This document shows, piece after piece, positions 1 to 60,655 of a DNA stretch of 60,655 bases. The position numbers and the translations under genes were made by a program. The notes under the pieces are model-generated. The model saw only the letters and a list, made by a program, of their open reading frames with translations. It was not told the DNA's origin and ran no database searches. The number at the start of each line of letters is the position of its first letter. The stretch's first letter is position 1. Origin of the DNA: a bacterium (lineage in GTDB: Bacteria > Patescibacteriota > Minisyncoccia > Phycocordibacterales > JABMNX01); contig NZBM01000006.1 of NCBI GenBank assembly GCA_002687905.1, positions 1-60,655 on the forward strand, given 5' to 3'.

Positions 1-98
1 AAAACCTTACGATATATCGTAAGGTTTTTGGTAAGTGCCTCCTGCCCGGACTCCCCAGCACCTAACGCGTTAGGTGCTGGGTCCGTCTTTCAAGTCCT
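1..98. repeat. Structured tRNA-linked repeat, copy 1 (truncated by the window edge)
   Basis: Hairpin aaaaccttacgatatatcgtaaggttttt followed by cctgcccggactcc and the perfect 28-nt palindrome cccagcacctaacgcgttaggtgctggg (54-81), ending in gtccgtctttcaagtcc. Same layout at 54655-54781 and 58113-58250. Confidence 0.85.
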
Positions 99-202
99 AG
101 TACTACCTCGCAAGCGGGGACCCGCTACTCCGTCTTTCAAGTCCTACGCGCTCCTACAAAACGCAAGCGCCCACAGCTTCGCTGTGGACACTAACGTTTT
201 TG

Positions 203-275
203 TGGGCGCACCAGGACTTGAACCTGGGACCGCCGAGATATAAGCTCGGTGCTCTACCGACTGAGCTATACGCCC
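203..275 (-). tRNA. tRNA-Ile(UAU)
   Basis: Minus strand GGGCGTA TAGCTCAGTCGGTAGAGCA CCGAG CTTATAT CTCGG ... CCAGG TTCAAGT CCTGG TGCGCCC A. Complete cloverleaf; anticodon loop CTTATAT gives anticodon TAT. CCA not encoded. Confidence 0.9.
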
Positions 276-313
276 TTTGCACGATTAGAGTAACGTAGAG
301 CCGTGGCTTAGTA

Positions 314-360
314 AAGCCAAAATTTGCGACTCAATCGAGTGAGTCGCAAATTTTGGCTTA
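314..360. repeat. Dispersed palindromic repeat family B, copy 1 (terminator-like)
   Basis: aagccaaaatttgcgactc-aatcga-gtgagtcgcaaattttggctta; near-identical palindromes at 26141-26188 and 38051-38098. Confidence 0.8.
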
Positions 361-417
361 TTTAAGCTCTGTGATAATGTAGCAAAAGATTAACCCTGGC
401 CCGGAAAGGAGACCAAG

Positions 418-1233
418 ATGAATGTGGTAACCTTGGTTTCCTGGAATGCGCACTGCGATAACGGAAACCTTGAGCAAGTAAATGCACTAATCAGTAAATA
501 CAAACCTGATATCCTCTGTATTCAAGAAACATCACCTGCTCTAAAAGAACATTTGGAGGGCCTCAACGAATACCCCTACTTCACACAAGCTGTTGACCAC
601 CATATAGAGAACTATATCGGCGAACACTTCGGCAGACCTCCTCGGACTTCTTCATATCTTGTTACAGTCTCAAGAATCCCATTTATTGGGAAGCCAATAC
701 TTTTCGAACACAAAAAAGTAGGAGTTCGAATAGGTCTAGCTCGCCTGTTGGGCTGGCACGAGTGTATTGAGCACCACGGCGTTGATATTGAGATTGCTGG
801 AAAGCGATGGAGAATTCTCAATATTCATATTGCCTTTGCAGAAACATTCAGAAACAAGATGAGGCAATTCCGGGAAGTCATAGGCAATCTGAACCCCGAC
901 GGAGAAACCATTATCTGTGGCGACTTCAACATAACAAAAACGCCAACACTGGTTCATCTTCCGTCCTACCTACTACGACTGATTCACCGAGGTCATTCAA
1001 TTCAAGAGCAAATGCAGGGTGAGGAGCTGATTTACTTTGAGCAGCGAAGTTTTGCTCTTGGATTGAACGGCGGTTTTCCGAAAAAGCCAACACACCCAAC
1101 ATCAGGGCTTCACCTTGATGGAGTACTTTCAAGCTCGAAAAACATACAAATAGAGCTTGGGGATGAACTACACGGATCAGATCATCTACCTCTTATCGTT
1201 AGGTTTGGACCAACAAAGAGCCTCGAGAGCTAG
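418..1233 (+). CDS. Endonuclease/exonuclease/phosphatase (EEP) family protein
   Basis: ORF 271 aa; VTLVSWNAHCDNGN..PDILCIQET..IICGDFNITKTP..GSDHLPLIV are EEP superfamily motifs; strong SD (ggaaaggag) upstream. Confidence 0.85.
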   Translation: MNVVTLVSWNAHCDNGNLEQVNALISKYKPDILCIQETSPALKEHLEGLNEYPYFTQAVDHHIENYIGEHFGRPPRTSSYLVTVSRIPFIGKPILFEHKKVGVRIGLARLLGWHECIEHHGVDIEIAGKRWRILNIHIAFAETFRNKMRQFREVIGNLNPDGETIICGDFNITKTPTLVHLPSYLLRLIHRGHSIQEQMQGEELIYFEQRSFALGLNGGFPKKPTHPTSGLHLDGVLSSSKNIQIELGDELHGSDHLPLIVRFGPTKSLES

Positions 1234-1262
1234 AGCCGGATACAGGAAAAGTATCCGGCTCA
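1231..1262 (+). terminator. Hairpin terminator overlapping the EEP gene stop
   Basis: GAGCCGGATAC aggaaaa GTATCCGGCTC then T-rich. Confidence 0.7.
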
Positions 1263-1356
1263 TTATTTTTATAACATTGACAAGGAGTGAGAAATGTTAG
1301 ACTATCAATTTAGACAAATTACCAACTGCAAGTAGTTGCTAGCATCGGAGGTAATT

Positions 1357-1686
1357 ATGGTAGCAACCTATGATCTCACAGAGCGGAAGCTTTCCTGGGA
1401 GAACCTGGGCGTCTTCCTACTTGTGCTGTTCCTGTGGCCCGTCATGTTTGGCCTCGTAATTGCTGCAAATGCCGACGAGAAATGGAATGGGTGGTGTTTG
1501 GAGCCTATTGCAATTATCATCATAGTGGGAGCAGTGGACGAGCTCTTCGTCATTTGTTGGGGAGTTGGAAGCCTGTTTTTCGACTCAATGGACGCTTTCC
1601 CAGCAATGGTCGGTCTCGTCATCTATCTTACCGGCTGCTTAACGACAATCGGCCTCTTCCATCTCAACAACTATCTGGTGGAGTGA
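1357..1686 (+). CDS. Hypothetical multi-pass membrane protein
   Basis: Start at MVATYDL preceded by cggaggtaatt SD; several hydrophobic segments. Confidence 0.6.
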   Translation: MVATYDLTERKLSWENLGVFLLVLFLWPVMFGLVIAANADEKWNGWCLEPIAIIIIVGAVDELFVICWGVGSLFFDSMDAFPAMVGLVIYLTGCLTTIGLFHLNNYLVE

Positions 1687-1693
1687 AGGATCG

Positions 1694-2020
1694 ATGTACC
1701 ATTACCTCGACACAGGCTATCGGCTTGGCCCTGTCTCAAGATTAGCCGTCGCCGTGCTGAAGTTCGTACATTCCCTCGCCGACTTCCTGAGAGCAAGAGA
1801 CGAGGAGAGCCACGACGACTATCCTTACGATGGTCCGTGGTCACACGATCCACCGCCTGGCGGAGGCGGTGGGAGTTTACGACGTCCTCGAACCAAACCG
1901 GCCGTTCACATCTCGTGCACGGCCGGTTTCTCTATTTACTTCTATGAAAGTTCTTTATGTAGAAACTCTATTATTGGAATTCCAACTACTTTCTCTTCAC
2001 CATTCTCATTTGTTTTGTAG
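1694..2020 (+). CDS. Hypothetical protein (small; 3' boundary uncertain)
   Basis: ORF 108 aa with SD-like ggagtgaaggatcg, but a GC-rich hairpin (aaaccggccgt..acggccggttt, ~1893-1930) lies inside the ORF. Confidence 0.3.
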   Translation: MYHYLDTGYRLGPVSRLAVAVLKFVHSLADFLRARDEESHDDYPYDGPWSHDPPPGGGGGSLRRPRTKPAVHISCTAGFSIYFYESSLCRNSIIGIPTTFSSPFSFVL

Positions 2021-2196
2021 GGAATTCTAACCCATCTGTGTAACCTCCCCTCACCGCGAGCAGTTTGATATACAAAATATTCGCCATCAACCCAAACATC
2101 TCCATCAAATTCATCAACTACTTTTTGTGTTTCCTCATCAGTGAGTCTTTCGTTGTATTCTTTTTTATGATTCTCAAACCCTTCCATGTTATTCAC
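1942..2196 (-). CDS. Hypothetical protein, 84 aa
   Basis: ORF overlapping the 3' end of ftsH by a few nt, same strand. Confidence 0.45.
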   Translation of the reverse strand: MNNMEGFENHKKEYNERLTDEETQKVVDEFDGDVWVDGEYFVYQTARGEGRLHRWVRIPYKTNENGEEKVVGIPIIEFLHKELS

Positions 2197-4147
2197 TGTG
2201 CTCTATGTCTTCCTTTTTCTTAGGCGTAATGCCATTTGAAAGAAGAATCTTTTCAAACTCGTCACGCTCTATTGTCTCAACTTCAATTAGCTTCTTTGCT
2301 ATTGCGTCAAGCACTTCTCTTTTCTCTTTCAAAATCTTTTCTGCCTTTCTGTATTCCCCATCAACAATACTCTTAACTTCCGCATCAATCTCTGCTGATA
2401 CTTTCTCTGAGTACTCTTTCCCTTCAAGACCTCCTCCAAAAAGCGCTCTTCCACCTGTGCCTTCAAGAGCAACTGGTCCCATCTTCTCACTCATTCCATA
2501 TTTTGTAACCATATCGCGCGCAAGCGCAGAGATTACCTGAAGGTCATTACTTGGTCCGGTTGTAACATCATCAAATACCATGCGCTCTGCAATATAGCCT
2601 CCAAGAGTTGCTGAAATGTCATCAAGAAATTCCTTTTTGCTCTGCATCTTTCTGTCTTCAATTGGAAGCTTAAGCGTGTATCCGGCAGCACGCCCGCGAG
2701 AGATGATTGAAATTTTATGAACTGGGTCTGCATATGGAAGAACAGAAGAAACGAGTGCGTGCCCAGCCTCGTGATACGCTGTAATTTCCTTTTCTTTTTT
2801 ATTAAGCACGTGGCTCTTTCTCTCTGGTCCAAGCATTACCTTTTCAATTGAGCGAATGAGGTCATACTGTGTCACTTTCTTTCTCGTCTCGCGTGCTGCA
2901 AGAATTGCTCCTTCATTCATAAGAGATTGTAGATCAGCTCCCGAAAATCCTGGCGTACGCTCTGCTATTACCATTAAATCAACATCATCATGAAGCGGCT
3001 TTTTACGAGCATGAATCTTCAGAATCTCCTCTCTGTCCTGTCTATCTGGAAGGTCAATAGTAACTCTCCTGTCAAATCGTCCAGGTCTTAGAAGTGCTGG
3101 GTCTAGAACATCTGGTCTGTTTGTTGCCGCCATCACAATTACTTTCTCATTTGGCTCAAAGCCATCCATCTCAACCAGGATTTGGTTTAGTGTTTGCTCT
3201 CGCTCATCATTTCCTCCTCCCACTCCTGTTCCACGAACTCTTCCAACAGCATCTATCTCATCTACAAAAACAATTGACGGCGCAGTTTTCTTTGCCATTT
3301 TAAATAGATCACGCACACGACTTGCTCCAACTCCAACAAACATCTCTACAAACTCTGAACCAGAGATTGAAAAGAAAGGAACTCCAGCCTCCCCTGCCAC
3401 AGCTCGAGCAAGAAGCGTCTTTCCTGTACCAGGTGCCCCCATTAGTACTATTCCTTTTGGAATCCTTGCTCCAATGTCGAGAAATTTCTTTGGATTTTTT
3501 AGAAAATCAACTATTTCAGTTAATTCTTCCTTCGCTTCTTTTGCTCCAGCAACTTCGTTAAAGGTAACGCGCTGATTTTTATCACTCGGATCAATGATTC
3601 TTGCTTTTGACTGCCCAAAAGTAAACGCCTGCATGCCTGCGCCCTTAACTTGGCGTGATAGAAACCAAAAAATAAATATAAGAAATAGTATTGGTATTAA
3701 AAATGGGCCAAGGGTAACGAGCCAAAAGCGAAAGCCCCCCGGATTTGAAACTTCAACTTCAACTCCCGAAAGATTTTCTTTTGAAACTCCATAGTTTGTA
3801 AGAGTCTCACTTAGTGCGGCACCGGATTCTTTTTTAGATTTCTTTTCGCTCTCATCCTTATATGTCACAGTAAGCTCTTCGCCACGCACAACAATGCTCT
3901 CAACTATTCCCTCTTCAATATTGAGTGCTAAAGTTGAGATCGGAATCTCTTCAAGCTCTTCGCGTCCTTCGATGAAAAATGAATAAACGCTTGCAAGAAT
4001 TAAAAAAATTAAGAGCGTTGATAAAAGATTCGCCCAAAATTGCTGTCTATCTGGCACCTTAGGAAGTTGAGGTCCTTTTTTGCCTCCTTTTCCCCCACCT
4101 TTTACGCCAGGTGCTTTTTCATCTTTACTCTTGCCAAATATATCCAT
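2189..4147 (-). CDS. ftsH: ATP-dependent zinc metalloprotease FtsH
   Basis: [27 protein letters not shown] region, HEAGH zinc motif; likely start MDIFGKSKD. Confidence 0.97.
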
Positions 4148-4230
4148 ATGTTGCGCTATTATACACAAAAACCCCTAAAAACAAAGGATTTCACTATTTC
4201 CCTATATTTGAGGCGTGATATAGTCAGAAA

Positions 4231-4677
4231 GTGACAGATTTAGTAAAAAACAAAAAAGTAGGGCTTAACTACGAGCTATTAAGCACATACGAGGCAGGCC
4301 TTGAGCTTTTTGGCTATGAAGTGAAATCGCTAAGGGCAAAAAATGCTTCTCTTGAGGGTGCTCGAGTGACTGTTCGTGGTGGCGAAGCATACCTTTTAAA
4401 TGCCACAATCTCGCCTTACCAACCTTTAAACACCCCCGATAGCTATGAGCCAGACCGCCCGCGAAGGCTTTTGTTAAATAAGAAGGAAATAGCCGAGCTA
4501 GAGGGCTTTGAGAGCAAGAAGGGCTTGACAATAGTACCTATTTCAGTGTATAGTAAGGGACGAAATCTGAAGCTCTCTATTGCAGTTGCACGCGGAAAGA
4601 AAAAACACGATAAGCGCGAAACTCTAAAGAAGCGTGACGCAAAAAGAGATATGGAGCGAACTTTGAAAAGTAAATAA
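4231..4677 (+). CDS. smpB: SsrA-binding protein SmpB
   Basis: VKNKKVGLNYELLSTYEAGLELFGYEVKSLR..LKSIAVARGKKKHDKR matches the SmpB signature; GTG start. Confidence 0.97.
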   Translation: MTDLVKNKKVGLNYELLSTYEAGLELFGYEVKSLRAKNASLEGARVTVRGGEAYLLNATISPYQPLNTPDSYEPDRPRRLLLNKKEIAELEGFESKKGLTIVPISVYSKGRNLKLSIAVARGKKKHDKRETLKKRDAKRDMERTLKSK

Positions 4678-4678
4678 A

Positions 4679-4980
4679 TCAATTGTCGAAAGGTGGATTA
4701 GAAAGGAGTACCCATCATGACGAAAGCATTTCCAGGTCTTCGTCGGAAACAAAAAGGTTTTCGCTTGGAGGAGGACTTTCCAAGGAAACCAAGACACGCC
4801 GAGGAAGACCCAGACGAGCCGCCTCGACCCGAGTATTACTTTCTCGCAAGAAAACCAGATCCCCATGAAGTCGGGGAAGATGACCGAAATAAAGAAGGAG
4901 ATCCTTTCCCGCTCGATAAGGTCATCAAGTAACGCAACCACCATGGGCGGACGCCGTCCGCCCCACCTTTCGGCAATTGA
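4679..4980. repeat. 18-bp inverted repeat pair flanking a 71-aa ORF
   Basis: tcaattgtcgaaaggtgg (4679-4696) versus ccacctttcggcaattga (4963-4980), one mismatch. Confidence 0.6.
4717..4932 (+). CDS. Hypothetical charged small protein, 71 aa
   Basis: SD gaaaggag upstream of ATG; followed by terminator hairpin gggcggac-gcc-gtccgccc. Confidence 0.5.
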   Translation: MTKAFPGLRRKQKGFRLEEDFPRKPRHAEEDPDEPPRPEYYFLARKPDPHEVGEDDRNKEGDPFPLDKVIK

Positions 4981-5026
4981 TTAGAGATCACTCCCCTAAA
5001 GTATATTTCGTGTAAGTATTTTTTAG

Positions 5027-5407
5027 GGGGATGCACGTATCGACAGAGAGATATTTTTGTAATGTGCAGACGGAAGTCCAGAACTTCCTAAAAAAGCTGG
5101 GTGAAAGTAAGTGCAAACAAACTTTCAAAAGGAATTCTTTCACCTTTTCAGATGAAGGACTTTCAATTCGCTTACGCTACAGCCTAAGTGATCACAAACT
5201 CATTTGACGTCCGATAGATTGAAGTTTGTGTCATATATTCGGACTGGAGATACCACATTTCCTAGTAGGTATCTCGAGAATAACTGGAATCGGTAGATAA
5301 GAGTTTTGTTTGCTTCTTATCTTATTTACTTAAACCAAAAAGCAAACTATGTCTGTAGACTCGTTACGTAAACCTTTCTGAACGGGGTTTCATCACCCCC
5401 ATCTCCA
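5027..5407 (+). ncRNA. ssrA: Transfer-messenger RNA (tmRNA)
   Basis: 5' GGGGATGCACGTATCGACAG pairs with 3' CATCTCC-A (same G-U pattern as E. coli GGGGCUG/CAGCUCC); resume codon GCA at 5113 and tag ORF ANKLSKGILSPFQMKDFQFAYATA ending TAA (5185-5187); 3' tgtagactcgttacgtaaacc tract. Confidence 0.9.
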
Positions 5408-5446
5408 CAGATTAAAACGAGCCGCCATTTATGGCGGTTTTCGTTT

Positions 5447-5622
5447 TGACTGTGGAGATGGAGCAAGGTGCTTGCGCATCTTGCGAGGGTGATGAAAAAA
5501 CGGAAGTCCGCGTGCTAAAGCACGAGAGAGGACTGAGTCGAGCCTACGAGTACTTAATATTTTGTGAGGAACGAAACAAAATATTTAGCAACTTGGAGGT
5601 CAAAACTCCCATCTCCACAAAT
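5447..5622 (+). ncRNA. Candidate structured RNA downstream of tmRNA
   Basis: Closed by tgtggagatggag..ctcccatctccaca; internal hairpins gcaag/cttgc, gtcc..gtgct/agcac..ggac, aatattttgt/acaaaatatt, ggag/ctcc; terminator at 5695-5748. Confidence 0.5.
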
Positions 5623-5694
5623 AAAATTAAGAGTCGCTTCATCCAGAAGTCTGACGTCATCAAGGTTGGTATCTGGGACTGATGCCCAACAAGC

Positions 5695-5748
5695 AAAACC
5701 CCACGTATTGGTAAGCTGTGAGGCTTACCAAAATACGTGGGGTTTTTT
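5695..5748 (+). terminator. Strong intrinsic terminator
   Basis: aaaaccccacgtattggtaagc tgtgag gcttaccaaaatacgtggggtttttt. Confidence 0.85.
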
Positions 5749-5929
5749 CGTTTTTCTTTTTAGATAGACTTTATACTTTACCTGCCATTTGCACCCACCT
5801 TACTCCTATTAGTTTTTATTTCAAAACGCCATCCTGCAAAGTATTGACAAAAATAATATTTATGATATCGTATATTTAGATTTCGAACGGATTCCATAAT
5901 CGCAATCACCACAACCAGAGGAGAAAGTT

Positions 5930-6748
5930 ATGGGACTTTCAACAGACGCGCTGTCAGAGCAGTATGGGGACTCCAAAGTCGGAGCTTTCCACGAATTCCT
6001 GGCATCTGTCAGGGGCGAAGGCGGCTCATTCCACATCGACCTTCGTGGCGAGCCGGTCTACGACGAGCGCTACGCAAACGTCGGTGATTTTCATGAAGGC
6101 CGTGCTTGGGCAGTACTCAGGCAAGAACCGATATTCCACATCGACCGGCAGGGTAAGCCGGTCTACGATGAGCCTTACGCGGAGGTGGGTGATTTTCACG
6201 AAGGCCGTGCTTGGGCCAAAGACGGCACAGGCACTTTCCACATCAACCACCAAGGCAGGCCTGTCTACGCTGAGCGTTACGCGGAGGTGGGTGATTTTCA
6301 CGAAGGCCGTGCTTGGGTAAAGCGGAAAGACGGGCTGATGTTCCACATCGACAGCGCTGGCATGCCGGTCTACGATGAGCGTTACAAGAATGTCGGTGAT
6401 TTTCATGAAGGTCGTGCCAGTGTTACCAATGGCGATCAGGACGACACGTATGGAGACTACGACGTGATGTTCCACATCGACCATCGTGGCGAGCCGGCCT
6501 ATGCCGAGCGCTACAAAAGGGTCGGCAATTTCCGTGAAGGTTTGGCCTTCGTTCTTGAGCCGCACTACGACGACGAGCATGGCCCTGGCTACGACGAAGT
6601 TGCATTTCACATCGGCCACGATGGGGCGCCTGCCTACGACAAGCGGTTTCGTGAGACCGACGGCTTTGAGCGTGGTGTCTCCTACGTGCTCGCGCTCGAC
6701 GGAAGTGAGTTCGCCATAAATCACGATGGAACGAGGATGGAGGTGTAG
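5930..6748 (+). CDS. WG (KWG) repeat-containing protein
   Basis: Seven or so FHID..G.PVYDERY..VGDFHEGRAWV-type repeats; SD agaggag upstream. Confidence 0.85.
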   Translation: MGLSTDALSEQYGDSKVGAFHEFLASVRGEGGSFHIDLRGEPVYDERYANVGDFHEGRAWAVLRQEPIFHIDRQGKPVYDEPYAEVGDFHEGRAWAKDGTGTFHINHQGRPVYAERYAEVGDFHEGRAWVKRKDGLMFHIDSAGMPVYDERYKNVGDFHEGRASVTNGDQDDTYGDYDVMFHIDHRGEPAYAERYKRVGNFREGLAFVLEPHYDDEHGPGYDEVAFHIGHDGAPAYDKRFRETDGFERGVSYVLALDGSEFAINHDGTRMEV

Positions 6749-7078
6749 CCTGAACCACCGCCCCGCCCGAAGCCCTGCTTCGCGCGGGGCTTCGATTTTT
6801 TATGCTCTCACAAACTTTTTTTACATAAACGCAGAAAGGAGGGTCGGCACGACTGTGCGCCTCCCTCCCTTGCTGGCCCTCCTGTCCGCCGTTCAAGCGT
6901 CGACCCCGCTGGGTAAAAACATCTATCAGTGCCGCTACCGGTAACCGTGGTTGTTGTATGGCTTGAGCAAAATCTATCATCAGTCAGACATTCATTAAAA
7001 GCCGCACACCAGAAGTGACCATTCTCATTACACTCATTTGCACTGTGACAAGAAAGTGGATCGTTCTCACAGGTAAAT

Positions 7079-8614
7079 TCAAATGGTTCGTCTATGAAAA
7101 AAACGGTCATCGTCTTCAAAATGTCTTTCGTCCTCATCAAAAAATAGCGGACCTTCAAACCTATCGTCAAAATCATCTCTGAATTCCTTTTCATGGTCTT
7201 CAAAAAACTCCCTTCTCTCTAAGAAATCCTCGTCAAATTCGTCTCTGAATTCCTTTTCATGGTCTTCAAAAAACTCCCTTCTCTCTAAGAAATCCTCGTC
7301 AAATTCGTCTCTGAAATCTTTGTCATCAAAATTCTCTAGTTCAAATTCAATTGGTAGAAATTCTCTGTCGCCAACTGGAAAATCTTCTCCTGAATTTTCA
7401 AAACATTTTTTAAATGCAATCTCTGCTTCAGGTCCAAGATTTTCAAAATCACCCTCTTCTACTGCTTTAAGTCCGTCACTTCCAAGAGAACTCTCTATAC
7501 AATTGAGCACTTCGAGCGGCGCATTATGTAGCGCATCCCCAGGACCGCCGTCAGGACCTCCTCTCTCATCAAATTCCTCAAAACACCCTCTCATTGCGTC
7601 TCCGATTTGTGGAGACGGGAAGAAGTTTCCACTTCTAATTTGTGCAATTGTGTTTGATCCAAGCTTGTCTTCAAGACAGCTGAACACAGCCGGCGGCGCC
7701 TGTTCTAGTCCCTCTCGTATTTTTATAAGTCCTTCCTCAAATCTTTCTTTGTCTCCTTCTGGCAAAATATCGTGCTCCTGCGCAAATTCAAAACAAATCT
7801 GCTGGTTTGCTGGATTGTTACAAAAATCTTCACACTCCCTGTGACCTTTACAGCCCCCAGGCCCCTTTCCACCGGTCTTTTTGATCATCTCAAGCTCTTC
7901 AGGAGAGACAACGCCCGCACGCTCCGCAAAAGCTATACACTCATCAAAATTAATGTCATCTTCACAAAACGCTTCACACTCATCTCTTCCTTGGCAACCG
8001 CCAGGAGTGTCTCCTGCAGCTAGAAGGTCTCTAAACTTTCTTGCCTCTTCAAGCTCGTCCGGACTCATCAGTCCTGCTGCTTCAGCAAATGCAATACACT
8101 CGTCAATATTGGCACCGTCCTCACAATAGATCTCGCAAGACTCTTTATCGGTACAACCTCCCGGAAGCGCTACTCCAGAGTTAATCGCATTTAACATTTT
8201 CCTTGCCTCTTCAAGCTCCTCCTCCGAGATCAAATCATGCTCCTCGCCAAAAGCTATACACTCTTCAATATTGTTTATGTCACTACAGTAGTCGTCACAT
8301 TCATCGTGGCTTCTACATCCTCCCGGGCCAACGGAGCCAATTTCAGCAAAAGTTTTTGCTTCTTCTATTTCCTCTGGGGTTAGAAGATTGTGAGCTTCTG
8401 CGTAAGAAATACACTCATCAATATGATCAAGTGAGCCACAATATGATTCACAATCACTTCTGCTTTCGCAATTCCCAAGCTCAGCTATAGGATATTCAAT
8501 ATCAGCGAATAGGTCATCTGATTGTGCGTGAACTACAATGCCGGCACTAATTGAAAGAGCGGTTACTATTATTAAAAGTGAGATCGCAAGTCTTTTATCT
8601 AGAGAAAAAATCAT
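7079..8614 (-). CDS. Secreted Cys-rich repeat protein (frameshifted C-terminus)
   Basis: N-terminal signal/TM segment, then repeats like PGGCxxxxECExYCxDxxNIDECIAFAExxGLMSPEELEEARKF; C-terminal DFLERREFFEDHEKEFRDEFDE tandem repeat. Confidence 0.8.
   Translation of the reverse strand: MIFSLDKRLAISLLIIVTALSISAGIVVHAQSDDLFADIEYPIAELGNCESRSDCESYCGSLDHIDECISYAEAHNLLTPEEIEEAKTFAEIGSVGPGGCRSHDECDDYCSDINNIEECIAFGEEHDLISEEELEEARKMLNAINSGVALPGGCTDKESCEIYCEDGANIDECIAFAEAAGLMSPDELEEARKFRDLLAAGDTPGGCQGRDECEAFCEDDINFDECIAFAERAGVVSPEELEMIKKTGGKGPGGCKGHRECEDFCNNPANQQICFEFAQEHDILPEGDKERFEEGLIKIREGLEQAPPAVFSCLEDKLGSNTIAQIRSGNFFPSPQIGDAMRGCFEEFDERGGPDGGPGDALHNAPLEVLNCIESSLGSDGLKAVEEGDFENLGPEAEIAFKKCFENSGEDFPVGDREFLPIEFELENFDDKDFRDEFDEDFLERREFFEDHEKEFRDEFDEDFLERREFFEDHEKEFRDDFDDRFEGPLFFDEDERHFEDDDRFFHRRTI
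7185..7320 (-). repeat. Tandem direct repeat (~66 bp unit) within the Cys-rich protein gene
   Basis: tctctgaattccttttcatggtcttcaaaaaactcccttctctctaagaaatcctcgtcaaattcg occurs twice in tandem plus a partial unit. Confidence 0.85.
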
Positions 8615-8617
8615 GAA

Positions 8618-8875
8618 TTAATTTGAAAAAGGATTTTTGTAGTTTTTAAGTGGATTTGCTTCAACTTGCTCAAGTGGATTTGTCTCCGGAATTGTGTCAG
8701 TAGCCTCATCTACCGGGGCTTGTACGCTGTCAAAAAGAGCTCCACCAAAACCAGCTTCCTCAACCGTATCCCCTCCACCAGAGCCTGGACCGTAAAGAAA
8801 ATACCAGCCTCCAAGTGCCGCTATAATTATTATTAAAACCACAATAGCAGTGGTAGAAACGCCTGCGCTATTCAT
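8618..8875 (-). CDS. Small single-pass membrane protein
   Basis: TTAIVVLIIIIAALGGWYFLYG TM helix. Confidence 0.6.
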   Translation of the reverse strand: MNSAGVSTTAIVVLIIIIAALGGWYFLYGPGSGGGDTVEEAGFGGALFDSVQAPVDEATDTIPETNPLEQVEANPLKNYKNPFSN

Positions 8876-8951
8876 ATTCTATATTCTCGCCTTTATTTAG
8901 AAAAAGCCGCAGTTATTTTTCCACAATAGTAATTGTGCTAGGCTTCCTAAT

Positions 8952-10013
8952 ATGAAAACACTTGATGAATTGCTCAAATTTGGAGTTATTCAAAACACGC
9001 TTTTCTTTGGGCTCTTAATACTCGCGACAGTTGGATTCGTCTGGCTGATTCAGGACTTTATTGCGCCAATCTTCTGGGCAGTAGTTCTTACAATAGTCTT
9101 TTACCCAATACAGAAAATGTGGGTATCAGTCGTAAAACAAAAAAGTGTGGCAGCACTTCTTTCTATACTTACATTACTCGTAATAGTGGTCGTTCCTTTA
9201 TATGTGACGGGAACACTTGTTGTGGAAGAATCTTTTAGATTCTACGAAAGAGTAGCCTTCGGAGATAACGGAGGATTTATGGAGGAAGTATCAAATGCAG
9301 CAAGGTTTCTTGAGCCTCTTGGTTTTGAAGACGAAGTTGTAAAAGAAAAACTAACCTCTGTTGCAACTTTTGTAATAAATTGGCTTTCAGAACAAGCAGT
9401 GGCTATTAGTCAAAGCACATTTGGTTTTATAGTTAAACTTCTCCTGATGTTCTATATCCTTTTCTTTACCTTTAGAGACGGACCAAAAATTGCAAACAAA
9501 CTTATGGAGGTTCTACCTCTAGGAGACAGGCGTGAGAAAAAAATATACGAACGTTTCTCTTCTGTAACAAGAGCAATATTTAAGGGCACGTTAGTAATAG
9601 CTATAATTCAGGGTGCTATAGGTGGAATATTATTCTTCATTGCTGGAATTGAAGGAGCTCTTCTATGGGCGGTTGTTATGGCGATACTCTCAATTATCCC
9701 TGCAATAGGTCCCACAGTAATTTGGCTTCCTGCCGGAGCTATTCTTATTCTTTCAGGAGACTACACTGGCGCCGCTGTAATTTTGGCTGGTGGAGCTGTG
9801 TTCATAAGTCTCGTTGATAATGTGCTTCGTCCTGTTCTTGTGGGAAGAGATACTGCGATGCCAGACGCAATAATACTTCTATCAACTCTCGGAGGGCTTA
9901 GTCTATTTGGAATAACAGGATTCATAGTAGGACCTATAATAGCAGGCTTTTTCCTCTCAATGTGGACTATGTTTTCGGAGGATTATAAGGGTGAATTAGA
10001 GCGCCACGGCTAA
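8952..10013 (+). CDS. AI-2E family transporter / PerM-like permease
   Basis: WAVVLTIVFYPI..; IPAIGPTVIWLPAGAILILSGDYTGA; VDNVLRPVLVGRDTAMPDAIILLSTLGGLSLFGITGFIVGPI. Confidence 0.9.
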   Translation: MKTLDELLKFGVIQNTLFFGLLILATVGFVWLIQDFIAPIFWAVVLTIVFYPIQKMWVSVVKQKSVAALLSILTLLVIVVVPLYVTGTLVVEESFRFYERVAFGDNGGFMEEVSNAARFLEPLGFEDEVVKEKLTSVATFVINWLSEQAVAISQSTFGFIVKLLLMFYILFFTFRDGPKIANKLMEVLPLGDRREKKIYERFSSVTRAIFKGTLVIAIIQGAIGGILFFIAGIEGALLWAVVMAILSIIPAIGPTVIWLPAGAILILSGDYTGAAVILAGGAVFISLVDNVLRPVLVGRDTAMPDAIILLSTLGGLSLFGITGFIVGPIIAGFFLSMWTMFSEDYKGELERHG

Positions 10014-10064
10014 TTGACCACATAATAAGAGGGTGGTACACTACCAGCCGTAACTATAGCCGTT

Positions 10065-10589
10065 TTGAAAGTAGAAAAGACACGAATTAATCAGGAGATT
10101 CGCGCAAGTGAGCTCCGTGTGATTGGCGCCGACGGCGCTAATTTAGGTGTAATTTCTCTTTCGGAGGCAACAAAAGCCGCTCAAGACGCGGGGCTTGATC
10201 TTATAGAGATTTCTCCCCAAGCAAAGCCGCCTGTTGCCAAAATAATGGACTATGGGAAATATCAGTACGAATTAAAGAAGAAGTTGAAGGAGGCTAAAGC
10301 CAAATCACACGTTACAGAGACTAAGGTTGTACAAGTAAAAATTGGAACTGGAGACCACGACCTTAACTTAAAATCAAAAAGAGTTGAGGGTTGGCTAGGT
10401 GAAGGTCATCGAGTTAAAGTAGACCTATTCTTGTGGGGACGATATAAGTACATGGAATTTAGCTTCCTAAAGGAAAGGCTTGAGAGATTCCTAAATTTAA
10501 TACCAGTTGAGTACAAAATATCTGAAGAAATAAAGAAAAGCCCAAAAGGACTCTCTGTCACAATTGAACGGGCTAAAGGAGGAAAATGA
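10065..10589 (+). CDS. infC: Translation initiation factor IF-3
   Basis: INQEIRASELRVIGADGANLGVIS..PPVAKIMDYGKYQYE. Confidence 0.97.
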   Translation: MKVEKTRINQEIRASELRVIGADGANLGVISLSEATKAAQDAGLDLIEISPQAKPPVAKIMDYGKYQYELKKKLKEAKAKSHVTETKVVQVKIGTGDHDLNLKSKRVEGWLGEGHRVKVDLFLWGRYKYMEFSFLKERLERFLNLIPVEYKISEEIKKSPKGLSVTIERAKGGK

Positions 10590-10771
10590 AAACAAACAAA
10601 TCATACACAAAGAGGTTGAAAATAAAGAAAAGCGGTAAGGTCATTGCAAGAAGGCCTGGCCAGAATCATTTTAATGCTAAAGCATCAAGATCTAAGCAGT
10701 TAAAGAAGCGTGGAACAGATGAATTTGCTTTAAGTACTAAAGACAAAAGTAGATTTGTCCCATACAACTAA
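10586..10771 (+). CDS. rpmI: Ribosomal protein L35
   Basis: MKTNKSYTKRLKIKKSGKVIARRPGQNHFNAKASRSKQ; between infC and rplT. Confidence 0.93.
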   Translation: MKTNKSYTKRLKIKKSGKVIARRPGQNHFNAKASRSKQLKKRGTDEFALSTKDKSRFVPYN

Positions 10772-10772
10772 T

Positions 10773-11117
10773 ATGGCAAGAGTAAAAAGAGGAACAACCA
10801 AATTAAAGAGAAAGAAAAATATCCTTAAAGAAGTTAAGGGATATCGCGCTGGCCGTAAAAGCAAGAAAAAGCAAGCCCGCGAAGGCGTAATGCACGCGGG
10901 AGCTCACGCATTTGATCACCGAAGAGATAAGAAAGGTGTGTTTAGAAGGTTTTGGAATGTAAGAATTAATGCCGCAGTAAGACCGCATGACTTCTCGTAC
11001 AGTACTTTTATACACGCGCTTAAAGAAAAGAAAATTGGACTTGATAGAAAGGTGTTATCTGAAATCGCCAAGAATCATCCAGACACTTTTAAAAGAATTG
11101 TTGAGAACGCTAAATAA
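10773..11117 (+). CDS. rplT: Ribosomal protein L20
   Basis: MARVKRGTTKLKRKKNILKEVKGYRAGRKSKKKQARE. Confidence 0.96.
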   Translation: MARVKRGTTKLKRKKNILKEVKGYRAGRKSKKKQAREGVMHAGAHAFDHRRDKKGVFRRFWNVRINAAVRPHDFSYSTFIHALKEKKIGLDRKVLSEIAKNHPDTFKRIVENAK

Positions 11118-11120
11118 TAT

Positions 11121-11762
11121 TTAGAGAATACAGTCGTTTCCTTTATGGTCTATAGTGCGTGGGTTGCTATAGACTAAATTTGTATTGTCTCTGTCATTTC
11201 GAACCATCTCTATCATTTTATCTACCAGTCTTTTTGGGTTTGAATCAAAAACAATTTTTTCATTTTCTCTATGAGCGTTTTTAATAATAGTCTCTATAAT
11301 TTCGTCAGTCTTCCAAGAGCCCTCAAGAATTCCGATTGGTTTTCTATCTTCGTATGCAACAGTAAATTCATTTATTGTGCCAATTCTCCCGCATCCAACG
11401 ATAACAGCGTCGCTTGATCGTGTGAGGAGTAAGTTTCTTCCAGAGAAACCAAATCCAGTATAGACAATTAGATCAAGGCATTCTGTAGGAAGCTTGTAAC
11501 GATTTACATGCTCTTCAACAGTTGAAGCTGGAGAAAAACCAATAGAGGCGCCTCCTTTTTCTTTCGCCCCAATTGAGGCAAAAAAAGGAAATCCGGTTGT
11601 GGCTCCGGTAACAAGAACGGCTCCGCGCTCAGCTATTGCTCTTCCGATATCTTTTCCCTGATTATATGCATCAACCCCGCAATGCCCTGTTTCTGCCGCT
11701 CCTGATACACAAATGCGTATTTTGGGAGCATATTTTTTTGCCTCTTTAACAACTTCGTCCAT
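11121..11762 (-). CDS. SLOG/LOG-like nucleotide-binding protein
   Basis: CVSGAAETGHC..GAVLVTGATTGFPFFASIGAKEKGG..VIVGCGRIGTINEFTVAYEDRKPIGIL, TIGR00725/LOG-like fold. Confidence 0.75.
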   Translation of the reverse strand: MDEVVKEAKKYAPKIRICVSGAAETGHCGVDAYNQGKDIGRAIAERGAVLVTGATTGFPFFASIGAKEKGGASIGFSPASTVEEHVNRYKLPTECLDLIVYTGFGFSGRNLLLTRSSDAVIVGCGRIGTINEFTVAYEDRKPIGILEGSWKTDEIIETIIKNAHRENEKIVFDSNPKRLVDKMIEMVRNDRDNTNLVYSNPRTIDHKGNDCIL

Positions 11763-11784
11763 TGTTAACTATATTATCACGAGT

Positions 11785-13149
11785 CTATATTTCTATTTCT
11801 ATACTCTCTCCTTTCTCTGGAACATAAGACTCAACATCTAGAAAGTCTCTAATTCTTTGGGCCAAGAAACTTGATGATTTTGGCTCACCCATACATACAA
11901 ATACTTTCCTTAAAGTGTCTGAAGAATCCTCAACAAAAGAAAGTAAGTTCTCTGAATCCTTATGAGCAGAGAATCCGTGAATGGATCTAACTTCTGCCCT
12001 AACGAAAACATTTTGCTCCATTATCTCAATTTCTTTTGCGCCGTCCTGGATACGTCTTCCTAAAGTGCCTGCCGCCTGATATCCAACAATTAAAAGAATG
12101 TTGTTTTTATCTTCCAAATACTTCTTTTCGTGGTGAAGAATTCTTCCTCCCATAGACATTCCGGAGCCGGCAATAACAATCTTTGGTGAATCTGATTTAG
12201 CAATTGATTTTGACTCTTCAACTCTTGGTGTAAATGAAAGTTTTGGAAACTCAAATATGTTATCGCCTTCACTAATTTCCTTTTTTACACTTTCGTTAAA
12301 GTTCTCCGGATACTTTTGATATAGATTGGTAACTTTTATTGCAAGCGGTGAGTCAAGATAAACTGGAATCTCATCTATCTCCCCTTCCTCAACAAAATTA
12401 TTTATTTCGTAAAGAAGAAGTTGTGTTCTTTGAATTGAAAAGGCGGGAATCATTAAAACTCCTCCTCGTTTTTTTATATCAAGTATTGCTTGTTTTAAAT
12501 GAGCCCGTCTTTCTTCTTTGTCTTCATGATTACGATCTCCATAAACACTTTCCATTACCATATAATCTGCACCTTCAACTTTTTCTGTGTCACGCAATAT
12601 TGGCGCAGGCGTGTTACCAAGATCTCCTGTGAAAACTATTTTCTTATCCTTATGAGTAACTTCAGCTATAGCAGAGCCTAAGATATGTCCTGCATCCTTA
12701 AAATTTAGACTAAACCCTCCACCAATATCAGTATTCTCGTGATATTTCACTGTCTTCCATAGGCTCATAGTTTTAGCCACGTCTTCGTCGTCATATAGCG
12801 GCTCTACATCTTCTTTTTTTGCTTCTTGTCCGATAATTTTTACGGAATCAGCGAACATAACCTCAGAAATGTCGCGAGTAGAAGGAGTTGAATATATAAC
12901 TCCTTTAAAACCTTCTTTTACTAACTTTGGAATTCGCCCAATATGGTCAGAGTGTGAGTGAGTAACAATTAATACGTCAACGGAAGCTGGATCATAAATA
13001 AATGGGTCATAGTTACAGTCTTTACAAAACTTCTCCCCTTGCTCAAGACCGCAATCAACCAAAAATTTAAAGTCCCCATTATCAAGTAAGAAATTTGCAC
13101 CTGTTACTGTACCCGCTCCTCCTGCAAATGTAAGTTTTGCTTTACTCAT
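11785..13149 (-). CDS. MBL-fold metallo-hydrolase, RNA-processing (beta-CASP) type
   Basis: VTHSHSDHIGRIPKL; beta-CASP region; C-terminal RSIHGFSAHKDS. Confidence 0.9.
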   Translation of the reverse strand: MSKAKLTFAGGAGTVTGANFLLDNGDFKFLVDCGLEQGEKFCKDCNYDPFIYDPASVDVLIVTHSHSDHIGRIPKLVKEGFKGVIYSTPSTRDISEVMFADSVKIIGQEAKKEDVEPLYDDEDVAKTMSLWKTVKYHENTDIGGGFSLNFKDAGHILGSAIAEVTHKDKKIVFTGDLGNTPAPILRDTEKVEGADYMVMESVYGDRNHEDKEERRAHLKQAILDIKKRGGVLMIPAFSIQRTQLLLYEINNFVEEGEIDEIPVYLDSPLAIKVTNLYQKYPENFNESVKKEISEGDNIFEFPKLSFTPRVEESKSIAKSDSPKIVIAGSGMSMGGRILHHEKKYLEDKNNILLIVGYQAAGTLGRRIQDGAKEIEIMEQNVFVRAEVRSIHGFSAHKDSENLLSFVEDSSDTLRKVFVCMGEPKSSSFLAQRIRDFLDVESYVPEKGESIEIEI

Positions 13150-13150
13150 C

Positions 13151-13531
13151 TTAATTTGAAGTGTAGTAGATCCACGCCATAAGTGCACCTAGTGTGCCTA
13201 TTATAAGGTCAATTGTAGTATCTACTGCAAAATCGCCTACTATAGGAACTCCGGCTAAAAATTCAAAGACCTCCCACCCGATCGCAACAAAAAATATAGT
13301 AAAAAATGCAACAAGAGAAATATTTCTAACTCTTCTTTTAACCTTTACATATCCAGATTCAAAGAAAAACCATAAAGATATGAGGGTGGCCCAAAGACCT
13401 CCTAGAAAATGGACTAATATATCAAACCAAGGGAATACCCAGTACCAATAAAGCTCAAGTGCAGTAATATGTAGCACTCCAATAAAAGCTATGAGTAAAA
13501 ATTGAGCTATAAAAATTTTATTTCTAAGCAT
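13151..13531 (-). CDS. Hypothetical multi-pass membrane protein
   Basis: Four hydrophobic helices; HFLGGLWATLISLWFF, VAIGWEVFEF. Confidence 0.7.
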   Translation of the reverse strand: MLRNKIFIAQFLLIAFIGVLHITALELYWYWVFPWFDILVHFLGGLWATLISLWFFFESGYVKVKRRVRNISLVAFFTIFFVAIGWEVFEFLAGVPIVGDFAVDTTIDLIIGTLGALMAWIYYTSN

Positions 13532-13540
13532 TTTATTAAA

Positions 13541-13707
13541 ACGACCCGCGACTCACTTATAGAACGCGGGGCACTTTAGTGGGGTTAGGAGAACATCCTC
13601 GCCCGGTTAACCCAAGTGGGTGTCCTAAGAAGTACACCAAGATGTACTTACAAGTCAGACTCCCGAGCAAAGAATTAAAGTGGACGATGCTCACCTAACC
13701 TCGCATT
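13541..13707 (-). ncRNA. Candidate pseudoknotted structured RNA
   Basis: Crossing helices 13572-13578:13676-13682 (CACTTTA/TAAAGTG) and 13583-13589:13694-13700 (GGTTAGG/CCTAACC); inner hairpin aagtaca/tgtactt; terminator-like CCCGCG..CGCGGG+TTTT; TATACT -10-like box just upstream on the minus strand. Confidence 0.5.
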
Positions 13708-13722
13708 AAGTATATCACGTAC

Positions 13723-14328
13723 CTACTCCAATATTCCATCTAGGTTTACGTCGTAAAGAATCTGCTCACCAACTAATCTGTAGTCAACTAACTCATCGCC
13801 AGAAAACCAGTGATTTATTTCATTATTTGCTTCATCTACTGAGCCGGAGGCATGTATTAAGTTTCTTATAGCTCTATCGTCAGTATCTGACATCTCATAT
13901 GAATCCATAACATAGTCCCCCCTTATAGTACCCACATCCGAGCTAAGCGGCTCAGTCCCTCCTACAATTTTTCTCACAAGTCCTACAGAATGAGCTCCTT
14001 GCCAGACCATAACTATAGAAGGACCAGACGTAAGATATTTTTTTAGATTCTCAAGTATTACGGCTGTTATTTCTTGTGGGTCCTCCGAAGGAGGCGTCTT
14101 TCCATTCTTCCTATAGGACTCAATGGTTTTCTCCCCAGTAACCTGTCTCCAACTTGGATCAAGCGTGTAGTGCTTCTCTACATGATCTTCTGTTGGAACA
14201 GTAATTTTTAGTCCGACCAGTTTAAGACCTACTTTTTCAAAGCGTCCAATTATCTCTCCAATAAGAGATCTTTGAACACCGTCTGGTTTTACTATTACCA
14301 GCGTTCTTTCTTTGCTAAATTTTGACAT
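13723..14328 (-). CDS. ndk: Nucleoside diphosphate kinase (long form)
   Basis: ERTLVIVKPDGVQRSLIGEIIGRFE..MVWQGAHSV..RGDY..IHASGSVDEANNEI. Confidence 0.92.
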   Translation of the reverse strand: MSKFSKERTLVIVKPDGVQRSLIGEIIGRFEKVGLKLVGLKITVPTEDHVEKHYTLDPSWRQVTGEKTIESYRKNGKTPPSEDPQEITAVILENLKKYLTSGPSIVMVWQGAHSVGLVRKIVGGTEPLSSDVGTIRGDYVMDSYEMSDTDDRAIRNLIHASGSVDEANNEINHWFSGDELVDYRLVGEQILYDVNLDGILE

Positions 14329-14329
14329 T

Positions 14330-17077
14330 TTATACTGTATTACTCTTCTTCTGATATTTTGCTTGGATCATCTCTTCTATATAAGAGCGGTCCTTGCCAT
14401 ATTGCTCATATGAGAGGTTCTTGATTGTCTCGACTTGCGACGTATCGCCTCCTTCAATAGGAACAATTTCAATATTAAAGGGGGAAACGGGTTTTCCGTC
14501 AACCAGTAGGCTGATATAGGCATTAAAGTTGTCTATATTGATTAAATCACTCACCTCAAAGGCTGGCTCAAACTGTTTTTCAAGATATGTCGCATCATCA
14601 GTACCAACACGAAACGCACATTTACTTCCTACGTTTCCAAATACAGCTTCTCTTATATTGTCGTCGAGTTGCGCAACAAATTGATGCGCGATATTAAGCG
14701 AAAGTTTATATTTTCTTGCTTCAGAGAGAATTGTTGACACGGAAGGGGTTGTAATATTTTGAAACTCATCAATATATAGATAAAACGGCGAAAGCTCTCC
14801 AGGATTATCCACGCGAGAAAGTGCGGCCATCAAAATCTTTCCTACGATAATGAGTCCAATTAAATGTGCGTTTATATCTCCAAGTCTTCCTTTTGCAAGG
14901 TTTACCAGAAGTATCTTTCTACCGTCCATAATCTCTCTGAAGTTAAAAGCGGACTTTTCTTGAACAACTATTGGCCTTATAACGTCATTTGCCAAAAATA
15001 CGTCAAATTTGCTTGTTATATAAGGCACAATATTGGCCAGAGCCGATTCTCCTCCTGCTTTCTCTGCCACATCACGCCAAAACTGCACAACTAAAGGGTT
15101 TCCGCAACGTGACAGCTTGAGGCGTCTAAACTCTGCATCAGCTAAAACACGAGACACGTCAAGGAGGGTGTTACCAGTGCTTGGGTCTTCAATAACAAGC
15201 ATGGTCGCATTTCTAAAATACTGCTCAAACATAGGACCAATTGATTCCGGAATAGAGCCATAGAGCTTCTGGAAAATACTAAACATTTCGTTTACTACGA
15301 AAGTTTTTTGCTCCGGTCGTGTCGGGTCATACTCAAGCATATTAAGACCCATCGGCCTTTCGGTTTGGCTTGGGTCAAAATAAATTACATCGGAATGTCT
15401 TTCCGGCGGAATAGAAGCCAATACATCGTTTAAATCATTCCCGTGAGGGTCAATAAAGCAAACTCCATCCCCGTTTTTAATATCTTGTATAATCATGCTC
15501 TTTAAAAGAGTAGATTTACCCGTTCCGGTTTGTCCTATGGTGTAGAAATGTCTTAATCGATCAAGCGGAGGAAAATAAATTGGAGTTTTTGTATTTGCGT
15601 ATGAATTTGTACCAAGAAGCACCCCCGTATGAGGCATTCCTACAGGAGCCGGCACTTGTTTTGACTTGCTTTGTCTTAATTCTCTTGAAGTAGTGGCAAC
15701 AGCGGCTGATAAATGATAAAGACCTGTTAGCTCTTTTAGATTAAGAGGCACTACTTCATCTTTTAAAAAAATACGAAACACAAAAGAATGTATAAACTTG
15801 CGAAGAGTGCCACGACTTATATCAGAAAATCTAAAACTATTGCCTAGCGCGTTTGAGAATTGATTAAAAGAAGATTCCAAATCATTTAATATATTCTCTG
15901 CGCGAACTTGATCTTTTGCCGAAGCTACAAGACGAATGTTTGTCGCAACAATTGGACTTTTTATTTTATTTCCAATTTCCTCTATTGAAACGGGGTCTAC
16001 TCTTTTAGTAACCCCTTCCTCTTTTTTGGGTGGAGCTTTAAATATATCTCCTATACCTTTGGCGGCACGCATAGTGCCAGATTCTGGCAAATCATTTGCT
16101 AAGCTAAGCGGTCCTCCTGCGCTTATTTTATCGAGTGCCCCTTTATAGTGCTTGGTATAGCGCTCTCCTTTGGGGCTAAACATAATCTGCATAGCAGCGC
16201 CTTCTCCATCACTTTTTAATTTTGAAAAAGCCGAAAGTATTACGTTTAGAGGATCCTGCCCAAATTCTTCATATGTTTTTATTGGAAACGCCCCGCTCTT
16301 ATTTAGTTTCGCGTAAGAACCAACAGCCACACCTTCGTAATTAAATATATTATAGTCATCACCACAAGTAGCTATTTTTGCACCTGGGAAAATTGCTAAA
16401 ATTTGCTTTTCAAAGAGCTCCGTTTTTTCACTTGGTACTCCAATGTAAAATACCACTTCCTCCCCCGTAGTAGGTATCGCTATCTCAAAAGAAAATACGC
16501 TGTCTTTAAAAAACTTTTCATCAGCAATAGAAAACATTCCGTTGTAAAACTGCTCCATCAAAGAAAGTAGTTCCGGAAGACTTTTTTCTCTGTCTTCTTT
16601 GTTAGATGGAAGCGCTATTTCATATAATTTCATATGAAGAGCTCTCCAAGTAGCACTTTCTTCCTTAAGCCCGCTTACCGGGTAACCTGAAACCAAGTAT
16701 TGGACCAAAAAACGATGGAAATCATCCTCAAGGTGAGGATTTTTCATTCCTTCAACAACACTTAAAGTATTTTTAACTCCTTTCTCCTGAAGAATCCCTA
16801 ACAAATCCTGCATCCTCCCGTCATGGCTCTCTGGAGCAAGATTAAGAACTATTCCGTCTCTTTCTTCTGCCTCTATCTTATAATCTTTATCAAGAACCTC
16901 CTCCGGAGCCTGCGCTTTGTACTCCTCAATGTTTTTCCTTGCGATCCTTTCGCGCTCAATATTATTGTCACTTGATTCAATCTGGCGCTCCTTAAGAGCT
17001 ACCTGTTCGCGAAGAAAAGCTATTTCTTCTTCAGGTGTACTAAACTTTTTTCCTTCAATTCCCAGAGCTTCTTCCAT
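14330..17077 (-). CDS. Type IV secretion/conjugation-like (TraD/VirD4-type) ATPase
   Basis: IGQTGTGKSTLLKSMIIQDIKNGDGVCFIDPHGND..DEFQNITTPSVSTILSEARKYKLSLNIAHQFVAQL. Confidence 0.85.
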   Translation of the reverse strand: MEEALGIEGKKFSTPEEEIAFLREQVALKERQIESSDNNIERERIARKNIEEYKAQAPEEVLDKDYKIEAEERDGIVLNLAPESHDGRMQDLLGILQEKGVKNTLSVVEGMKNPHLEDDFHRFLVQYLVSGYPVSGLKEESATWRALHMKLYEIALPSNKEDREKSLPELLSLMEQFYNGMFSIADEKFFKDSVFSFEIAIPTTGEEVVFYIGVPSEKTELFEKQILAIFPGAKIATCGDDYNIFNYEGVAVGSYAKLNKSGAFPIKTYEEFGQDPLNVILSAFSKLKSDGEGAAMQIMFSPKGERYTKHYKGALDKISAGGPLSLANDLPESGTMRAAKGIGDIFKAPPKKEEGVTKRVDPVSIEEIGNKIKSPIVATNIRLVASAKDQVRAENILNDLESSFNQFSNALGNSFRFSDISRGTLRKFIHSFVFRIFLKDEVVPLNLKELTGLYHLSAAVATTSRELRQSKSKQVPAPVGMPHTGVLLGTNSYANTKTPIYFPPLDRLRHFYTIGQTGTGKSTLLKSMIIQDIKNGDGVCFIDPHGNDLNDVLASIPPERHSDVIYFDPSQTERPMGLNMLEYDPTRPEQKTFVVNEMFSIFQKLYGSIPESIGPMFEQYFRNATMLVIEDPSTGNTLLDVSRVLADAEFRRLKLSRCGNPLVVQFWRDVAEKAGGESALANIVPYITSKFDVFLANDVIRPIVVQEKSAFNFREIMDGRKILLVNLAKGRLGDINAHLIGLIIVGKILMAALSRVDNPGELSPFYLYIDEFQNITTPSVSTILSEARKYKLSLNIAHQFVAQLDDNIREAVFGNVGSKCAFRVGTDDATYLEKQFEPAFEVSDLINIDNFNAYISLLVDGKPVSPFNIEIVPIEGGDTSQVETIKNLSYEQYGKDRSYIEEMIQAKYQKKSNTV

Positions 17078-17104
17078 GAAGGTTATTATATCTCAATAAC
17101 CTAT

Positions 17105-17872
17105 CTATTTTTTAGTTATTATTTCCGGACCTTTTTTTGTTATTAAAATAGTATGCTCAAAATGCGCACTTCTCCCACTATCGCGAGTCCTTACTGTATA
17201 GTCATTTCTATCAAAAATCACCTTCTCTGACTTCTCATTTAACATAGGCTCAATTGCCAAGACCATGCCCTCTAAAAGCTCTGGACCCTCGTTAGGACGC
17301 CCATAATTGGGCACATTTGGCTCTTCATGTACTGCGCGTCCAACACCGTGACCACATAGCTCACGCACTATTCCATATCCATATGGCTTAACAAAACTCT
17401 CTATGGCGTACCCGATGTCACCTACTCTATTTCCGACTCTCGCTGCTTTTATGCCAATATGAAGAGCTTCTTTCGTTACGTTAAGTAGTTTTTTTGCAGC
17501 ATTATCTATTTCACCCACTGGAACTGTAATCCCGCTATCAACTACTATTCCTTTGTGAACGAGTCCTGAATCAAGACCAATAATGTCACCCTCTTTAAGC
17601 ACAATCGGATCTTCGTTTGGTATTCCGTGAACAACCGTATCGTTAACTGCAATACAGAGTGTGGCGGGGTAAGGTTTTGGTGCTCCTATTGGTTGGTAAT
17701 TTAGAAAAGCCGACTTGTCTCCAAACATTCCTATCACTTCCTCCGCTTTTCTGTTTAGAACCTCTGTTGAGACTCCGGGATGAACAAGATCAGCAGTCTC
17801 GTGAAGAACTGTGGCTAATCTCCTACCAGCTTCTTTTAGGATCTCCTTCTCTTTTTTATCTTTAACTATCAT
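17105..17872 (-). CDS. map: Type I methionine aminopeptidase
   Basis: LCIAVNDTVVHGIPN..LKEGDIIGLDSGLVHKGIVVDSGIT..CGHGVGRAVHEEPNVPN. Confidence 0.96.
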   Translation of the reverse strand: MIVKDKKEKEILKEAGRRLATVLHETADLVHPGVSTEVLNRKAEEVIGMFGDKSAFLNYQPIGAPKPYPATLCIAVNDTVVHGIPNEDPIVLKEGDIIGLDSGLVHKGIVVDSGITVPVGEIDNAAKKLLNVTKEALHIGIKAARVGNRVGDIGYAIESFVKPYGYGIVRELCGHGVGRAVHEEPNVPNYGRPNEGPELLEGMVLAIEPMLNEKSEKVIFDRNDYTVRTRDSGRSAHFEHTILITKKGPEIITKK

Positions 17873-18462
17873 GTAAGTCCCAGAGACTTCTTTGTCTCTA
17901 CGTCAACTTCTTCGATTGTTTTGTTTCCATCTATCAAATGTATGTTGTGACCAAAATTTTTAAGCATTTCTATAACTGGTTTCGTACTTTCCTCATACCA
18001 GTTAAGTCTTTCATCTATATCTTCATCTTCTATGTCGTCCGCCCTTCCTCTTTTTCGAAGTCTGTCTGCCACAACTTCTCTATCTGTCTCAAGAACTATT
18101 ACGTCTATCACTTCTCTTCCGTAAAACTTCATAGCTCCATCAAACACTGGAGCCTCGTTCGTGCGACGAGATAATCCATCAAGTAGAAGATGCTCATCTC
18201 CTTTAAAATTCTCAACAAGAAAGTCCCCCCAAAGTTTTATTGGAATAAAAGCAGGAAAAAGTTTTCCTTGATCTAATAACTCTTTCGAGAGCTCCTGTGT
18301 ATATCCTTCTTTCTCAACAAACTCCCTTATAAGAGTACCTGACTCAATCGAAATGACCTCTCTATTTGGATCATTTTCTTCTAAATACTCTTTTACAAGA
18401 GCAACTTGCGTACCTTTGCCAGAGCCGGATATGCCAAAAAATGCAATTGTTCTAGGTTCCAT
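17869..18462 (-). CDS. adk: Adenylate kinase / nucleoside monophosphate kinase
   Basis: AFFGISGSGKGTQVALVKEYL..LLLDGLSRRTNEA..LRKRGRADD. Confidence 0.9.
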   Translation of the reverse strand: MEPRTIAFFGISGSGKGTQVALVKEYLEENDPNREVISIESGTLIREFVEKEGYTQELSKELLDQGKLFPAFIPIKLWGDFLVENFKGDEHLLLDGLSRRTNEAPVFDGAMKFYGREVIDVIVLETDREVVADRLRKRGRADDIEDEDIDERLNWYEESTKPVIEMLKNFGHNIHLIDGNKTIEEVDVETKKSLGLT

Positions 18463-18483
18463 AACCTCAGTATAGCGCGGTTA

Positions 18484-19758
18484 TTAGTACTCGCGAATGG
18501 ATACTTGAGCGTCTATTTTCTTCACCAAATCAAGCACCACAGAGACTGCAATTAGAAGCGCGGTTCCGCCTATCGCTATAGTGGTAATCCCTGTGACTGC
18601 CTGCATTCCAAGCGGAAGTACCGCAATAAAGCCGAGAAATAATGCCCCTACAAGTGTAATTCTGGTCAAAATCTTTCCGATGTATTCGCTCGTCATCCTT
18701 CCTGGCCTTACCCCCGGAATGAAAGCTCCGCTTCTCTGTAAGTTCTTTGAAATTGTGTCTGGGTCAAATGTGACAGCAGTATAGAAGTAGGTAAATAGAA
18801 ATACCAGTAAGAAGTAAAGTATTCCGTAAAAGAGCTGATTCGATAGAGCCCCGAGAATGGCGGATGAAACTAAACTCACTATTTCTCCTCCAATTCCTGC
18901 AAGAAAACTAAACACCATTTGAGGAAATAGAAGTATTGCGAGAGCAAAAATAATTGGAATAACTCCAGCTTGGTTCACTCTTAATGGAAGATAGGTTGAA
19001 ATACCTCCATAGACTTTCGTCCCACGGACTCTCCTTGCGTATGTAATTGGTATGGGTCTTTCAGCTTCGGTAATAATGACAACCCCAGCAGTAATAATAA
19101 GTCCAATTAGGATGAACCCTAGGTAAAGCGGAACTTGTGATACATCAAATGTAAATATAAGCTGGCTAAGAGCTGTAGGTAGCCCTGCAACAATTCCTGC
19201 AAAAATGATGAGTGACACTCCGTTTCCGATTCCAAACTCCGTAATGAGCTCTCCAATCCACATAAGGAGTATTGAACCAGCCGCAATAACAACAACGTTT
19301 GTTACTGTCTGAAACATCCCGAGGTCAGCGACTATGCCTTGCCTTTGAAGAAGTATGAAAAATCCAAGAGCCTGAACGAAAGCCAGAGGTACTGTTAAAA
19401 GCCTTGAGTACTGACTGAATTTTTTCCTTCCAGCCTCTCCTTCTTCCTGATACATCATCTTTAGCTTAGGCGACATAATAGTAAGAAGCTGCATAATAAT
19501 AGAAGCAGTAATGTAGGGTCCCACTCCAAGCATCACAATTGAGAGATTAGCCAAACCTCCACCAGAGAATATGTTTAATAGCCCAAGGAATTGGTTATTT
19601 GAGAAAAAGTTTGCAAGTTGAATTGGATCAATCCCAGGAATTGGAATAACAGCAAGTATTCTAAAAAGAGCCAGCGTTGCAATAACAAAAAGGATTCTTT
19701 TCCTTAGGCCTTCGTCCCTTATTACAAGCTTTAATTTCTGAAAAAATGTATCGAGCAT
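18484..19758 (-). CDS. secY: Preprotein translocase subunit SecY
   Basis: ALFRILAVIPIPGID..GGLANLSIVMLGVGPYITASIIMQLL..RPGRMTSEYIGKILTRIT. Confidence 0.97.
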   Translation of the reverse strand: MLDTFFQKLKLVIRDEGLRKRILFVIATLALFRILAVIPIPGIDPIQLANFFSNNQFLGLLNIFSGGGLANLSIVMLGVGPYITASIIMQLLTIMSPKLKMMYQEEGEAGRKKFSQYSRLLTVPLAFVQALGFFILLQRQGIVADLGMFQTVTNVVVIAAGSILLMWIGELITEFGIGNGVSLIIFAGIVAGLPTALSQLIFTFDVSQVPLYLGFILIGLIITAGVVIITEAERPIPITYARRVRGTKVYGGISTYLPLRVNQAGVIPIIFALAILLFPQMVFSFLAGIGGEIVSLVSSAILGALSNQLFYGILYFLLVFLFTYFYTAVTFDPDTISKNLQRSGAFIPGVRPGRMTSEYIGKILTRITLVGALFLGFIAVLPLGMQAVTGITTIAIGGTALLIAVSVVLDLVKKIDAQVSIREY

Positions 19759-19759
19759 T

Positions 19760-20191
19760 TTATTTTACTGATCCTCCGGCTTTCTCTACAGCTTCTCGAG
19801 CAGCAGCAGAAACCTCTGCACCAGATATGTTCACTGCTTTTGTAAGCTTTCCGCCCCCAAGAATCTTAACCTTTGGATATTTCTCTCCCTTCTTTTTAAA
19901 TACTCCTTTGCTGTGAAGAGTCTTAGGGCTTACATTGTCTCCTGCCTCAAATAGAACTTCAAGAGATGACAGATTAACAGGAATAGCACTATCTTTAATA
20001 CTCTTAAACCTGTAGCCACGAAGTTTTGGAAGTTTCTTTATAACATCTCTCATAGCCGGTCTTATACTGTGTCCGGCACGAGCCTTTTGTCCTTTATGAC
20101 CACGTCCTGAAGTCTTTCCACGAGCTCCTCCTCTTCCAACTCTTTTCTTGGTATCTCTTTTTGTATTCGGTTTTAAATCACTTAACTGCAT
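19760..20191 (-). CDS. rplO: Ribosomal protein L15
   Basis: KKRVGRGGARGKTSGRGHKGQKARAG; next to secY. Confidence 0.96.
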   Translation of the reverse strand: MQLSDLKPNTKRDTKKRVGRGGARGKTSGRGHKGQKARAGHSIRPAMRDVIKKLPKLRGYRFKSIKDSAIPVNLSSLEVLFEAGDNVSPKTLHSKGVFKKKGEKYPKVKILGGGKLTKAVNISGAEVSAAAREAVEKAGGSVK

Positions 20192-20192
20192 A

Positions 20193-20717
20193 TTATTTAG
20201 CTAAAGTTCCAAGAGCTTTTATGGTAGCCCTTGCGTTATTTAACTTATTTTTACTTCTTGAGAAGAGCTTTGCGGTAACATCAGTGACTCCTGCCAACTC
20301 AAGTACAATTCTCACTGATGAACCAGCTACAAGACCACGTCCTTTTGAAGGCCTTATCTCAACAACAGATGCGCCATATTTTGAGGATACATCATGCCTT
20401 ATACTCATGGTCTTTGTTAGGTTAACTTTGACCATATTTTTCTTTGCATTCTTTACAGCTTTTTCAATAGCAAGAGCTGTGTCAGACGCCTTTCCATTTC
20501 CTACTCCAACACGCCCTTTTTTGTCTCCCAAAACCATAGCCACACTGAAGCTAAATCTTCGCCCACCGCCCATAACTCTAGTAACACGACGAATACTTAT
20601 TACCTTCTGAAGAAATTCAGACTTTGCCCTATCCTCTCTTTTAACAACCTTCCTAGGATTCCTCCTGAAAGGCTTTTTCTCATTAGTTGTTTTCTTTTCT
20701 TCAGTTGCTGTAGCCAT
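20193..20717 (-). CDS. rpsE: Ribosomal protein S5
   Basis: VISIRRVTRVMGGGRRFSFSVAMVLGDKKGRVGVGNGKASD. Confidence 0.97.
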   Translation of the reverse strand: MATATEEKKTTNEKKPFRRNPRKVVKREDRAKSEFLQKVISIRRVTRVMGGGRRFSFSVAMVLGDKKGRVGVGNGKASDTALAIEKAVKNAKKNMVKVNLTKTMSIRHDVSSKYGASVVEIRPSKGRGLVAGSSVRIVLELAGVTDVTAKLFSRSKNKLNNARATIKALGTLAK

Positions 20718-20719
20718 AT

Positions 20720-21067
20720 TTAAAAAGTTAATCCACTCTCGCGAGCACTGTCTGCAAATGCCTTAATGTTTCCTGTGTAAGCAAATCCTCCACGGTCAAA
20801 CACCACATTTTCAACTTTATTTTCTTTAGCTCTCTTTGCTAAAAGTTGCCCGGCCTCTTTTATTCTTTCCTCTTTTGTTTTTCCTTTTGATTCAGAAGAA
20901 GAAGCCATGGCTAGTGTGTTTCCATTTTCATCATCAATAAGCTGAGCTACCAATCTAGTATTTGATTTAAATATAGAAAGACGTGGGCACTCTTTCGTAC
21001 CTGTTATTTTCGCGCGAATTCGTCTTCGCCTACTATCCCTTTTCTCTGTTTTTACGCTAGATTTCAT
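20720..21067 (-). CDS. rplR: Ribosomal protein L18
   Basis: RLSIFKSNTRLVAQLIDDENGNTLA..FDRGGFAYTGNIKAFADSARE. Confidence 0.96.
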   Translation of the reverse strand: MKSSVKTEKRDSRRRRIRAKITGTKECPRLSIFKSNTRLVAQLIDDENGNTLAMASSSESKGKTKEERIKEAGQLLAKRAKENKVENVVFDRGGFAYTGNIKAFADSARESGLTF

Positions 21068-21068
21068 A

Positions 21069-21602
21069 TTAGGCTACAGCTTTCTTACCTTGCTTTCTTC
21101 TTACAACCTCGTCTTCATACCTTATTCCCTTTCCTTTGTAAGGCTCTGGCTTTTTGACCAACCTGATGTTTGATGCAAATTGACCTACTTTCTCTTTATC
21201 AGAGCCAGAAATTGTAATAACATTTTTCTCTGCAGATACGTTTAGCCCTTCAGGAGCTTCAAGTTTTACAGGATGCGAAAATCCAACGTTTAGCACAAGG
21301 TCCTTTCCTGACACTTCTGCCTTGTACCCAACTCCTTCAACTACGAGCTTCTTTTCATAAGGAGTGTTAACCCCATTCACCATATTTTTGATGTGAGAAG
21401 CAAAAGTTCCCCAAAGAGCTTGGGATAGTTTTGAATCGTTTGCAGGACTTACGCTAACCTCTCCGTCTTTTATATCAATATTAACTCCACTAAAGGGCTT
21501 CTTTAGTTCACCAAGAGGACCTTTAACGATTATCATTCCGTCGTTTGCACTTACTTCCGTTTTCTCCGGAATAGTTATTGTTTGTTTTCCAATTCGCGAC
21601 AT
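21069..21602 (-). CDS. rplF: Ribosomal protein L6
   Basis: MSRIGKQTITIPEKTEV..VVKGPLGEL; KGKGIRYEDEVVRRKQGKKA. Confidence 0.97.
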   Translation of the reverse strand: MSRIGKQTITIPEKTEVSANDGMIIVKGPLGELKKPFSGVNIDIKDGEVSVSPANDSKLSQALWGTFASHIKNMVNGVNTPYEKKLVVEGVGYKAEVSGKDLVLNVGFSHPVKLEAPEGLNVSAEKNVITISGSDKEKVGQFASNIRLVKKPEPYKGKGIRYEDEVVRRKQGKKAVA

Positions 21603-21603
21603 A

Positions 21604-21999
21604 TTACCAAATCTTAAATAGAGCCTCTCCTCCTACGCTTCCTTTCCTTGCTTCATCATCGGTAAGAATTCCTTTTGGAGTTGAAAGTATCATTGCTCCT
21701 TTTCCATATTTAACCGGGTGAGCCTCTTTTGCTGATGAATAAACTCTTTTACCGGGCTTTGAAACTCTCTTTACATCATTTATCCTCGGAGAATCATCTT
21801 TTCCATAAAGAAGATTTACCTCGATTGATTTCTGAACCTTCTTTCCCTTCTTCTCAACTGAACCCACAAATCCTTTTTTGTTTAACTTCTCAAGGATTGC
21901 TAACTTCAATTTTGAATGAGGAACAACCACGGCTTTTTTCCCAACCGCGCCAGCGTTTTTCAGCTGAATTATTAAATCTCCTACAGGGTCGTTTACCAT
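21604..21999 (-). CDS. rpsH: Ribosomal protein S8
   Basis: [44 protein letters not shown]. Confidence 0.96.
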
Positions 22000-22190
22000 G
22001 ACGATTTCTTAATTCCAGGAATTTGTCCTTCGTTTGCAAGCTCTCTAAAACAAATTCTGCATATATCAAAGGCCCTCATATAGCCACGCTTCCTACCACA
22101 ACGAAAACAACGCCTTACTACGCGAGATTTAAATTTTGGGGTCTTTTGAGACCTTGCTATTACTGAAGTTTTAGCCATATATACAAACAA
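21993..22190 (-). CDS. rpsN: Ribosomal protein S14, zinc-binding type
   Basis: [40 protein letters not shown]. Confidence 0.96.
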
Positions 22191-22252
22191 AAAACGCTCT
22201 GTGCGTTCGGTGAAATCCTATCAACTGAGCCACTTTAAGTCAAATGCCAGAT

Positions 22253-22792
22253 TTATTCTTCTTTCTTAAAAGGAATTCCTAGCTCAGTCAAAAACGCCTT
22301 GGCAGTTTCCTTGTCCTCTACGCTCGTTACCAGCGTAATAGACATACCAAATACATCCCTTAGATCCTCGTCCGAAGTCTCTGGGAAAATAGTGTGCTCT
22401 TTGACTCCTATTGTAAGATTTCCCATCTCATCTATTGAATTTGGAGAGATTCCTCTGAAATCGCGTGTACGAGGAAGCGCAATATGAATCAACTTGTCTA
22501 GAAAATCATGCATTCTTGCTCCGCGGAGAGTTACCTGATATCCACTAGTGTCTCCTTCGCGCACTTTAAATGATGCAATTGATTTTTTTGCAGGACGCGC
22601 AGATGGTTTCTGTCCTGTAATCTTTGAAAGTCTATCCGTAATTAGCTCAAATTTTTTCTTATCCTTTAGTTTTCCAACCCCAGTTGAAATAACCACTTTC
22701 TCTACACGAGGAGTTTGCATTACGTTTGAAAAACCTAATACCCCTTTAAGCACTTCAAACATCTTATTCTGTTTTTCTTTCGTGATTTGCAT
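22253..22792 (-). CDS. rplE: Ribosomal protein L5
   Basis: QTPRVEKVVISTGVGK..KKSIASFKVREGDTSGYQVTLRG..RDFRGISPNSIDEMGN. Confidence 0.97.
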   Translation of the reverse strand: MQITKEKQNKMFEVLKGVLGFSNVMQTPRVEKVVISTGVGKLKDKKKFELITDRLSKITGQKPSARPAKKSIASFKVREGDTSGYQVTLRGARMHDFLDKLIHIALPRTRDFRGISPNSIDEMGNLTIGVKEHTIFPETSDEDLRDVFGMSITLVTSVEDKETAKAFLTELGIPFKKEE

Positions 22793-22793
22793 A

Positions 22794-23099
22794 CTATATC
22801 TTTGTGCCGCTCTTCTTTGTGGTTCTTATATAAGCTCCATCCACTCTTTTGGCAATTATTCTGGTTGGCTTTCCAGTTTTCGGATCTTCTATCATTACAT
22901 TTGATACATGAAGTGGCATTGTTCTATCAACTACCTGCCCTTTTTGTCTTTTAGCATTTGCCCTTTGATGTCTTTTCTTAATGTTTACCCCCTCCACTAT
23001 CACCTTTTCATCTTTTGGAAATGCGCGAACCACCTTTCCAGACTTACCCTTGTCCTGACCAGATATAACTATTACTTTATCGCCTTTCTTTATTTTCAT
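22794..23099 (-). CDS. rplX: Ribosomal protein L24
   Basis: MKIKKGDKVIVISGQDKGKSGKV. Confidence 0.96.
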   Translation of the reverse strand: MKIKKGDKVIVISGQDKGKSGKVVRAFPKDEKVIVEGVNIKKRHQRANAKRQKGQVVDRTMPLHVSNVMIEDPKTGKPTRIIAKRVDGAYIRTTKKSGTKI

Positions 23100-23101
23100 A
23101 T

Positions 23102-23473
23102 TTAAACTACCTCCGGTGCTAGAGAGACTATTTTCTGATATCCACGCTCGCCAATTTCCCTTGGAATTGGACCAAAAATTCGCCCTGCGCGCGGTTCTTT
23201 CTTCTCCTTTTCAACTATTACGACCGCATTCTCGTCAAAGCGGATATATGAGCCATCCTTTCTCCTGAAAGGTTTCCTTTGGCGAACTACCACCCCTCTT
23301 AGCACTTCCTTTTTCTTAACCTGCTTTCTTGGCTCTGCCACTTGAACAGAAAGTACCACCTCGTCTCCAATCTCCGCGTAGCGGCGCTTTGAACCTCCGA
23401 GTACTTTAAATACTCTCGCAGTCTTTGCTCCGGTATTGTCTGTTACTTTTACTAATGTCTGTGGCTGAATCAT
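23102..23473 (-). CDS. rplN: Ribosomal protein L14
   Basis: MIQPQTLVKVTDNTGAKTARVFKVLGG..IRFDENAVVIV. Confidence 0.97.
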   Translation of the reverse strand: MIQPQTLVKVTDNTGAKTARVFKVLGGSKRRYAEIGDEVVLSVQVAEPRKQVKKKEVLRGVVVRQRKPFRRKDGSYIRFDENAVVIVEKEKKEPRAGRIFGPIPREIGERGYQKIVSLAPEVV

Positions 23474-23474
23474 A

Positions 23475-23717
23475 TTAATTAACTACTACAAAAGATTTTG
23501 TCTTTGATATTGGCTTTGACTCCTTTATCTCAACATTATCTCCCACCTCGTGCTTATTCCCGACATCGTGCGCGTGATACTTCTTAGTACTTTTTACATA
23601 CTTTTGATACTTGGGATGCTTCGTGTAGCGAGTAACGGCAACAACCACAGTGTCTTTCATCTTGTCTGACACTACTGTGCCTTTTAATGTCTTTTGTTTT
23701 GAAGTTTTCTCTTCCAT
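23475..23717 (-). CDS. rpsQ: Ribosomal protein S17
   Basis: LKGTVVSDKMKDTVVVAVTRYTKHPKYQKYVKSTKKYHAHD. Confidence 0.95.
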   Translation of the reverse strand: MEEKTSKQKTLKGTVVSDKMKDTVVVAVTRYTKHPKYQKYVKSTKKYHAHDVGNKHEVGDNVEIKESKPISKTKSFVVVN

Positions 23718-23718
23718 G

Positions 23719-23904
23719 TTATTTATTCTTTCGTGAACTTAACTCCGTTAATGTTCTCGCTATTTCCTTCCTTAGATTTTTTCCCTCTTTAACGTTTCGA
23801 GTTTTTGTTCCAGTGATTCCAAATCTAAAGTTTCTAAGAGATTCCCTTTTGTCTGAGAGATTTTTCATTAAATCCTTATCACTTTTTTTCGTTTTCTCTG
23901 CCAT
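23719..23904 (-). CDS. rpmC: Ribosomal protein L29
   Basis: Position between rplP and rpsQ; LRNFRFGITGTKTRNVKEGKNLRKEIARTLTEL. Confidence 0.92.
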   Translation of the reverse strand: MAEKTKKSDKDLMKNLSDKRESLRNFRFGITGTKTRNVKEGKNLRKEIARTLTELSSRKNK

Positions 23905-23905
23905 A

Positions 23906-24343
23906 TTATCCCTGTCTCTCTACTATCTTTGTTTTCATAGGAAGTTTTGTGCCGGCTTTTCTTAGCGCCTCCCTTGCTATTTCAGCACTTACTCCATCTA
24001 CTTCAAAAATTATTCTTCCGGGGCGAACCTCAAAGACATATCCCTGGAGATCTCCCTTTCCTTTACCCATTCCAACTTCGGCTGGCTTTGCAGTGTATGG
24101 CCTGTCTGGAAAAATTCTTATCCAAGTCTTTCCAACCTTTCCAAGAGTCCTACTTATAACTCGTCTTGATGCTTCTATTTGGTTTGACTTAACTCTCGCT
24201 GGAGCCATTGCCTTAAGGCCGAATGAACCAAAGGCAACGGTAGTTCCTCTGGTATCAGGAGACATGAGGCGCTTCGCGCTTTTTCGCGCAGTTTGCCACT
24301 TTCTGAATTTTACTTTTTTGGGTAACAACATATTACTCTTCAA
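23906..24343 (-). CDS. rplP: Ribosomal protein L16
   Basis: MLLPKKVKFRKWQ..TVAFGSFGLKAMAPARVKSNQIEASRRVISR. Confidence 0.97.
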   Translation of the reverse strand: MKSNMLLPKKVKFRKWQTARKSAKRLMSPDTRGTTVAFGSFGLKAMAPARVKSNQIEASRRVISRTLGKVGKTWIRIFPDRPYTAKPAEVGMGKGKGDLQGYVFEVRPGRIIFEVDGVSAEIAREALRKAGTKLPMKTKIVERQG

Positions 24344-25013
24344 AAATATCTCCCTTGTAAATCCATACTTTTATCCCAATGGCGCCATACGGAAGATACG
24401 CCGCTTCCTTTGAAAAATCAATGTCTGCTCTAAAGGTCTGAAGCGGAATCCGACCTCTCTTTATCTCTTCTTTTCTACTCATATCTGCACCACCAAGACG
24501 TCCTGAAACAGCAACTCTCACACCCTTTACGTCCCTGTTAGCCATTACCTTCTCAACGGTTTGTTTTAATACCCTTCTGAAAGGCATTCTCTTTTCAAGC
24601 GCCTCTGCAATCATTTGAGAAACTATTGCTGCGTTTGATTCAGGGGAGCGAACCTCTTCAACATCAAGTTTTATCTCCGGAGTCTCCTCTAGTTTTATTT
24701 TTTTGAGCACCTTCTCAATGTCGGCTTTTATTTTCGTGCTTCCCTCACCATTTCTTCCAATAATAAGGCCTGGGCGTGATGTTTTTAAAATTACACGAAG
24801 CACTTTGTCGTTTCTCTCAATTTCAATTGAGCTGACATACATTCCGCGCAATCTTTTAACCAAAAACTCACGTACTTTTGTGTCCACCTTTAGAGACTCG
24901 CGGTACTTTTTCTTATCAGCAGTAAACCAACGACTCTTCCAGTCGCGAAGTATTCCAAGACGATGCGCATATGGATGTACGTTGTGAGTCATATTACTTA
25001 CCGTTAGTGCCAA
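24333..25013 (-). CDS. rpsC: Ribosomal protein S3
   Basis: [63 protein letters not shown]. Confidence 0.97.
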
Positions 25014-25323
25014 GCTCCAAATTAATGTGGCTTGTTCTTTTTAAAATTTGTGCCGCTCTTCCGCGAGCACGCGGTCTGTATCTTTTAAATATTATTCCCG
25101 GATCAACAGTTATCTTTTTTATAGTTAAATCTGCTTCATTCGCTCCCTTAGCTTTTGCATTGGCACTGGCTGACTTTATAAGCTTGCTAACTGAAGAAGC
25201 TGCACGCTTTGGCATAGAAGAAAGTGTGGTTAGGGCGTGATCTACCTTTTTGCCACGCACAGCGTCAGCCACAAGTCTTACTTTTCTGGGTGATTGTCTG
25301 TAATTTGAGAGTTTTGCTTTCAT
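24994..25323 (-). CDS. rplV: Ribosomal protein L22
   Basis: [39 protein letters not shown]. Confidence 0.96.
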
Positions 25324-25325
25324 AT

Positions 25326-25664
25326 TTATTTTGAATCTCCTGCTGCCTTAGCGGCTTTTGCTGCAGTAATTTCAGCCTCACGCTGCCTTTGCTCAAGCTC
25401 TTTTTGCATTTTTCCACCGTGACGATGAAATTTCTTAGTTGGTGCAAATTCTCCGAGCCTGTGTCCAACCATTTCATCAGTTACAAAAACATCTATGTGG
25501 TCTTTTCCATTATGAACACCAAAGGTAAAGCCGACCATATCAGGACTAATCTGGCTTCCTCGTGCCCACGTCTTAATAGTCCCAGACTCTTTTGGGCTCT
25601 TGCCTTCAATTTTTCTTGTGACCCTTGGGTCAACGTATGGTCCTTTCTTTATTGATCTTGCCAT
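25326..25664 (-). CDS. rpsS: Ribosomal protein S19
   Basis: [42 protein letters not shown]. Confidence 0.97.
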
Positions 25665-25732
25665 AACAAAAAGCTCCTACGAGCTTGGCTGAAATATTAG
25701 CTAAAACATTAGGCTATGTCAAACAGAGGGCG

Positions 25733-25762
25733 CCGGAACTCATTCATACAAATCCGGCGCAT
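25733..25762 (-). terminator. Terminator-like hairpin at the end of the 104-aa gene
   Basis: gcgccgga actcattcatacaaa tccggcgc. Confidence 0.6.
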
Positions 25763-26076
25763 TAGTTGGGGTAAAGGTAGGTTCTACTCCCGCCTTTTAA
25801 CTTAATTGGCTCTCTTCTACCATCCACTCTGAGCTCAAAGTCCGCGCCTCTTCTCATACGGAGCTTTCTTGCTGGAACTTTGAGAAAAACACGCTTACCA
25901 GTGGCAATCTTCCTGGATGAGTTGAATACAAACCTGCAACCCGAAAGTGGTCCTTCTCCACCTCTTGTCCTGAGGCGAACTACTTCGTAGTCATATCCTC
26001 CGTTTGGGCCTTCTTCTCTTGAGACGATTTTGCCTCTCCAAGTCTCGGCAAATGGCACAACTAAAGTATCGTTCAT
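25762..26076 (-). CDS. Hypothetical protein, 104 aa, inserted between rpsS and rplB
   Basis: ORF with strong SD (taaggaggttcactATG), terminator hairpin behind it and palindromic repeat in front of rplB. Confidence 0.65.
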   Translation of the reverse strand: MNDTLVVPFAETWRGKIVSREEGPNGGYDYEVVRLRTRGGEGPLSGCRFVFNSSRKIATGKRVFLKVPARKLRMRRGADFELRVDGRREPIKLKGGSRTYLYPN

Positions 26077-26140
26077 AGTGAACCTCCTTACCGTTTCGCT
26101 ATTTTAAATATACAAAAATGGGGAAAATTAGCTATCAGGT

Positions 26141-26188
26141 AAAGAAAAATTTGCGACTCATCCGGTTGAGTCGCAAATTTTGGCTTAT
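26141..26188. repeat. Dispersed palindromic repeat family B, copy 2
   Basis: aaagaaaaatttgcgactcatccggttgagtcgcaaattttggctta. Confidence 0.8.
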
Positions 26189-26210
26189 ATTAAGGGTTTT
26201 TTGGAGTGTA

Positions 26211-27050
26211 TTACCTTCTCTTTCCTACTTTTCTTCTTCTAACAATTAGTGAGTTTGAATATTTCTTTGAGCGTCTTGTCTTTTGACCCTTTCCTGTAGG
26301 CTTGCCCCATTTGCTTCGAGCACGTCTGTGACCGCGCCCAGCCTTCCCTTCACCACCACCATGTGGGTGATCCACCGGATTCATGGCCGCGCCACGAACT
26401 GTTGGACGCCTTCCCATATGTCGCGCACGACCTGCTTTTCCAATATTTACTAATTTATGCTCCTCATTTGAAACTTCACCAATTGATGCCCAGGCCTTAT
26501 CACTTACCTTTCGCACTTCGCTTGATGGCATCTTTAAATGTGCAAATCCTCCATCAATAGCAATCACTTCTGCATAGTTTCCAGCAGAACGTGCAATCTT
26601 TGACCCTCCTTCTGGTTTTAGCTCAACGTTGTATACAAAAGTACCGACAGGAACTTTCTTAAGAGGCATTCTGTTTCCAGGCTTTAGCTCTGCATTTTCT
26701 GAAGTAATTACAGTATCACCAACTTCAATTGATTGTGGCAAAAGCGTGTAGCGCCTCTCTCCATCAGCGTAGAGAAGTATTGCAATAAATCCTGAGCGAT
26801 TTGGATCATACTCAATAGTTTCAACCTTAGCTGGAACATCTTTCTTATTATATTTGAAATCAATCTCTCTGTAGCGCCTTTTGTGTCCGCCTCCTTTGTG
26901 TCGTGTGGTAATTCTTCCGGCACTGTTTCTTCCCACAGAACGTTTAACTCCCTTTGTTAGAGATTTGAGAGGCTTCTTTTTTGTAAGTTTCTTGTAACTT
27001 ACAACTGACATTCCTCGTCTTCCTGGTGTTGTTGGCTTGTGAACTTTCAT
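26211..27050 (-). CDS. rplB: Ribosomal protein L2
   Basis: GRNSAGRITTRHKGGGHKRRYREIDF..MNPVDHPHGGGEGKAGRGHRRARSKWGKPTGKGQKTRRSKKYSN. Confidence 0.98.
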   Translation of the reverse strand: MKVHKPTTPGRRGMSVVSYKKLTKKKPLKSLTKGVKRSVGRNSAGRITTRHKGGGHKRRYREIDFKYNKKDVPAKVETIEYDPNRSGFIAILLYADGERRYTLLPQSIEVGDTVITSENAELKPGNRMPLKKVPVGTFVYNVELKPEGGSKIARSAGNYAEVIAIDGGFAHLKMPSSEVRKVSDKAWASIGEVSNEEHKLVNIGKAGRARHMGRRPTVRGAAMNPVDHPHGGGEGKAGRGHRRARSKWGKPTGKGQKTRRSKKYSNSLIVRRRKVGKRR

Positions 27051-27110
27051 ATCTTATATTTGCTTAGCGAGTGTAACGAAGTGAAGCGAGCTTAGCAATA
27101 TGTTAGATCC

Positions 27111-27171
27111 CGTTAGTGAAAAGTCGCCCCAGACGGCTGAAGCCATGCCTACGGCAGGGCGTTCACTAACG
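27111..27171 (-). promoter_or_regulatory. Candidate three-way-junction RNA element between rplB and rplW
   Basis: cgttagtgaa/ttcactaacg stem, cgccc/gggcg stem and two small hairpins (ggctgaagcc, tgcctacggca). Confidence 0.5.
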
Positions 27172-27211
27172 AGATTAAGAAAATTGTAATTCACTGCGTT
27201 CATAATATTTT

Positions 27212-27634
27212 CTAAACAATTGAAATTGAATCTCCTTCCTTTAGGTAAACATATGCCTTCTTTCCTCCGCTCTTTACTCCACTTCTTCCGCGAATTCTTG
27301 TAGAGACTTTCTTTGATGGAACTTTGGCAATGTTTACTTTAACTGGGGTTACTTTAAATAGATGCGCTACTGCGTCAGATACGTCTTTTTTATTTGCCCT
27401 AGGATCAACATTAAATACATATACATTCTCCGTAGTCTGCTTAACGGTTGCCTTCTCTGTAACTCGGGGCTGGATTAGCACTCTTGAAAGATCTTTTCCA
27501 GAAGAAATAGTAGGGACAATCTTCTTTGCCTCTACTTTTGGCTTTTCCTCTTTTTTAGGAGCAGCCTTTACCTCTGCTTTTTTAGCAGGCTCTTTCTTTT
27601 CCTCTTCTTTCTTTTTAAATCCAAATAATGCCAT
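27212..27634 (-). CDS. rplW: Ribosomal protein L23 with Lys/Ala-rich N-terminal extension
   Basis: RVLIQPRVTEKATVKQTTENVYVFNVDPRANKKDVSDAVAHLFKVTPVKVNI. Confidence 0.95.
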   Translation of the reverse strand: MALFGFKKKEEEKKEPAKKAEVKAAPKKEEKPKVEAKKIVPTISSGKDLSRVLIQPRVTEKATVKQTTENVYVFNVDPRANKKDVSDAVAHLFKVTPVKVNIAKVPSKKVSTRIRGRSGVKSGGKKAYVYLKEGDSISIV

Positions 27635-27635
27635 G

Positions 27636-28373
27636 TTACTTATTTCTATTCTCAAGACTTTCTACTGACTCTTTAGGTTTTGAAATAACTAAATATTTAT
27701 ACTTCAGAATCTTAACCGGGTTTAGATTCTTAACTTCATCAACTTCTACATTTCCAAAATTAGAGAAACTCTTTTCCGCCATCTTATTTTTATCACCCAG
27801 AGCAATGAGAGCACTGTTATTTTTCTTTGATAGAAGTGTCTCAAAGCCTTTAACTTTTGAAAGTGATGTGAGGGCTCCGTGAGCTACTGCCGTCTTTGGT
27901 TCAGAAAACACAAATTCGTCCACAAATAGCACCTCACCGTCTTTAACTTTTCTTGAAAGAGCACTATAAAGTGCCTTTGTGCGCATTCTTTTATTAATCT
28001 TTTTTGAATAGTCTTTTTCTTTCCTTGGACCAAATGTTATTCCACCTCCGCGCCAGATTGGAGAACGACTTGAACCGTGTCGCGCACGTCCTGTTCCTTT
28101 CTGTCTCCAAGGCTTTCTTCCACCACCACTTACTTCACCTCTGTCTTTGGTGTGCGCAACTGGGGTGCGAGCATTTGCCTCCATTGATACAACTACCTGG
28201 TGAATTAGGTCCGCATTAAAGGGCGCACTAAATACTGCCTCTGGAAGTTTTATCTTTCCTGTCTCTTTACCTTCTTGGTTATAAATTTTTGCTTCCATCC
28301 CATCAGAAAGTCGGCCTGTTTTCCTTACAGGACTCTTTGTATTCTCTTTCTTTGTTTTAGTTTCTTCTGCCAT
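27636..28373 (-). CDS. rplD: Ribosomal protein L4
   Basis: RTPVAHTKDRGEVSGGGRKPWRQKGTGRARHGSSRSPIWRGGGITFGP. Confidence 0.97.
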   Translation of the reverse strand: MAEETKTKKENTKSPVRKTGRLSDGMEAKIYNQEGKETGKIKLPEAVFSAPFNADLIHQVVVSMEANARTPVAHTKDRGEVSGGGRKPWRQKGTGRARHGSSRSPIWRGGGITFGPRKEKDYSKKINKRMRTKALYSALSRKVKDGEVLFVDEFVFSEPKTAVAHGALTSLSKVKGFETLLSKKNNSALIALGDKNKMAEKSFSNFGNVEVDEVKNLNPVKILKYKYLVISKPKESVESLENRNK

Positions 28374-28406
28374 ATTACTTATTTGCGACTTCTAACGGGA
28401 CACGTA

Positions 28407-29012
28407 TTATTTTCCTCGTACTTCTACAAGAGTCCCACGGCGACCTGGAATAGCTCCCTTTATAATGAGCTGGTTTTTTTCCTTATCCGCACTAAGCACT
28501 TTTAAATTCTTTACAGTTACTCTGTCTGTTCCCATTCGCCCTGACATTTTTTTTCCTTTAAAAACTCTTTGTGGCCCTGTAGCCCCAATTGAACCAGGGG
28601 CACGCTCCGAGTGCTTTTGCCCGTGACTTCGTGGTCCACCATGGAAGCCGTGCCTTTTAACTGTTCCTTGAAATCCCTTTCCTTTTGAAACTGCACTTAC
28701 CTCAACCACGTCTCCTTTCTCAAAGGCTGAAACATCTACTTTGTCGCCTTTCTTATGCTCCCCCGTTCCGCGAAACTCGCGCAGATATCTAAAGAGTCCT
28801 AAGTCTTTTAAGTGACCTTTTAGCGGCTTATTTATATTTTTTTCATTCCTATCTCCATAACCAACCTGAACCGCGCTGTATCCGTCTTTCTCATCATCCT
28901 TTATTTGAGTAACTACCATAGGCCCAGCATCTAAAACTGTTACAGGGTGAACCCGGCCTTCCTCATCAAAGACCTGGGTCATATATTGCTTTGTTCCTAA
29001 TATAAACTTCAT
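28407..29012 (-). CDS. rplC: Ribosomal protein L3
   Basis: MKFILGTKQYMTQVFDEEGRVHPVTVL..GFQGTVKRHGFHGGPRSHGQKHSERAPGSIGATGPQRVFKGKKMSGRMG. Confidence 0.97.
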   Translation of the reverse strand: MKFILGTKQYMTQVFDEEGRVHPVTVLDAGPMVVTQIKDDEKDGYSAVQVGYGDRNEKNINKPLKGHLKDLGLFRYLREFRGTGEHKKGDKVDVSAFEKGDVVEVSAVSKGKGFQGTVKRHGFHGGPRSHGQKHSERAPGSIGATGPQRVFKGKKMSGRMGTDRVTVKNLKVLSADKEKNQLIIKGAIPGRRGTLVEVRGK

Positions 29013-29189
29013 ATTTACGAAAAAAACGCCACAATGGCGCCTGCTCGCCTTGCGAGCTATTGCCATTGGTACGGCTTTGCGTACATAGCTACTCAAATGA
29101 GTACAGAGAGAGTGTACAGGAGCACAGAAAAAACGCAAGAAAACCAAAAACCCGCCTCTCGGCGGGTTTTTGGAAATTTTGGAAATGCT

Positions 29190-29615
29190 CTAAAGCATTT
29201 TTACGTCGATATTAACTCCAGACGGCAAATTAAGGTTCGTAAGCGCCTCCACCACTTTCGGTGTCGGACTCGTTATATCAATCAGTCTCTTGTGCACTCG
29301 CATCTCAAATTGCTCTCGCGCATCCTTATGCACAAATGCTCCTCGATTGACAGTGTATTTCTTAATCTCCGTTGGAAGAGGGATTGGTCCCACAGTTTTC
29401 GCGTCATAGCGAAGTGCAGTATCCATAATCTGCTTTACGGAAGTATCAAGCACTTTGTGCTCATACGCTCTTACTCGTATACGCAGTTTCTGGAAATCCT
29501 CCTCTGGAGTTGCTTTTTTCTTAGGAGAAGCAGCTCTTGCCGCAGCCTTTTTAGGCGCTTTCTTAGCAGCTGGTTTTTTAGCTGCAGCTTTCTTTGCTGT
29601 TTCCTTTGTTGTCAT
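29190..29615 (-). CDS. rpsJ: Ribosomal protein S10 with Lys/Ala-rich N-terminal extension
   Basis: LRIRVRAYEHKVLDTSVKQIMDTALRYDAKTVGPIPLPTEIKKYTVNRGAFVHKDAREQFEMRVHKRLIDI. Confidence 0.97.
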   Translation of the reverse strand: MTTKETAKKAAAKKPAAKKAPKKAAARAASPKKKATPEEDFQKLRIRVRAYEHKVLDTSVKQIMDTALRYDAKTVGPIPLPTEIKKYTVNRGAFVHKDAREQFEMRVHKRLIDITSPTPKVVEALTNLNLPSGVNIDVKML

Positions 29616-29646
29616 AGTTCAATTATTGCACTCGTGGTGCAAATTG

Positions 29647-30837
29647 CTAGGCGACTACCTTTGTAACCACTCCAGCTCCAACAGTCTTTCCACCTTCACG
29701 AATCGCGAAGCGCTGTTGCTCTTCAAGTGCAACCGGCCCAACAAGCTTTACCTTGAATGTTACGGTGTCTCCTGGCATAACCATCTCTGTTCCCTCAGGA
29801 AGAGTAACATCTCCGGTAACGTCAGTCGTTCGCATGTAGAACTGCGGCTTGTAACCTGTAAAGAATGGTGTGTGTCGTCCACCTTCGTCTTTGTTAAGAA
29901 TGTAGACTTCAGCTTCAAACTCTGTGTGAGGGGTGATTGAACCACCTTTTGCTAGAACCTGTCCGCGGTGAATATCTTCTTTCTTTGTTCCTCGAAGAAG
30001 AATTCCTGCGTTGTCTCCAGCTTCACCTTCTTGGAGCTGTTTGTTAAACATCTCAACTCCCGTAACGGTAGTTTTCGTTGTCTCTTTTATTCCAACGATT
30101 TCAATTTCCTCACCAACTTTTACTTTTCCTCTCTCAATTCGCCCTGTTACCACTGTACCTCGTCCTTCAATTGAGAAGATATCTTCAATTGGCATAAGGA
30201 ATGGCTTGTCGGTGTCACGCTCTGGCATTGGGATGTAGTCGTCAAGTGCTTTTGCAAGCTCAAGAACTTTCTTTACCCACTCGTCATCAGCTGAACTAGC
30301 TTCAAGGGCTTTAAGAGCTGAACCCTTAATGACTGGTGCATTCTTACCGTCAAACTCATACTTCGTTAGAAGCTCTCGTACTTCCTCTTCAACTAGGTCA
30401 ACTAGGTCATTGTCATCAACCTGGTCTACCTTGTTAAGGAAAACGATAATCTTAGGCACTCCAACTTGGCGAGCAAGAAGAATGTGCTCTCTAGTTTGGG
30501 GCATAACCCCGTCAGATGCTGCAACCACTAGGATTGCGCCGTCCATCTGTGCGGCACCAGTAATCATGTTCTTGATGTAATCCGCGTGACCTGGTGCATC
30601 AATGTGTGCGTAGTGACGACTTGCTGTCTCGTACTCGTTGTGTGAGAGAGCAATAGTAATTCCACGCTCCTTTTCCTCAGGTGCGTTGTCAATCTCGTCA
30701 ACTTTTCGCATCTTCACGTTCTGCCCGTCTAGGGAAAGAGAGTGAAGAATAGCTGCAGTAAGAGTAGTCTTTCCGTGGTCAACGTGACCAATGGTTCCTA
30801 CGTTTACGTGCGGCTTTGATCGATCAAAATCTGCCAT
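29647..30837 (-). CDS. tuf: Elongation factor Tu
   Basis: [46 protein letters not shown]. Confidence 0.99.
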
Positions 30838-31163
30838 AATACTCTAATAATTATGTAGGAGAAAGTGGTGAGAGCGCGAGAACGTCTCATCACTACCACC
30901 TACACGCTAATAATCGAGTCAATGCTACAAAGCAAGCTTTGTCAGAAAGAAAATATCGACATATTTTCTTTCTACCCGCAGTAAACACTGCGAGGCATTA
31001 ATCTCTCATGTTACGACGGCGCTCGGACGCCATGAGAAACTTGTTTCTCGCGTCGCTCCTCGCTTGTCGTAATAATAAAGAGCGAACATTTCTGCCCGCA
31101 TAAAAAAACACGCCTCATGCGATATCAATATCTTATTTATATATTGAGAAAAGTCAAGAGATT

Positions 31164-33305
31164 TTAAGTCCTCTTCTCTATAATCTCCTTTGCAACGTTT
31201 TGAGGCACTACTGCGTAGTGGTCAAACTCCATAATAGAGGTTCCGCGCCCCTCGGTCATTGAGCGAAGTGCAGTAGCGTATCCAAACATCTCTGAAAGTG
31301 GAACTTTAGCGTTTACTACTTTCATCTCGCCACGATCATCCATACTCTCCACTGATCCGCGCTTTGAGTTTAGGTTTCCTGTAATGTCCCCCATAAATTT
31401 CTCCGGCACTGTTACATCAACTTTCATAACCGGCTCAAGAAGCACCGGCTTTGCTTGTTTTGCCGCATCTTGAAAAGCTTGTGAGGCTGAAATCTTAAAT
31501 GCAATTTCAGATGAGTCCACATCATGGTATGAGCCATCGTAAAGCTCCACTGAAACATCAACTAGTGGGTAGCCTGCTACAATTCCACGCTCCATTGCCT
31601 CGCGAACTCCCTTCTCAACAGCAGGAATGTATTCATTTGGAATAACTCCACCCTTAATTGAGTTAATAAATTCAAAATGCTCTTCTCTTTTAGTAGTTTT
31701 TGGAATTTTGGCACCTTCCTCAATAGCTTCAAGAGGCTTAATTCTTATCTTAGTGTGTCCGTATTGACCACGGCCACCAGTTTGCTTGATGTATTTGTTC
31801 TCAACATCGGCTGTTCCTTGGATTGTCTCACGATACGCAACTTGCGGTGCTCCAACGTCAGCTTCAACAGAGAATTCGCGCTTTAATCGGTTAACAATAA
31901 TCTCAAGGTGAAGCTCGCCCATGCCGGAGATGATTGTCTCGAGCGTCTCTTGGTCACTCGCTACTCTAAATGTTGGATCTTCATCAGATAGTTTCGAAAG
32001 TGCCAGTCCGAGTTTCTCTTGATCAGCTTTTGTCTTTGGCTCAATACGAAGTGAGACCACAGGCTCTGGGAATACAATCTCTTCAAGAATAATTGGGTTA
32101 TCTTCATCACAGAGCGTGTGTCCAATCTTTGCGTCCTTCATTCCAACTGCCGCTGCAATCTCTCCAGTAAATACCTCTTTTACCTCTTCTCTTTTGTCAG
32201 CCTGAAGGCGAACAATGCGTCCCACACGCTCTTTCTTTCCGGTAATTGAGTTATATATGTAAGAACCAGCTTCAACTTTTCCAGAGTAGACTCTAAAGAA
32301 TGAAAGTTGTCCTACAAAGGGATCGGTCTGTAGTTTAAATACAAGTGCTGAAAATGGTTCTTCGTCAGACGGCTTTCTCTCTATCTCCTCATCAGTCTTT
32401 GGATGGGTTCCTTTTGCAGCTGGAAGGTCAGTTGGCGAAGGAAGATAGTCAACAACTGCGTCAAGTACAGTTTGCACTCCCTTGTTCTTAAGTGCTGATC
32501 CAGCAAAGACTGGAAAGATTTCATTTGCGATGACTGCCTTTCTTAAAGTTTTCTTTAGTTCATCAACTGGAATCTCAGACCCTTCCAGAAACTTCTCCAT
32601 TTGTGCGTCATCGTGCTCTACGATTTTCTCAACGAGCTCTGCGTGATATTTTTCGGCGTCAGCCTTAAGTTCTTCCGGAATTTCTTCCTCCAGTACTTCA
32701 GCCCCCATTGTTCCTTCAAACTTATACGCTTTCATCTTTAGAAGGTCCACAACTCCCTCATGTTTGTCCTCTTCTCCTATTGGAATCTGCACACGAACCG
32801 CTTTTTTAGAAAGTCGATCAAGAACTGTAGCGTATGAACGCTCAAAAGAAGCGCCTGTTCTGTCTAATTTATTAATAAAACAAAGTCGTGGCACTTGTGC
32901 CTCCTCGGCGTAGCGCCAGTTGGTCTCGCTTTGTGGCTCAACCCCCGCAACGCCGTCAAAAACAACAACGGCGCCGTCTAAAACGTGCATAGAGCGCTTT
33001 ACTTCAGATGTAAAATCAATGTGCCCTGGGGTATCAATAATATTGAAACGATGCTTCTTCTCTTCGTCCCCTTTTGCATAAGTCGGAGTCCAGAAACAAG
33101 TAATAGCAGCAGCGGTAATAGTGATTCCGCGCTCACGTTCTTGTTCCATCCAGTCAGTCACAGTTTCTCCTTCGTGAACCTCTCCGATCTTGTGGCTCAT
33201 TCCAGTATAGAAAAGAATACGTTCACTGGTCGTTGTTTTACCAGCGTCCACGTGCGCAACTATTCCAAAGTTTCTAACTTTCTCTAGGGGGTAATCTCTA
33301 GCCAT
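31164..33305 (-). CDS. fusA: Elongation factor G
   Basis: [53 protein letters not shown]. Confidence 0.98.
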
Positions 33306-33410
33306 AATTACAAAAATAAAATGCTGGCCATGCCAACACGATAGCACTATATATTAAAGAAAAACTTCAAGCAAGCTTTAAACGCGTAACCTCCGGCGCA
33401 CGGCCGGAGG

Positions 33411-34022
33411 TTAGTACTCGTTTACAAATTGGAGCTTAAGCTCAAAATGCTCCACGACTTTCTCCTCAGTAAGAGGGTAATTCAGAGCCCACATGAAGAG
33501 TTGTGTGTGGCGTCCATACTCTGAGAAGGAGTAGAGCGCTAACGCGGCAACATTTCTTTTTATTGGAACTCGGTCTGACCTTATTCTGGCTAACGTTACT
33601 GGAATCACTTCTCCGTTTACGCGAATGGTCTTGTGCTTCAGGACAATCTCAAAGCGTTCTTTGGGATCACGAAACTTCTCAACCGCAAGTTCGAGAACTT
33701 CCACAACACTGAACTCAACATAGACATCAAGGAGCGCGTATCCGAAATTGGATCTGACTGGCTCTCCGCTGGGAAGCTTTAGCTTCGCGCGAGAAAAAGG
33801 TCGCCTAATTATTTTCCCAAGAACATACTCACATGAAAAAATTGAAGTATGTATTCCCTTAAATAGTTCCGGGATAGGCAGACTTTGAGAGTCTTGTCTC
33901 GCTCCATTTACCTCATTCATACAACTCTCAAAATGTTTCTGACGAGAGGTCTCTTCAGACCTCTCCGGTTTGGCACAGCCCCACATCAAAAATGCGAGGC
34001 AGATCGCGAACAACTTGTTCAT
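33411..34022 (-). CDS. Hypothetical lipoprotein
   Basis: MNKLFAICLAFLMWGCAKPE lipobox; SD aggtgat; hairpin cctccggcgcacggccggagg at the stop. Confidence 0.7.
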   Translation of the reverse strand: MNKLFAICLAFLMWGCAKPERSEETSRQKHFESCMNEVNGARQDSQSLPIPELFKGIHTSIFSCEYVLGKIIRRPFSRAKLKLPSGEPVRSNFGYALLDVYVEFSVVEVLELAVEKFRDPKERFEIVLKHKTIRVNGEVIPVTLARIRSDRVPIKRNVAALALYSFSEYGRHTQLFMWALNYPLTEEKVVEHFELKLQFVNEY

Positions 34023-34236
34023 CTCATCACCTCACAATTTAAAAAGCGGTGTCTCCACCACTTGTTTAGCACATTGAAATTGGTATGAGAAGCTTTGTCC
34101 CAATCAGAAACCACGGACTCTAATTTTGAGATACAGTGCAAGGCGTGGAGCGAAAACACTGCGAGTAATACTTTTCAGTATTGTGAGCGGTGTTTTTGTG
34201 AACACAACGAAGCAACGTGCTCAAAATGAGAGTTCG

Positions 34237-34707
34237 TTACCAGGCGAAATGAGCAAAGGCCTTATTCGACTCCGCCATCTTGTGAGTATTCTCCCTTCTC
34301 TTAACCGCCTCTCCCTCGTTTTTACTAGCTGATACCAACTCTTGCGCAAGTCTTTTGTACATTGCTTTTCCCTTTCCGGCTTTTGCAGCATTCACTATCC
34401 AACGAAGCGCAAGTGCGAGACGTCTTTCTTGGCGCACTTCTCTAGGAACTTGGTAATTTGCACCACCAACTCTCCTTGAACGAACCTCCATAGTAGGACC
34501 AACGTTTCTTATTGCTGTTTCAAACACTTCCATTGGATCTGACCCTTTTTCAATATTCTTTATTTCATCAAGCGCAGAATAAACTACACGCCTTGCTGTG
34601 TTTTTCTTTCCACGCTCCATTATGTAGTTAACAAGTTTAGTTACCTTCTCGGATTCATACACCATATCAGGCTCAAGCGCTCTCTTTTTCTGGATTGGTC
34701 TTCGCAT
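34237..34707 (-). CDS. rpsG: Ribosomal protein S7
   Basis: MRRPIQKKRALEPDMVYESEKVTKLVNYIMERGKKNTARRVVYSAL..EVRSRRVGGANYQVPREV. Confidence 0.97.
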   Translation of the reverse strand: MRRPIQKKRALEPDMVYESEKVTKLVNYIMERGKKNTARRVVYSALDEIKNIEKGSDPMEVFETAIRNVGPTMEVRSRRVGGANYQVPREVRQERRLALALRWIVNAAKAGKGKAMYKRLAQELVSASKNEGEAVKRRENTHKMAESNKAFAHFAW

Positions 34708-34709
34708 AT

Positions 34710-35117
34710 TTATTTAGGTCTTTTTGATCCGTACTTTGAGCGACCTTGTTTTCTGTTTTCAACACCTGAAGTATCTAATTTTCCGCGAACTATTGTGTAG
34801 CGAACGTTAATATCCTTCACACGTCCACCTCGAACGAGCACAACGGAGTGCTCTTGTAGGTTGTGTCCCTCTCCTGGAATGTAGGCTGTTACTTCCATTC
34901 CGTTTGTAAGTCGAACTCTAGCAATCTTTCTAATAGCGGAGTTTGGCTTACGTGGGTTTTTGGTAGTTACTTTTATACAAACTCCTCTTTTAAATGGTGA
35001 CGGGAAGCGGGTTGGTCTGTTTTTTAAGCTATTGAAACCACGTCGAAGCGCCACAGCTTTTGAGCGGCTTCCAGTCTTGCTTCTCTTTTTCTTTACTAGT
35101 TGATTTATTGTCGCCAT
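34710..35117 (-). CDS. rpsL: Ribosomal protein S12
   Basis: [58 protein letters not shown]. Confidence 0.98.
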
Positions 35118-35192
35118 ATAAACAAAAGTGCCTGTTTGGCACAGGAATACTCTACTTTTTTAGCCACTTAAAGTCAATATAAGTTCATCAAT

Positions 35193-35828
35193 TTATATCC
35201 CTGCTAAAAATGTTGAGATTGTGCCAATAAATCTAAATATAGGTGCGCCAAAGACAATTATAAATAATATGAGGAGCCCGAATGACAGAAAAATATTCCT
35301 TTCCATAATATTTCTGAAGTTTGAGTACTGCATTGACAGGCCAAGTGGCAATATGACAGACAAGACCTTTGAGCCATCAAGAGGCGGAATAGGAAGGAGG
35401 TTAATGACGGCGAGCAATACATTTATATATATGATCACACTTGCAAGTTCAACAAATGCAGGTGTAAGAAAATTTCCTGCTACACCAACGCGGATTAAAA
35501 CAGCAAAGAAAAGTGCAATTACAATATTAATGAGCGGCCCAGCAGCGGCAACCCACGCTTCTCCCCACTTTTGATTGCGAAGATTATAAGGATTGTATGG
35601 CACCGGCTTTGCATAGCCAAAAAGAAATGGTGAACTCGATAGTACTAATAGTCCTGGTAGAAGGATTGAGCCAAAAAGATCTAGGTGGCGAATCGGATTT
35701 AGCGTGAGCCTGCCTGCAATTCGCGCAGTTGGGTCTCCGAGCATATTTGCCGCGTAGCCATGAGCTACTTCATGCACCACCACAGAGAGAATGAGCACTA
35801 TAATAATGAATACAAAATCTATTTGCAT
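35193..35828 (-). CDS. Site-2 protease (M50) family membrane protein
   Basis: VVHEVAHGYAANMLGDPTARIAGRLTLNP (HExxH), NLLPIPPLDGSKVL. Confidence 0.92.
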   Translation of the reverse strand: MQIDFVFIIIVLILSVVVHEVAHGYAANMLGDPTARIAGRLTLNPIRHLDLFGSILLPGLLVLSSSPFLFGYAKPVPYNPYNLRNQKWGEAWVAAAGPLINIVIALFFAVLIRVGVAGNFLTPAFVELASVIIYINVLLAVINLLPIPPLDGSKVLSVILPLGLSMQYSNFRNIMERNIFLSFGLLILFIIVFGAPIFRFIGTISTFLAGI

Positions 35829-35913
35829 AGCTGTGTAGTGAATGATAGCATCTAGCAGACCTTTACACGAAGTGTCATCTAGGTCTGGTGACCCAGTTAA
35901 ATCCTTTCAATCT

Positions 35914-36171
35914 ATGCTCTTTTTTGTCTATGTACTCCAATCGAGTAAAGATAAGAAATTTTACACTGGATATACAAGAGATTTGAAAGGACGATTTGAG
36001 GAACATTCAAAAGGTAGAGTGTCTTCGACCAAAGACAGGAGACCACTGAAGTTAATATATTACGAAGCATGCATTAGCAAAGAGGATGCATTGCATCGTG
36101 AAAATTATCTTAAGACTCATCACGGTAGAATGTTCCTAGGCAAAAGACTCAAATCGTATTTAACCGGGTGA
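35914..36171 (+). CDS. GIY-YIG nuclease family protein
   Basis: FVYVLQSSKDKKFYTGYTRDLKGRFEEHSKGRV. Confidence 0.9.
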   Translation: MLFFVYVLQSSKDKKFYTGYTRDLKGRFEEHSKGRVSSTKDRRPLKLIYYEACISKEDALHRENYLKTHHGRMFLGKRLKSYLTG

Positions 36172-36186
36172 AACAAGTACAAAGAA

Positions 36187-36244
36187 CCCCGGTGAAATTA
36201 CGGTCGCTTCGCAACCGACTTGTCTCCGACAAGATTTCACGGGG
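36187..36244 (+). promoter_or_regulatory. Candidate three-way-junction leader RNA upstream of rpmB
   Basis: ccccggtgaaat/atttcacgggg stem enclosing cggt..accg and cttgt..acaag hairpins. Confidence 0.5.
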
Positions 36245-36288
36245 TATAAGAACTTCTAATTCGTAAAATACTCATAAGAATTTCTAAT

Positions 36289-36531
36289 ATGGCAAACACA
36301 TGCCCAATTACAGGAAAAAGTTCAAAGGTTGCTGGCGGCTACAGCAACCGTGTTCGTGCTACCAAATTTACTCCGACCGGAAAAGTGCGACGCAAAGTAA
36401 ATCTTCAGAAGAAAAAGATCTTCATTCCTGAGCTTAACAAGCATGTCACGCTAAACCTCTCCACTAAGGCAATTAAGACAATAAACAAAAACGGGGCATA
36501 CAAAACCCTAAAAGCCGCAGGACTTATTTAA
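36289..36531 (+). CDS. rpmB: Ribosomal protein L28
   Basis: MANTCPITGKSSKVAGGYSNRVRATKFTPTGKVRRKVNLQKKK. Confidence 0.95.
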   Translation: MANTCPITGKSSKVAGGYSNRVRATKFTPTGKVRRKVNLQKKKIFIPELNKHVTLNLSTKAIKTINKNGAYKTLKAAGLI

Positions 36532-37411
36532 ACCGTAAGTTTTCACCGTCTGAGATAAAAAGTGCCGCTCCTGAAAAAGTATTAAGGAGCGGTATTTCAA
36601 ATTGCTCAAACAAATCCGTCACTTCTTTGTTGGGATGTCCGTAGCGATTTTTCTCCCCCGCAGAAACCACTACGTGCTCTGGATCAACAAAACCGAGAAA
36701 ACTGATGTCGGTTGAGGTCTTTGACCCATGGTGCCCTGCTTTAAGAACTGTGCTTTGAAGACTTTTCCCATCAATCTCTACCAAATATTTCTCAATGCTC
36801 TTTGGCGAGTCGCCCGTTAACATAAAAGACGTATCGCCATAGACAAGTTTCCCTATTATTGAAGCTGCATTTGTATCAATTTCACTTACATCCCTGTCTG
36901 GAAACAAAATATTAAAACTTGCTTCATCTGAAAGATTGATTTTCATACCACGCCGAGCAAGTACTTGCTCGGCGTTTGACTCACCAAGCACCTCAGCGAG
37001 AGATTCATACACTCCTGTATCACTTTTAGCTCCCGACTCAATAAAATAATCAACATTGTAACGCTCAAGCACCTCAACAAGCCCGGCAATGTGATCTTTA
37101 TCGGGATGCGTTGCAACAACAACATCAATGGAACGATCATAAAACGGCATAAGCTTCTCAAGCTCGCGAAGCACGCTCCTGTCCGGTCCACCGTCAATTA
37201 ACATTTGACTGCCATTTGGCGCTTCAACGAATATAGCATCCCCCTGCCCAACATTAAGAAATGCCACTGTAAGCAATTCACCGTGCTCCTCAGAGAGGAG
37301 CGCGGTCCATATAAATACATTAATGAGAAAAAAGACTGTGAGACTTAAAACTTTAAAGTGATCTCTCATACCAAAATTATACCCGTGATATACTGCTTGC
37401 ATGGAATACAA
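36524..37411 (-). CDS. ComEC/Rec2-type metallo-beta-lactamase-domain protein
   Basis: VAFLNVGQGDAIFVEAPNGSQMLIDGGPD..ATHPDKDHIAGL..LKAGHHGSKTSTD. Confidence 0.92.
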   Translation of the reverse strand: MYSMQAVYHGYNFGMRDHFKVLSLTVFFLINVFIWTALLSEEHGELLTVAFLNVGQGDAIFVEAPNGSQMLIDGGPDRSVLRELEKLMPFYDRSIDVVVATHPDKDHIAGLVEVLERYNVDYFIESGAKSDTGVYESLAEVLGESNAEQVLARRGMKINLSDEASFNILFPDRDVSEIDTNAASIIGKLVYGDTSFMLTGDSPKSIEKYLVEIDGKSLQSTVLKAGHHGSKTSTDISFLGFVDPEHVVVSAGEKNRYGHPNKEVTDLFEQFEIPLLNTFSGAALFISDGENLRFK

Positions 37412-37982
37412 GGAACAAAAATTTAATCTCCCAGAACTAAAAGGGCTCTCTTCAAAACAGATAGAAGTGCACCTAGGCCTCTACGCTGGTTATGTAAAGC
37501 ATGTAAATCTCATTCGCGAAAAAATTGCCGAGCTCGAGAGTGATAAAGAGAAAAATGCCTATCTTATTGCAGAGCTACGACGCAGATTTTCATTTGAATT
37601 TGACGGTATGCGAATGCATGAGTATTACTTTGAGGGTTTTGAGAGTGGAGCTAAAGAAATTAGTGAAGGTGAGTTAAAAAATGCGCTTGCAGAGAAATAC
37701 GGAAGCTTTGAAAACTTTATAGAACACTTCAAAGCTGTTGGCATGAGCCGTGGCATTGGGTGGACCACTCTTTATTGGGATCCAAAAGGAAACACTCCAC
37801 ACGTAACTTGGGTAGGAGACCACGAACTCGGCACACTATCAGGACTTCCAATACTTGTTGCGATGGATATGTGGGAGCACGCATTTATGGTGGACTATGT
37901 GCCGAGCGAGAAAGTGAGCTACATAGATGCATTTCTCTCAAATCTAAATTGGGAAGTAGTAGAGAACCGATTCTCAAGCTAA
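37401..37982 (+). CDS. Superoxide dismutase (Fe/Mn family)
   Basis: HLGLYAGYVKHVN..FENFIEHFKAVG..GWTTLYWD..LVAMDMWEHAFMVDY. Confidence 0.9.
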   Translation: MEYKEQKFNLPELKGLSSKQIEVHLGLYAGYVKHVNLIREKIAELESDKEKNAYLIAELRRRFSFEFDGMRMHEYYFEGFESGAKEISEGELKNALAEKYGSFENFIEHFKAVGMSRGIGWTTLYWDPKGNTPHVTWVGDHELGTLSGLPILVAMDMWEHAFMVDYVPSEKVSYIDAFLSNLNWEVVENRFSS

Positions 37983-38050
37983 TTAAAAATTAGACTTATT
38001 CTCCATTTCTGCTCCATGGAGCAGAAATGGAGATAGAAAAAGCCTTGTTT

Positions 38051-38098
38051 TAAGCCAGAATTTGCGACTCAACCGGTTGAGTCGATTATTTTGGCTTA
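38051..38098. repeat. Dispersed palindromic repeat family B, copy 3
   Basis: taagccagaatttgcgactcaaccggttgagtcgattattttggctta. Confidence 0.8.
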
Positions 38099-39552
38099 TT
38101 TAACTTCCAAATTAGGAGGCCATAAAAAGCATAAAGAACGATTACGAAAATAAATGGGAAATTATCTATTTGAACTGACGCAAAAGGAAGGCGTGCAAAG
38201 AAATCTACAATCGTTAGCTGATATGTAAGGAGTGCATAGGAGATAAAAGCAAATGGTAATGATAGACCAACGCTAAGAAGCCCGACAACACCCGTAAGAA
38301 AGCCAATGAGCATGGTTATGGGCACAACAATCAGAACTAGTAGATTTACTGGAAGAGATACTAGTGAAAGTTCGCCTACTTGGTAGAGCAGAAGTGGTAA
38401 AACAAAGATTTGAGTTGCTACTGTCGCTACTGCAAACTCACGAAGCTGTAATCGTGTAGGTACAAATTTAAAATATTTCTCAATTTTTGGTGCAAGATAG
38501 ATTAATCCAAGCGTTGCAAGAAAAGAAAGTTGAAATGATGCATCAAAAATCAAAATTTTTGGATTGTGGAGAACCATTATAAATCCTGCAATGAAAAGTG
38601 CTCGCGTGATTGCATACGTTCTTCCTGTTGCGCGCGCAACAATAACCAAAAGCGCCATAATGCTTGCACGAACTATGGTCGCTGAAGCGCCAGTCATTAA
38701 TGCAAATAGAACTATTGCACTAGAACCAAGGGCCATACCAAATGCTTGGGGCAAAAATGAAAAGGTGCGCATAAGAGCTTCTGCGACAATGGTTACGTTG
38801 TACCCAGAGAGAACAACTATATGAATTATTCCGGTCGCTCTGAAATCATCTTGAAGCTCTTCGCCGAGGGACTGCTTTGCTCCCACAACAAGGCCGCCCA
38901 AAAGAGACGACTGTGGGTCGGGAATTATTTTCTCAACACTTTCAAGAAATTTATTTTTTACTGAGAACAGAGTCCTTTTTACAAAATTCCCATGACCACG
39001 CGACATAAGAATGGCTTCGGGGAATACCATCTGGTAAAAGATGTCATCTTTCCCAAGAAATTTGTCATAAGCGAAGTAATCGCCATCGTCTGCCACAAAA
39101 CCACTCGGCTTCATTAGCTCTCCTGATATAGAAATGCGGTCTCCATATTTAAACTCTGGATGACTAGCTCCATGAATCAACATTTTCTCACTCACATCAC
39201 TTCCACCCACGCTTTCAAGAAGAACCGTGAGTTTCGTATTTGTTTCTCTAATATCAGGTTCATCAATTACGACTCCAATTACCTCAATGTGCCTGTTGAT
39301 CTGTGCTTCTAGTAATAGATTCCCTTTATTTAAATCGGCAAAATCAAAGCGAAGAACCCCTAAACCAACACCGAGAACAACCACAGAGATAATTATTGAC
39401 TTACTGTGTCTGCTTAGCGCCGCGATTCCCAAAAGAATCGCGGCGAGTGCTAAAAGAAAGATGGAAAAATAAAATCCTAAATCAAAAAAGGAGCGCCAGA
39501 GCACCCCAAAACCAAAAGCAATGATAAAAATATATGGAATGTGCTTCATCAA
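38086..39552 (-). CDS. comEC: ComEC/Rec2 competence-domain membrane protein
   Basis: LVVGAKQSLGEELQDDFRATGIIHIVVLSGYNVTIVAEAL; no MBL domain in this ORF. Confidence 0.9.
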   Translation of the reverse strand: MMKHIPYIFIIAFGFGVLWRSFFDLGFYFSIFLLALAAILLGIAALSRHSKSIIISVVVLGVGLGVLRFDFADLNKGNLLLEAQINRHIEVIGVVIDEPDIRETNTKLTVLLESVGGSDVSEKMLIHGASHPEFKYGDRISISGELMKPSGFVADDGDYFAYDKFLGKDDIFYQMVFPEAILMSRGHGNFVKRTLFSVKNKFLESVEKIIPDPQSSLLGGLVVGAKQSLGEELQDDFRATGIIHIVVLSGYNVTIVAEALMRTFSFLPQAFGMALGSSAIVLFALMTGASATIVRASIMALLVIVARATGRTYAITRALFIAGFIMVLHNPKILIFDASFQLSFLATLGLIYLAPKIEKYFKFVPTRLQLREFAVATVATQIFVLPLLLYQVGELSLVSLPVNLLVLIVVPITMLIGFLTGVVGLLSVGLSLPFAFISYALLTYQLTIVDFFARLPFASVQIDNFPFIFVIVLYAFYGLLIWKLNKPK

Positions 39553-39980
39553 GACCCGTTGTCTATCGCCTCATTTGCGAGGCGATCGGCCTCGCTGTTT
39601 TCCTCGCGTGGGATGTGAGTAAAAGTCACATTTGGAAAATCCTTCACCCTTAAATTATGTATTTTTATAAACTGACCATGTAGTGTTTCTTCTTTTATTT
39701 TGTAATTTCCTGACAACTGCTCTTTTATGAGTTCACTGTCAAGTTTTATTTCAACCTCTGACCCCGCAAGTCCTAATTTTTTTGCTTCGCTTAATCCAAG
39801 ATATACTGCCTCATATTCTGCCCAGTTGTTTGTTCTCTCTCCTAAAAAAGAATGTGCCTCTTTAAGTACTTTTCCATTTTCATCATAAATAATAGCTCCA
39901 GCACCAGCTGGTCCTGGGTTACCTCTTGCTCCACCGTCAGTGTATATTATTATCTTCTTCACACACCACAACGATACCAT
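39549..39980 (-). CDS. rnhA: RNase H family protein
   Basis: KKIIIYTDGGARGNPGPAGAGAIIYDENGK..NNWAEYEAVYLGL..DSELIKEQLSGNYK. Confidence 0.88.
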   Translation of the reverse strand: MVSLWCVKKIIIYTDGGARGNPGPAGAGAIIYDENGKVLKEAHSFLGERTNNWAEYEAVYLGLSEAKKLGLAGSEVEIKLDSELIKEQLSGNYKIKEETLHGQFIKIHNLRVKDFPNVTFTHIPREENSEADRLANEAIDNGS

Positions 39981-40018
39981 AAACACAACTACTACGATAT
40001 ATCGTAGTAGTTGTGTTT
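39981..40018. promoter_or_regulatory. Perfect 38-bp palindrome (operator-like) abutting the rnhA start
   Basis: aaacacaactactacgata|tatcgtagtagttgtgttt; contains TACGATATATCGTA. Confidence 0.7.
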
Positions 40019-40415
40019 ATTTCAAGTTTTTCCATCTACCTCGCCCCATAGGGGGAAGTCCGCCACGGGAAAGAGATTCAATGTCTTTCCAAAACTTTTC
40101 TTTTTGCTTTTTCTCCTTAAAGAAAGAGAGTACTGTTGAAAAACCTCCTCTATCCATTTTTACGTGAAGCCTTCGAATTGTAGAGGGGCTAACTTTTAAG
40201 GTCCTTTGTATATAAAGATACGAAACATTTTCTGACAACATAAAAAGTATGGACAAACGCTTTGCGAACATTGTTCGCTCGGTACCTGTAAAGATCTCAC
40301 CAAGGAAAGAGCGACCTCGAAAGTTTTCTTTGAGATTTAATATGTGTTGATTAAAGCGATCGCTAATTTGTTCGTATATTTTATCTTCAACTTGTTGCGT
40401 AGATATATGGGGCAT
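40017..40415 (-). CDS. TrpR/YerC-YecD-like transcriptional regulator
   Basis: FLGEIFTGTERTMFAKRLSILFMLSENVSYLYIQRTLKVSPSTIRRLHVKM: Trp-repressor-like HTH; start MPHIST. Confidence 0.8.
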   Translation of the reverse strand: MPHISTQQVEDKIYEQISDRFNQHILNLKENFRGRSFLGEIFTGTERTMFAKRLSILFMLSENVSYLYIQRTLKVSPSTIRRLHVKMDRGGFSTVLSFFKEKKQKEKFWKDIESLSRGGLPPMGRGRWKNLK

Positions 40416-40439
40416 ACCACTACGATATATCGTAGTGGT
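40416..40439. promoter_or_regulatory. Perfect 24-bp palindrome (operator-like) abutting the TrpR-like gene start
   Basis: accactacgata|tatcgtagtggt. Confidence 0.75.
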
Positions 40440-40471
40440 TAGTCTAACAAGTTTGGTCTTGTTAGTAATCA

Positions 40472-42181
40472 TTAAACTATGTCAATTATACGAAGTCGAA
40501 GCTCTGGAAAGTTTCCAAACGTTGATCTTTCTATTGAGGCTATGAGATTAAGAGCTCTACCTTCTTCAATTTTTTTTGAATAACTCTCGGTGTTGCCGAA
40601 AAATCCAATTGCTTTTATATTTTTCTCACCATTTTGAAATGTAAGCTCAAGATGATCCTTACTTTTCCCAAATTGCCGTACTGAAACTGGGGTAATATCT
40701 TCAAAAAGAAACACTGGTTTTGGATTTCCAATGCCAAAAGGAGAAAGAGCTTCAATGTGTTTGTAGTTTTGCCAGTTTACATCGTCAAGCCAGAGCTTTT
40801 TATCTACCGCAAGCACTTCTCCACTCTCGCCTGAGCGCACTTTCTCATATGCGCCAGTCAAAACTTCCGGTAAATGATGCACATTTTCATTGGTCACAGA
40901 AAAACCACCTGAAAATCTGTGTCCTCCAAACTCAACAAGGGTATCTTTAACCTCTTCCATCATTACTGAAAGGTCAACACTTCCATCTGAGCGGCACGAA
41001 CCTTTTAAAACTCCTCCCGACTCACCACCTTCCCTTCCCCAAAGGCACACCGGACGCTGATACGTATCCATCAAACTATTTGCTGCAAGACCAAGTAGTG
41101 CCGGCTTCCAGTTTGGATTGCCCATGACAATAAGAGAACCCGCATCATCGCCTGTTTTCTCGATTCTTTTCTTAATATCTTTAACAATCGCTGCGACAAC
41201 TCCTTTCCTCTCGTTGTTTATCTTGTCCAAATGATCACTCAGCGTATCAGCTTCGCTCTCATCGCGCGTGCGAAGTAAATTAAACGCCTCGTCTGGTCTG
41301 TCCATTCTGGATGCGGCGTTTATCCTCGGCGCTATCATAAATCCAATGTCGTCTTCCGTAAGCTCTCTTTGCTTCATCCGGAGTTTTCGACAAAGCTTCA
41401 TTAACCCCGGGCGAGGAGATTTTCTAAGGACAATCAGACCGTAGCGCGCAATAGCGCGGTTTTCTCCGACCAGTGGCACCATATCAGCTACTGTTGCAAT
41501 GCCTGCCACATCAAGTAGCCATTTTTCCCAACCAACCTTCAGATCAAAATCACCTTTTTTAATTAACCCCTGAACTAATTTAAACGCTACACCTGAACCG
41601 CATAAATCTTTAAATGGATATTCTTCTCCATCTTGTTTTGGGTTAAGGATTGTGTAGGCATCCGGCAAAGTTCCATTTGGTAAGTGGTGGTCTGTAATAA
41701 TTACATCAATTTTGTGAGTATTTGCATGCTCTACTTCAGCAACGTCTGTGATTCCAACGTCAACTGTGATTATCAAATTCACATTTTCGCGCTCAAGCTT
41801 ATCAATTGCACTAGCATTCAGCCCATAACCCTCAACATGCCTGTGTGGAATGTAGTTGGTAAAGTTTTCATAGCCAATTTTTACAAAAAAATCATGCAAA
41901 AGCACCGCCCCAGGTATGCCATCGCAATCATAGTCGCTATAAATTGCTATTCGCTCTTTATTTTCAATTGCCAAAAGAATTCTTTTAACCGTCCTCTCCA
42001 TATTTTTCATTAAAAATGGGTCGTGCGTGTGATTTTCATAGTCAGTATTTAAAAACTCTTCCGCGTCCTCTCTTTTTTTAATAGAACGACTCCATAGTAA
42101 ATCAGAAAGAAATTTAGGATACACCTCTAGTTCCTTCTTTGTGCTTTTGTCTATCTTTTTGCGCAGTGTGTAGGGCTTCAT
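40472..42181 (-). CDS. recJ: Single-stranded-DNA-specific exonuclease RecJ
   Basis: IAIYSDYDCDGIPGAVLLHDFF..NLIITVDVGITDVAEVEHAN..VIITDHHLPNG; likely start MKPYTLRKK. Confidence 0.93.
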   Translation of the reverse strand: MKPYTLRKKIDKSTKKELEVYPKFLSDLLWSRSIKKREDAEEFLNTDYENHTHDPFLMKNMERTVKRILLAIENKERIAIYSDYDCDGIPGAVLLHDFFVKIGYENFTNYIPHRHVEGYGLNASAIDKLERENVNLIITVDVGITDVAEVEHANTHKIDVIITDHHLPNGTLPDAYTILNPKQDGEEYPFKDLCGSGVAFKLVQGLIKKGDFDLKVGWEKWLLDVAGIATVADMVPLVGENRAIARYGLIVLRKSPRPGLMKLCRKLRMKQRELTEDDIGFMIAPRINAASRMDRPDEAFNLLRTRDESEADTLSDHLDKINNERKGVVAAIVKDIKKRIEKTGDDAGSLIVMGNPNWKPALLGLAANSLMDTYQRPVCLWGREGGESGGVLKGSCRSDGSVDLSVMMEEVKDTLVEFGGHRFSGGFSVTNENVHHLPEVLTGAYEKVRSGESGEVLAVDKKLWLDDVNWQNYKHIEALSPFGIGNPKPVFLFEDITPVSVRQFGKSKDHLELTFQNGEKNIKAIGFFGNTESYSKKIEEGRALNLIASIERSTFGNFPELRLRIIDIV

Positions 42182-42204
42182 ATTAGCTATTGTATAATAC
42201 ACGA

Positions 42205-42615
42205 ATGAGTAAAGACTTATTTCTAAAAATAATCGCAGGAGAAGTGCCTTCAGAGAAGGTCTATGAAGACGAGCACACATTTGCTTTCCTTGATATAAAT
42301 CCAAATAATCCAGGGCACACCCTTGTAGTGCCAAAAAAATACTCGAGAAACATTATTGATATTGAAGAGGAAGACTGGCTAAATTTAATGAAAACTGCCA
42401 GAAAACTGGCGCCTATAATAATGAAAGCTATGGGAGCTACTGGAGTAAATGTTTATATGAACAATGAACCTTCTGCTTTCCAGGTCATATTTTACACTCA
42501 CGTACACATAATCCCAAGGCACGACGACGATAGGCTTGAGGTATGGAAAGGCAGACCCTACAAAAGTGAAGAAGAGCAAAAAGAAGTAGCAGATAAGATA
42601 CGGTCACTGCTTTAA
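42205..42615 (+). CDS. HIT family protein
   Basis: FLKIIAGEVPSEKVYEDEHTFAFLDINPNNPGHTLVVPKKY..FYTHVHIIPRH. Confidence 0.94.
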   Translation: MSKDLFLKIIAGEVPSEKVYEDEHTFAFLDINPNNPGHTLVVPKKYSRNIIDIEEEDWLNLMKTARKLAPIIMKAMGATGVNVYMNNEPSAFQVIFYTHVHIIPRHDDDRLEVWKGRPYKSEEEQKEVADKIRSLL

Positions 42616-42834
42616 CTTAGACAGACGACCTCCTCAATTGTGATCTTTTTTCTTTGTACGCCAATTTATTTCAAAGGAAATTGAATGCTTGTTTGGAATA
42701 GTCCATTTTGAAAAGCGAAAGCAAAGAAACTGAAACTTGTTTTCAGTGATTTTTCCAAACCCAAATCTATTTAGAGTAAATTCTATGTCTACCACTATTT
42801 TTTAAGAAATATACTATTTAGATAAAAATACACT

Positions 42835-43920
42835 CTACTTTAGAGCTTCAATTCCTGGAAGCGTTCCCTTGTTTAAATACCCAAGCATTGCACCTCCGCC
42901 GGTTGAAACAAAAGAAATATCATCTTCAATTTTAAGCTTTGCTATTGAAGCCACAGTATCGCCCCCTCCTACAACAGAGTGAGTGGAACTTTCTTTAATA
43001 CTTTTCACAACCTCCTCGGTGTAGAAACAAAAACCATCTTCATATGGTCCAAGTGGTCCATTTAAGAGAATAAATTTAGCTTCGCTTATTAGTTTCTTGA
43101 GTTTCTCTAGTGTTTTAGGCCCAATATCCACTATCTTATCTTCCGGGAGCACCTCTTCAGGTTTTTTGGTATTTTCCTCTCCGTTATTTATGACTGTTAC
43201 ATCACTTGGAATCATTACCTTATCTAAATATCTATCTAGGTTTGCAGGTTTTTCTGATACTCTCGATTTCCCAACCTCATATCCTTTTGCTTTGAAAAAA
43301 TCATTAACAAGTGCTCCACCAATAAATACAGTGTCGTAGACTTCCAGAAATTTCTCTATTAAAGGCTCCTTCGTTTCAAACTTCGCTCCTCCGAGAATAA
43401 AAATTGAAGGTGAAACAGGATTTCTTGCTTTATCAAGCTCTTCAATTTCTTTTTGAAGTTGCACTCCGGCGTAACTTGGTAGAAGTTTTGGTAAGCCAAC
43501 AATGGATGAATGTGCGCGATGGCTAACGGAAAACGCTTCGTTTACATAAATTTCTCCAAATGAAGATAGGTGTTTTGAAAAAACCTCATCGTTTAGAGTC
43601 TCACCTTCATTTTGACGAAGGTTTTCAAGCATAACAATGTCTCCATCAACCATTTTCTCAATTTCTGACTCACCGAAAGAAATTTTTATATGTTTACTTA
43701 GCTCGTCTGAGACAGGCTTTAGTGTTTCTTCCTTACTTCTTCCAATATGACCAATGAGTATTACCTTCGCACCTTTATCAGTCAGGGTTTTTAGAGTTGG
43801 GAGAAGCTTTTTTAAACGAAAATTATTCTTTACCGCACCATTTTCAATTGGGACATTTAATCCGGCGCGCACAATAACCTTTTTACTTTTTATATCTCCT
43901 ATTTCACTTAATCCTTTCAT
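42835..43920 (-). CDS. pgk: Phosphoglycerate kinase
   Basis: KVIVRAGLNVPIENG..VSHRAHSSIVGLPKLLPSYAG..VGGGDTVASI..FVSTGGGAMLGYL. Confidence 0.96.
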   Translation of the reverse strand: MKGLSEIGDIKSKKVIVRAGLNVPIENGAVKNNFRLKKLLPTLKTLTDKGAKVILIGHIGRSKEETLKPVSDELSKHIKISFGESEIEKMVDGDIVMLENLRQNEGETLNDEVFSKHLSSFGEIYVNEAFSVSHRAHSSIVGLPKLLPSYAGVQLQKEIEELDKARNPVSPSIFILGGAKFETKEPLIEKFLEVYDTVFIGGALVNDFFKAKGYEVGKSRVSEKPANLDRYLDKVMIPSDVTVINNGEENTKKPEEVLPEDKIVDIGPKTLEKLKKLISEAKFILLNGPLGPYEDGFCFYTEEVVKSIKESSTHSVVGGGDTVASIAKLKIEDDISFVSTGGGAMLGYLNKGTLPGIEALK

Positions 43921-44678
43921 GCTTCGTTTGCGATTCTAAGAATCTCATTAAACTCCTCTACCACCAAAGAAGCATGCCCCACTAAAAAACCATCCACTTC
44001 CCCACCAGAGAGAATAGCTCCAGCATTTTCTGGCTCAACAGAGCCTCCATATATGATTCGCACTCTTGTTGCGATGCTTCTCTCGTACATCTCGCTTAAC
44101 ACTTTTTGTATAAAAATCTTCATCTCATGCATGTCATCCGGCTTCATAGCGTCTTTATCTGACTTTCCAATTGCCCAAATCGGTTCATACGCAATAACAA
44201 CCCTCTTTACATCATTAGCTGAAACGCCATCAAGTCCTCCTTCTATCTCTTTTTTAAGAAAATTTAGGTAATCACCATGTTCATCTCTTTTTACTTCACC
44301 AATGCAAAGAATTGGAGTTATTCTTTCTTTAATAAGAATGTGTATCTTCTCGTTTACCTCGATATCTGTCTCTCCAAGTGCTCTTCTTTCTGAATGTCCA
44401 ACCAGAGAATAGGTTGCGCCCACACTTTTAGCTTGCGTAGCACTAACTTCGCCAGTGTGAGAGCCCTTCTCTTCCCAAAATACATCTTGGGATGCAAAGC
44501 TAACTTTGTTTCCAGAGTATGCACAGGTAATCTCCCCTAAAAACATAGATGGAGGAGCTATAACAGTCTCAACATTTTTAAGAGTTGAAGCTTTTTTCTT
44601 AATACCTTCAAAAAGCTCGTTTGCTTCCTCAACGCTCGCTGGGTTCATCTTCCAGTTTGCAACAACTAGCTTCTTCAT
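43917..44678 (-). CDS. tpiA: Triosephosphate isomerase
   Basis: VANWKMNPAS..GHSERRALGETD..VIAYEPIWAIG..IIYGGSVEPENA. Confidence 0.97.
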   Translation of the reverse strand: MKKLVVANWKMNPASVEEANELFEGIKKKASTLKNVETVIAPPSMFLGEITCAYSGNKVSFASQDVFWEEKGSHTGEVSATQAKSVGATYSLVGHSERRALGETDIEVNEKIHILIKERITPILCIGEVKRDEHGDYLNFLKKEIEGGLDGVSANDVKRVVIAYEPIWAIGKSDKDAMKPDDMHEMKIFIQKVLSEMYERSIATRVRIIYGGSVEPENAGAILSGGEVDGFLVGHASLVVEEFNEILRIANEA

Positions 44679-44703
44679 TTTGCTATTCTAGCATGCAAAT
44701 TCT

Positions 44704-46440
44704 TTACTCTGAGAAACATCTAAATACTTCATCGATTGAGACCACCCCCTGAGCAGCTTTAAAGAGTCCATCTTCAGCTAGAGTCAACATCCCCTCTTCT
44801 CTTGCTCTTTTCTCTATTTCCTCATCTGATGCTCTACTTCGTATAAGCTCTTTTATAGACGGAGTGACTCTAAGCACTTCAAACACTCCTACGTGCCCAC
44901 CGCCAGTATTTTGTTCATTTTTTTCAATATAGAAATTAACGCTACTCCACGTAGTACTTGGACTAACTACATCTTCGTCTCTTAGCGCTTTAAATACTTT
45001 ATTTTCATCAATTCCTCCGCTAAATGAGTTTAGAACGTCTCTCGTTATTGATTTTTTCTTTTTTTGATTACTTAACCTCGACAAGAGTCTCCCTGCAATT
45101 ACAACATCGAGTGTACTCGCTAAAACCACCGGGTCTATACCAAGAGAAAGAAGTTTGGCAATTGTAAGGGACGCACTACTTGCTTCTACTCCTTTAAGGA
45201 TTCTTTTTCCAGAAAGAGCTGTGTTTGCTGCCGCATTTGCAGTTTCGTTGTCAGCCACATCGCTTATCATCACAACGTCAGAATCCTGCCCAAGCAGAGC
45301 CTTTATTCCGGTTGAAAATGTAAGACCCACCGAGGGCCTTACTTGTATTTGGTTAACTCTCTCCATTTGGTACTCAATGGGATTCTCTATGGTTGAGATA
45401 TTTACATCCGGTCCGTTCAGCAAATCTACAATCGTATATAAGAGAGTTGTCTTTCCAGATCTCACTGGCCCAGACACCACTGTAATTCCTGATTTTTCTT
45501 TAATTCCTTCATAAACCCTTTCAAGAGATTCTCCGTGAAGACCTAGCCCTTCAAGAGTGAAGCCGGAAACACCTTCTTTAAGTACCCTTATAGCTATTCT
45601 CTCGCCTCTTGCAGTTGGTACGGTTGACACTCTTACTGCTATTTCTTCTCCGTGTATTTCCACCCGAAATCTTCCTTCTTGCGGAACACTTGATTGTGAA
45701 AGTTCTAAACCGGCTAGAAGTTTTACTCTTGCACTAACTATTGATGCGGCTTTGTGAGGAAATGTCATTGAGTCATAAAGGACTCCGTTTATTCTGTACC
45801 TTATAAGTACTTCGGATTCTTGTGGCTCAATGTGAATGTCAGTAGCTTTCTGAAGGAGCGCGTGTTGGATTAAAGTATCAACTATTTTAACTATCGCTTC
45901 TTCCCTTGCGTGAATTTTAAGCGCTCTTAGTGAAACTCCACCACTTTCACGCTCCGTAAGAGAAGTAAGAGAAGAAGCTTCTCTTGAAATAATGTCTCCG
46001 AACTTGTTTCTAAGTGCCCTTTGGTACTGCTTAAGAGCAAACCTCATTGAATCTGCGTCTGTGAGTCGAGCTAATACATTCATACCCCTGCCTCTTCTTA
46101 AGAAATCGAGATATTTGAGATCCTCTATATTAAGTACCGCTACTTCAATGCCGCTATCTTTTTCGCCATAAGCAATTACGTTATGTCCCCGAGAAATTGG
46201 TTCCGGAATTTTAAATAAAACCTTAGGACTGATATTCATATCAAGATTTATAAACGGTATCCCTAAAATGTTTGCGTGAATTCTTCTTAGGTCATCTTCT
46301 GTTATCTCTCCTCTTGAAACCAATGCTTCGCCTACAGGAATCCCTCCTTCGGTTTCAGCATCTTCAACTACACTTCTTGATACAATCCCAGAGCTTATTA
46401 CGAAATCCTTTAGTTGTTTGTCATCTATATACATGGACAC
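44704..46440 (-). CDS. Type II secretion / type IV pilus assembly ATPase (GspE/PilB)
   Basis: ATDIHIEPQESEVLIRYRINGVL..VVSGPVRSGKTTLLYTIVDLL..ENPIEYQMERVNQIQVRPSVGLTF. Confidence 0.92.
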   Translation of the reverse strand: MSMYIDDKQLKDFVISSGIVSRSVVEDAETEGGIPVGEALVSRGEITEDDLRRIHANILGIPFINLDMNISPKVLFKIPEPISRGHNVIAYGEKDSGIEVAVLNIEDLKYLDFLRRGRGMNVLARLTDADSMRFALKQYQRALRNKFGDIISREASSLTSLTERESGGVSLRALKIHAREEAIVKIVDTLIQHALLQKATDIHIEPQESEVLIRYRINGVLYDSMTFPHKAASIVSARVKLLAGLELSQSSVPQEGRFRVEIHGEEIAVRVSTVPTARGERIAIRVLKEGVSGFTLEGLGLHGESLERVYEGIKEKSGITVVSGPVRSGKTTLLYTIVDLLNGPDVNISTIENPIEYQMERVNQIQVRPSVGLTFSTGIKALLGQDSDVVMISDVADNETANAAANTALSGKRILKGVEASSASLTIAKLLSLGIDPVVLASTLDVVIAGRLLSRLSNQKKKKSITRDVLNSFSGGIDENKVFKALRDEDVVSPSTTWSSVNFYIEKNEQNTGGGHVGVFEVLRVTPSIKELIRSRASDEEIEKRAREEGMLTLAEDGLFKAAQGVVSIDEVFRCFSE

Positions 46441-46491
46441 TACAAAAAGCTGTCATCTATACTTAAATTATACCAAAATATGGCGCTTTTA

Positions 46492-46520
46492 TTGACAAAA
46501 TCTGTGTATTCTGATATTCT
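46492..46520 (+). promoter_or_regulatory. Sigma70-type promoter upstream of nusA
   Basis: TTGACA, 17-bp spacer, TATTCT. Confidence 0.7.
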
Positions 46521-46597
46521 TTAACAGTTAACGTCCGCTATGAAGCGGGCTCGTTTTTTTAGAAAAATAATGAGTGGAACGAGTATATTTTTCTTAA

Positions 46598-46673
46598 CCC
46601 CTCACCCAGACGCTCAGCTGCTGCTCTGTGGTGACAAGATTTCTCAAATTTTATTCGAGAACTGGGTGAGGGG
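46598..46673 (+). promoter_or_regulatory. Large hairpin in the nusA 5' leader
   Basis: cccctcacccag (46598-46609) / ctgggtgagggg (46662-46673), perfect 12 bp. Confidence 0.6.
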
Positions 46674-46717
46674 TGTAAGATTTTCTAATCTCGCTTCGCT
46701 CGGCAAGAAAAACTAAC

Positions 46718-47980
46718 ATGTTTGATCTAAAAGTAATAAATTCAGTCCTTGACCAGCTTGAGGACGAGCGCGGTATTCCGAGGGAAAAAGTAATTGATGC
46801 GGTGGAAACCGCTCTTGCTACCGCATATAAAAAAGAGTACGGGAAGCGTGGGCAAATCATTCGCGCGAAGTTTGATATTGCAACTGGCGCGGTGGAGTTC
46901 TTCCAAGTAAAAATTGTAGTTGATGAAACTTTAATAAAAACCGAGGAGGAAATTGAAAAAGAGGGGGAAGATGTTAATGATGAGGACGATAGAGCTCGAT
47001 TTAATCCAGAACATCACATAATGATTGATGACGCACGCCTCATTAAAAAAGATGCAGAACTTGACGATGAAGTAACTTTCCCACTTGAGGCAAAAGATGA
47101 TTTTGGACGTATCGCAGCACAAACTGCAAAGCAAGTAATAATCCAGAAAATTAGAGAAGCGGAAAAAGTTTCCATTCTTGATGAATATGGACAACGCGAA
47201 GGTGATATCGTGAGCGGAACAGTGCAAAGAATTGAAAGAGGAAATATTTTCATAGACCTTGGACGCACAACTGGAATACTTCCCTATGACGAACAAATTC
47301 CTGGAGAAAGATACAGACAAGGTGAAAGAATTCGCGCACTTCTTTATTCAGTTGAAGAGAGTCCAAGAGGAACATTCCTAAGACTTTCTCGCTCACATCC
47401 TGACTTTCTAAAGAAACTATTTGAAATGGAGGCGCCTGAGCTTACAAATAGAGCCGTTGAGATAAAGGAAGTGGCACGCGAGGCCGGTTCCCGCTCAAAG
47501 CTTGCGGTTATTTCACACGATGAGCACATAGACCCTGTTGGCTCTCTTGTGGGACAGCGCGGAGTAAGGGTTTCTACTGTAATGAGTGAGTTAGGAGGTG
47601 AAAAAATTGACGTAATTGAGTGGTCCGAAGAGCCAAAACAGTTTGTAGAAGACGCTCTTTCGCCCGCAAAGGTTCTTGGAGTGGAAATTAATGAGGAGGA
47701 GAAGCGGGCTATAGTTGAGGTTTCAGAAGACCAACAGTCTCTTGCAATTGGTAAGGGAGGCCAAAACGTAAGGCTCGCGGCAAAACTAACCGGCTGGAAG
47801 ATAGACATTCAGTCTATGAAGGGGGAAAACATTGCAGAAGCCGATGGAGATAGTGTGGAAATGCAAAAAGACCCTGTAAAAGATAAGGAGGAGGGTAAAA
47901 ATAATAAAGATGTTGAAGAGACAGTTGAAGATGATGGAGAAAAAGCTGAAGAAAAAGAAGCTGATTCGCCTAAAGAGTAA
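46718..47980 (+). CDS. nusA: Transcription termination/antitermination factor NusA
   Basis: LDQLEDERGIPREKVIDAVETALATAYKKEYG..S1 domain..DPVGSLVGQRGVRVSTVMSELGGEKIDVIEW..AIGKGGQNVRLAAKLTGWKIDI. Confidence 0.97.
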   Translation: MFDLKVINSVLDQLEDERGIPREKVIDAVETALATAYKKEYGKRGQIIRAKFDIATGAVEFFQVKIVVDETLIKTEEEIEKEGEDVNDEDDRARFNPEHHIMIDDARLIKKDAELDDEVTFPLEAKDDFGRIAAQTAKQVIIQKIREAEKVSILDEYGQREGDIVSGTVQRIERGNIFIDLGRTTGILPYDEQIPGERYRQGERIRALLYSVEESPRGTFLRLSRSHPDFLKKLFEMEAPELTNRAVEIKEVAREAGSRSKLAVISHDEHIDPVGSLVGQRGVRVSTVMSELGGEKIDVIEWSEEPKQFVEDALSPAKVLGVEINEEEKRAIVEVSEDQQSLAIGKGGQNVRLAAKLTGWKIDIQSMKGENIAEADGDSVEMQKDPVKDKEEGKNNKDVEETVEDDGEKAEEKEADSPKE

Positions 47981-47999
47981 ATAATTGTAGAATATCACT

Positions 48000-48536
48000 A
48001 TGAATTTGTGGCACGATGTAAAATTAGGCGATAAAGCACCGGAGATAATTAATACTATTATTGAAATACCTAAGGGGTCATTCAATAAGTATGAGATTGA
48101 TAAAGACACGGGTCTGATTAAGCTTGATAGAGCAAACTACACTGCCGCTCCTTACCCTTTTGACTATGGATTTGCTCCGCAAACATATTGGGAAGATGAC
48201 GACGCTCTTGATGTAATAGTTTTAACTACTTTCCCCCTAAATACTGGTATTCTTGTTCCTGTTCGCCCCGTAGCTGTAATGGAAATGATTGATGATGGCG
48301 ATTCAGACTACAAAATAGTTGGTGTTCCGGCCGACGACAAACGTTGGGATAATATAAAAGACCTTTCTGATTTGAATGAGCATAATCTAAAGGAATATCA
48401 ACACTTTTTTGAGACATACAAGACTCTTAAAGGAAAGCCGGCTCCGGTTGAAGTTAAGGGGTACAAAGGAAGAGATGATGCAATAAAAGCGGTTGAAAAA
48501 TCTATTAAGCTGTATAAGGAAAAATTCGTTAATTAA
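48000..48536 (+). CDS. ppa: Inorganic pyrophosphatase
   Basis: EIPKGSFNKYEIDKDTGLIKLDR..YPFDYGFAPQTYWEDDDALDVIVL. Confidence 0.96.
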   Translation: MNLWHDVKLGDKAPEIINTIIEIPKGSFNKYEIDKDTGLIKLDRANYTAAPYPFDYGFAPQTYWEDDDALDVIVLTTFPLNTGILVPVRPVAVMEMIDDGDSDYKIVGVPADDKRWDNIKDLSDLNEHNLKEYQHFFETYKTLKGKPAPVEVKGYKGRDDAIKAVEKSIKLYKEKFVN

Positions 48537-48554
48537 AGCCATAAATTGACTCTT

Positions 48555-48593
48555 TACAAAGACCGCATTTCCCAAATGAGCGCGGTCTTTGTA
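48555..48593 (+). terminator. Hairpin terminator after ppa
   Basis: acaaagaccgc atttcccaaatgagc gcggtctttgt. Confidence 0.7.
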
Positions 48594-48665
48594 TACTTAT
48601 CGTAGTTAGAACCTCTATACATTATAAATATCTTAATTATTAGCTGTTAAATACAGTAACTATTT

Positions 48666-49640
48666 ATGAGTACAAATTATTCAATACATATTGTAAGGAC
48701 GCTACTTTTAGTCGGGGCGTTAGTTTTTATTCTTAGCGCAAACCAAGCTTATGCACTTAGACATTTAGATGAGGCCAACAGTAGGACTGACAGCGCAGTA
48801 ACTAACTTAAAGGAAGTGAGTGGGCCAAAAGCTGATGATGAAGGCGACAGACCACAGCCAGTTCGTGCTCTTGATCGAATAAAATCTTTTGGTACTGGAC
48901 TTATTAAAAGTGCGGACGAAAGACGTGACGATGAAATAAAGAAAGAGGAGGTAAGAAACTATAAAAAAGAAGTTAGATCTAACCTACGAGACACAAGGCA
49001 AGAGGTTAGGACTAAAGTTCGTGACACTAGAAGTGATGTACAGGAAAACAGAAAAGAAGTGAGGACTGATCTGCGTGAAAAAAGAGATGAAATTCGCACA
49101 AAGGTAGACGAAAAAGCGGAGACTCGTGCGAACATAAGAGACGATAAACAGGAGGTGAGGGATGAAAACAGGACTGATAGAAGAGAGCGTGCTGATGAGA
49201 GAAGAGCTGAACGGCGGGAGAAGCTAGACGACAGGGCAAAGAAGCGAGTCGCTGCCTATGTTGAGCGCCTTGTTAAGAGGATGAACGCCGCAGTTGATAG
49301 ACTTCGCGATTTGATGGAGCGTGTAGACTCTAGAATTGCAAAATTTGCTGAACGAGGAGTTGATGTAAGCGAAGCAGAAAAACTCTCTAGCGTAGCAAAA
49401 GACGCAATAAACAGAGCAGACGCTGCAGTGGCTGACGCAGCACAATCCGTAAGAGATGCACTAGCTGGAGATGATCCACAAAGCCAACGCGACACAATAA
49501 ATTCAAAATTCCGCGCAGCAAAAGAGGCTATTAAAGAAGCGCGTGCTGCTATAGTAGATGTAGTTAGAGCTCTTAAGGCTTCGGTCGACAACGGAAATGA
49601 GGGAAACTCCGCAACAGATTCAGCTACAGACTCAGATTAA
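48666..49640 (+). CDS. Secreted/anchored coiled-coil protein, Arg/Asp/Glu-rich
   Basis: N-terminal hydrophobic signal; EVRTKVRDTRSDVQENRKEVRTDLREKRDEIRTK heptad-like repeats. Confidence 0.7.
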   Translation: MSTNYSIHIVRTLLLVGALVFILSANQAYALRHLDEANSRTDSAVTNLKEVSGPKADDEGDRPQPVRALDRIKSFGTGLIKSADERRDDEIKKEEVRNYKKEVRSNLRDTRQEVRTKVRDTRSDVQENRKEVRTDLREKRDEIRTKVDEKAETRANIRDDKQEVRDENRTDRRERADERRAERREKLDDRAKKRVAAYVERLVKRMNAAVDRLRDLMERVDSRIAKFAERGVDVSEAEKLSSVAKDAINRADAAVADAAQSVRDALAGDDPQSQRDTINSKFRAAKEAIKEARAAIVDVVRALKASVDNGNEGNSATDSATDSD

Positions 49641-49659
49641 TTAAATAATTTAAGAAATC

Positions 49660-50007
49660 ATGGAAGAAAACAACCAAGTAAACCGGGAAAGCCAAGCATC
49701 TCAACCAAAGCAGGTCCCACAAGAGCCAGAACAAAAGAAATCTTCAGGACCATTTGTTGGAATTGTAATTATTGTTCTCGTTCTTGCAGCTGGTGGATTC
49801 TACTTCTGGAGTTCAAAAGTTGCAGAGGAAAGACAGAAAGCTCTTTCACCCGAGGAAATAGCTGCTGCAGCCGACCCAACACTTGAAGGACTTCAGGCTC
49901 AAAGCACGTCTGATGAAGTAGCTGACATAGAGGCAGACCTTGACGCTACTGACCTTGAAGGACTTGATGATGAATTAGACAATATAGACATAGAGTTCAA
50001 TTTCTAA
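49660..50007 (+). CDS. Small single-pass membrane protein with acidic tail
   Basis: GPFVGIVIIVLVLAAGGFYFWSS TM; acidic C-terminus. Confidence 0.65.
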   Translation: MEENNQVNRESQASQPKQVPQEPEQKKSSGPFVGIVIIVLVLAAGGFYFWSSKVAEERQKALSPEEIAAAADPTLEGLQAQSTSDEVADIEADLDATDLEGLDDELDNIDIEFNF

Positions 50008-50016
50008 TCAGCACTC

Positions 50017-50053
50017 AAAACAAAAGACCTCGATTTGGAGGTCTTTTGTTTTG
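50017..50053 (+). terminator. Hairpin terminator
   Basis: aaaacaaaagacctc gattt ggaggtcttttgtttt. Confidence 0.75.
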
Positions 50054-50087
50054 ACACACACTAATAAAAACTGTAGGTTTGTTAACT

Positions 50088-51158
50088 ATGTCAGAGTTAT
50101 ACACAAATATAGAGCTAAAAAAGAAAGATGGATCGGTGGAGATAACTGGAGATGTCCCTGTTGAAACAGTAAGCAAGTACAGATCCAAAGCTATAAAAAC
50201 ACTTGGAAAAGATGCCAGTATTCAAGGTTTTAGAAAGGGGCACGTTCCTGAAGATATACTTGTACCTCGCCTTGGTGAACAAGCGATAATGGAGGAGACT
50301 GCGCAGAGCGCGCTTTCAGATGTATACCCAGCTCTTGTTCTTGAGCACAAACTCCGTGTCATTGGCTCACCTCAAATTGCCATCACAAAATTAGCGGCTG
50401 GAAATCCTATTGGTTTTAAAATAACTTCGGTACTATTTCCAGAAGTGACTCTTCCTAACTATAAAGAGATTGCCAATGAGGTGTACTCAAAAAAAGAAGA
50501 CGTGCTAGTAACGGACGAAGATGTAGAGAAAATGCTTCTTGAGGTAAGACGCGGCAAAGCTCGCTTTGAAAATACAAAAGAGACGAAGGAAGGAGAGGAG
50601 CCAAAGGAGATAAAAGATGAAGAGTTACCAGAACTTGATGATGAATTTATAAAAACGCTCGGAAACTTTGAAGGTATTGAGGACTTTAAAAATAAAGTCA
50701 GAGAGGACATAAAGAAACAGAAGGAATTTCAAGCAAATGACAAGACAAGAAATGATCTTTCAGACGAGTTAGTAAAGAAATCTAAAATAAATGTTCCGGA
50801 GATTCTTGTTGAACACGAATTAGACAGAATGAAAGCTCAGATGAAAGAAGATGTGGAAAGAATAGGAGCCACATGGGACAAATACTTAGAGCAAATTAAT
50901 AAGAAAGAGGAAGACTTAAGAAAAGAATGGAGAGAATCGGCAGATAAAAGAGCGAGACTACAACTTATACTGAATGCCATATCAGAAAGAGAGGACATTA
51001 AACCCGATAAAAAAGAGGTGGAACACCAAGTGGGACACATTTTAGAGAGCGTTAAAGGTGCAAAGAAGGAAAATGTTGAGGCATATGTAGAAATGATGCT
51101 AACCAACCAAAAAGTCTTTGAGTATCTTGAGGGCCAGTCCCTTGCTAGTGAAAAGTAG
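50088..51158 (+). CDS. tig: Trigger factor
   Basis: QGFRKGHVPEDILVPRLGEQAIMEET..; upstream of clpP. Confidence 0.9.
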   Translation: MSELYTNIELKKKDGSVEITGDVPVETVSKYRSKAIKTLGKDASIQGFRKGHVPEDILVPRLGEQAIMEETAQSALSDVYPALVLEHKLRVIGSPQIAITKLAAGNPIGFKITSVLFPEVTLPNYKEIANEVYSKKEDVLVTDEDVEKMLLEVRRGKARFENTKETKEGEEPKEIKDEELPELDDEFIKTLGNFEGIEDFKNKVREDIKKQKEFQANDKTRNDLSDELVKKSKINVPEILVEHELDRMKAQMKEDVERIGATWDKYLEQINKKEEDLRKEWRESADKRARLQLILNAISEREDIKPDKKEVEHQVGHILESVKGAKKENVEAYVEMMLTNQKVFEYLEGQSLASEK

Positions 51159-51179
51159 TGTGGTATAATCCCCGAGTAT

Positions 51180-51788
51180 GAATCAGATGAATAAAGAAAC
51201 AATTAAAAACCAGTCAATGCTTGTGCCAATGGTGGTTGAAAAAGCCAATTTGGCGAAAGAGCGTATGACATATACTCTCGCCTATTAAAAGAAAGGATAA
51301 TTTTCCTCGGCGGGCCAGTTGAGGACTACACCGCAAACTTAATAATCGCTCAACTTCTCTTTCTTGAGTCAGAAGACCCGAAGAAAGACATTAGTTTCTA
51401 CTTAAACTCCCCTGGCGGCTCTGTTACAGCAGGGCTTGCAATACTTGATACGATGAACCACATAAAACCAGATGTTTCCACGGTGTGCGTTGGTGTTGCG
51501 GCTAGTGCTGCAGCAGTTCTTCTTTCGGCCGGAAAGAAGGGAAAGAGATTTGCACTTCCAAATGCAGAAGTGATGATTCACCAACCTTGGGGAGGAGCAC
51601 AGGGACAAGCTACTGACATTGAGATTACAGCAAAGCACATTCTCTCGGTGAGAGATAAGCTAAATAAAATTCTTGCTAAAAATACGGGCCAGACAATAGC
51701 TCAAATTGAGAAAGATGTGGATCGCGACTACTTTATGAGCGCGGATGAGTCCAAAAAGTACGGTCTTGTAGACGAAATCCTTAAATAA
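51180..51788 (+). pseudogene. clpP: ATP-dependent Clp protease proteolytic subunit, frameshifted near its N-terminus
   Basis: MLVPMVVEK in one frame; [80 protein letters not shown] in the -1 frame; break at the A5 run 51239-51243. Confidence 0.85.
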
Positions 51789-51983
51789 GAGAAAATTAGA
51801 CAAAATTGGTAAAAACTGGTATGGTGAGTTCATACCAGTTTTTGATTTAATTTCTGAAATCTACCTTTCACACTGAATTACAGTAATTTCCGAACGTTTT
51901 TCATTCAATGAACACCAAATTCTTACTAAAAGAGAATAAGAAGTTGAGAAGCGCATAGTTGAAAGGCGAGGTTTCTCTCGCAT

Positions 51984-53513
51984 ATGTCATTTAAAGTAAT
52001 ACTAGTACTCCTTGTACTCTCGGGATTAATCGGGATTGCTGTCGGATATTTTCTTCGTTGGCTTGTAGCGCTTGGAAAGCGTGGTTCTATGGAGCTTGAG
52101 ATTAAGCAGAAAATGCTTGAAGCTCAAGAAGAGGCAAAGCGAATTACACAAGAGGCAGAAAACAAAGTAAAAGAGACTCTGGAATCTCTTAAAGGAGAGC
52201 TAAAAGAAAAAGAAGACCATGTAAAAAGAGGCGAAGAGCGTCTAATACAAAAAGAAGAGACTTTTGAGAAGAGAAGAAGTGATGTTGAGAAAGAGGCTGA
52301 AGGTCTAAAAACTAAAGCGGAAGAGATCCGTGCGCTTAAAGAGCGTACAGAAGCTATAAATGAAGAGAGGAAGGTTGAGCTTGAGAAAGTATCAAACCTT
52401 AATCGTGAAGAAGCTAAAGATGAGCTAATAAAATTAGTTGAGAAAGATAGCGAGGAGGACATAATGATTCGCCTACAGAAGCTTGAGGTTGAAGGACGTG
52501 AGCGTCTTGATAGAAAAGCCAAAGAAATTCTAACTTCTTCAATTCATAGACTTGGAAACTCTGTAATAGATGATGTTATGGCAACTTCCATCCAAATTCC
52601 ATCAGAGGAACTAAAGGGGAAAATTATTGGAAAAGAAGGAAGAAATATAAAAGCGTTTGAAAGAGCAACTGGAGTAGATGTAATCATTGATGACACGCCC
52701 GGAACTATTACCCTCTCCTCTTATGACCCAATAAGGCGCCAAATTGCCCGAGTTGCACTTGAAAATCTCATCATAGACGGACGGATTCAGCCTGCAAAGA
52801 TTGAAGAAGTTGTTGAGAAAGCCAAAAATGAGATAAATAAAATTGTAAAAGAAAAGGGAGAGCAGGCGGCATACGAATCAGGTGTGCACGGCCTTGACCC
52901 ACGGCTTATTCAAATCCTTGGGCGTCTCCACTTTAGAACAAGCTACGGACAAAACGTGCTTTACCACTCTGTTGAGATGGCTCACATTGCTGCAATTATG
53001 GCCGAGGAGCTGGGAGCAAATGTTCAAGTGGCTCGCGCAGGAGCACTTCTTCACGATATTGGAAAAGCGGTAGATCACGAGGTTCAAGGAACTCACGTAG
53101 AGATTGGGCGAAGGATACTCCAGAAATTTGGCGTAGATGAAGAGGTTATAAAGGCAATGCAGGCTCATCACGAGGAGTATCCATATGAGACGCCAGAAGC
53201 AATCATAGTTCAGGTTACAGATGCAATTTCAGGAGGACGTCCTGGAGCGCGTCGTGACACAGTTGAAAATTACCTCAAGCGACTTGAGGATCTTGAAACC
53301 ATTGCGAATCAGCATAAAGGTGTTGAGAAGAGCTATGCGATACAAGCAGGGCGTGAAATTCGTGTATTTGTAAATCCAACTGAAGTGACAGACATTGAGG
53401 CAAAGAAAATGGCGCGTGAGATTGCACTTCAGATTGAAAATGAACTTAAATACCCCGGAGAAATTAAGGTAAATGTAATTCGAGAGAATAGGGTTATAGA
53501 ATTTGCCCGCTAA
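51984..53513 (+). CDS. rny: Ribonuclease Y
   Basis: N-terminal TM, coiled coil, KH (GKIIGKEGRNIKAFERATGVDVIIDDTP), HD domain (LLHDIGKAVDHE). Confidence 0.97.
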   Translation: MSFKVILVLLVLSGLIGIAVGYFLRWLVALGKRGSMELEIKQKMLEAQEEAKRITQEAENKVKETLESLKGELKEKEDHVKRGEERLIQKEETFEKRRSDVEKEAEGLKTKAEEIRALKERTEAINEERKVELEKVSNLNREEAKDELIKLVEKDSEEDIMIRLQKLEVEGRERLDRKAKEILTSSIHRLGNSVIDDVMATSIQIPSEELKGKIIGKEGRNIKAFERATGVDVIIDDTPGTITLSSYDPIRRQIARVALENLIIDGRIQPAKIEEVVEKAKNEINKIVKEKGEQAAYESGVHGLDPRLIQILGRLHFRTSYGQNVLYHSVEMAHIAAIMAEELGANVQVARAGALLHDIGKAVDHEVQGTHVEIGRRILQKFGVDEEVIKAMQAHHEEYPYETPEAIIVQVTDAISGGRPGARRDTVENYLKRLEDLETIANQHKGVEKSYAIQAGREIRVFVNPTEVTDIEAKKMAREIALQIENELKYPGEIKVNVIRENRVIEFAR

Positions 53514-54070
53514 ATTCTCTTAGCTACTACGAAAGTAGTGAAATTAAATTTAAGATCTTGGATATTCTCCTCAAGAATGTCTAAATCATAAAGCTTTGCA
53601 CAAATTTTTGGTGCAATTACCGCTGTGTCAGAGCTTAACTTCCCTTCTCCAAGCTCTTTTGCCGCCTTTGCGGTATCTTCGTGCTCTCTAACATCAACGT
53701 CTGGCCACTTTCTCTTTAAATACATACGACATTGCTTGATAGCTTGATCATGTGATGTCACTTTTTTAACGTCGCTTGCTGTTGTGCCGTGCTGTACAAG
53801 CAGATTGTGATGTACATCTATATCAAAAAGTTTCTTAATCGCGAATGAGTACTTGGCCATTGCGTGTACTGCCTCAATGACTATACCTCCATTTGAGTTT
53901 TCAATTGGGAAAATGCCAAGATCTACTTTGCTTTCTGTAAGATTATTTAAAACAGCTTCAACGGTAACAAGATAATCAAACTCATAGTCTTTAATTCCTG
54001 CTTTATTTGTGTAATTTTCTGCCGCTTCTTCTGAAAAAGAGCCCTTGGCTCCTGCTATTCCTATACGCAT
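53510..54070 (-). CDS. Prephenate dehydratase-domain protein
   Basis: MRIGIAGAKGSFSEEAA..DLGIFPIENSNGGIV..KKVTSHDQAIKQCRMYL..AVIAPKICAKLYDL. Confidence 0.85.
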   Translation of the reverse strand: MRIGIAGAKGSFSEEAAENYTNKAGIKDYEFDYLVTVEAVLNNLTESKVDLGIFPIENSNGGIVIEAVHAMAKYSFAIKKLFDIDVHHNLLVQHGTTASDVKKVTSHDQAIKQCRMYLKRKWPDVDVREHEDTAKAAKELGEGKLSSDTAVIAPKICAKLYDLDILEENIQDLKFNFTTFVVAKRI

Positions 54071-54272
54071 AACAGAGAATATAATAACAGTTGGGGGCGA
54101 TTATGGCCAAGAGGACACGTGAATAAGCCAATTTGACCATTTTAAGCTATCCATAGGGCACTGTTGCACCAAATATGGCTTTAGATATAATGATTCCACG
54201 GTTTTCAACTGGCATAAAAAGTGCCAGATGACACAGAGGTCGATTTACACGACACTTTTAGTAAAAAATAGA

Positions 54273-54545
54273 ATGAACAAAGCAGCTATCGTAGATAAAG
54301 TACACGGAGTACTTGGAACCACAAAGGCTGACGCAGAACGCGCAGTTGAGTGTGTTATTGACTCAATCGTTGATGGACTCAAAGGAGGAGGAGAGGTCTC
54401 AATTGCAGGCCTAGGTACCTTTGAAGCTAAAATGCGAAGCGCACGAACTGGTCGAAACCCAAGAACTGGAGAATCAATCCAGATTCCAGCAATGCGAGTG
54501 CCAAAGTTTAGAGCAGCAAAAGCGCTAAAGGACGCTGTAAAATAG
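54273..54545 (+). CDS. HU family DNA-binding protein
   Basis: MNKAAIVDKVHGVLGTTKADAERAVE..GGGEVSIAGLGTFEAKMRSARTGRNPRTGESIQIPAMRVPKFRAAKALKDAV. Confidence 0.95.
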   Translation: MNKAAIVDKVHGVLGTTKADAERAVECVIDSIVDGLKGGGEVSIAGLGTFEAKMRSARTGRNPRTGESIQIPAMRVPKFRAAKALKDAVK

Positions 54546-54654
54546 GCCCGTCAGTTGACGAGGCAGACCTGCCTATTTGGGCTTTCGCCCACTACCCACA
54601 AAATCCGCTTAAAAGCGGATTTTGTGGTTCTAGGGCTTAACTTTGTGCGGATAG

Positions 54655-54781
54655 GGGGAATCGGCGTCAGCTCGCTAACTCAAAAACCTTACGATATATC
54701 GTAAGGTTTTTGATAAGTGGCTCCTGCCCGGACTCCCCAGCACCTAACGCGTTAGGTGCTGGGTCCGTCTTTCGATTCCCC
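54655..54781. repeat. Structured tRNA-linked repeat, copy 2
   Basis: ggggaatcg..cgattcccc outer stem; palindromes 54682-54711 (aaaaaccttacgatatatcgtaaggttttt) and 54736-54763 (cccagcacctaacgcgttaggtgctggg). Confidence 0.88.
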
Positions 54782-54832
54782 ACAAAATTCAATCACAAAA
54801 GACCACATTAAGTGGTCTTTTGTGTGTTGATG

Positions 54833-54903
54833 TGCGGGTGGGGGGAATCGAACCCCCGACCTCTGCTTGGAAGGCAGACGTTATGCCACTTAACTACACC
54901 CGC
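54833..54903 (-). tRNA. tRNA-Gly(UCC)
   Basis: Minus strand GCGGGTG TAGTTAAGTGGCATAAC GTCTGC CTTCCAA GCAGAG.. GGGGG TTCGATT CCCCC CACCCGC A. Confidence 0.93.
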
Positions 54904-54928
54904 AGTACTGAAGATGCTACCAAAAGAC

Positions 54929-54962
54929 AACAGCCCCCGCAATTGCGGGGGCTGTTGTTTGT
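54929..54962. terminator. Bidirectional terminator-like palindrome
   Basis: acaacagcccccgc aatt gcgggggctgttgt. Confidence 0.75.
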
Positions 54963-55254
54963 TTTAGTTATGCAGCTGGTGCGTCTGTAGCTGGTGTTGC
55001 CGGCGCGTCACCCTCTGTTGCTGGTGCTTCTGGTGCGTCACCTGCTGGATTCATGTCTTCTAAAAACATAGCAGTTTTCTTTATATCTGGATTTACCAGA
55101 CTGCTGTTAATGAAAAAGCTGGGCTTAACCCAAACTTGTCTGAAAAGTATACACGACACAAGCGATTTGTCAATACTACAATACGAAAATATAGACTTGT
55201 CAAATAATCATTGGTCCTTATACAAAGCCATGTTTACTGTATACTTCAGACATT

Positions 55255-56451
55255 ATGCACATATTTGAAGCCCCCTTGGGAAAAATAATACTCCTTATCG
55301 TTGCTATTTCTGTAATTGTATTCGTCGGCTCTTTCATAGAGTATCCAAAGGAAATCGTCATACAGAGCCCGCAGACACCGGAGGAAGGTTTGCTTGAGAT
55401 ATCAGTAGAGGAAATAGAAGAAAACCCACCAGTAGAGGAAAAAACAGAGAATGAGAAGCTAATAGATGTAAAAGACTCTGAGCCTGAAGAGGAAATAGCT
55501 ATTGAACCAGATATCCCCGAGGAGACCGAAGAAGCCAGTTCACAAGCTGGCGAAGAAGAAGTGGTAATAGTGGTTCCTGAAGAGAAAGTTCCAACAAAAT
55601 CTCTAAATCAAATAAATACCGATATAGCAGGAGCTGTTATGAACATATTATGCTCATCATCGGGCTCTGGAACTTTAGAATCAACAACTGGTTCGGGTGT
55701 CTTTATTGACCCTAGGGGTGTAATAATCACAAACGCTCATATCGCTCAATACTTTCTTATAAAAGACTACCCAATACCAAATGCAATAGAGTGTGTAGGA
55801 CGAATTGGAAGTCCGGCTAAGACTCATTACACACTAGAACTTCTTCATATTTCAAAACAGTGGGTAGAGGAGCATGCAAAAGATATAAGAATACAGGAGC
55901 CAAAGGGCACGGGAGAACATGATTTTGCATTTCTTGTTGTAACCGGGCGAACAGACCCAAGTGCAAAACTCCCCAGCTCATTTCCATACGTTGAGCCAAA
56001 TGTAAGCGAGAATGGATTTAAAGTTGGAGAGGAGATGCTTGTAAGAAGCTACCCAGCAGGGCTTCTTGGAGGTATTTCTATTCAGAAGGATCTCTATGCA
56101 GTAGCCACCATAGTTAAGATTATGAAATTATTTACATTTGAGACTACCAATCTTGATTTAATTTCAATTGGAGGCTCCATAGCAGCACAAGGCGGCTCAT
56201 CCGGCGGAGCGGTGATAGATAAATTTGGTTTCTTAAAGGGTATTATTGTGACCTCCAGTCGCGAAGAAACCACTGGTGAGCGTGATTTGCGCGCTTTTAC
56301 ACTCTCCCACGTCGCTCGCGACCTCAAAGAGTATGAAAATACAACAATAGGAGATCTGGTATCAGGCGACGTAGTCTCAAAAGCCTCAGATTTTGGCTTA
56401 AACAGGGCTCCTGAACTTACAAAACTCCTAACTGATGTGCTTGATAAGTAA
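55255..56451 (+). CDS. Membrane-anchored trypsin-like serine protease
   Basis: N-terminal TM, acidic linker, TGSGVFIDPRGVIITNAHIAQYF and AAQGGSSGGAVIDKFGFLKGII. Confidence 0.85.
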   Translation: MHIFEAPLGKIILLIVAISVIVFVGSFIEYPKEIVIQSPQTPEEGLLEISVEEIEENPPVEEKTENEKLIDVKDSEPEEEIAIEPDIPEETEEASSQAGEEEVVIVVPEEKVPTKSLNQINTDIAGAVMNILCSSSGSGTLESTTGSGVFIDPRGVIITNAHIAQYFLIKDYPIPNAIECVGRIGSPAKTHYTLELLHISKQWVEEHAKDIRIQEPKGTGEHDFAFLVVTGRTDPSAKLPSSFPYVEPNVSENGFKVGEEMLVRSYPAGLLGGISIQKDLYAVATIVKIMKLFTFETTNLDLISIGGSIAAQGGSSGGAVIDKFGFLKGIIVTSSREETTGERDLRAFTLSHVARDLKEYENTTIGDLVSGDVVSKASDFGLNRAPELTKLLTDVLDK

Positions 56452-56530
56452 TATAAAAATAATGCCAATTGACTCTTAGAGTATAGAGGAGTACAACAAA
56501 TAGGTCTGACAAAAAGAAAGGAGGTGGGTC

Positions 56531-56983
56531 ATGAGGTATCCACTATTTCTGTTGTTTTTATGCGTATCTTTCATTTTGCTGGCATCCAAAGCTTCCGGCC
56601 AACATTACCATATAGGAGAAACATTCGTCCTGAAGGACGTACACTATACAATCGGATTGCCGGCCTGCGAAAAGCGAGAGCAAGTTGTAAAAATACTCAA
56701 CCATCTCGACAAGGGAGAGGAGTATAAAGCACTTACCTACTATCACTTGTACTTGTCCCGTGGCAAATGTGTTCCGGCGAACATTTATGACGTGTATGTC
56801 TTTGACGAGAGATACCCGCCAATGGAAACTAGGAAGGGTATCTTGCTAACTCCTGTAAAAGTACACGGATTCATATATGGTGAGAGATATTCCTGGGTCG
56901 CAGGCTGTGTAATAACCGCAGATGAACTGAGAAATCAGGCTGGAATAGAAACCTGCGGTTTGCAGAAAAGGGCTCGGTTTTGA
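56531..56983 (+). CDS. Hypothetical secreted protein
   Basis: Signal peptide MRYPLFLLFLCVSFILLASKASG; SD aaaggaggtgg; hairpin gggctcggttttgaggaaccgagccc at the stop. Confidence 0.7.
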   Translation: MRYPLFLLFLCVSFILLASKASGQHYHIGETFVLKDVHYTIGLPACEKREQVVKILNHLDKGEEYKALTYYHLYLSRGKCVPANIYDVYVFDERYPPMETRKGILLTPVKVHGFIYGERYSWVAGCVITADELRNQAGIETCGLQKRARF

Positions 56984-57004
56984 GGAACCGAGCCCTAAAC
57001 GCTT

Positions 57005-58042
57005 TTATTTAAGCGAGTAAATAGTTCTTGTAGGATATGCAAAGTCTATCTTCTCTTCCTGGAATTTTTCAATAATATTTAGTGCAATTTTTTCTTCTGT
57101 ATCTCTGTATTCTTTGTAATCAGTGGTCTGAACATAGTAAGAAACGTCGTAGTTAAGAGATGAATCCGCAAAAGTCTTGAAGTTAACACGATCAAATTTC
57201 ACATTTTTCTCAGCTTTAACTACATTCTCTACAATTTTTGGTATTGAGCGTAGCTTATCAATAGGCGTCTCGTATGTGACACCTATAGTAAATACTGCAC
57301 GACGCTCTTTCAGGCGCTTATAGTTCTTAATACGCGCAGAAGTGAGCTCTTTATTTGAAATCACAATTTCTTCGCTTGTGGTTGAGCGAATTCTTGTGGT
57401 TTTTATGCCAATTTTCTCTACAACCCCCGCACTCTCCCCTGCTTCAATGAAATCCCCTACCTCAAAAGGCTTGTCTAAATAAATTGCAAACGAGCTAAAT
57501 AGATCTCCTAGAATGTTTTGAAGGGCAAGCGCTACTGCCACACCTCCAATTCCAAGGCCTGCAACAAGAGAAGTGATGTTTACCCCAAGATTTGATAGCA
57601 CCATAAGCGCTGCCACTATCCAAAGAGCCCATTTAACGAAGTTGCTCAAAAATTTAAATGCATTTTGCCCTTCTGCCCCTTCTTTTCTAGCTCTTTTCTC
57701 TATTGCATAGTCAATAAGGATATGAAGTGCTGTAACAGCCTGATATGCAACCCAAGCAAGAAGAACTCCGTTTATAATCTGGTTTGCTACGTCCGGGAAA
57801 GTAAGGAACTTAACGGCAACATAAAACGATACAAAATAGTAAAATGCTGGTTTTAAGCTTTTTACAATTCGTATGAGAGTGTCATCTAAATCAGTCTTTG
57901 TACGTTTAGCTAGCTCAGCTAAGCGTTTTAGTATTAGCCACTGAATTACTTTAAAAACTACTGCCGCAATTACAAAAACTGAAATTGCAAAAAAGTATTC
58001 TTCGGTTATATTTTCAAAATATGTCATAGATATATCAGCCAT
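57005..58042 (-). CDS. MscS-family mechanosensitive channel
   Basis: LGVNITSLVAGLGIGGVAVALALQNILGDLFSSFAIYLDKPFEVGDFI. Confidence 0.94.
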   Translation of the reverse strand: MADISMTYFENITEEYFFAISVFVIAAVVFKVIQWLILKRLAELAKRTKTDLDDTLIRIVKSLKPAFYYFVSFYVAVKFLTFPDVANQIINGVLLAWVAYQAVTALHILIDYAIEKRARKEGAEGQNAFKFLSNFVKWALWIVAALMVLSNLGVNITSLVAGLGIGGVAVALALQNILGDLFSSFAIYLDKPFEVGDFIEAGESAGVVEKIGIKTTRIRSTTSEEIVISNKELTSARIKNYKRLKERRAVFTIGVTYETPIDKLRSIPKIVENVVKAEKNVKFDRVNFKTFADSSLNYDVSYYVQTTDYKEYRDTEEKIALNIIEKFQEEKIDFAYPTRTIYSLK

Positions 58043-58112
58043 TAGTAAAATGATACTAACAAAACTAACACATATGGCAATAGTTTGGTCAAGTTTATAG
58101 CAAGCTACGTTC

Positions 58113-58250
58113 GGGGTGCCGGGAATCGGCGTCAGCTCGCTAATTCGCCTGTCCCGCCAAGGCGTGACGAGCTCATAAGCGGCTCCTGCCCGGACTCCCC
58201 AGCACCTAACGCGTTAGGTGCTGGGTCCGTCTTTCGATTCCCGACACTCC
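58113..58250. repeat. Structured tRNA-linked repeat, copy 3 (solitary)
   Basis: ggggtgccgggaatcg (58113-58128) / cgattcccgacactcc (58235-58250) outer stem; 28-nt palindrome 58198-58225 identical to copies 1 and 2; a different inner hairpin. Confidence 0.85.
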
Positions 58251-58331
58251 TCACTACGTTCGAAAATTCTGAACGAAGCTCAAACTTTTTTCGAGCGACA
58301 ATCTGCGCCTTGAGGGCGCAGAACCCGCCCA

Positions 58332-58476
58332 GCGTTTCCGCTCCGCTTTAAGGCGGAGCAAAACAGAAAAATTTTCTCTACATTTTTTTAATCGCGCGTG
58401 CCCAAAACTTTTTTCAATTAAGGAAACAAAATTTTTCTGTTTTGCCTTCCCGCTAAGGCGGGAATTGCGGAAACGC
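58332..58476. repeat. Nested inverted-repeat structure
   Basis: gcgtttccgc (58332)/gcggaaacgc (58467); gcaaaacagaaaaatttt (58358)/aaaatttttctgttttgc (58428), with hairpins between the arms. Confidence 0.75.
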
Positions 58477-58605
58477 TCCCACCCCAACCGCGCCTTCGGC
58501 GCGGATAGCGCAAGCGGGCAAAAATTCATTTCCCCCAGACCCCCTTTTCTTTTTGCCCGCTTGCTTTCGGGCTTCGCCCGATTTTTTCGGCGGGGATTTC
58601 AAAAA

Positions 58606-59661
58606 CTATGCATCTACATGATCCTCATGCGCAAAATCTTCATTCAGTAAATTTACCATATCAACATCATCAGGCCAGTCCCTAATCGTTCTTCTTAAAA
58701 CGACAATGTTTTCTCTATCTCCGAATATATTGGCGGCCTCAGGGTCTTTATTGCTAATATCCCGCCATACTCTTTCTCGGAAAGCGTTTTCTAATTGTTC
58801 AACTTTGGCGAGATTATTAGTATCTTTATAGTGTCGTATTCTTCTGTTGTAAAGCCGTGCCAACTCAGGATTCATATCGTAATCAACAAAAATTTTATTT
58901 TGCCCTTCAAAAACAGCCACTTGTGGAGTAAGATGAATGCCGAAATTATCGGCTTCGTCAAGTTTTTCCTGCGAGGGGTGATATTCTTCCGCCAATACAT
59001 AAACATAGCGAGGAATGCCGTTGCCCTCGGCATTATTCCATATATCTTCATTGTTAATTATTGATTTTTTACCCGGTTCCGGCATTCTTGTCGCATGAGG
59101 TTCTTTATCGTAATAGTCGGCTATCAAGCGCGCGGTTTCGCATTCGTTTTTATTACCAGAAAAATCATTAAGAATATAATCGGCAACCTTATTTTCTTCG
59201 GGTAAAAAATTGTCATTATTTTTTAAGCAACTACTAGATGATCTTATGGAAGATACAATGTTTTTCTCGTCTTCTGTCTTTTGGTCTGGTTTTTCCTTGC
59301 TTGAACTTAATTGTTTTTCAATTTGATCCAGGCGTTCCTGTGATGAATAATGATAAAGAATTCCTAACAGATAAGCTCGTTTCATCGGGTTTTTTTCTAC
59401 TGCGATGTCATATATGGCTTCCCCTGTTATATTTTCAACATCTTCCTTATCTCTCTGTTGTATTTCCGATAACGATTTTAGTAAATTTTCATAAGCATAA
59501 ATTTGCGTGCTGGCATGTTCACCATTCGTGCCCAAAACGACATTACCTAGAATATTAGACATTTCTTTGGCTGAAATTTTCTTTTCATAAAAATCGTTGA
59601 TTTTTTGCTCAACATTTTTATATTCTTTGGCAATTTCAGCTCTTTTTTGCAAACTTGACAC
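58606..59661 (-). CDS. Hypothetical protein, 351 aa
   Basis: Long ORF with balanced composition; no recognised domain. Confidence 0.65.
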   Translation of the reverse strand: MSSLQKRAEIAKEYKNVEQKINDFYEKKISAKEMSNILGNVVLGTNGEHASTQIYAYENLLKSLSEIQQRDKEDVENITGEAIYDIAVEKNPMKRAYLLGILYHYSSQERLDQIEKQLSSSKEKPDQKTEDEKNIVSSIRSSSSCLKNNDNFLPEENKVADYILNDFSGNKNECETARLIADYYDKEPHATRMPEPGKKSIINNEDIWNNAEGNGIPRYVYVLAEEYHPSQEKLDEADNFGIHLTPQVAVFEGQNKIFVDYDMNPELARLYNRRIRHYKDTNNLAKVEQLENAFRERVWRDISNKDPEAANIFGDRENIVVLRRTIRDWPDDVDMVNLLNEDFAHEDHVDA

Positions 59662-59726
59662 TTCGTATGTTTTTTCTATGAAATTTTCAAATTTTGTCTT
59701 GGCATATGAATAATTAAAGCAAAAAT

Positions 59727-60491
59727 TTATTTCTCAATCAAGACGGCACCGGAACTTTCAAGATCTACGGAAATCCGCTCTCTCAATTGCTCGGGAAACG
59801 ATTCATAAATTATTTTTCTACCCATTTCCATTTTTTCAGAATCAAGCGGGATATTTTCAATCTTTGTAAAACCCGTTTCTTCTGCTAATTTCTCAATGAT
59901 TTCAGGCGTAATTATTTGACTTTCTTCCGGCCCCATAAATTTTACCAAGTTATCCATTTTAGCGAGCATGTAGCCATAGTTATTGATGATAGCAAACTTG
60001 TCGTGCTGTAAAATTCTATGCGTTTCCTCTAAAATTTTCTTGCATTCTTCCGGATTGATGAAAATTTCCTTCCCGCCCTCGCCCTTAAACGAAGAATTGA
60101 AAAGGTTTAAAATAACGGCTCCGCCGTCTATTGATTCATTTTTGAATGGTAGCTGAAAAGCGTTGCCCATAACTGACTCTCTGCCTTTCTCTTTTTGATA
60201 TTTAAGCGCATTTTCAGCAACATCTACGGGAATAATTTTGGCGTCTTTTTGTTTAAGAATTTCCTGGAGTTCGGAAGATAGCGGCGATAGTTCTCTTTCC
60301 GGTGATTCTGTTAACGGTGGCGGATAGCCGGCGCCAATATCAACTACTTTTTTGTTGTTCAAATCATATCTTTCCAAAAGCTCTCTGTATTTTTCTGCGC
60401 TAACAAAATCAAAATATTGTCGCGGAAGCAACTCTAAACTTTTTCCAAATGTTTCCCAATACTTTTGTCCTTCACGCTCAAATTTTTCCAT
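59727..60491 (-). CDS. Class I SAM-dependent methyltransferase-like protein
   Basis: KKVVDIGAGYPPPLTES..IIPVDVAENALKYQKEKGRESVMGNAFQLPFKNESIDGGAVILNLF. Confidence 0.75.
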   Translation of the reverse strand: MEKFEREGQKYWETFGKSLELLPRQYFDFVSAEKYRELLERYDLNNKKVVDIGAGYPPPLTESPERELSPLSSELQEILKQKDAKIIPVDVAENALKYQKEKGRESVMGNAFQLPFKNESIDGGAVILNLFNSSFKGEGGKEIFINPEECKKILEETHRILQHDKFAIINNYGYMLAKMDNLVKFMGPEESQIITPEIIEKLAEETGFTKIENIPLDSEKMEMGRKIIYESFPEQLRERISVDLESSGAVLIEK

Positions 60492-60655
60492 AGATGATTA
60501 TTCAATTTCTTGTTCACCTTCTCTTGTTTTAAATACTACTTTGCCTTTAGAAATTCTTAATCCCGAAATATATGGGTTTTTGCGAGCGTAGCTCCGCTCC
60601 TGCGGAGCGAAGCGAGCAAACTCTTTCTTTAAAAAATTCGGAAAGTTTCGTATTG

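Follow-up and report, generated by a model that had tools for sequence, protein, structure and literature searches.

The window, i.e., the whole stretch of DNA analysed here, is contig NZBM01000006.1 over its full length of 60,655 nucleotides, and it belongs to a patescibacterial genome of 591 kb (hereafter G000, other genomes and individual loci being designated by G and L numbers). Three copies of a structured element sharing a common layout are present at 1-99, 54655-54781 and approximately 58111-58250, the first one being cut by the start of the contig, and a 28-nt palindrome is identical in 3/3 copies (Table 1). The original prediction, made from the sequence alone, had described a three-copy structured repeat with this layout and at these places, an invariant 28-nt palindrome, neighbouring tRNA-Gly and tRNA-Ile genes, and an outer stem corresponding to the T-arm of the neighbouring tRNA in opposite orientation; these claims held, both tRNA genes being confirmed on the minus strand. 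What it had missed is that the other side of the stem continues into a second tRNA 3' end (54643-54663 and 58111-58128), and the start of a further element (~100-147) adjoining copy 1 comes as an addition to it.

Read in the direction of the tRNA, i.e., along the minus strand, the locus of copy 2 successively comprises tRNA-Gly, a terminator-like hairpin, R'' (the 5' half of the outer stem P1), the arms P2 and P3, R' (the 3' half of P1), and then CGATTCCCCCTATCCGCACAA. In our reading of the locus, R' is the right junction of the insertion. Of the two terminator-like hairpins, the one lying in the gap between tRNA-Gly and copy 2 would be the present, cassette-borne terminator of tRNA-Gly, and the one past the duplicated 3' end would be the older of the two, both being inferences. 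Next to copy 1, the remnant holds a second R'' (AGGACTTGAAAGACGGA, 129-145) together with part of a P2 arm. As for copy 3, the 3' end found at its R' is the same as that of tRNA-Pro in a relative (L126), and no tRNA-Pro was found upstream of the copy before the contig ends at 60655. Two open reading frames (ORFs) lie upstream of copy 3, the 351-aa one having no Pfam match; that both are cargo of copy 3 is possible but only inferred.

Other repeats occur in the window. The palindrome ACGATATATCGT is present four times (9-20, 39994-40005, 40422-40433 and 54691-54702; 0 expected). Two copies of the element have it at the apex of P3, and the other two occurrences belong to hairpins on either side of 39987-40440. 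P3 is topped by this palindrome in further genomes as well, and it may represent a separate hairpin family or a binding site. Another palindromic repeat of ~52 nt (AAGCC..ATTTGCGACTCAACCGGTTGAGTCGCAAAT..GGCTT) has three copies (314-365, 26141-26192 and 38052-38103), and sequence resembling it follows other tRNA loci of G000 (L007, C7). Five 81-nt repeats, spaced 102-129 nt, occupy 6025-6546.

Table 1. Coordinates of the features of the window
Feature	Position	Strand	Description
Copy 1, truncated	1-99	minus	P3 in part, P2, and an R'' (TAGGACTTGAAAG) that matches tRNA-Ile
Remnant of another element, on the tRNA-Ile side of copy 1	100-147	minus	
tRNA-Ile(TAT)	202-275	minus	Target of copy 1
Second terminator-like hairpin	54596-54627		Past the duplicated tRNA-Gly 3' end; from sequence
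tRNA-Gly 3' end duplicate	54643-54663	minus	CGATTCCCCCTATCCGCACAA, diverged from the gene copy CGATTCCCCCCACCCGCACA
Copy 2, R' (3' half of stem P1)	54655-54663	minus	Direct T-arm copy CGATTCCCC
Copy 2, arm P3	54664-54728	minus	GGGC..GCC base, internal loop, variable hairpin, ACGATATATCGT apex
Copy 2, arm P2	54729-54768	minus	Short base stem, G/A-rich internal loop, 28-nt palindrome
28-nt palindrome within P2 of copy 2	54736-54763	minus	CCCAGCACCTAACGCGTTAGGTGCTGGG
Copy 2, R'' (5' half of stem P1)	54769-54781	minus	Inverted T-loop/T-stem copy GGGGAATCGAAAG
Terminator-like hairpin between tRNA-Gly and copy 2	54794-54824	minus	From sequence; inferred from locus-specific terminators
tRNA-Gly(TCC)	54832-54903	minus	Target of copy 2; T-arm/3' end CGATTCCCCCCACCCGCA
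tRNA-Pro-type 3' end after copy 3 R'	58111-58128	minus	CGATTCCCGGCACCCCGA
Copy 3	58121-58242	minus	R'' 58231-58242, P2, P3, R' 58121-58128
ORF, 351 aa	58606-59661	minus	Upstream of copy 3 in cassette orientation
ORF, 254 aa	59727-60491	minus	Weak methyltransferase match (PF08241, 5e-5)

Fold of the element and its target-matched arms

The element folds as a three-way junction, where the outer stem P1 (R''/R') carries the two arms P2 and P3. The fold of copy 2 reaches -71.5 kcal/mol against -36.0 +/- 3.7 for shuffled sequences (z -9.5; z -9.4 for the other strand), and that of copy 3 likewise departs from its shuffles (z -6.2 on the plus strand and -7.5 on the minus strand). Across 117 aligned elements, standard pairs fill 95.0% of the cells and changes on both sides are found in 44 of the 47 pairs, the covariation score being 0.475 vs 0.140 when shuffled (0/500 as high) and at most 0.073 with slid partners. 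Since this alignment was fitted to the structure, the counts are biased towards it; the bias is nonetheless an unlikely source of the signal given the magnitude of the effect and the occurrence of double changes at the base of both P2 (A-U 69, G-C 32, C-G 7) and P3 (C-G 43, U-A 43, G-C 22). On the tRNA-sense strand, G-U exceeds A-C in fixed columns (52 vs 19), the difference not being significant in the best-scoring half (25 vs 14, p = 0.11); this strand-specific excess fits a folded tRNA-sense strand, and it fits an RNA equally well. An extra hairpin called H1, i.e., a 9-bp stem with a 4-nt loop, usually CTGC, followed by GTG or GTC, directly precedes R'' in about a quarter of the patescibacterial elements (37/130 by an automatic scan, a few of which are not of this type) and in most of the elusimicrobial ones seen. 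Where present, H1 interrupts a longer inverted copy that takes in the acceptor.

The outer stem consists of two copies of the T-arm of the element's own tRNA, one inverted (R'') and one direct (R'), the latter continuing into the duplicate of the tRNA 3' end. At the level of the order, 93 of the 134 distinct elements follow a tRNA or tmRNA gene of the same strand at a distance of 23-105 nt (median 57), and the targets of these 93 cover all 20 amino acids. R'' matches its own tRNA at 8.16/10 and other isotypes at 5.64 (300 shuffles, maximum 5.91), with corresponding values of 8.74/10 and 5.73 for R'. The match over the 19-nt tRNA 3' end is 15.24 vs 9.38 for other isotypes, and at least 17/19 nt of this end are kept after R' in 52/93 elements. 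Within G000, for instance, R'' reads AGGAATC at Met, TGGTCTC at Phe (T-arm GAGACC), GGGACTC at Gln and AGGACTTG at Ile. The inverted copy can also extend across the acceptor and the terminator, forming a single long fold-back (L036 and, in G000, tRNA-Ser C1:9288).

It is shown that one core type serves many tRNAs of a genome with arms matching each target. Where a genome has at least three elements, the core closest to a given one belongs to the same genome 30/84 times (4.7 expected) and is on the same isotype 4/84 times (3.1 expected); because core similarity follows the genome, not the tRNA, the core either moves from one tRNA to another inside a genome or undergoes homogenisation in it, and gene conversion instead of jumps remains a possible origin of this clustering. 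The match of R' is explained by the insertion itself, which sets it. That of R'' is inferred to result from copying during insertion, from template-switch correction of an imperfect palindrome, which is a known mutation process (PMC7202029, PMC8794818), or from selection, these three options being undistinguished.

Distribution across genomes

With up to two mismatches, the core CTCCTGCCCGGACTC has 12 matches in G000 and none when reversed as a control, and the covariance model R1, built from 8 copies, has 22. Most of these copies stand behind tRNAs (Met, Ser, Gly, Leu, Phe, Gln, Cys, Lys and Ile) and most have near-identical cores with locus-specific terminators and arms; of the 30 tRNA flanks examined, out of 34 tRNAs in total, at least 11 bear the element. 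Beyond G000, R1 has matches in 74/148 genomes of the order, and R2, a model built from 117 diverse elements, in 43/380 genomes across the phylum, other classes included, as well as in 36/120 genomes of Elusimicrobiota. An independent exact pattern retrieved at least 118 stretches from a collection of named genomes, and 88 of these 118 follow a same-strand tRNA or tmRNA by no more than 120 nt; another genome pattern, which was over-specific, gave no matches. Where named, the lineages are Paceibacteria and related Patescibacteria (Kaiser-, Zambryski-, Yonath-, Taylor-, Nomura-, Vogel-, Campbell- and Lloydbacteria, among others), Elusimicrobia, and one record of Acidimicrobiaceae. The latter (L326) was rejected as a chance match, being away from any tRNA and missed by the model. 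Among 2.9 million viral contigs, an exact-sequence scan found no element pattern, and the search for relatives of Xer in viral contigs found none.

At a loose threshold, Rfam returned only tRNA/tmRNA and chance matches. No matching family was met in the databases and open-licence papers searched, ISfinder not being among them, and nothing relevant was found in open-licence papers either on integrons or attC in Patescibacteria and tRNA-linked repeats or on elements common to Elusimicrobia and Parcubacteria. The original prediction would have been refuted by a lack of tRNA association genome-wide, by a stem fixed as GGGAATCG whatever the neighbour, or by a match to a known family. None of these occurred, as the elements are associated with tRNAs, R'' tracks its own tRNA and no Rfam family matches, ISfinder remaining outside the comparison; the covariance-model search that it proposed across genome and relatives yielded many more copies, most of those in the order lying 3' of a tRNA or tmRNA.

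Insertion, arrays and candidate enzymes

Insertion with duplication of the tRNA 3' end is shown by sites compared within one genus. In G002 and G005, tRNA-Met is directly followed by a spacer and tRNA-Asp, which corresponds to the empty site. In G004, a 158-nt insert composed of H1, R'', core, R' and a second tRNA 3' end CATCCGTCCCTCGGCACC lies between tRNA-Met and the spacer, which resumes after it. The T-arm of tRNA-Met in G004 differs from those of G002 and G005. This would follow if the 3' end had arrived with the insert, but divergence could also account for it. Tandem arrays are common and consist of (i) two identical 213-bp units at tRNA-Val (L471), (ii) near-identical units (L472, L470), or (iii) unlike units, e.g., at tRNA-Val (L465), at tRNA-Ser (L015) or at L462. 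The original prediction had inferred a tRNA-derived or tRNA-targeting element, either mobile, processing-related or regulatory; this inference is supported, and the mobile option is favoured because of the empty and filled sites with tRNA 3'-end duplication and the tandem arrays. Separately, at tRNA-Gly(tcc) of G005, the 3' half of the gene, including the 5' strand of the T-stem, is repeated ~50 nt downstream with no core in between, possibly as a product of excision or decay.

Some elements may carry cargo. At L160, the 3.4 kb separating tRNA-Ser from two Ser-type elements encode an 819-aa SMC-type ATPase (LmuB-like, 2e-27), and at L142, where no tRNA was seen, a DUF4238 gene lies upstream of the element; that the defence-like genes of these two loci are cargo is inferred. 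L138 and L031 were rejected as cargo loci since tRNAs split by introns adjoin the element. The tRNA genes of both loci appear interrupted by intron-like sequence, which is why the tRNA finder misses them.

No recombinase carried by the elements was found, and recombinases occur near them at about the level of chance (Xer at four places for the patescibacterial loci and one recombinase for 20 elusimicrobial loci). Four classes of enzymes were compared, namely (i) tyrosine recombinases, (ii) serine recombinases, (iii) Y1 transposases, and (iv) reverse transcriptases. Most element-bearing genomes of the order have a single tyrosine recombinase, i.e., Xer, 58-86% identical across the order, and the element-rich G003, G004, G026, G141 and G043 each have one Xer and no match to PF00239 (serine recombinase), PF01797 (Y1) or PF00078 (reverse transcriptase). 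PF00078 had no match either in G000-G002, G063, G146 and G086. As the sole one common to element-rich genomes, Xer is the only candidate left among the four classes. It is present in the other element-bearing genomes tested with the exception of G110 (CP011215), a complete Campbellbacteria chromosome with three elements where neither Pfam nor a patescibacterial Xer profile detects it; as such, Xer is not needed to keep elements. It is also found in genomes without elements. By the same two means, no Xer was detected in G023. Serine recombinase and reverse transcriptase were rejected as movers, being not required and commoner in genomes without R1 matches, and so was Y1 as a required mover; Y1 proteins occur in 20/27 element genomes surveyed, with none at threshold in G003, G004, G005, G026, G141 and G043. 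Two large serine recombinases of G000 (G000:C8:61342-61782 and G000:C14:16704-17138; frames of 550 and 575 aa), located ~1 kb from tRNA genes, likely belong to ordinary tRNA-adjacent islands.

Proposed mechanism, rival explanations and known systems

The elements very likely constitute a real family of mobile cassettes targeted to tRNA genes. The full reading, namely a non-autonomous, attC-like folded cassette site targeting tRNA T-arms and mobilised in trans by Xer, is favoured over its rivals with a probability of ~0.45, slightly short of even odds, since the folded-strand mechanism, the use of Xer for binding and recombination, and the rebuilding of R'' are all inferred. In this view, the T-loop of tRNA and tmRNA genes would be the insertion site of non-autonomous cassettes. 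Each unit would start at the T-loop and comprise the tRNA 3' end that it restores, a terminator, in some cases cargo genes, in some cases the 9-bp H1, and, at its 3' end, the folded site made of stem P1 (R'' inverted and R' direct T-arm) and arms P2 and P3. As both halves of P1 match the target, the folded single strand would have a double-stranded foot with the target sequence. A recombinase acting in trans, putatively the housekeeping Xer, single per genome, would join the T-arm of the tRNA and this folded strand to each other, in the way that attC is handled by IntI or CTX attP(+) by XerC/D. After the jump, R' would be set by the new target and R'' would be matched again via template switching in the imperfect palindrome or via selection. 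No element was caught moving, neither a circular form nor a single-strand product was seen, and no dif-like site was shown in R'' or R'. A bolder reading makes the joint claim of a hitherto unknown class of mobile DNA, present in two or more bacterial phyla, where the outer arms of the folded site are rewritten for each tRNA entered, a single core being thereby able to colonise many tRNA genes of a genome, and where the host Xer acts in trans on the folded single strand; it is held more tentatively, the balance tipping against it.

The first rival, which remains possible, retains the same cassette with another enzyme, either outside those considered or missing from these genomes (a phage or plasmid integrase or a nuclease/ligase), together with target-primed copying making the inverted arm. 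In its favour, no recombinase occurs near the elements beyond chance, G110 lacks Xer, and the long fold-back inverted copies (at L036 and tRNA-Ser of G000) would be a direct outcome of copying. Against it, the element pattern is absent from the 2.9 million viral contigs and no candidate gene was found; moreover, tRNA T-loops are a classic crossover site of tyrosine recombinases. The second rival, which is unlikely, considers a structured RNA, where the read-through transcript of the tRNA would fold at R''/R' or R''/T-arm to control tRNA processing, termination or stability, the copies of the 3' end being by-products of duplication. While the deep covariation with conserved G/A-rich internal loops, the near-constant position ~57 nt past the tRNA and the excess of G-U over A-C on the tRNA-sense strand are in keeping with it, the element lies beyond a terminator-like hairpin at many loci, orthologous tRNAs of congeners may have it or lack it, the insertion being precise, and the duplicated 3' ends, tandem arrays and tRNA-to-core distance of 3.4 kb at L160 further speak against it. 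The third rival, very unlikely, views the elements as decayed ordinary tRNA-integrating islands, where the element would be an att leftover and the stem an attL/attR by-product. It is supported by the direct repeats of the tRNA 3' end, the defence-like genes near some elements and some degenerate copies; on the contrary, classical att sites have neither an inverted T-arm copy nor a conserved 80-125-nt three-way junction common to two phyla, one core type sits on many tRNAs of a genome, and the minimal G004 insertion is clean, without any island. Lastly, the possibility of REP- or PATE-like repeats mobilised by a Y1 (HUH) transposase is all but excluded: the elements are indeed short, non-coding and hairpin-rich, with Y1 in 20/27 of the genomes surveyed, but several element-rich genomes have no Y1 match and IS200/IS605 elements insert without any duplication, unlike the ~20-nt one found here.

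Returning to the attC-like cassette site, the closest comparison is with integrons, where attC is a folded multi-box site at the 3' end of the cassette, kept for its structure rather than its sequence (PMC3053210). Likenesses include complementary R''/R' outer boxes, a junction at R', arrays and a recombinase in trans (the last being inferred here), and, as integrons require, the cassette ends 3' in a folded, imperfectly palindromic site whose R'' and R' are complementary. Unlike integrons, no IntI or attI was found (in a census of tyrosine recombinases without an IntI-specific model), any tRNA or tmRNA T-arm is targeted, the site is a three-way junction, and most cassettes have no gene, bearing instead a tRNA 3' end and a terminator. 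The attC core consensus is GTTRRRY / RYYYAAC; it is absent here, R' and R'' being T-arm sequences such as CGATTCC or CAAGTCC that follow the target. With tRNA islands, ICEs and prophages using a tyrosine integrase of the T-loop class, the elements share the T-loop junction, the restored tRNA 3' end, its direct repeat and, at two loci, defence-like genes; they differ by their size (~160-210 bp), the lack of an own integrase, the inverted T-arm copy, the structured core, and the use of all isotypes, many via one core type per genome. Like the Xer-exploiting CTX phage attP(+), where a folded single strand can be an Xer substrate (PMC4246890), and IMEX, they have no own recombinase, but those use dif, whereas here tRNA genes are used with no dif-like arms shown. 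REP/BIME and PATE are similarly short, non-coding, hairpin-rich and alike within a genome, without the strict location 3' of tRNA, the target-matched arms, the 3'-end duplication and the independence from Y1 seen here. The IS110/IS1111 bridge-RNA elements also have a structured non-coding segment carrying target-matching sequence; unlike them, no transposase lies in the element, the DEDD proteins of the genomes not being covered. As defining features tested for integrons, autonomous islands, Rfam families, Y1 elements and retroelements are lacking, the elements are filed under no known class.

If the attC-like reading is true, this would be a second natural system besides integrons where a folded multi-arm DNA site defines a cassette, one working without a dedicated integrase and landing in the most conserved genes of the cell. 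If an RNA is involved instead, the elements would form a large family of structured RNAs associated with tRNA genes and so far unlisted. The target-matched arms raise a testable question, namely how the target gets copied into the inverted arm. Patescibacteria, the minimal genomes of which are often thought poor in mobile DNA, would gain a widespread insertion system, some loci of which include defence-like genes, and tRNA 3' flanks would be hotspots breaking metagenome assemblies. Elements are located at many contig ends (G000:C1, G000:C6, G002:C3 and several of G086), as expected if they break short-read assembly.
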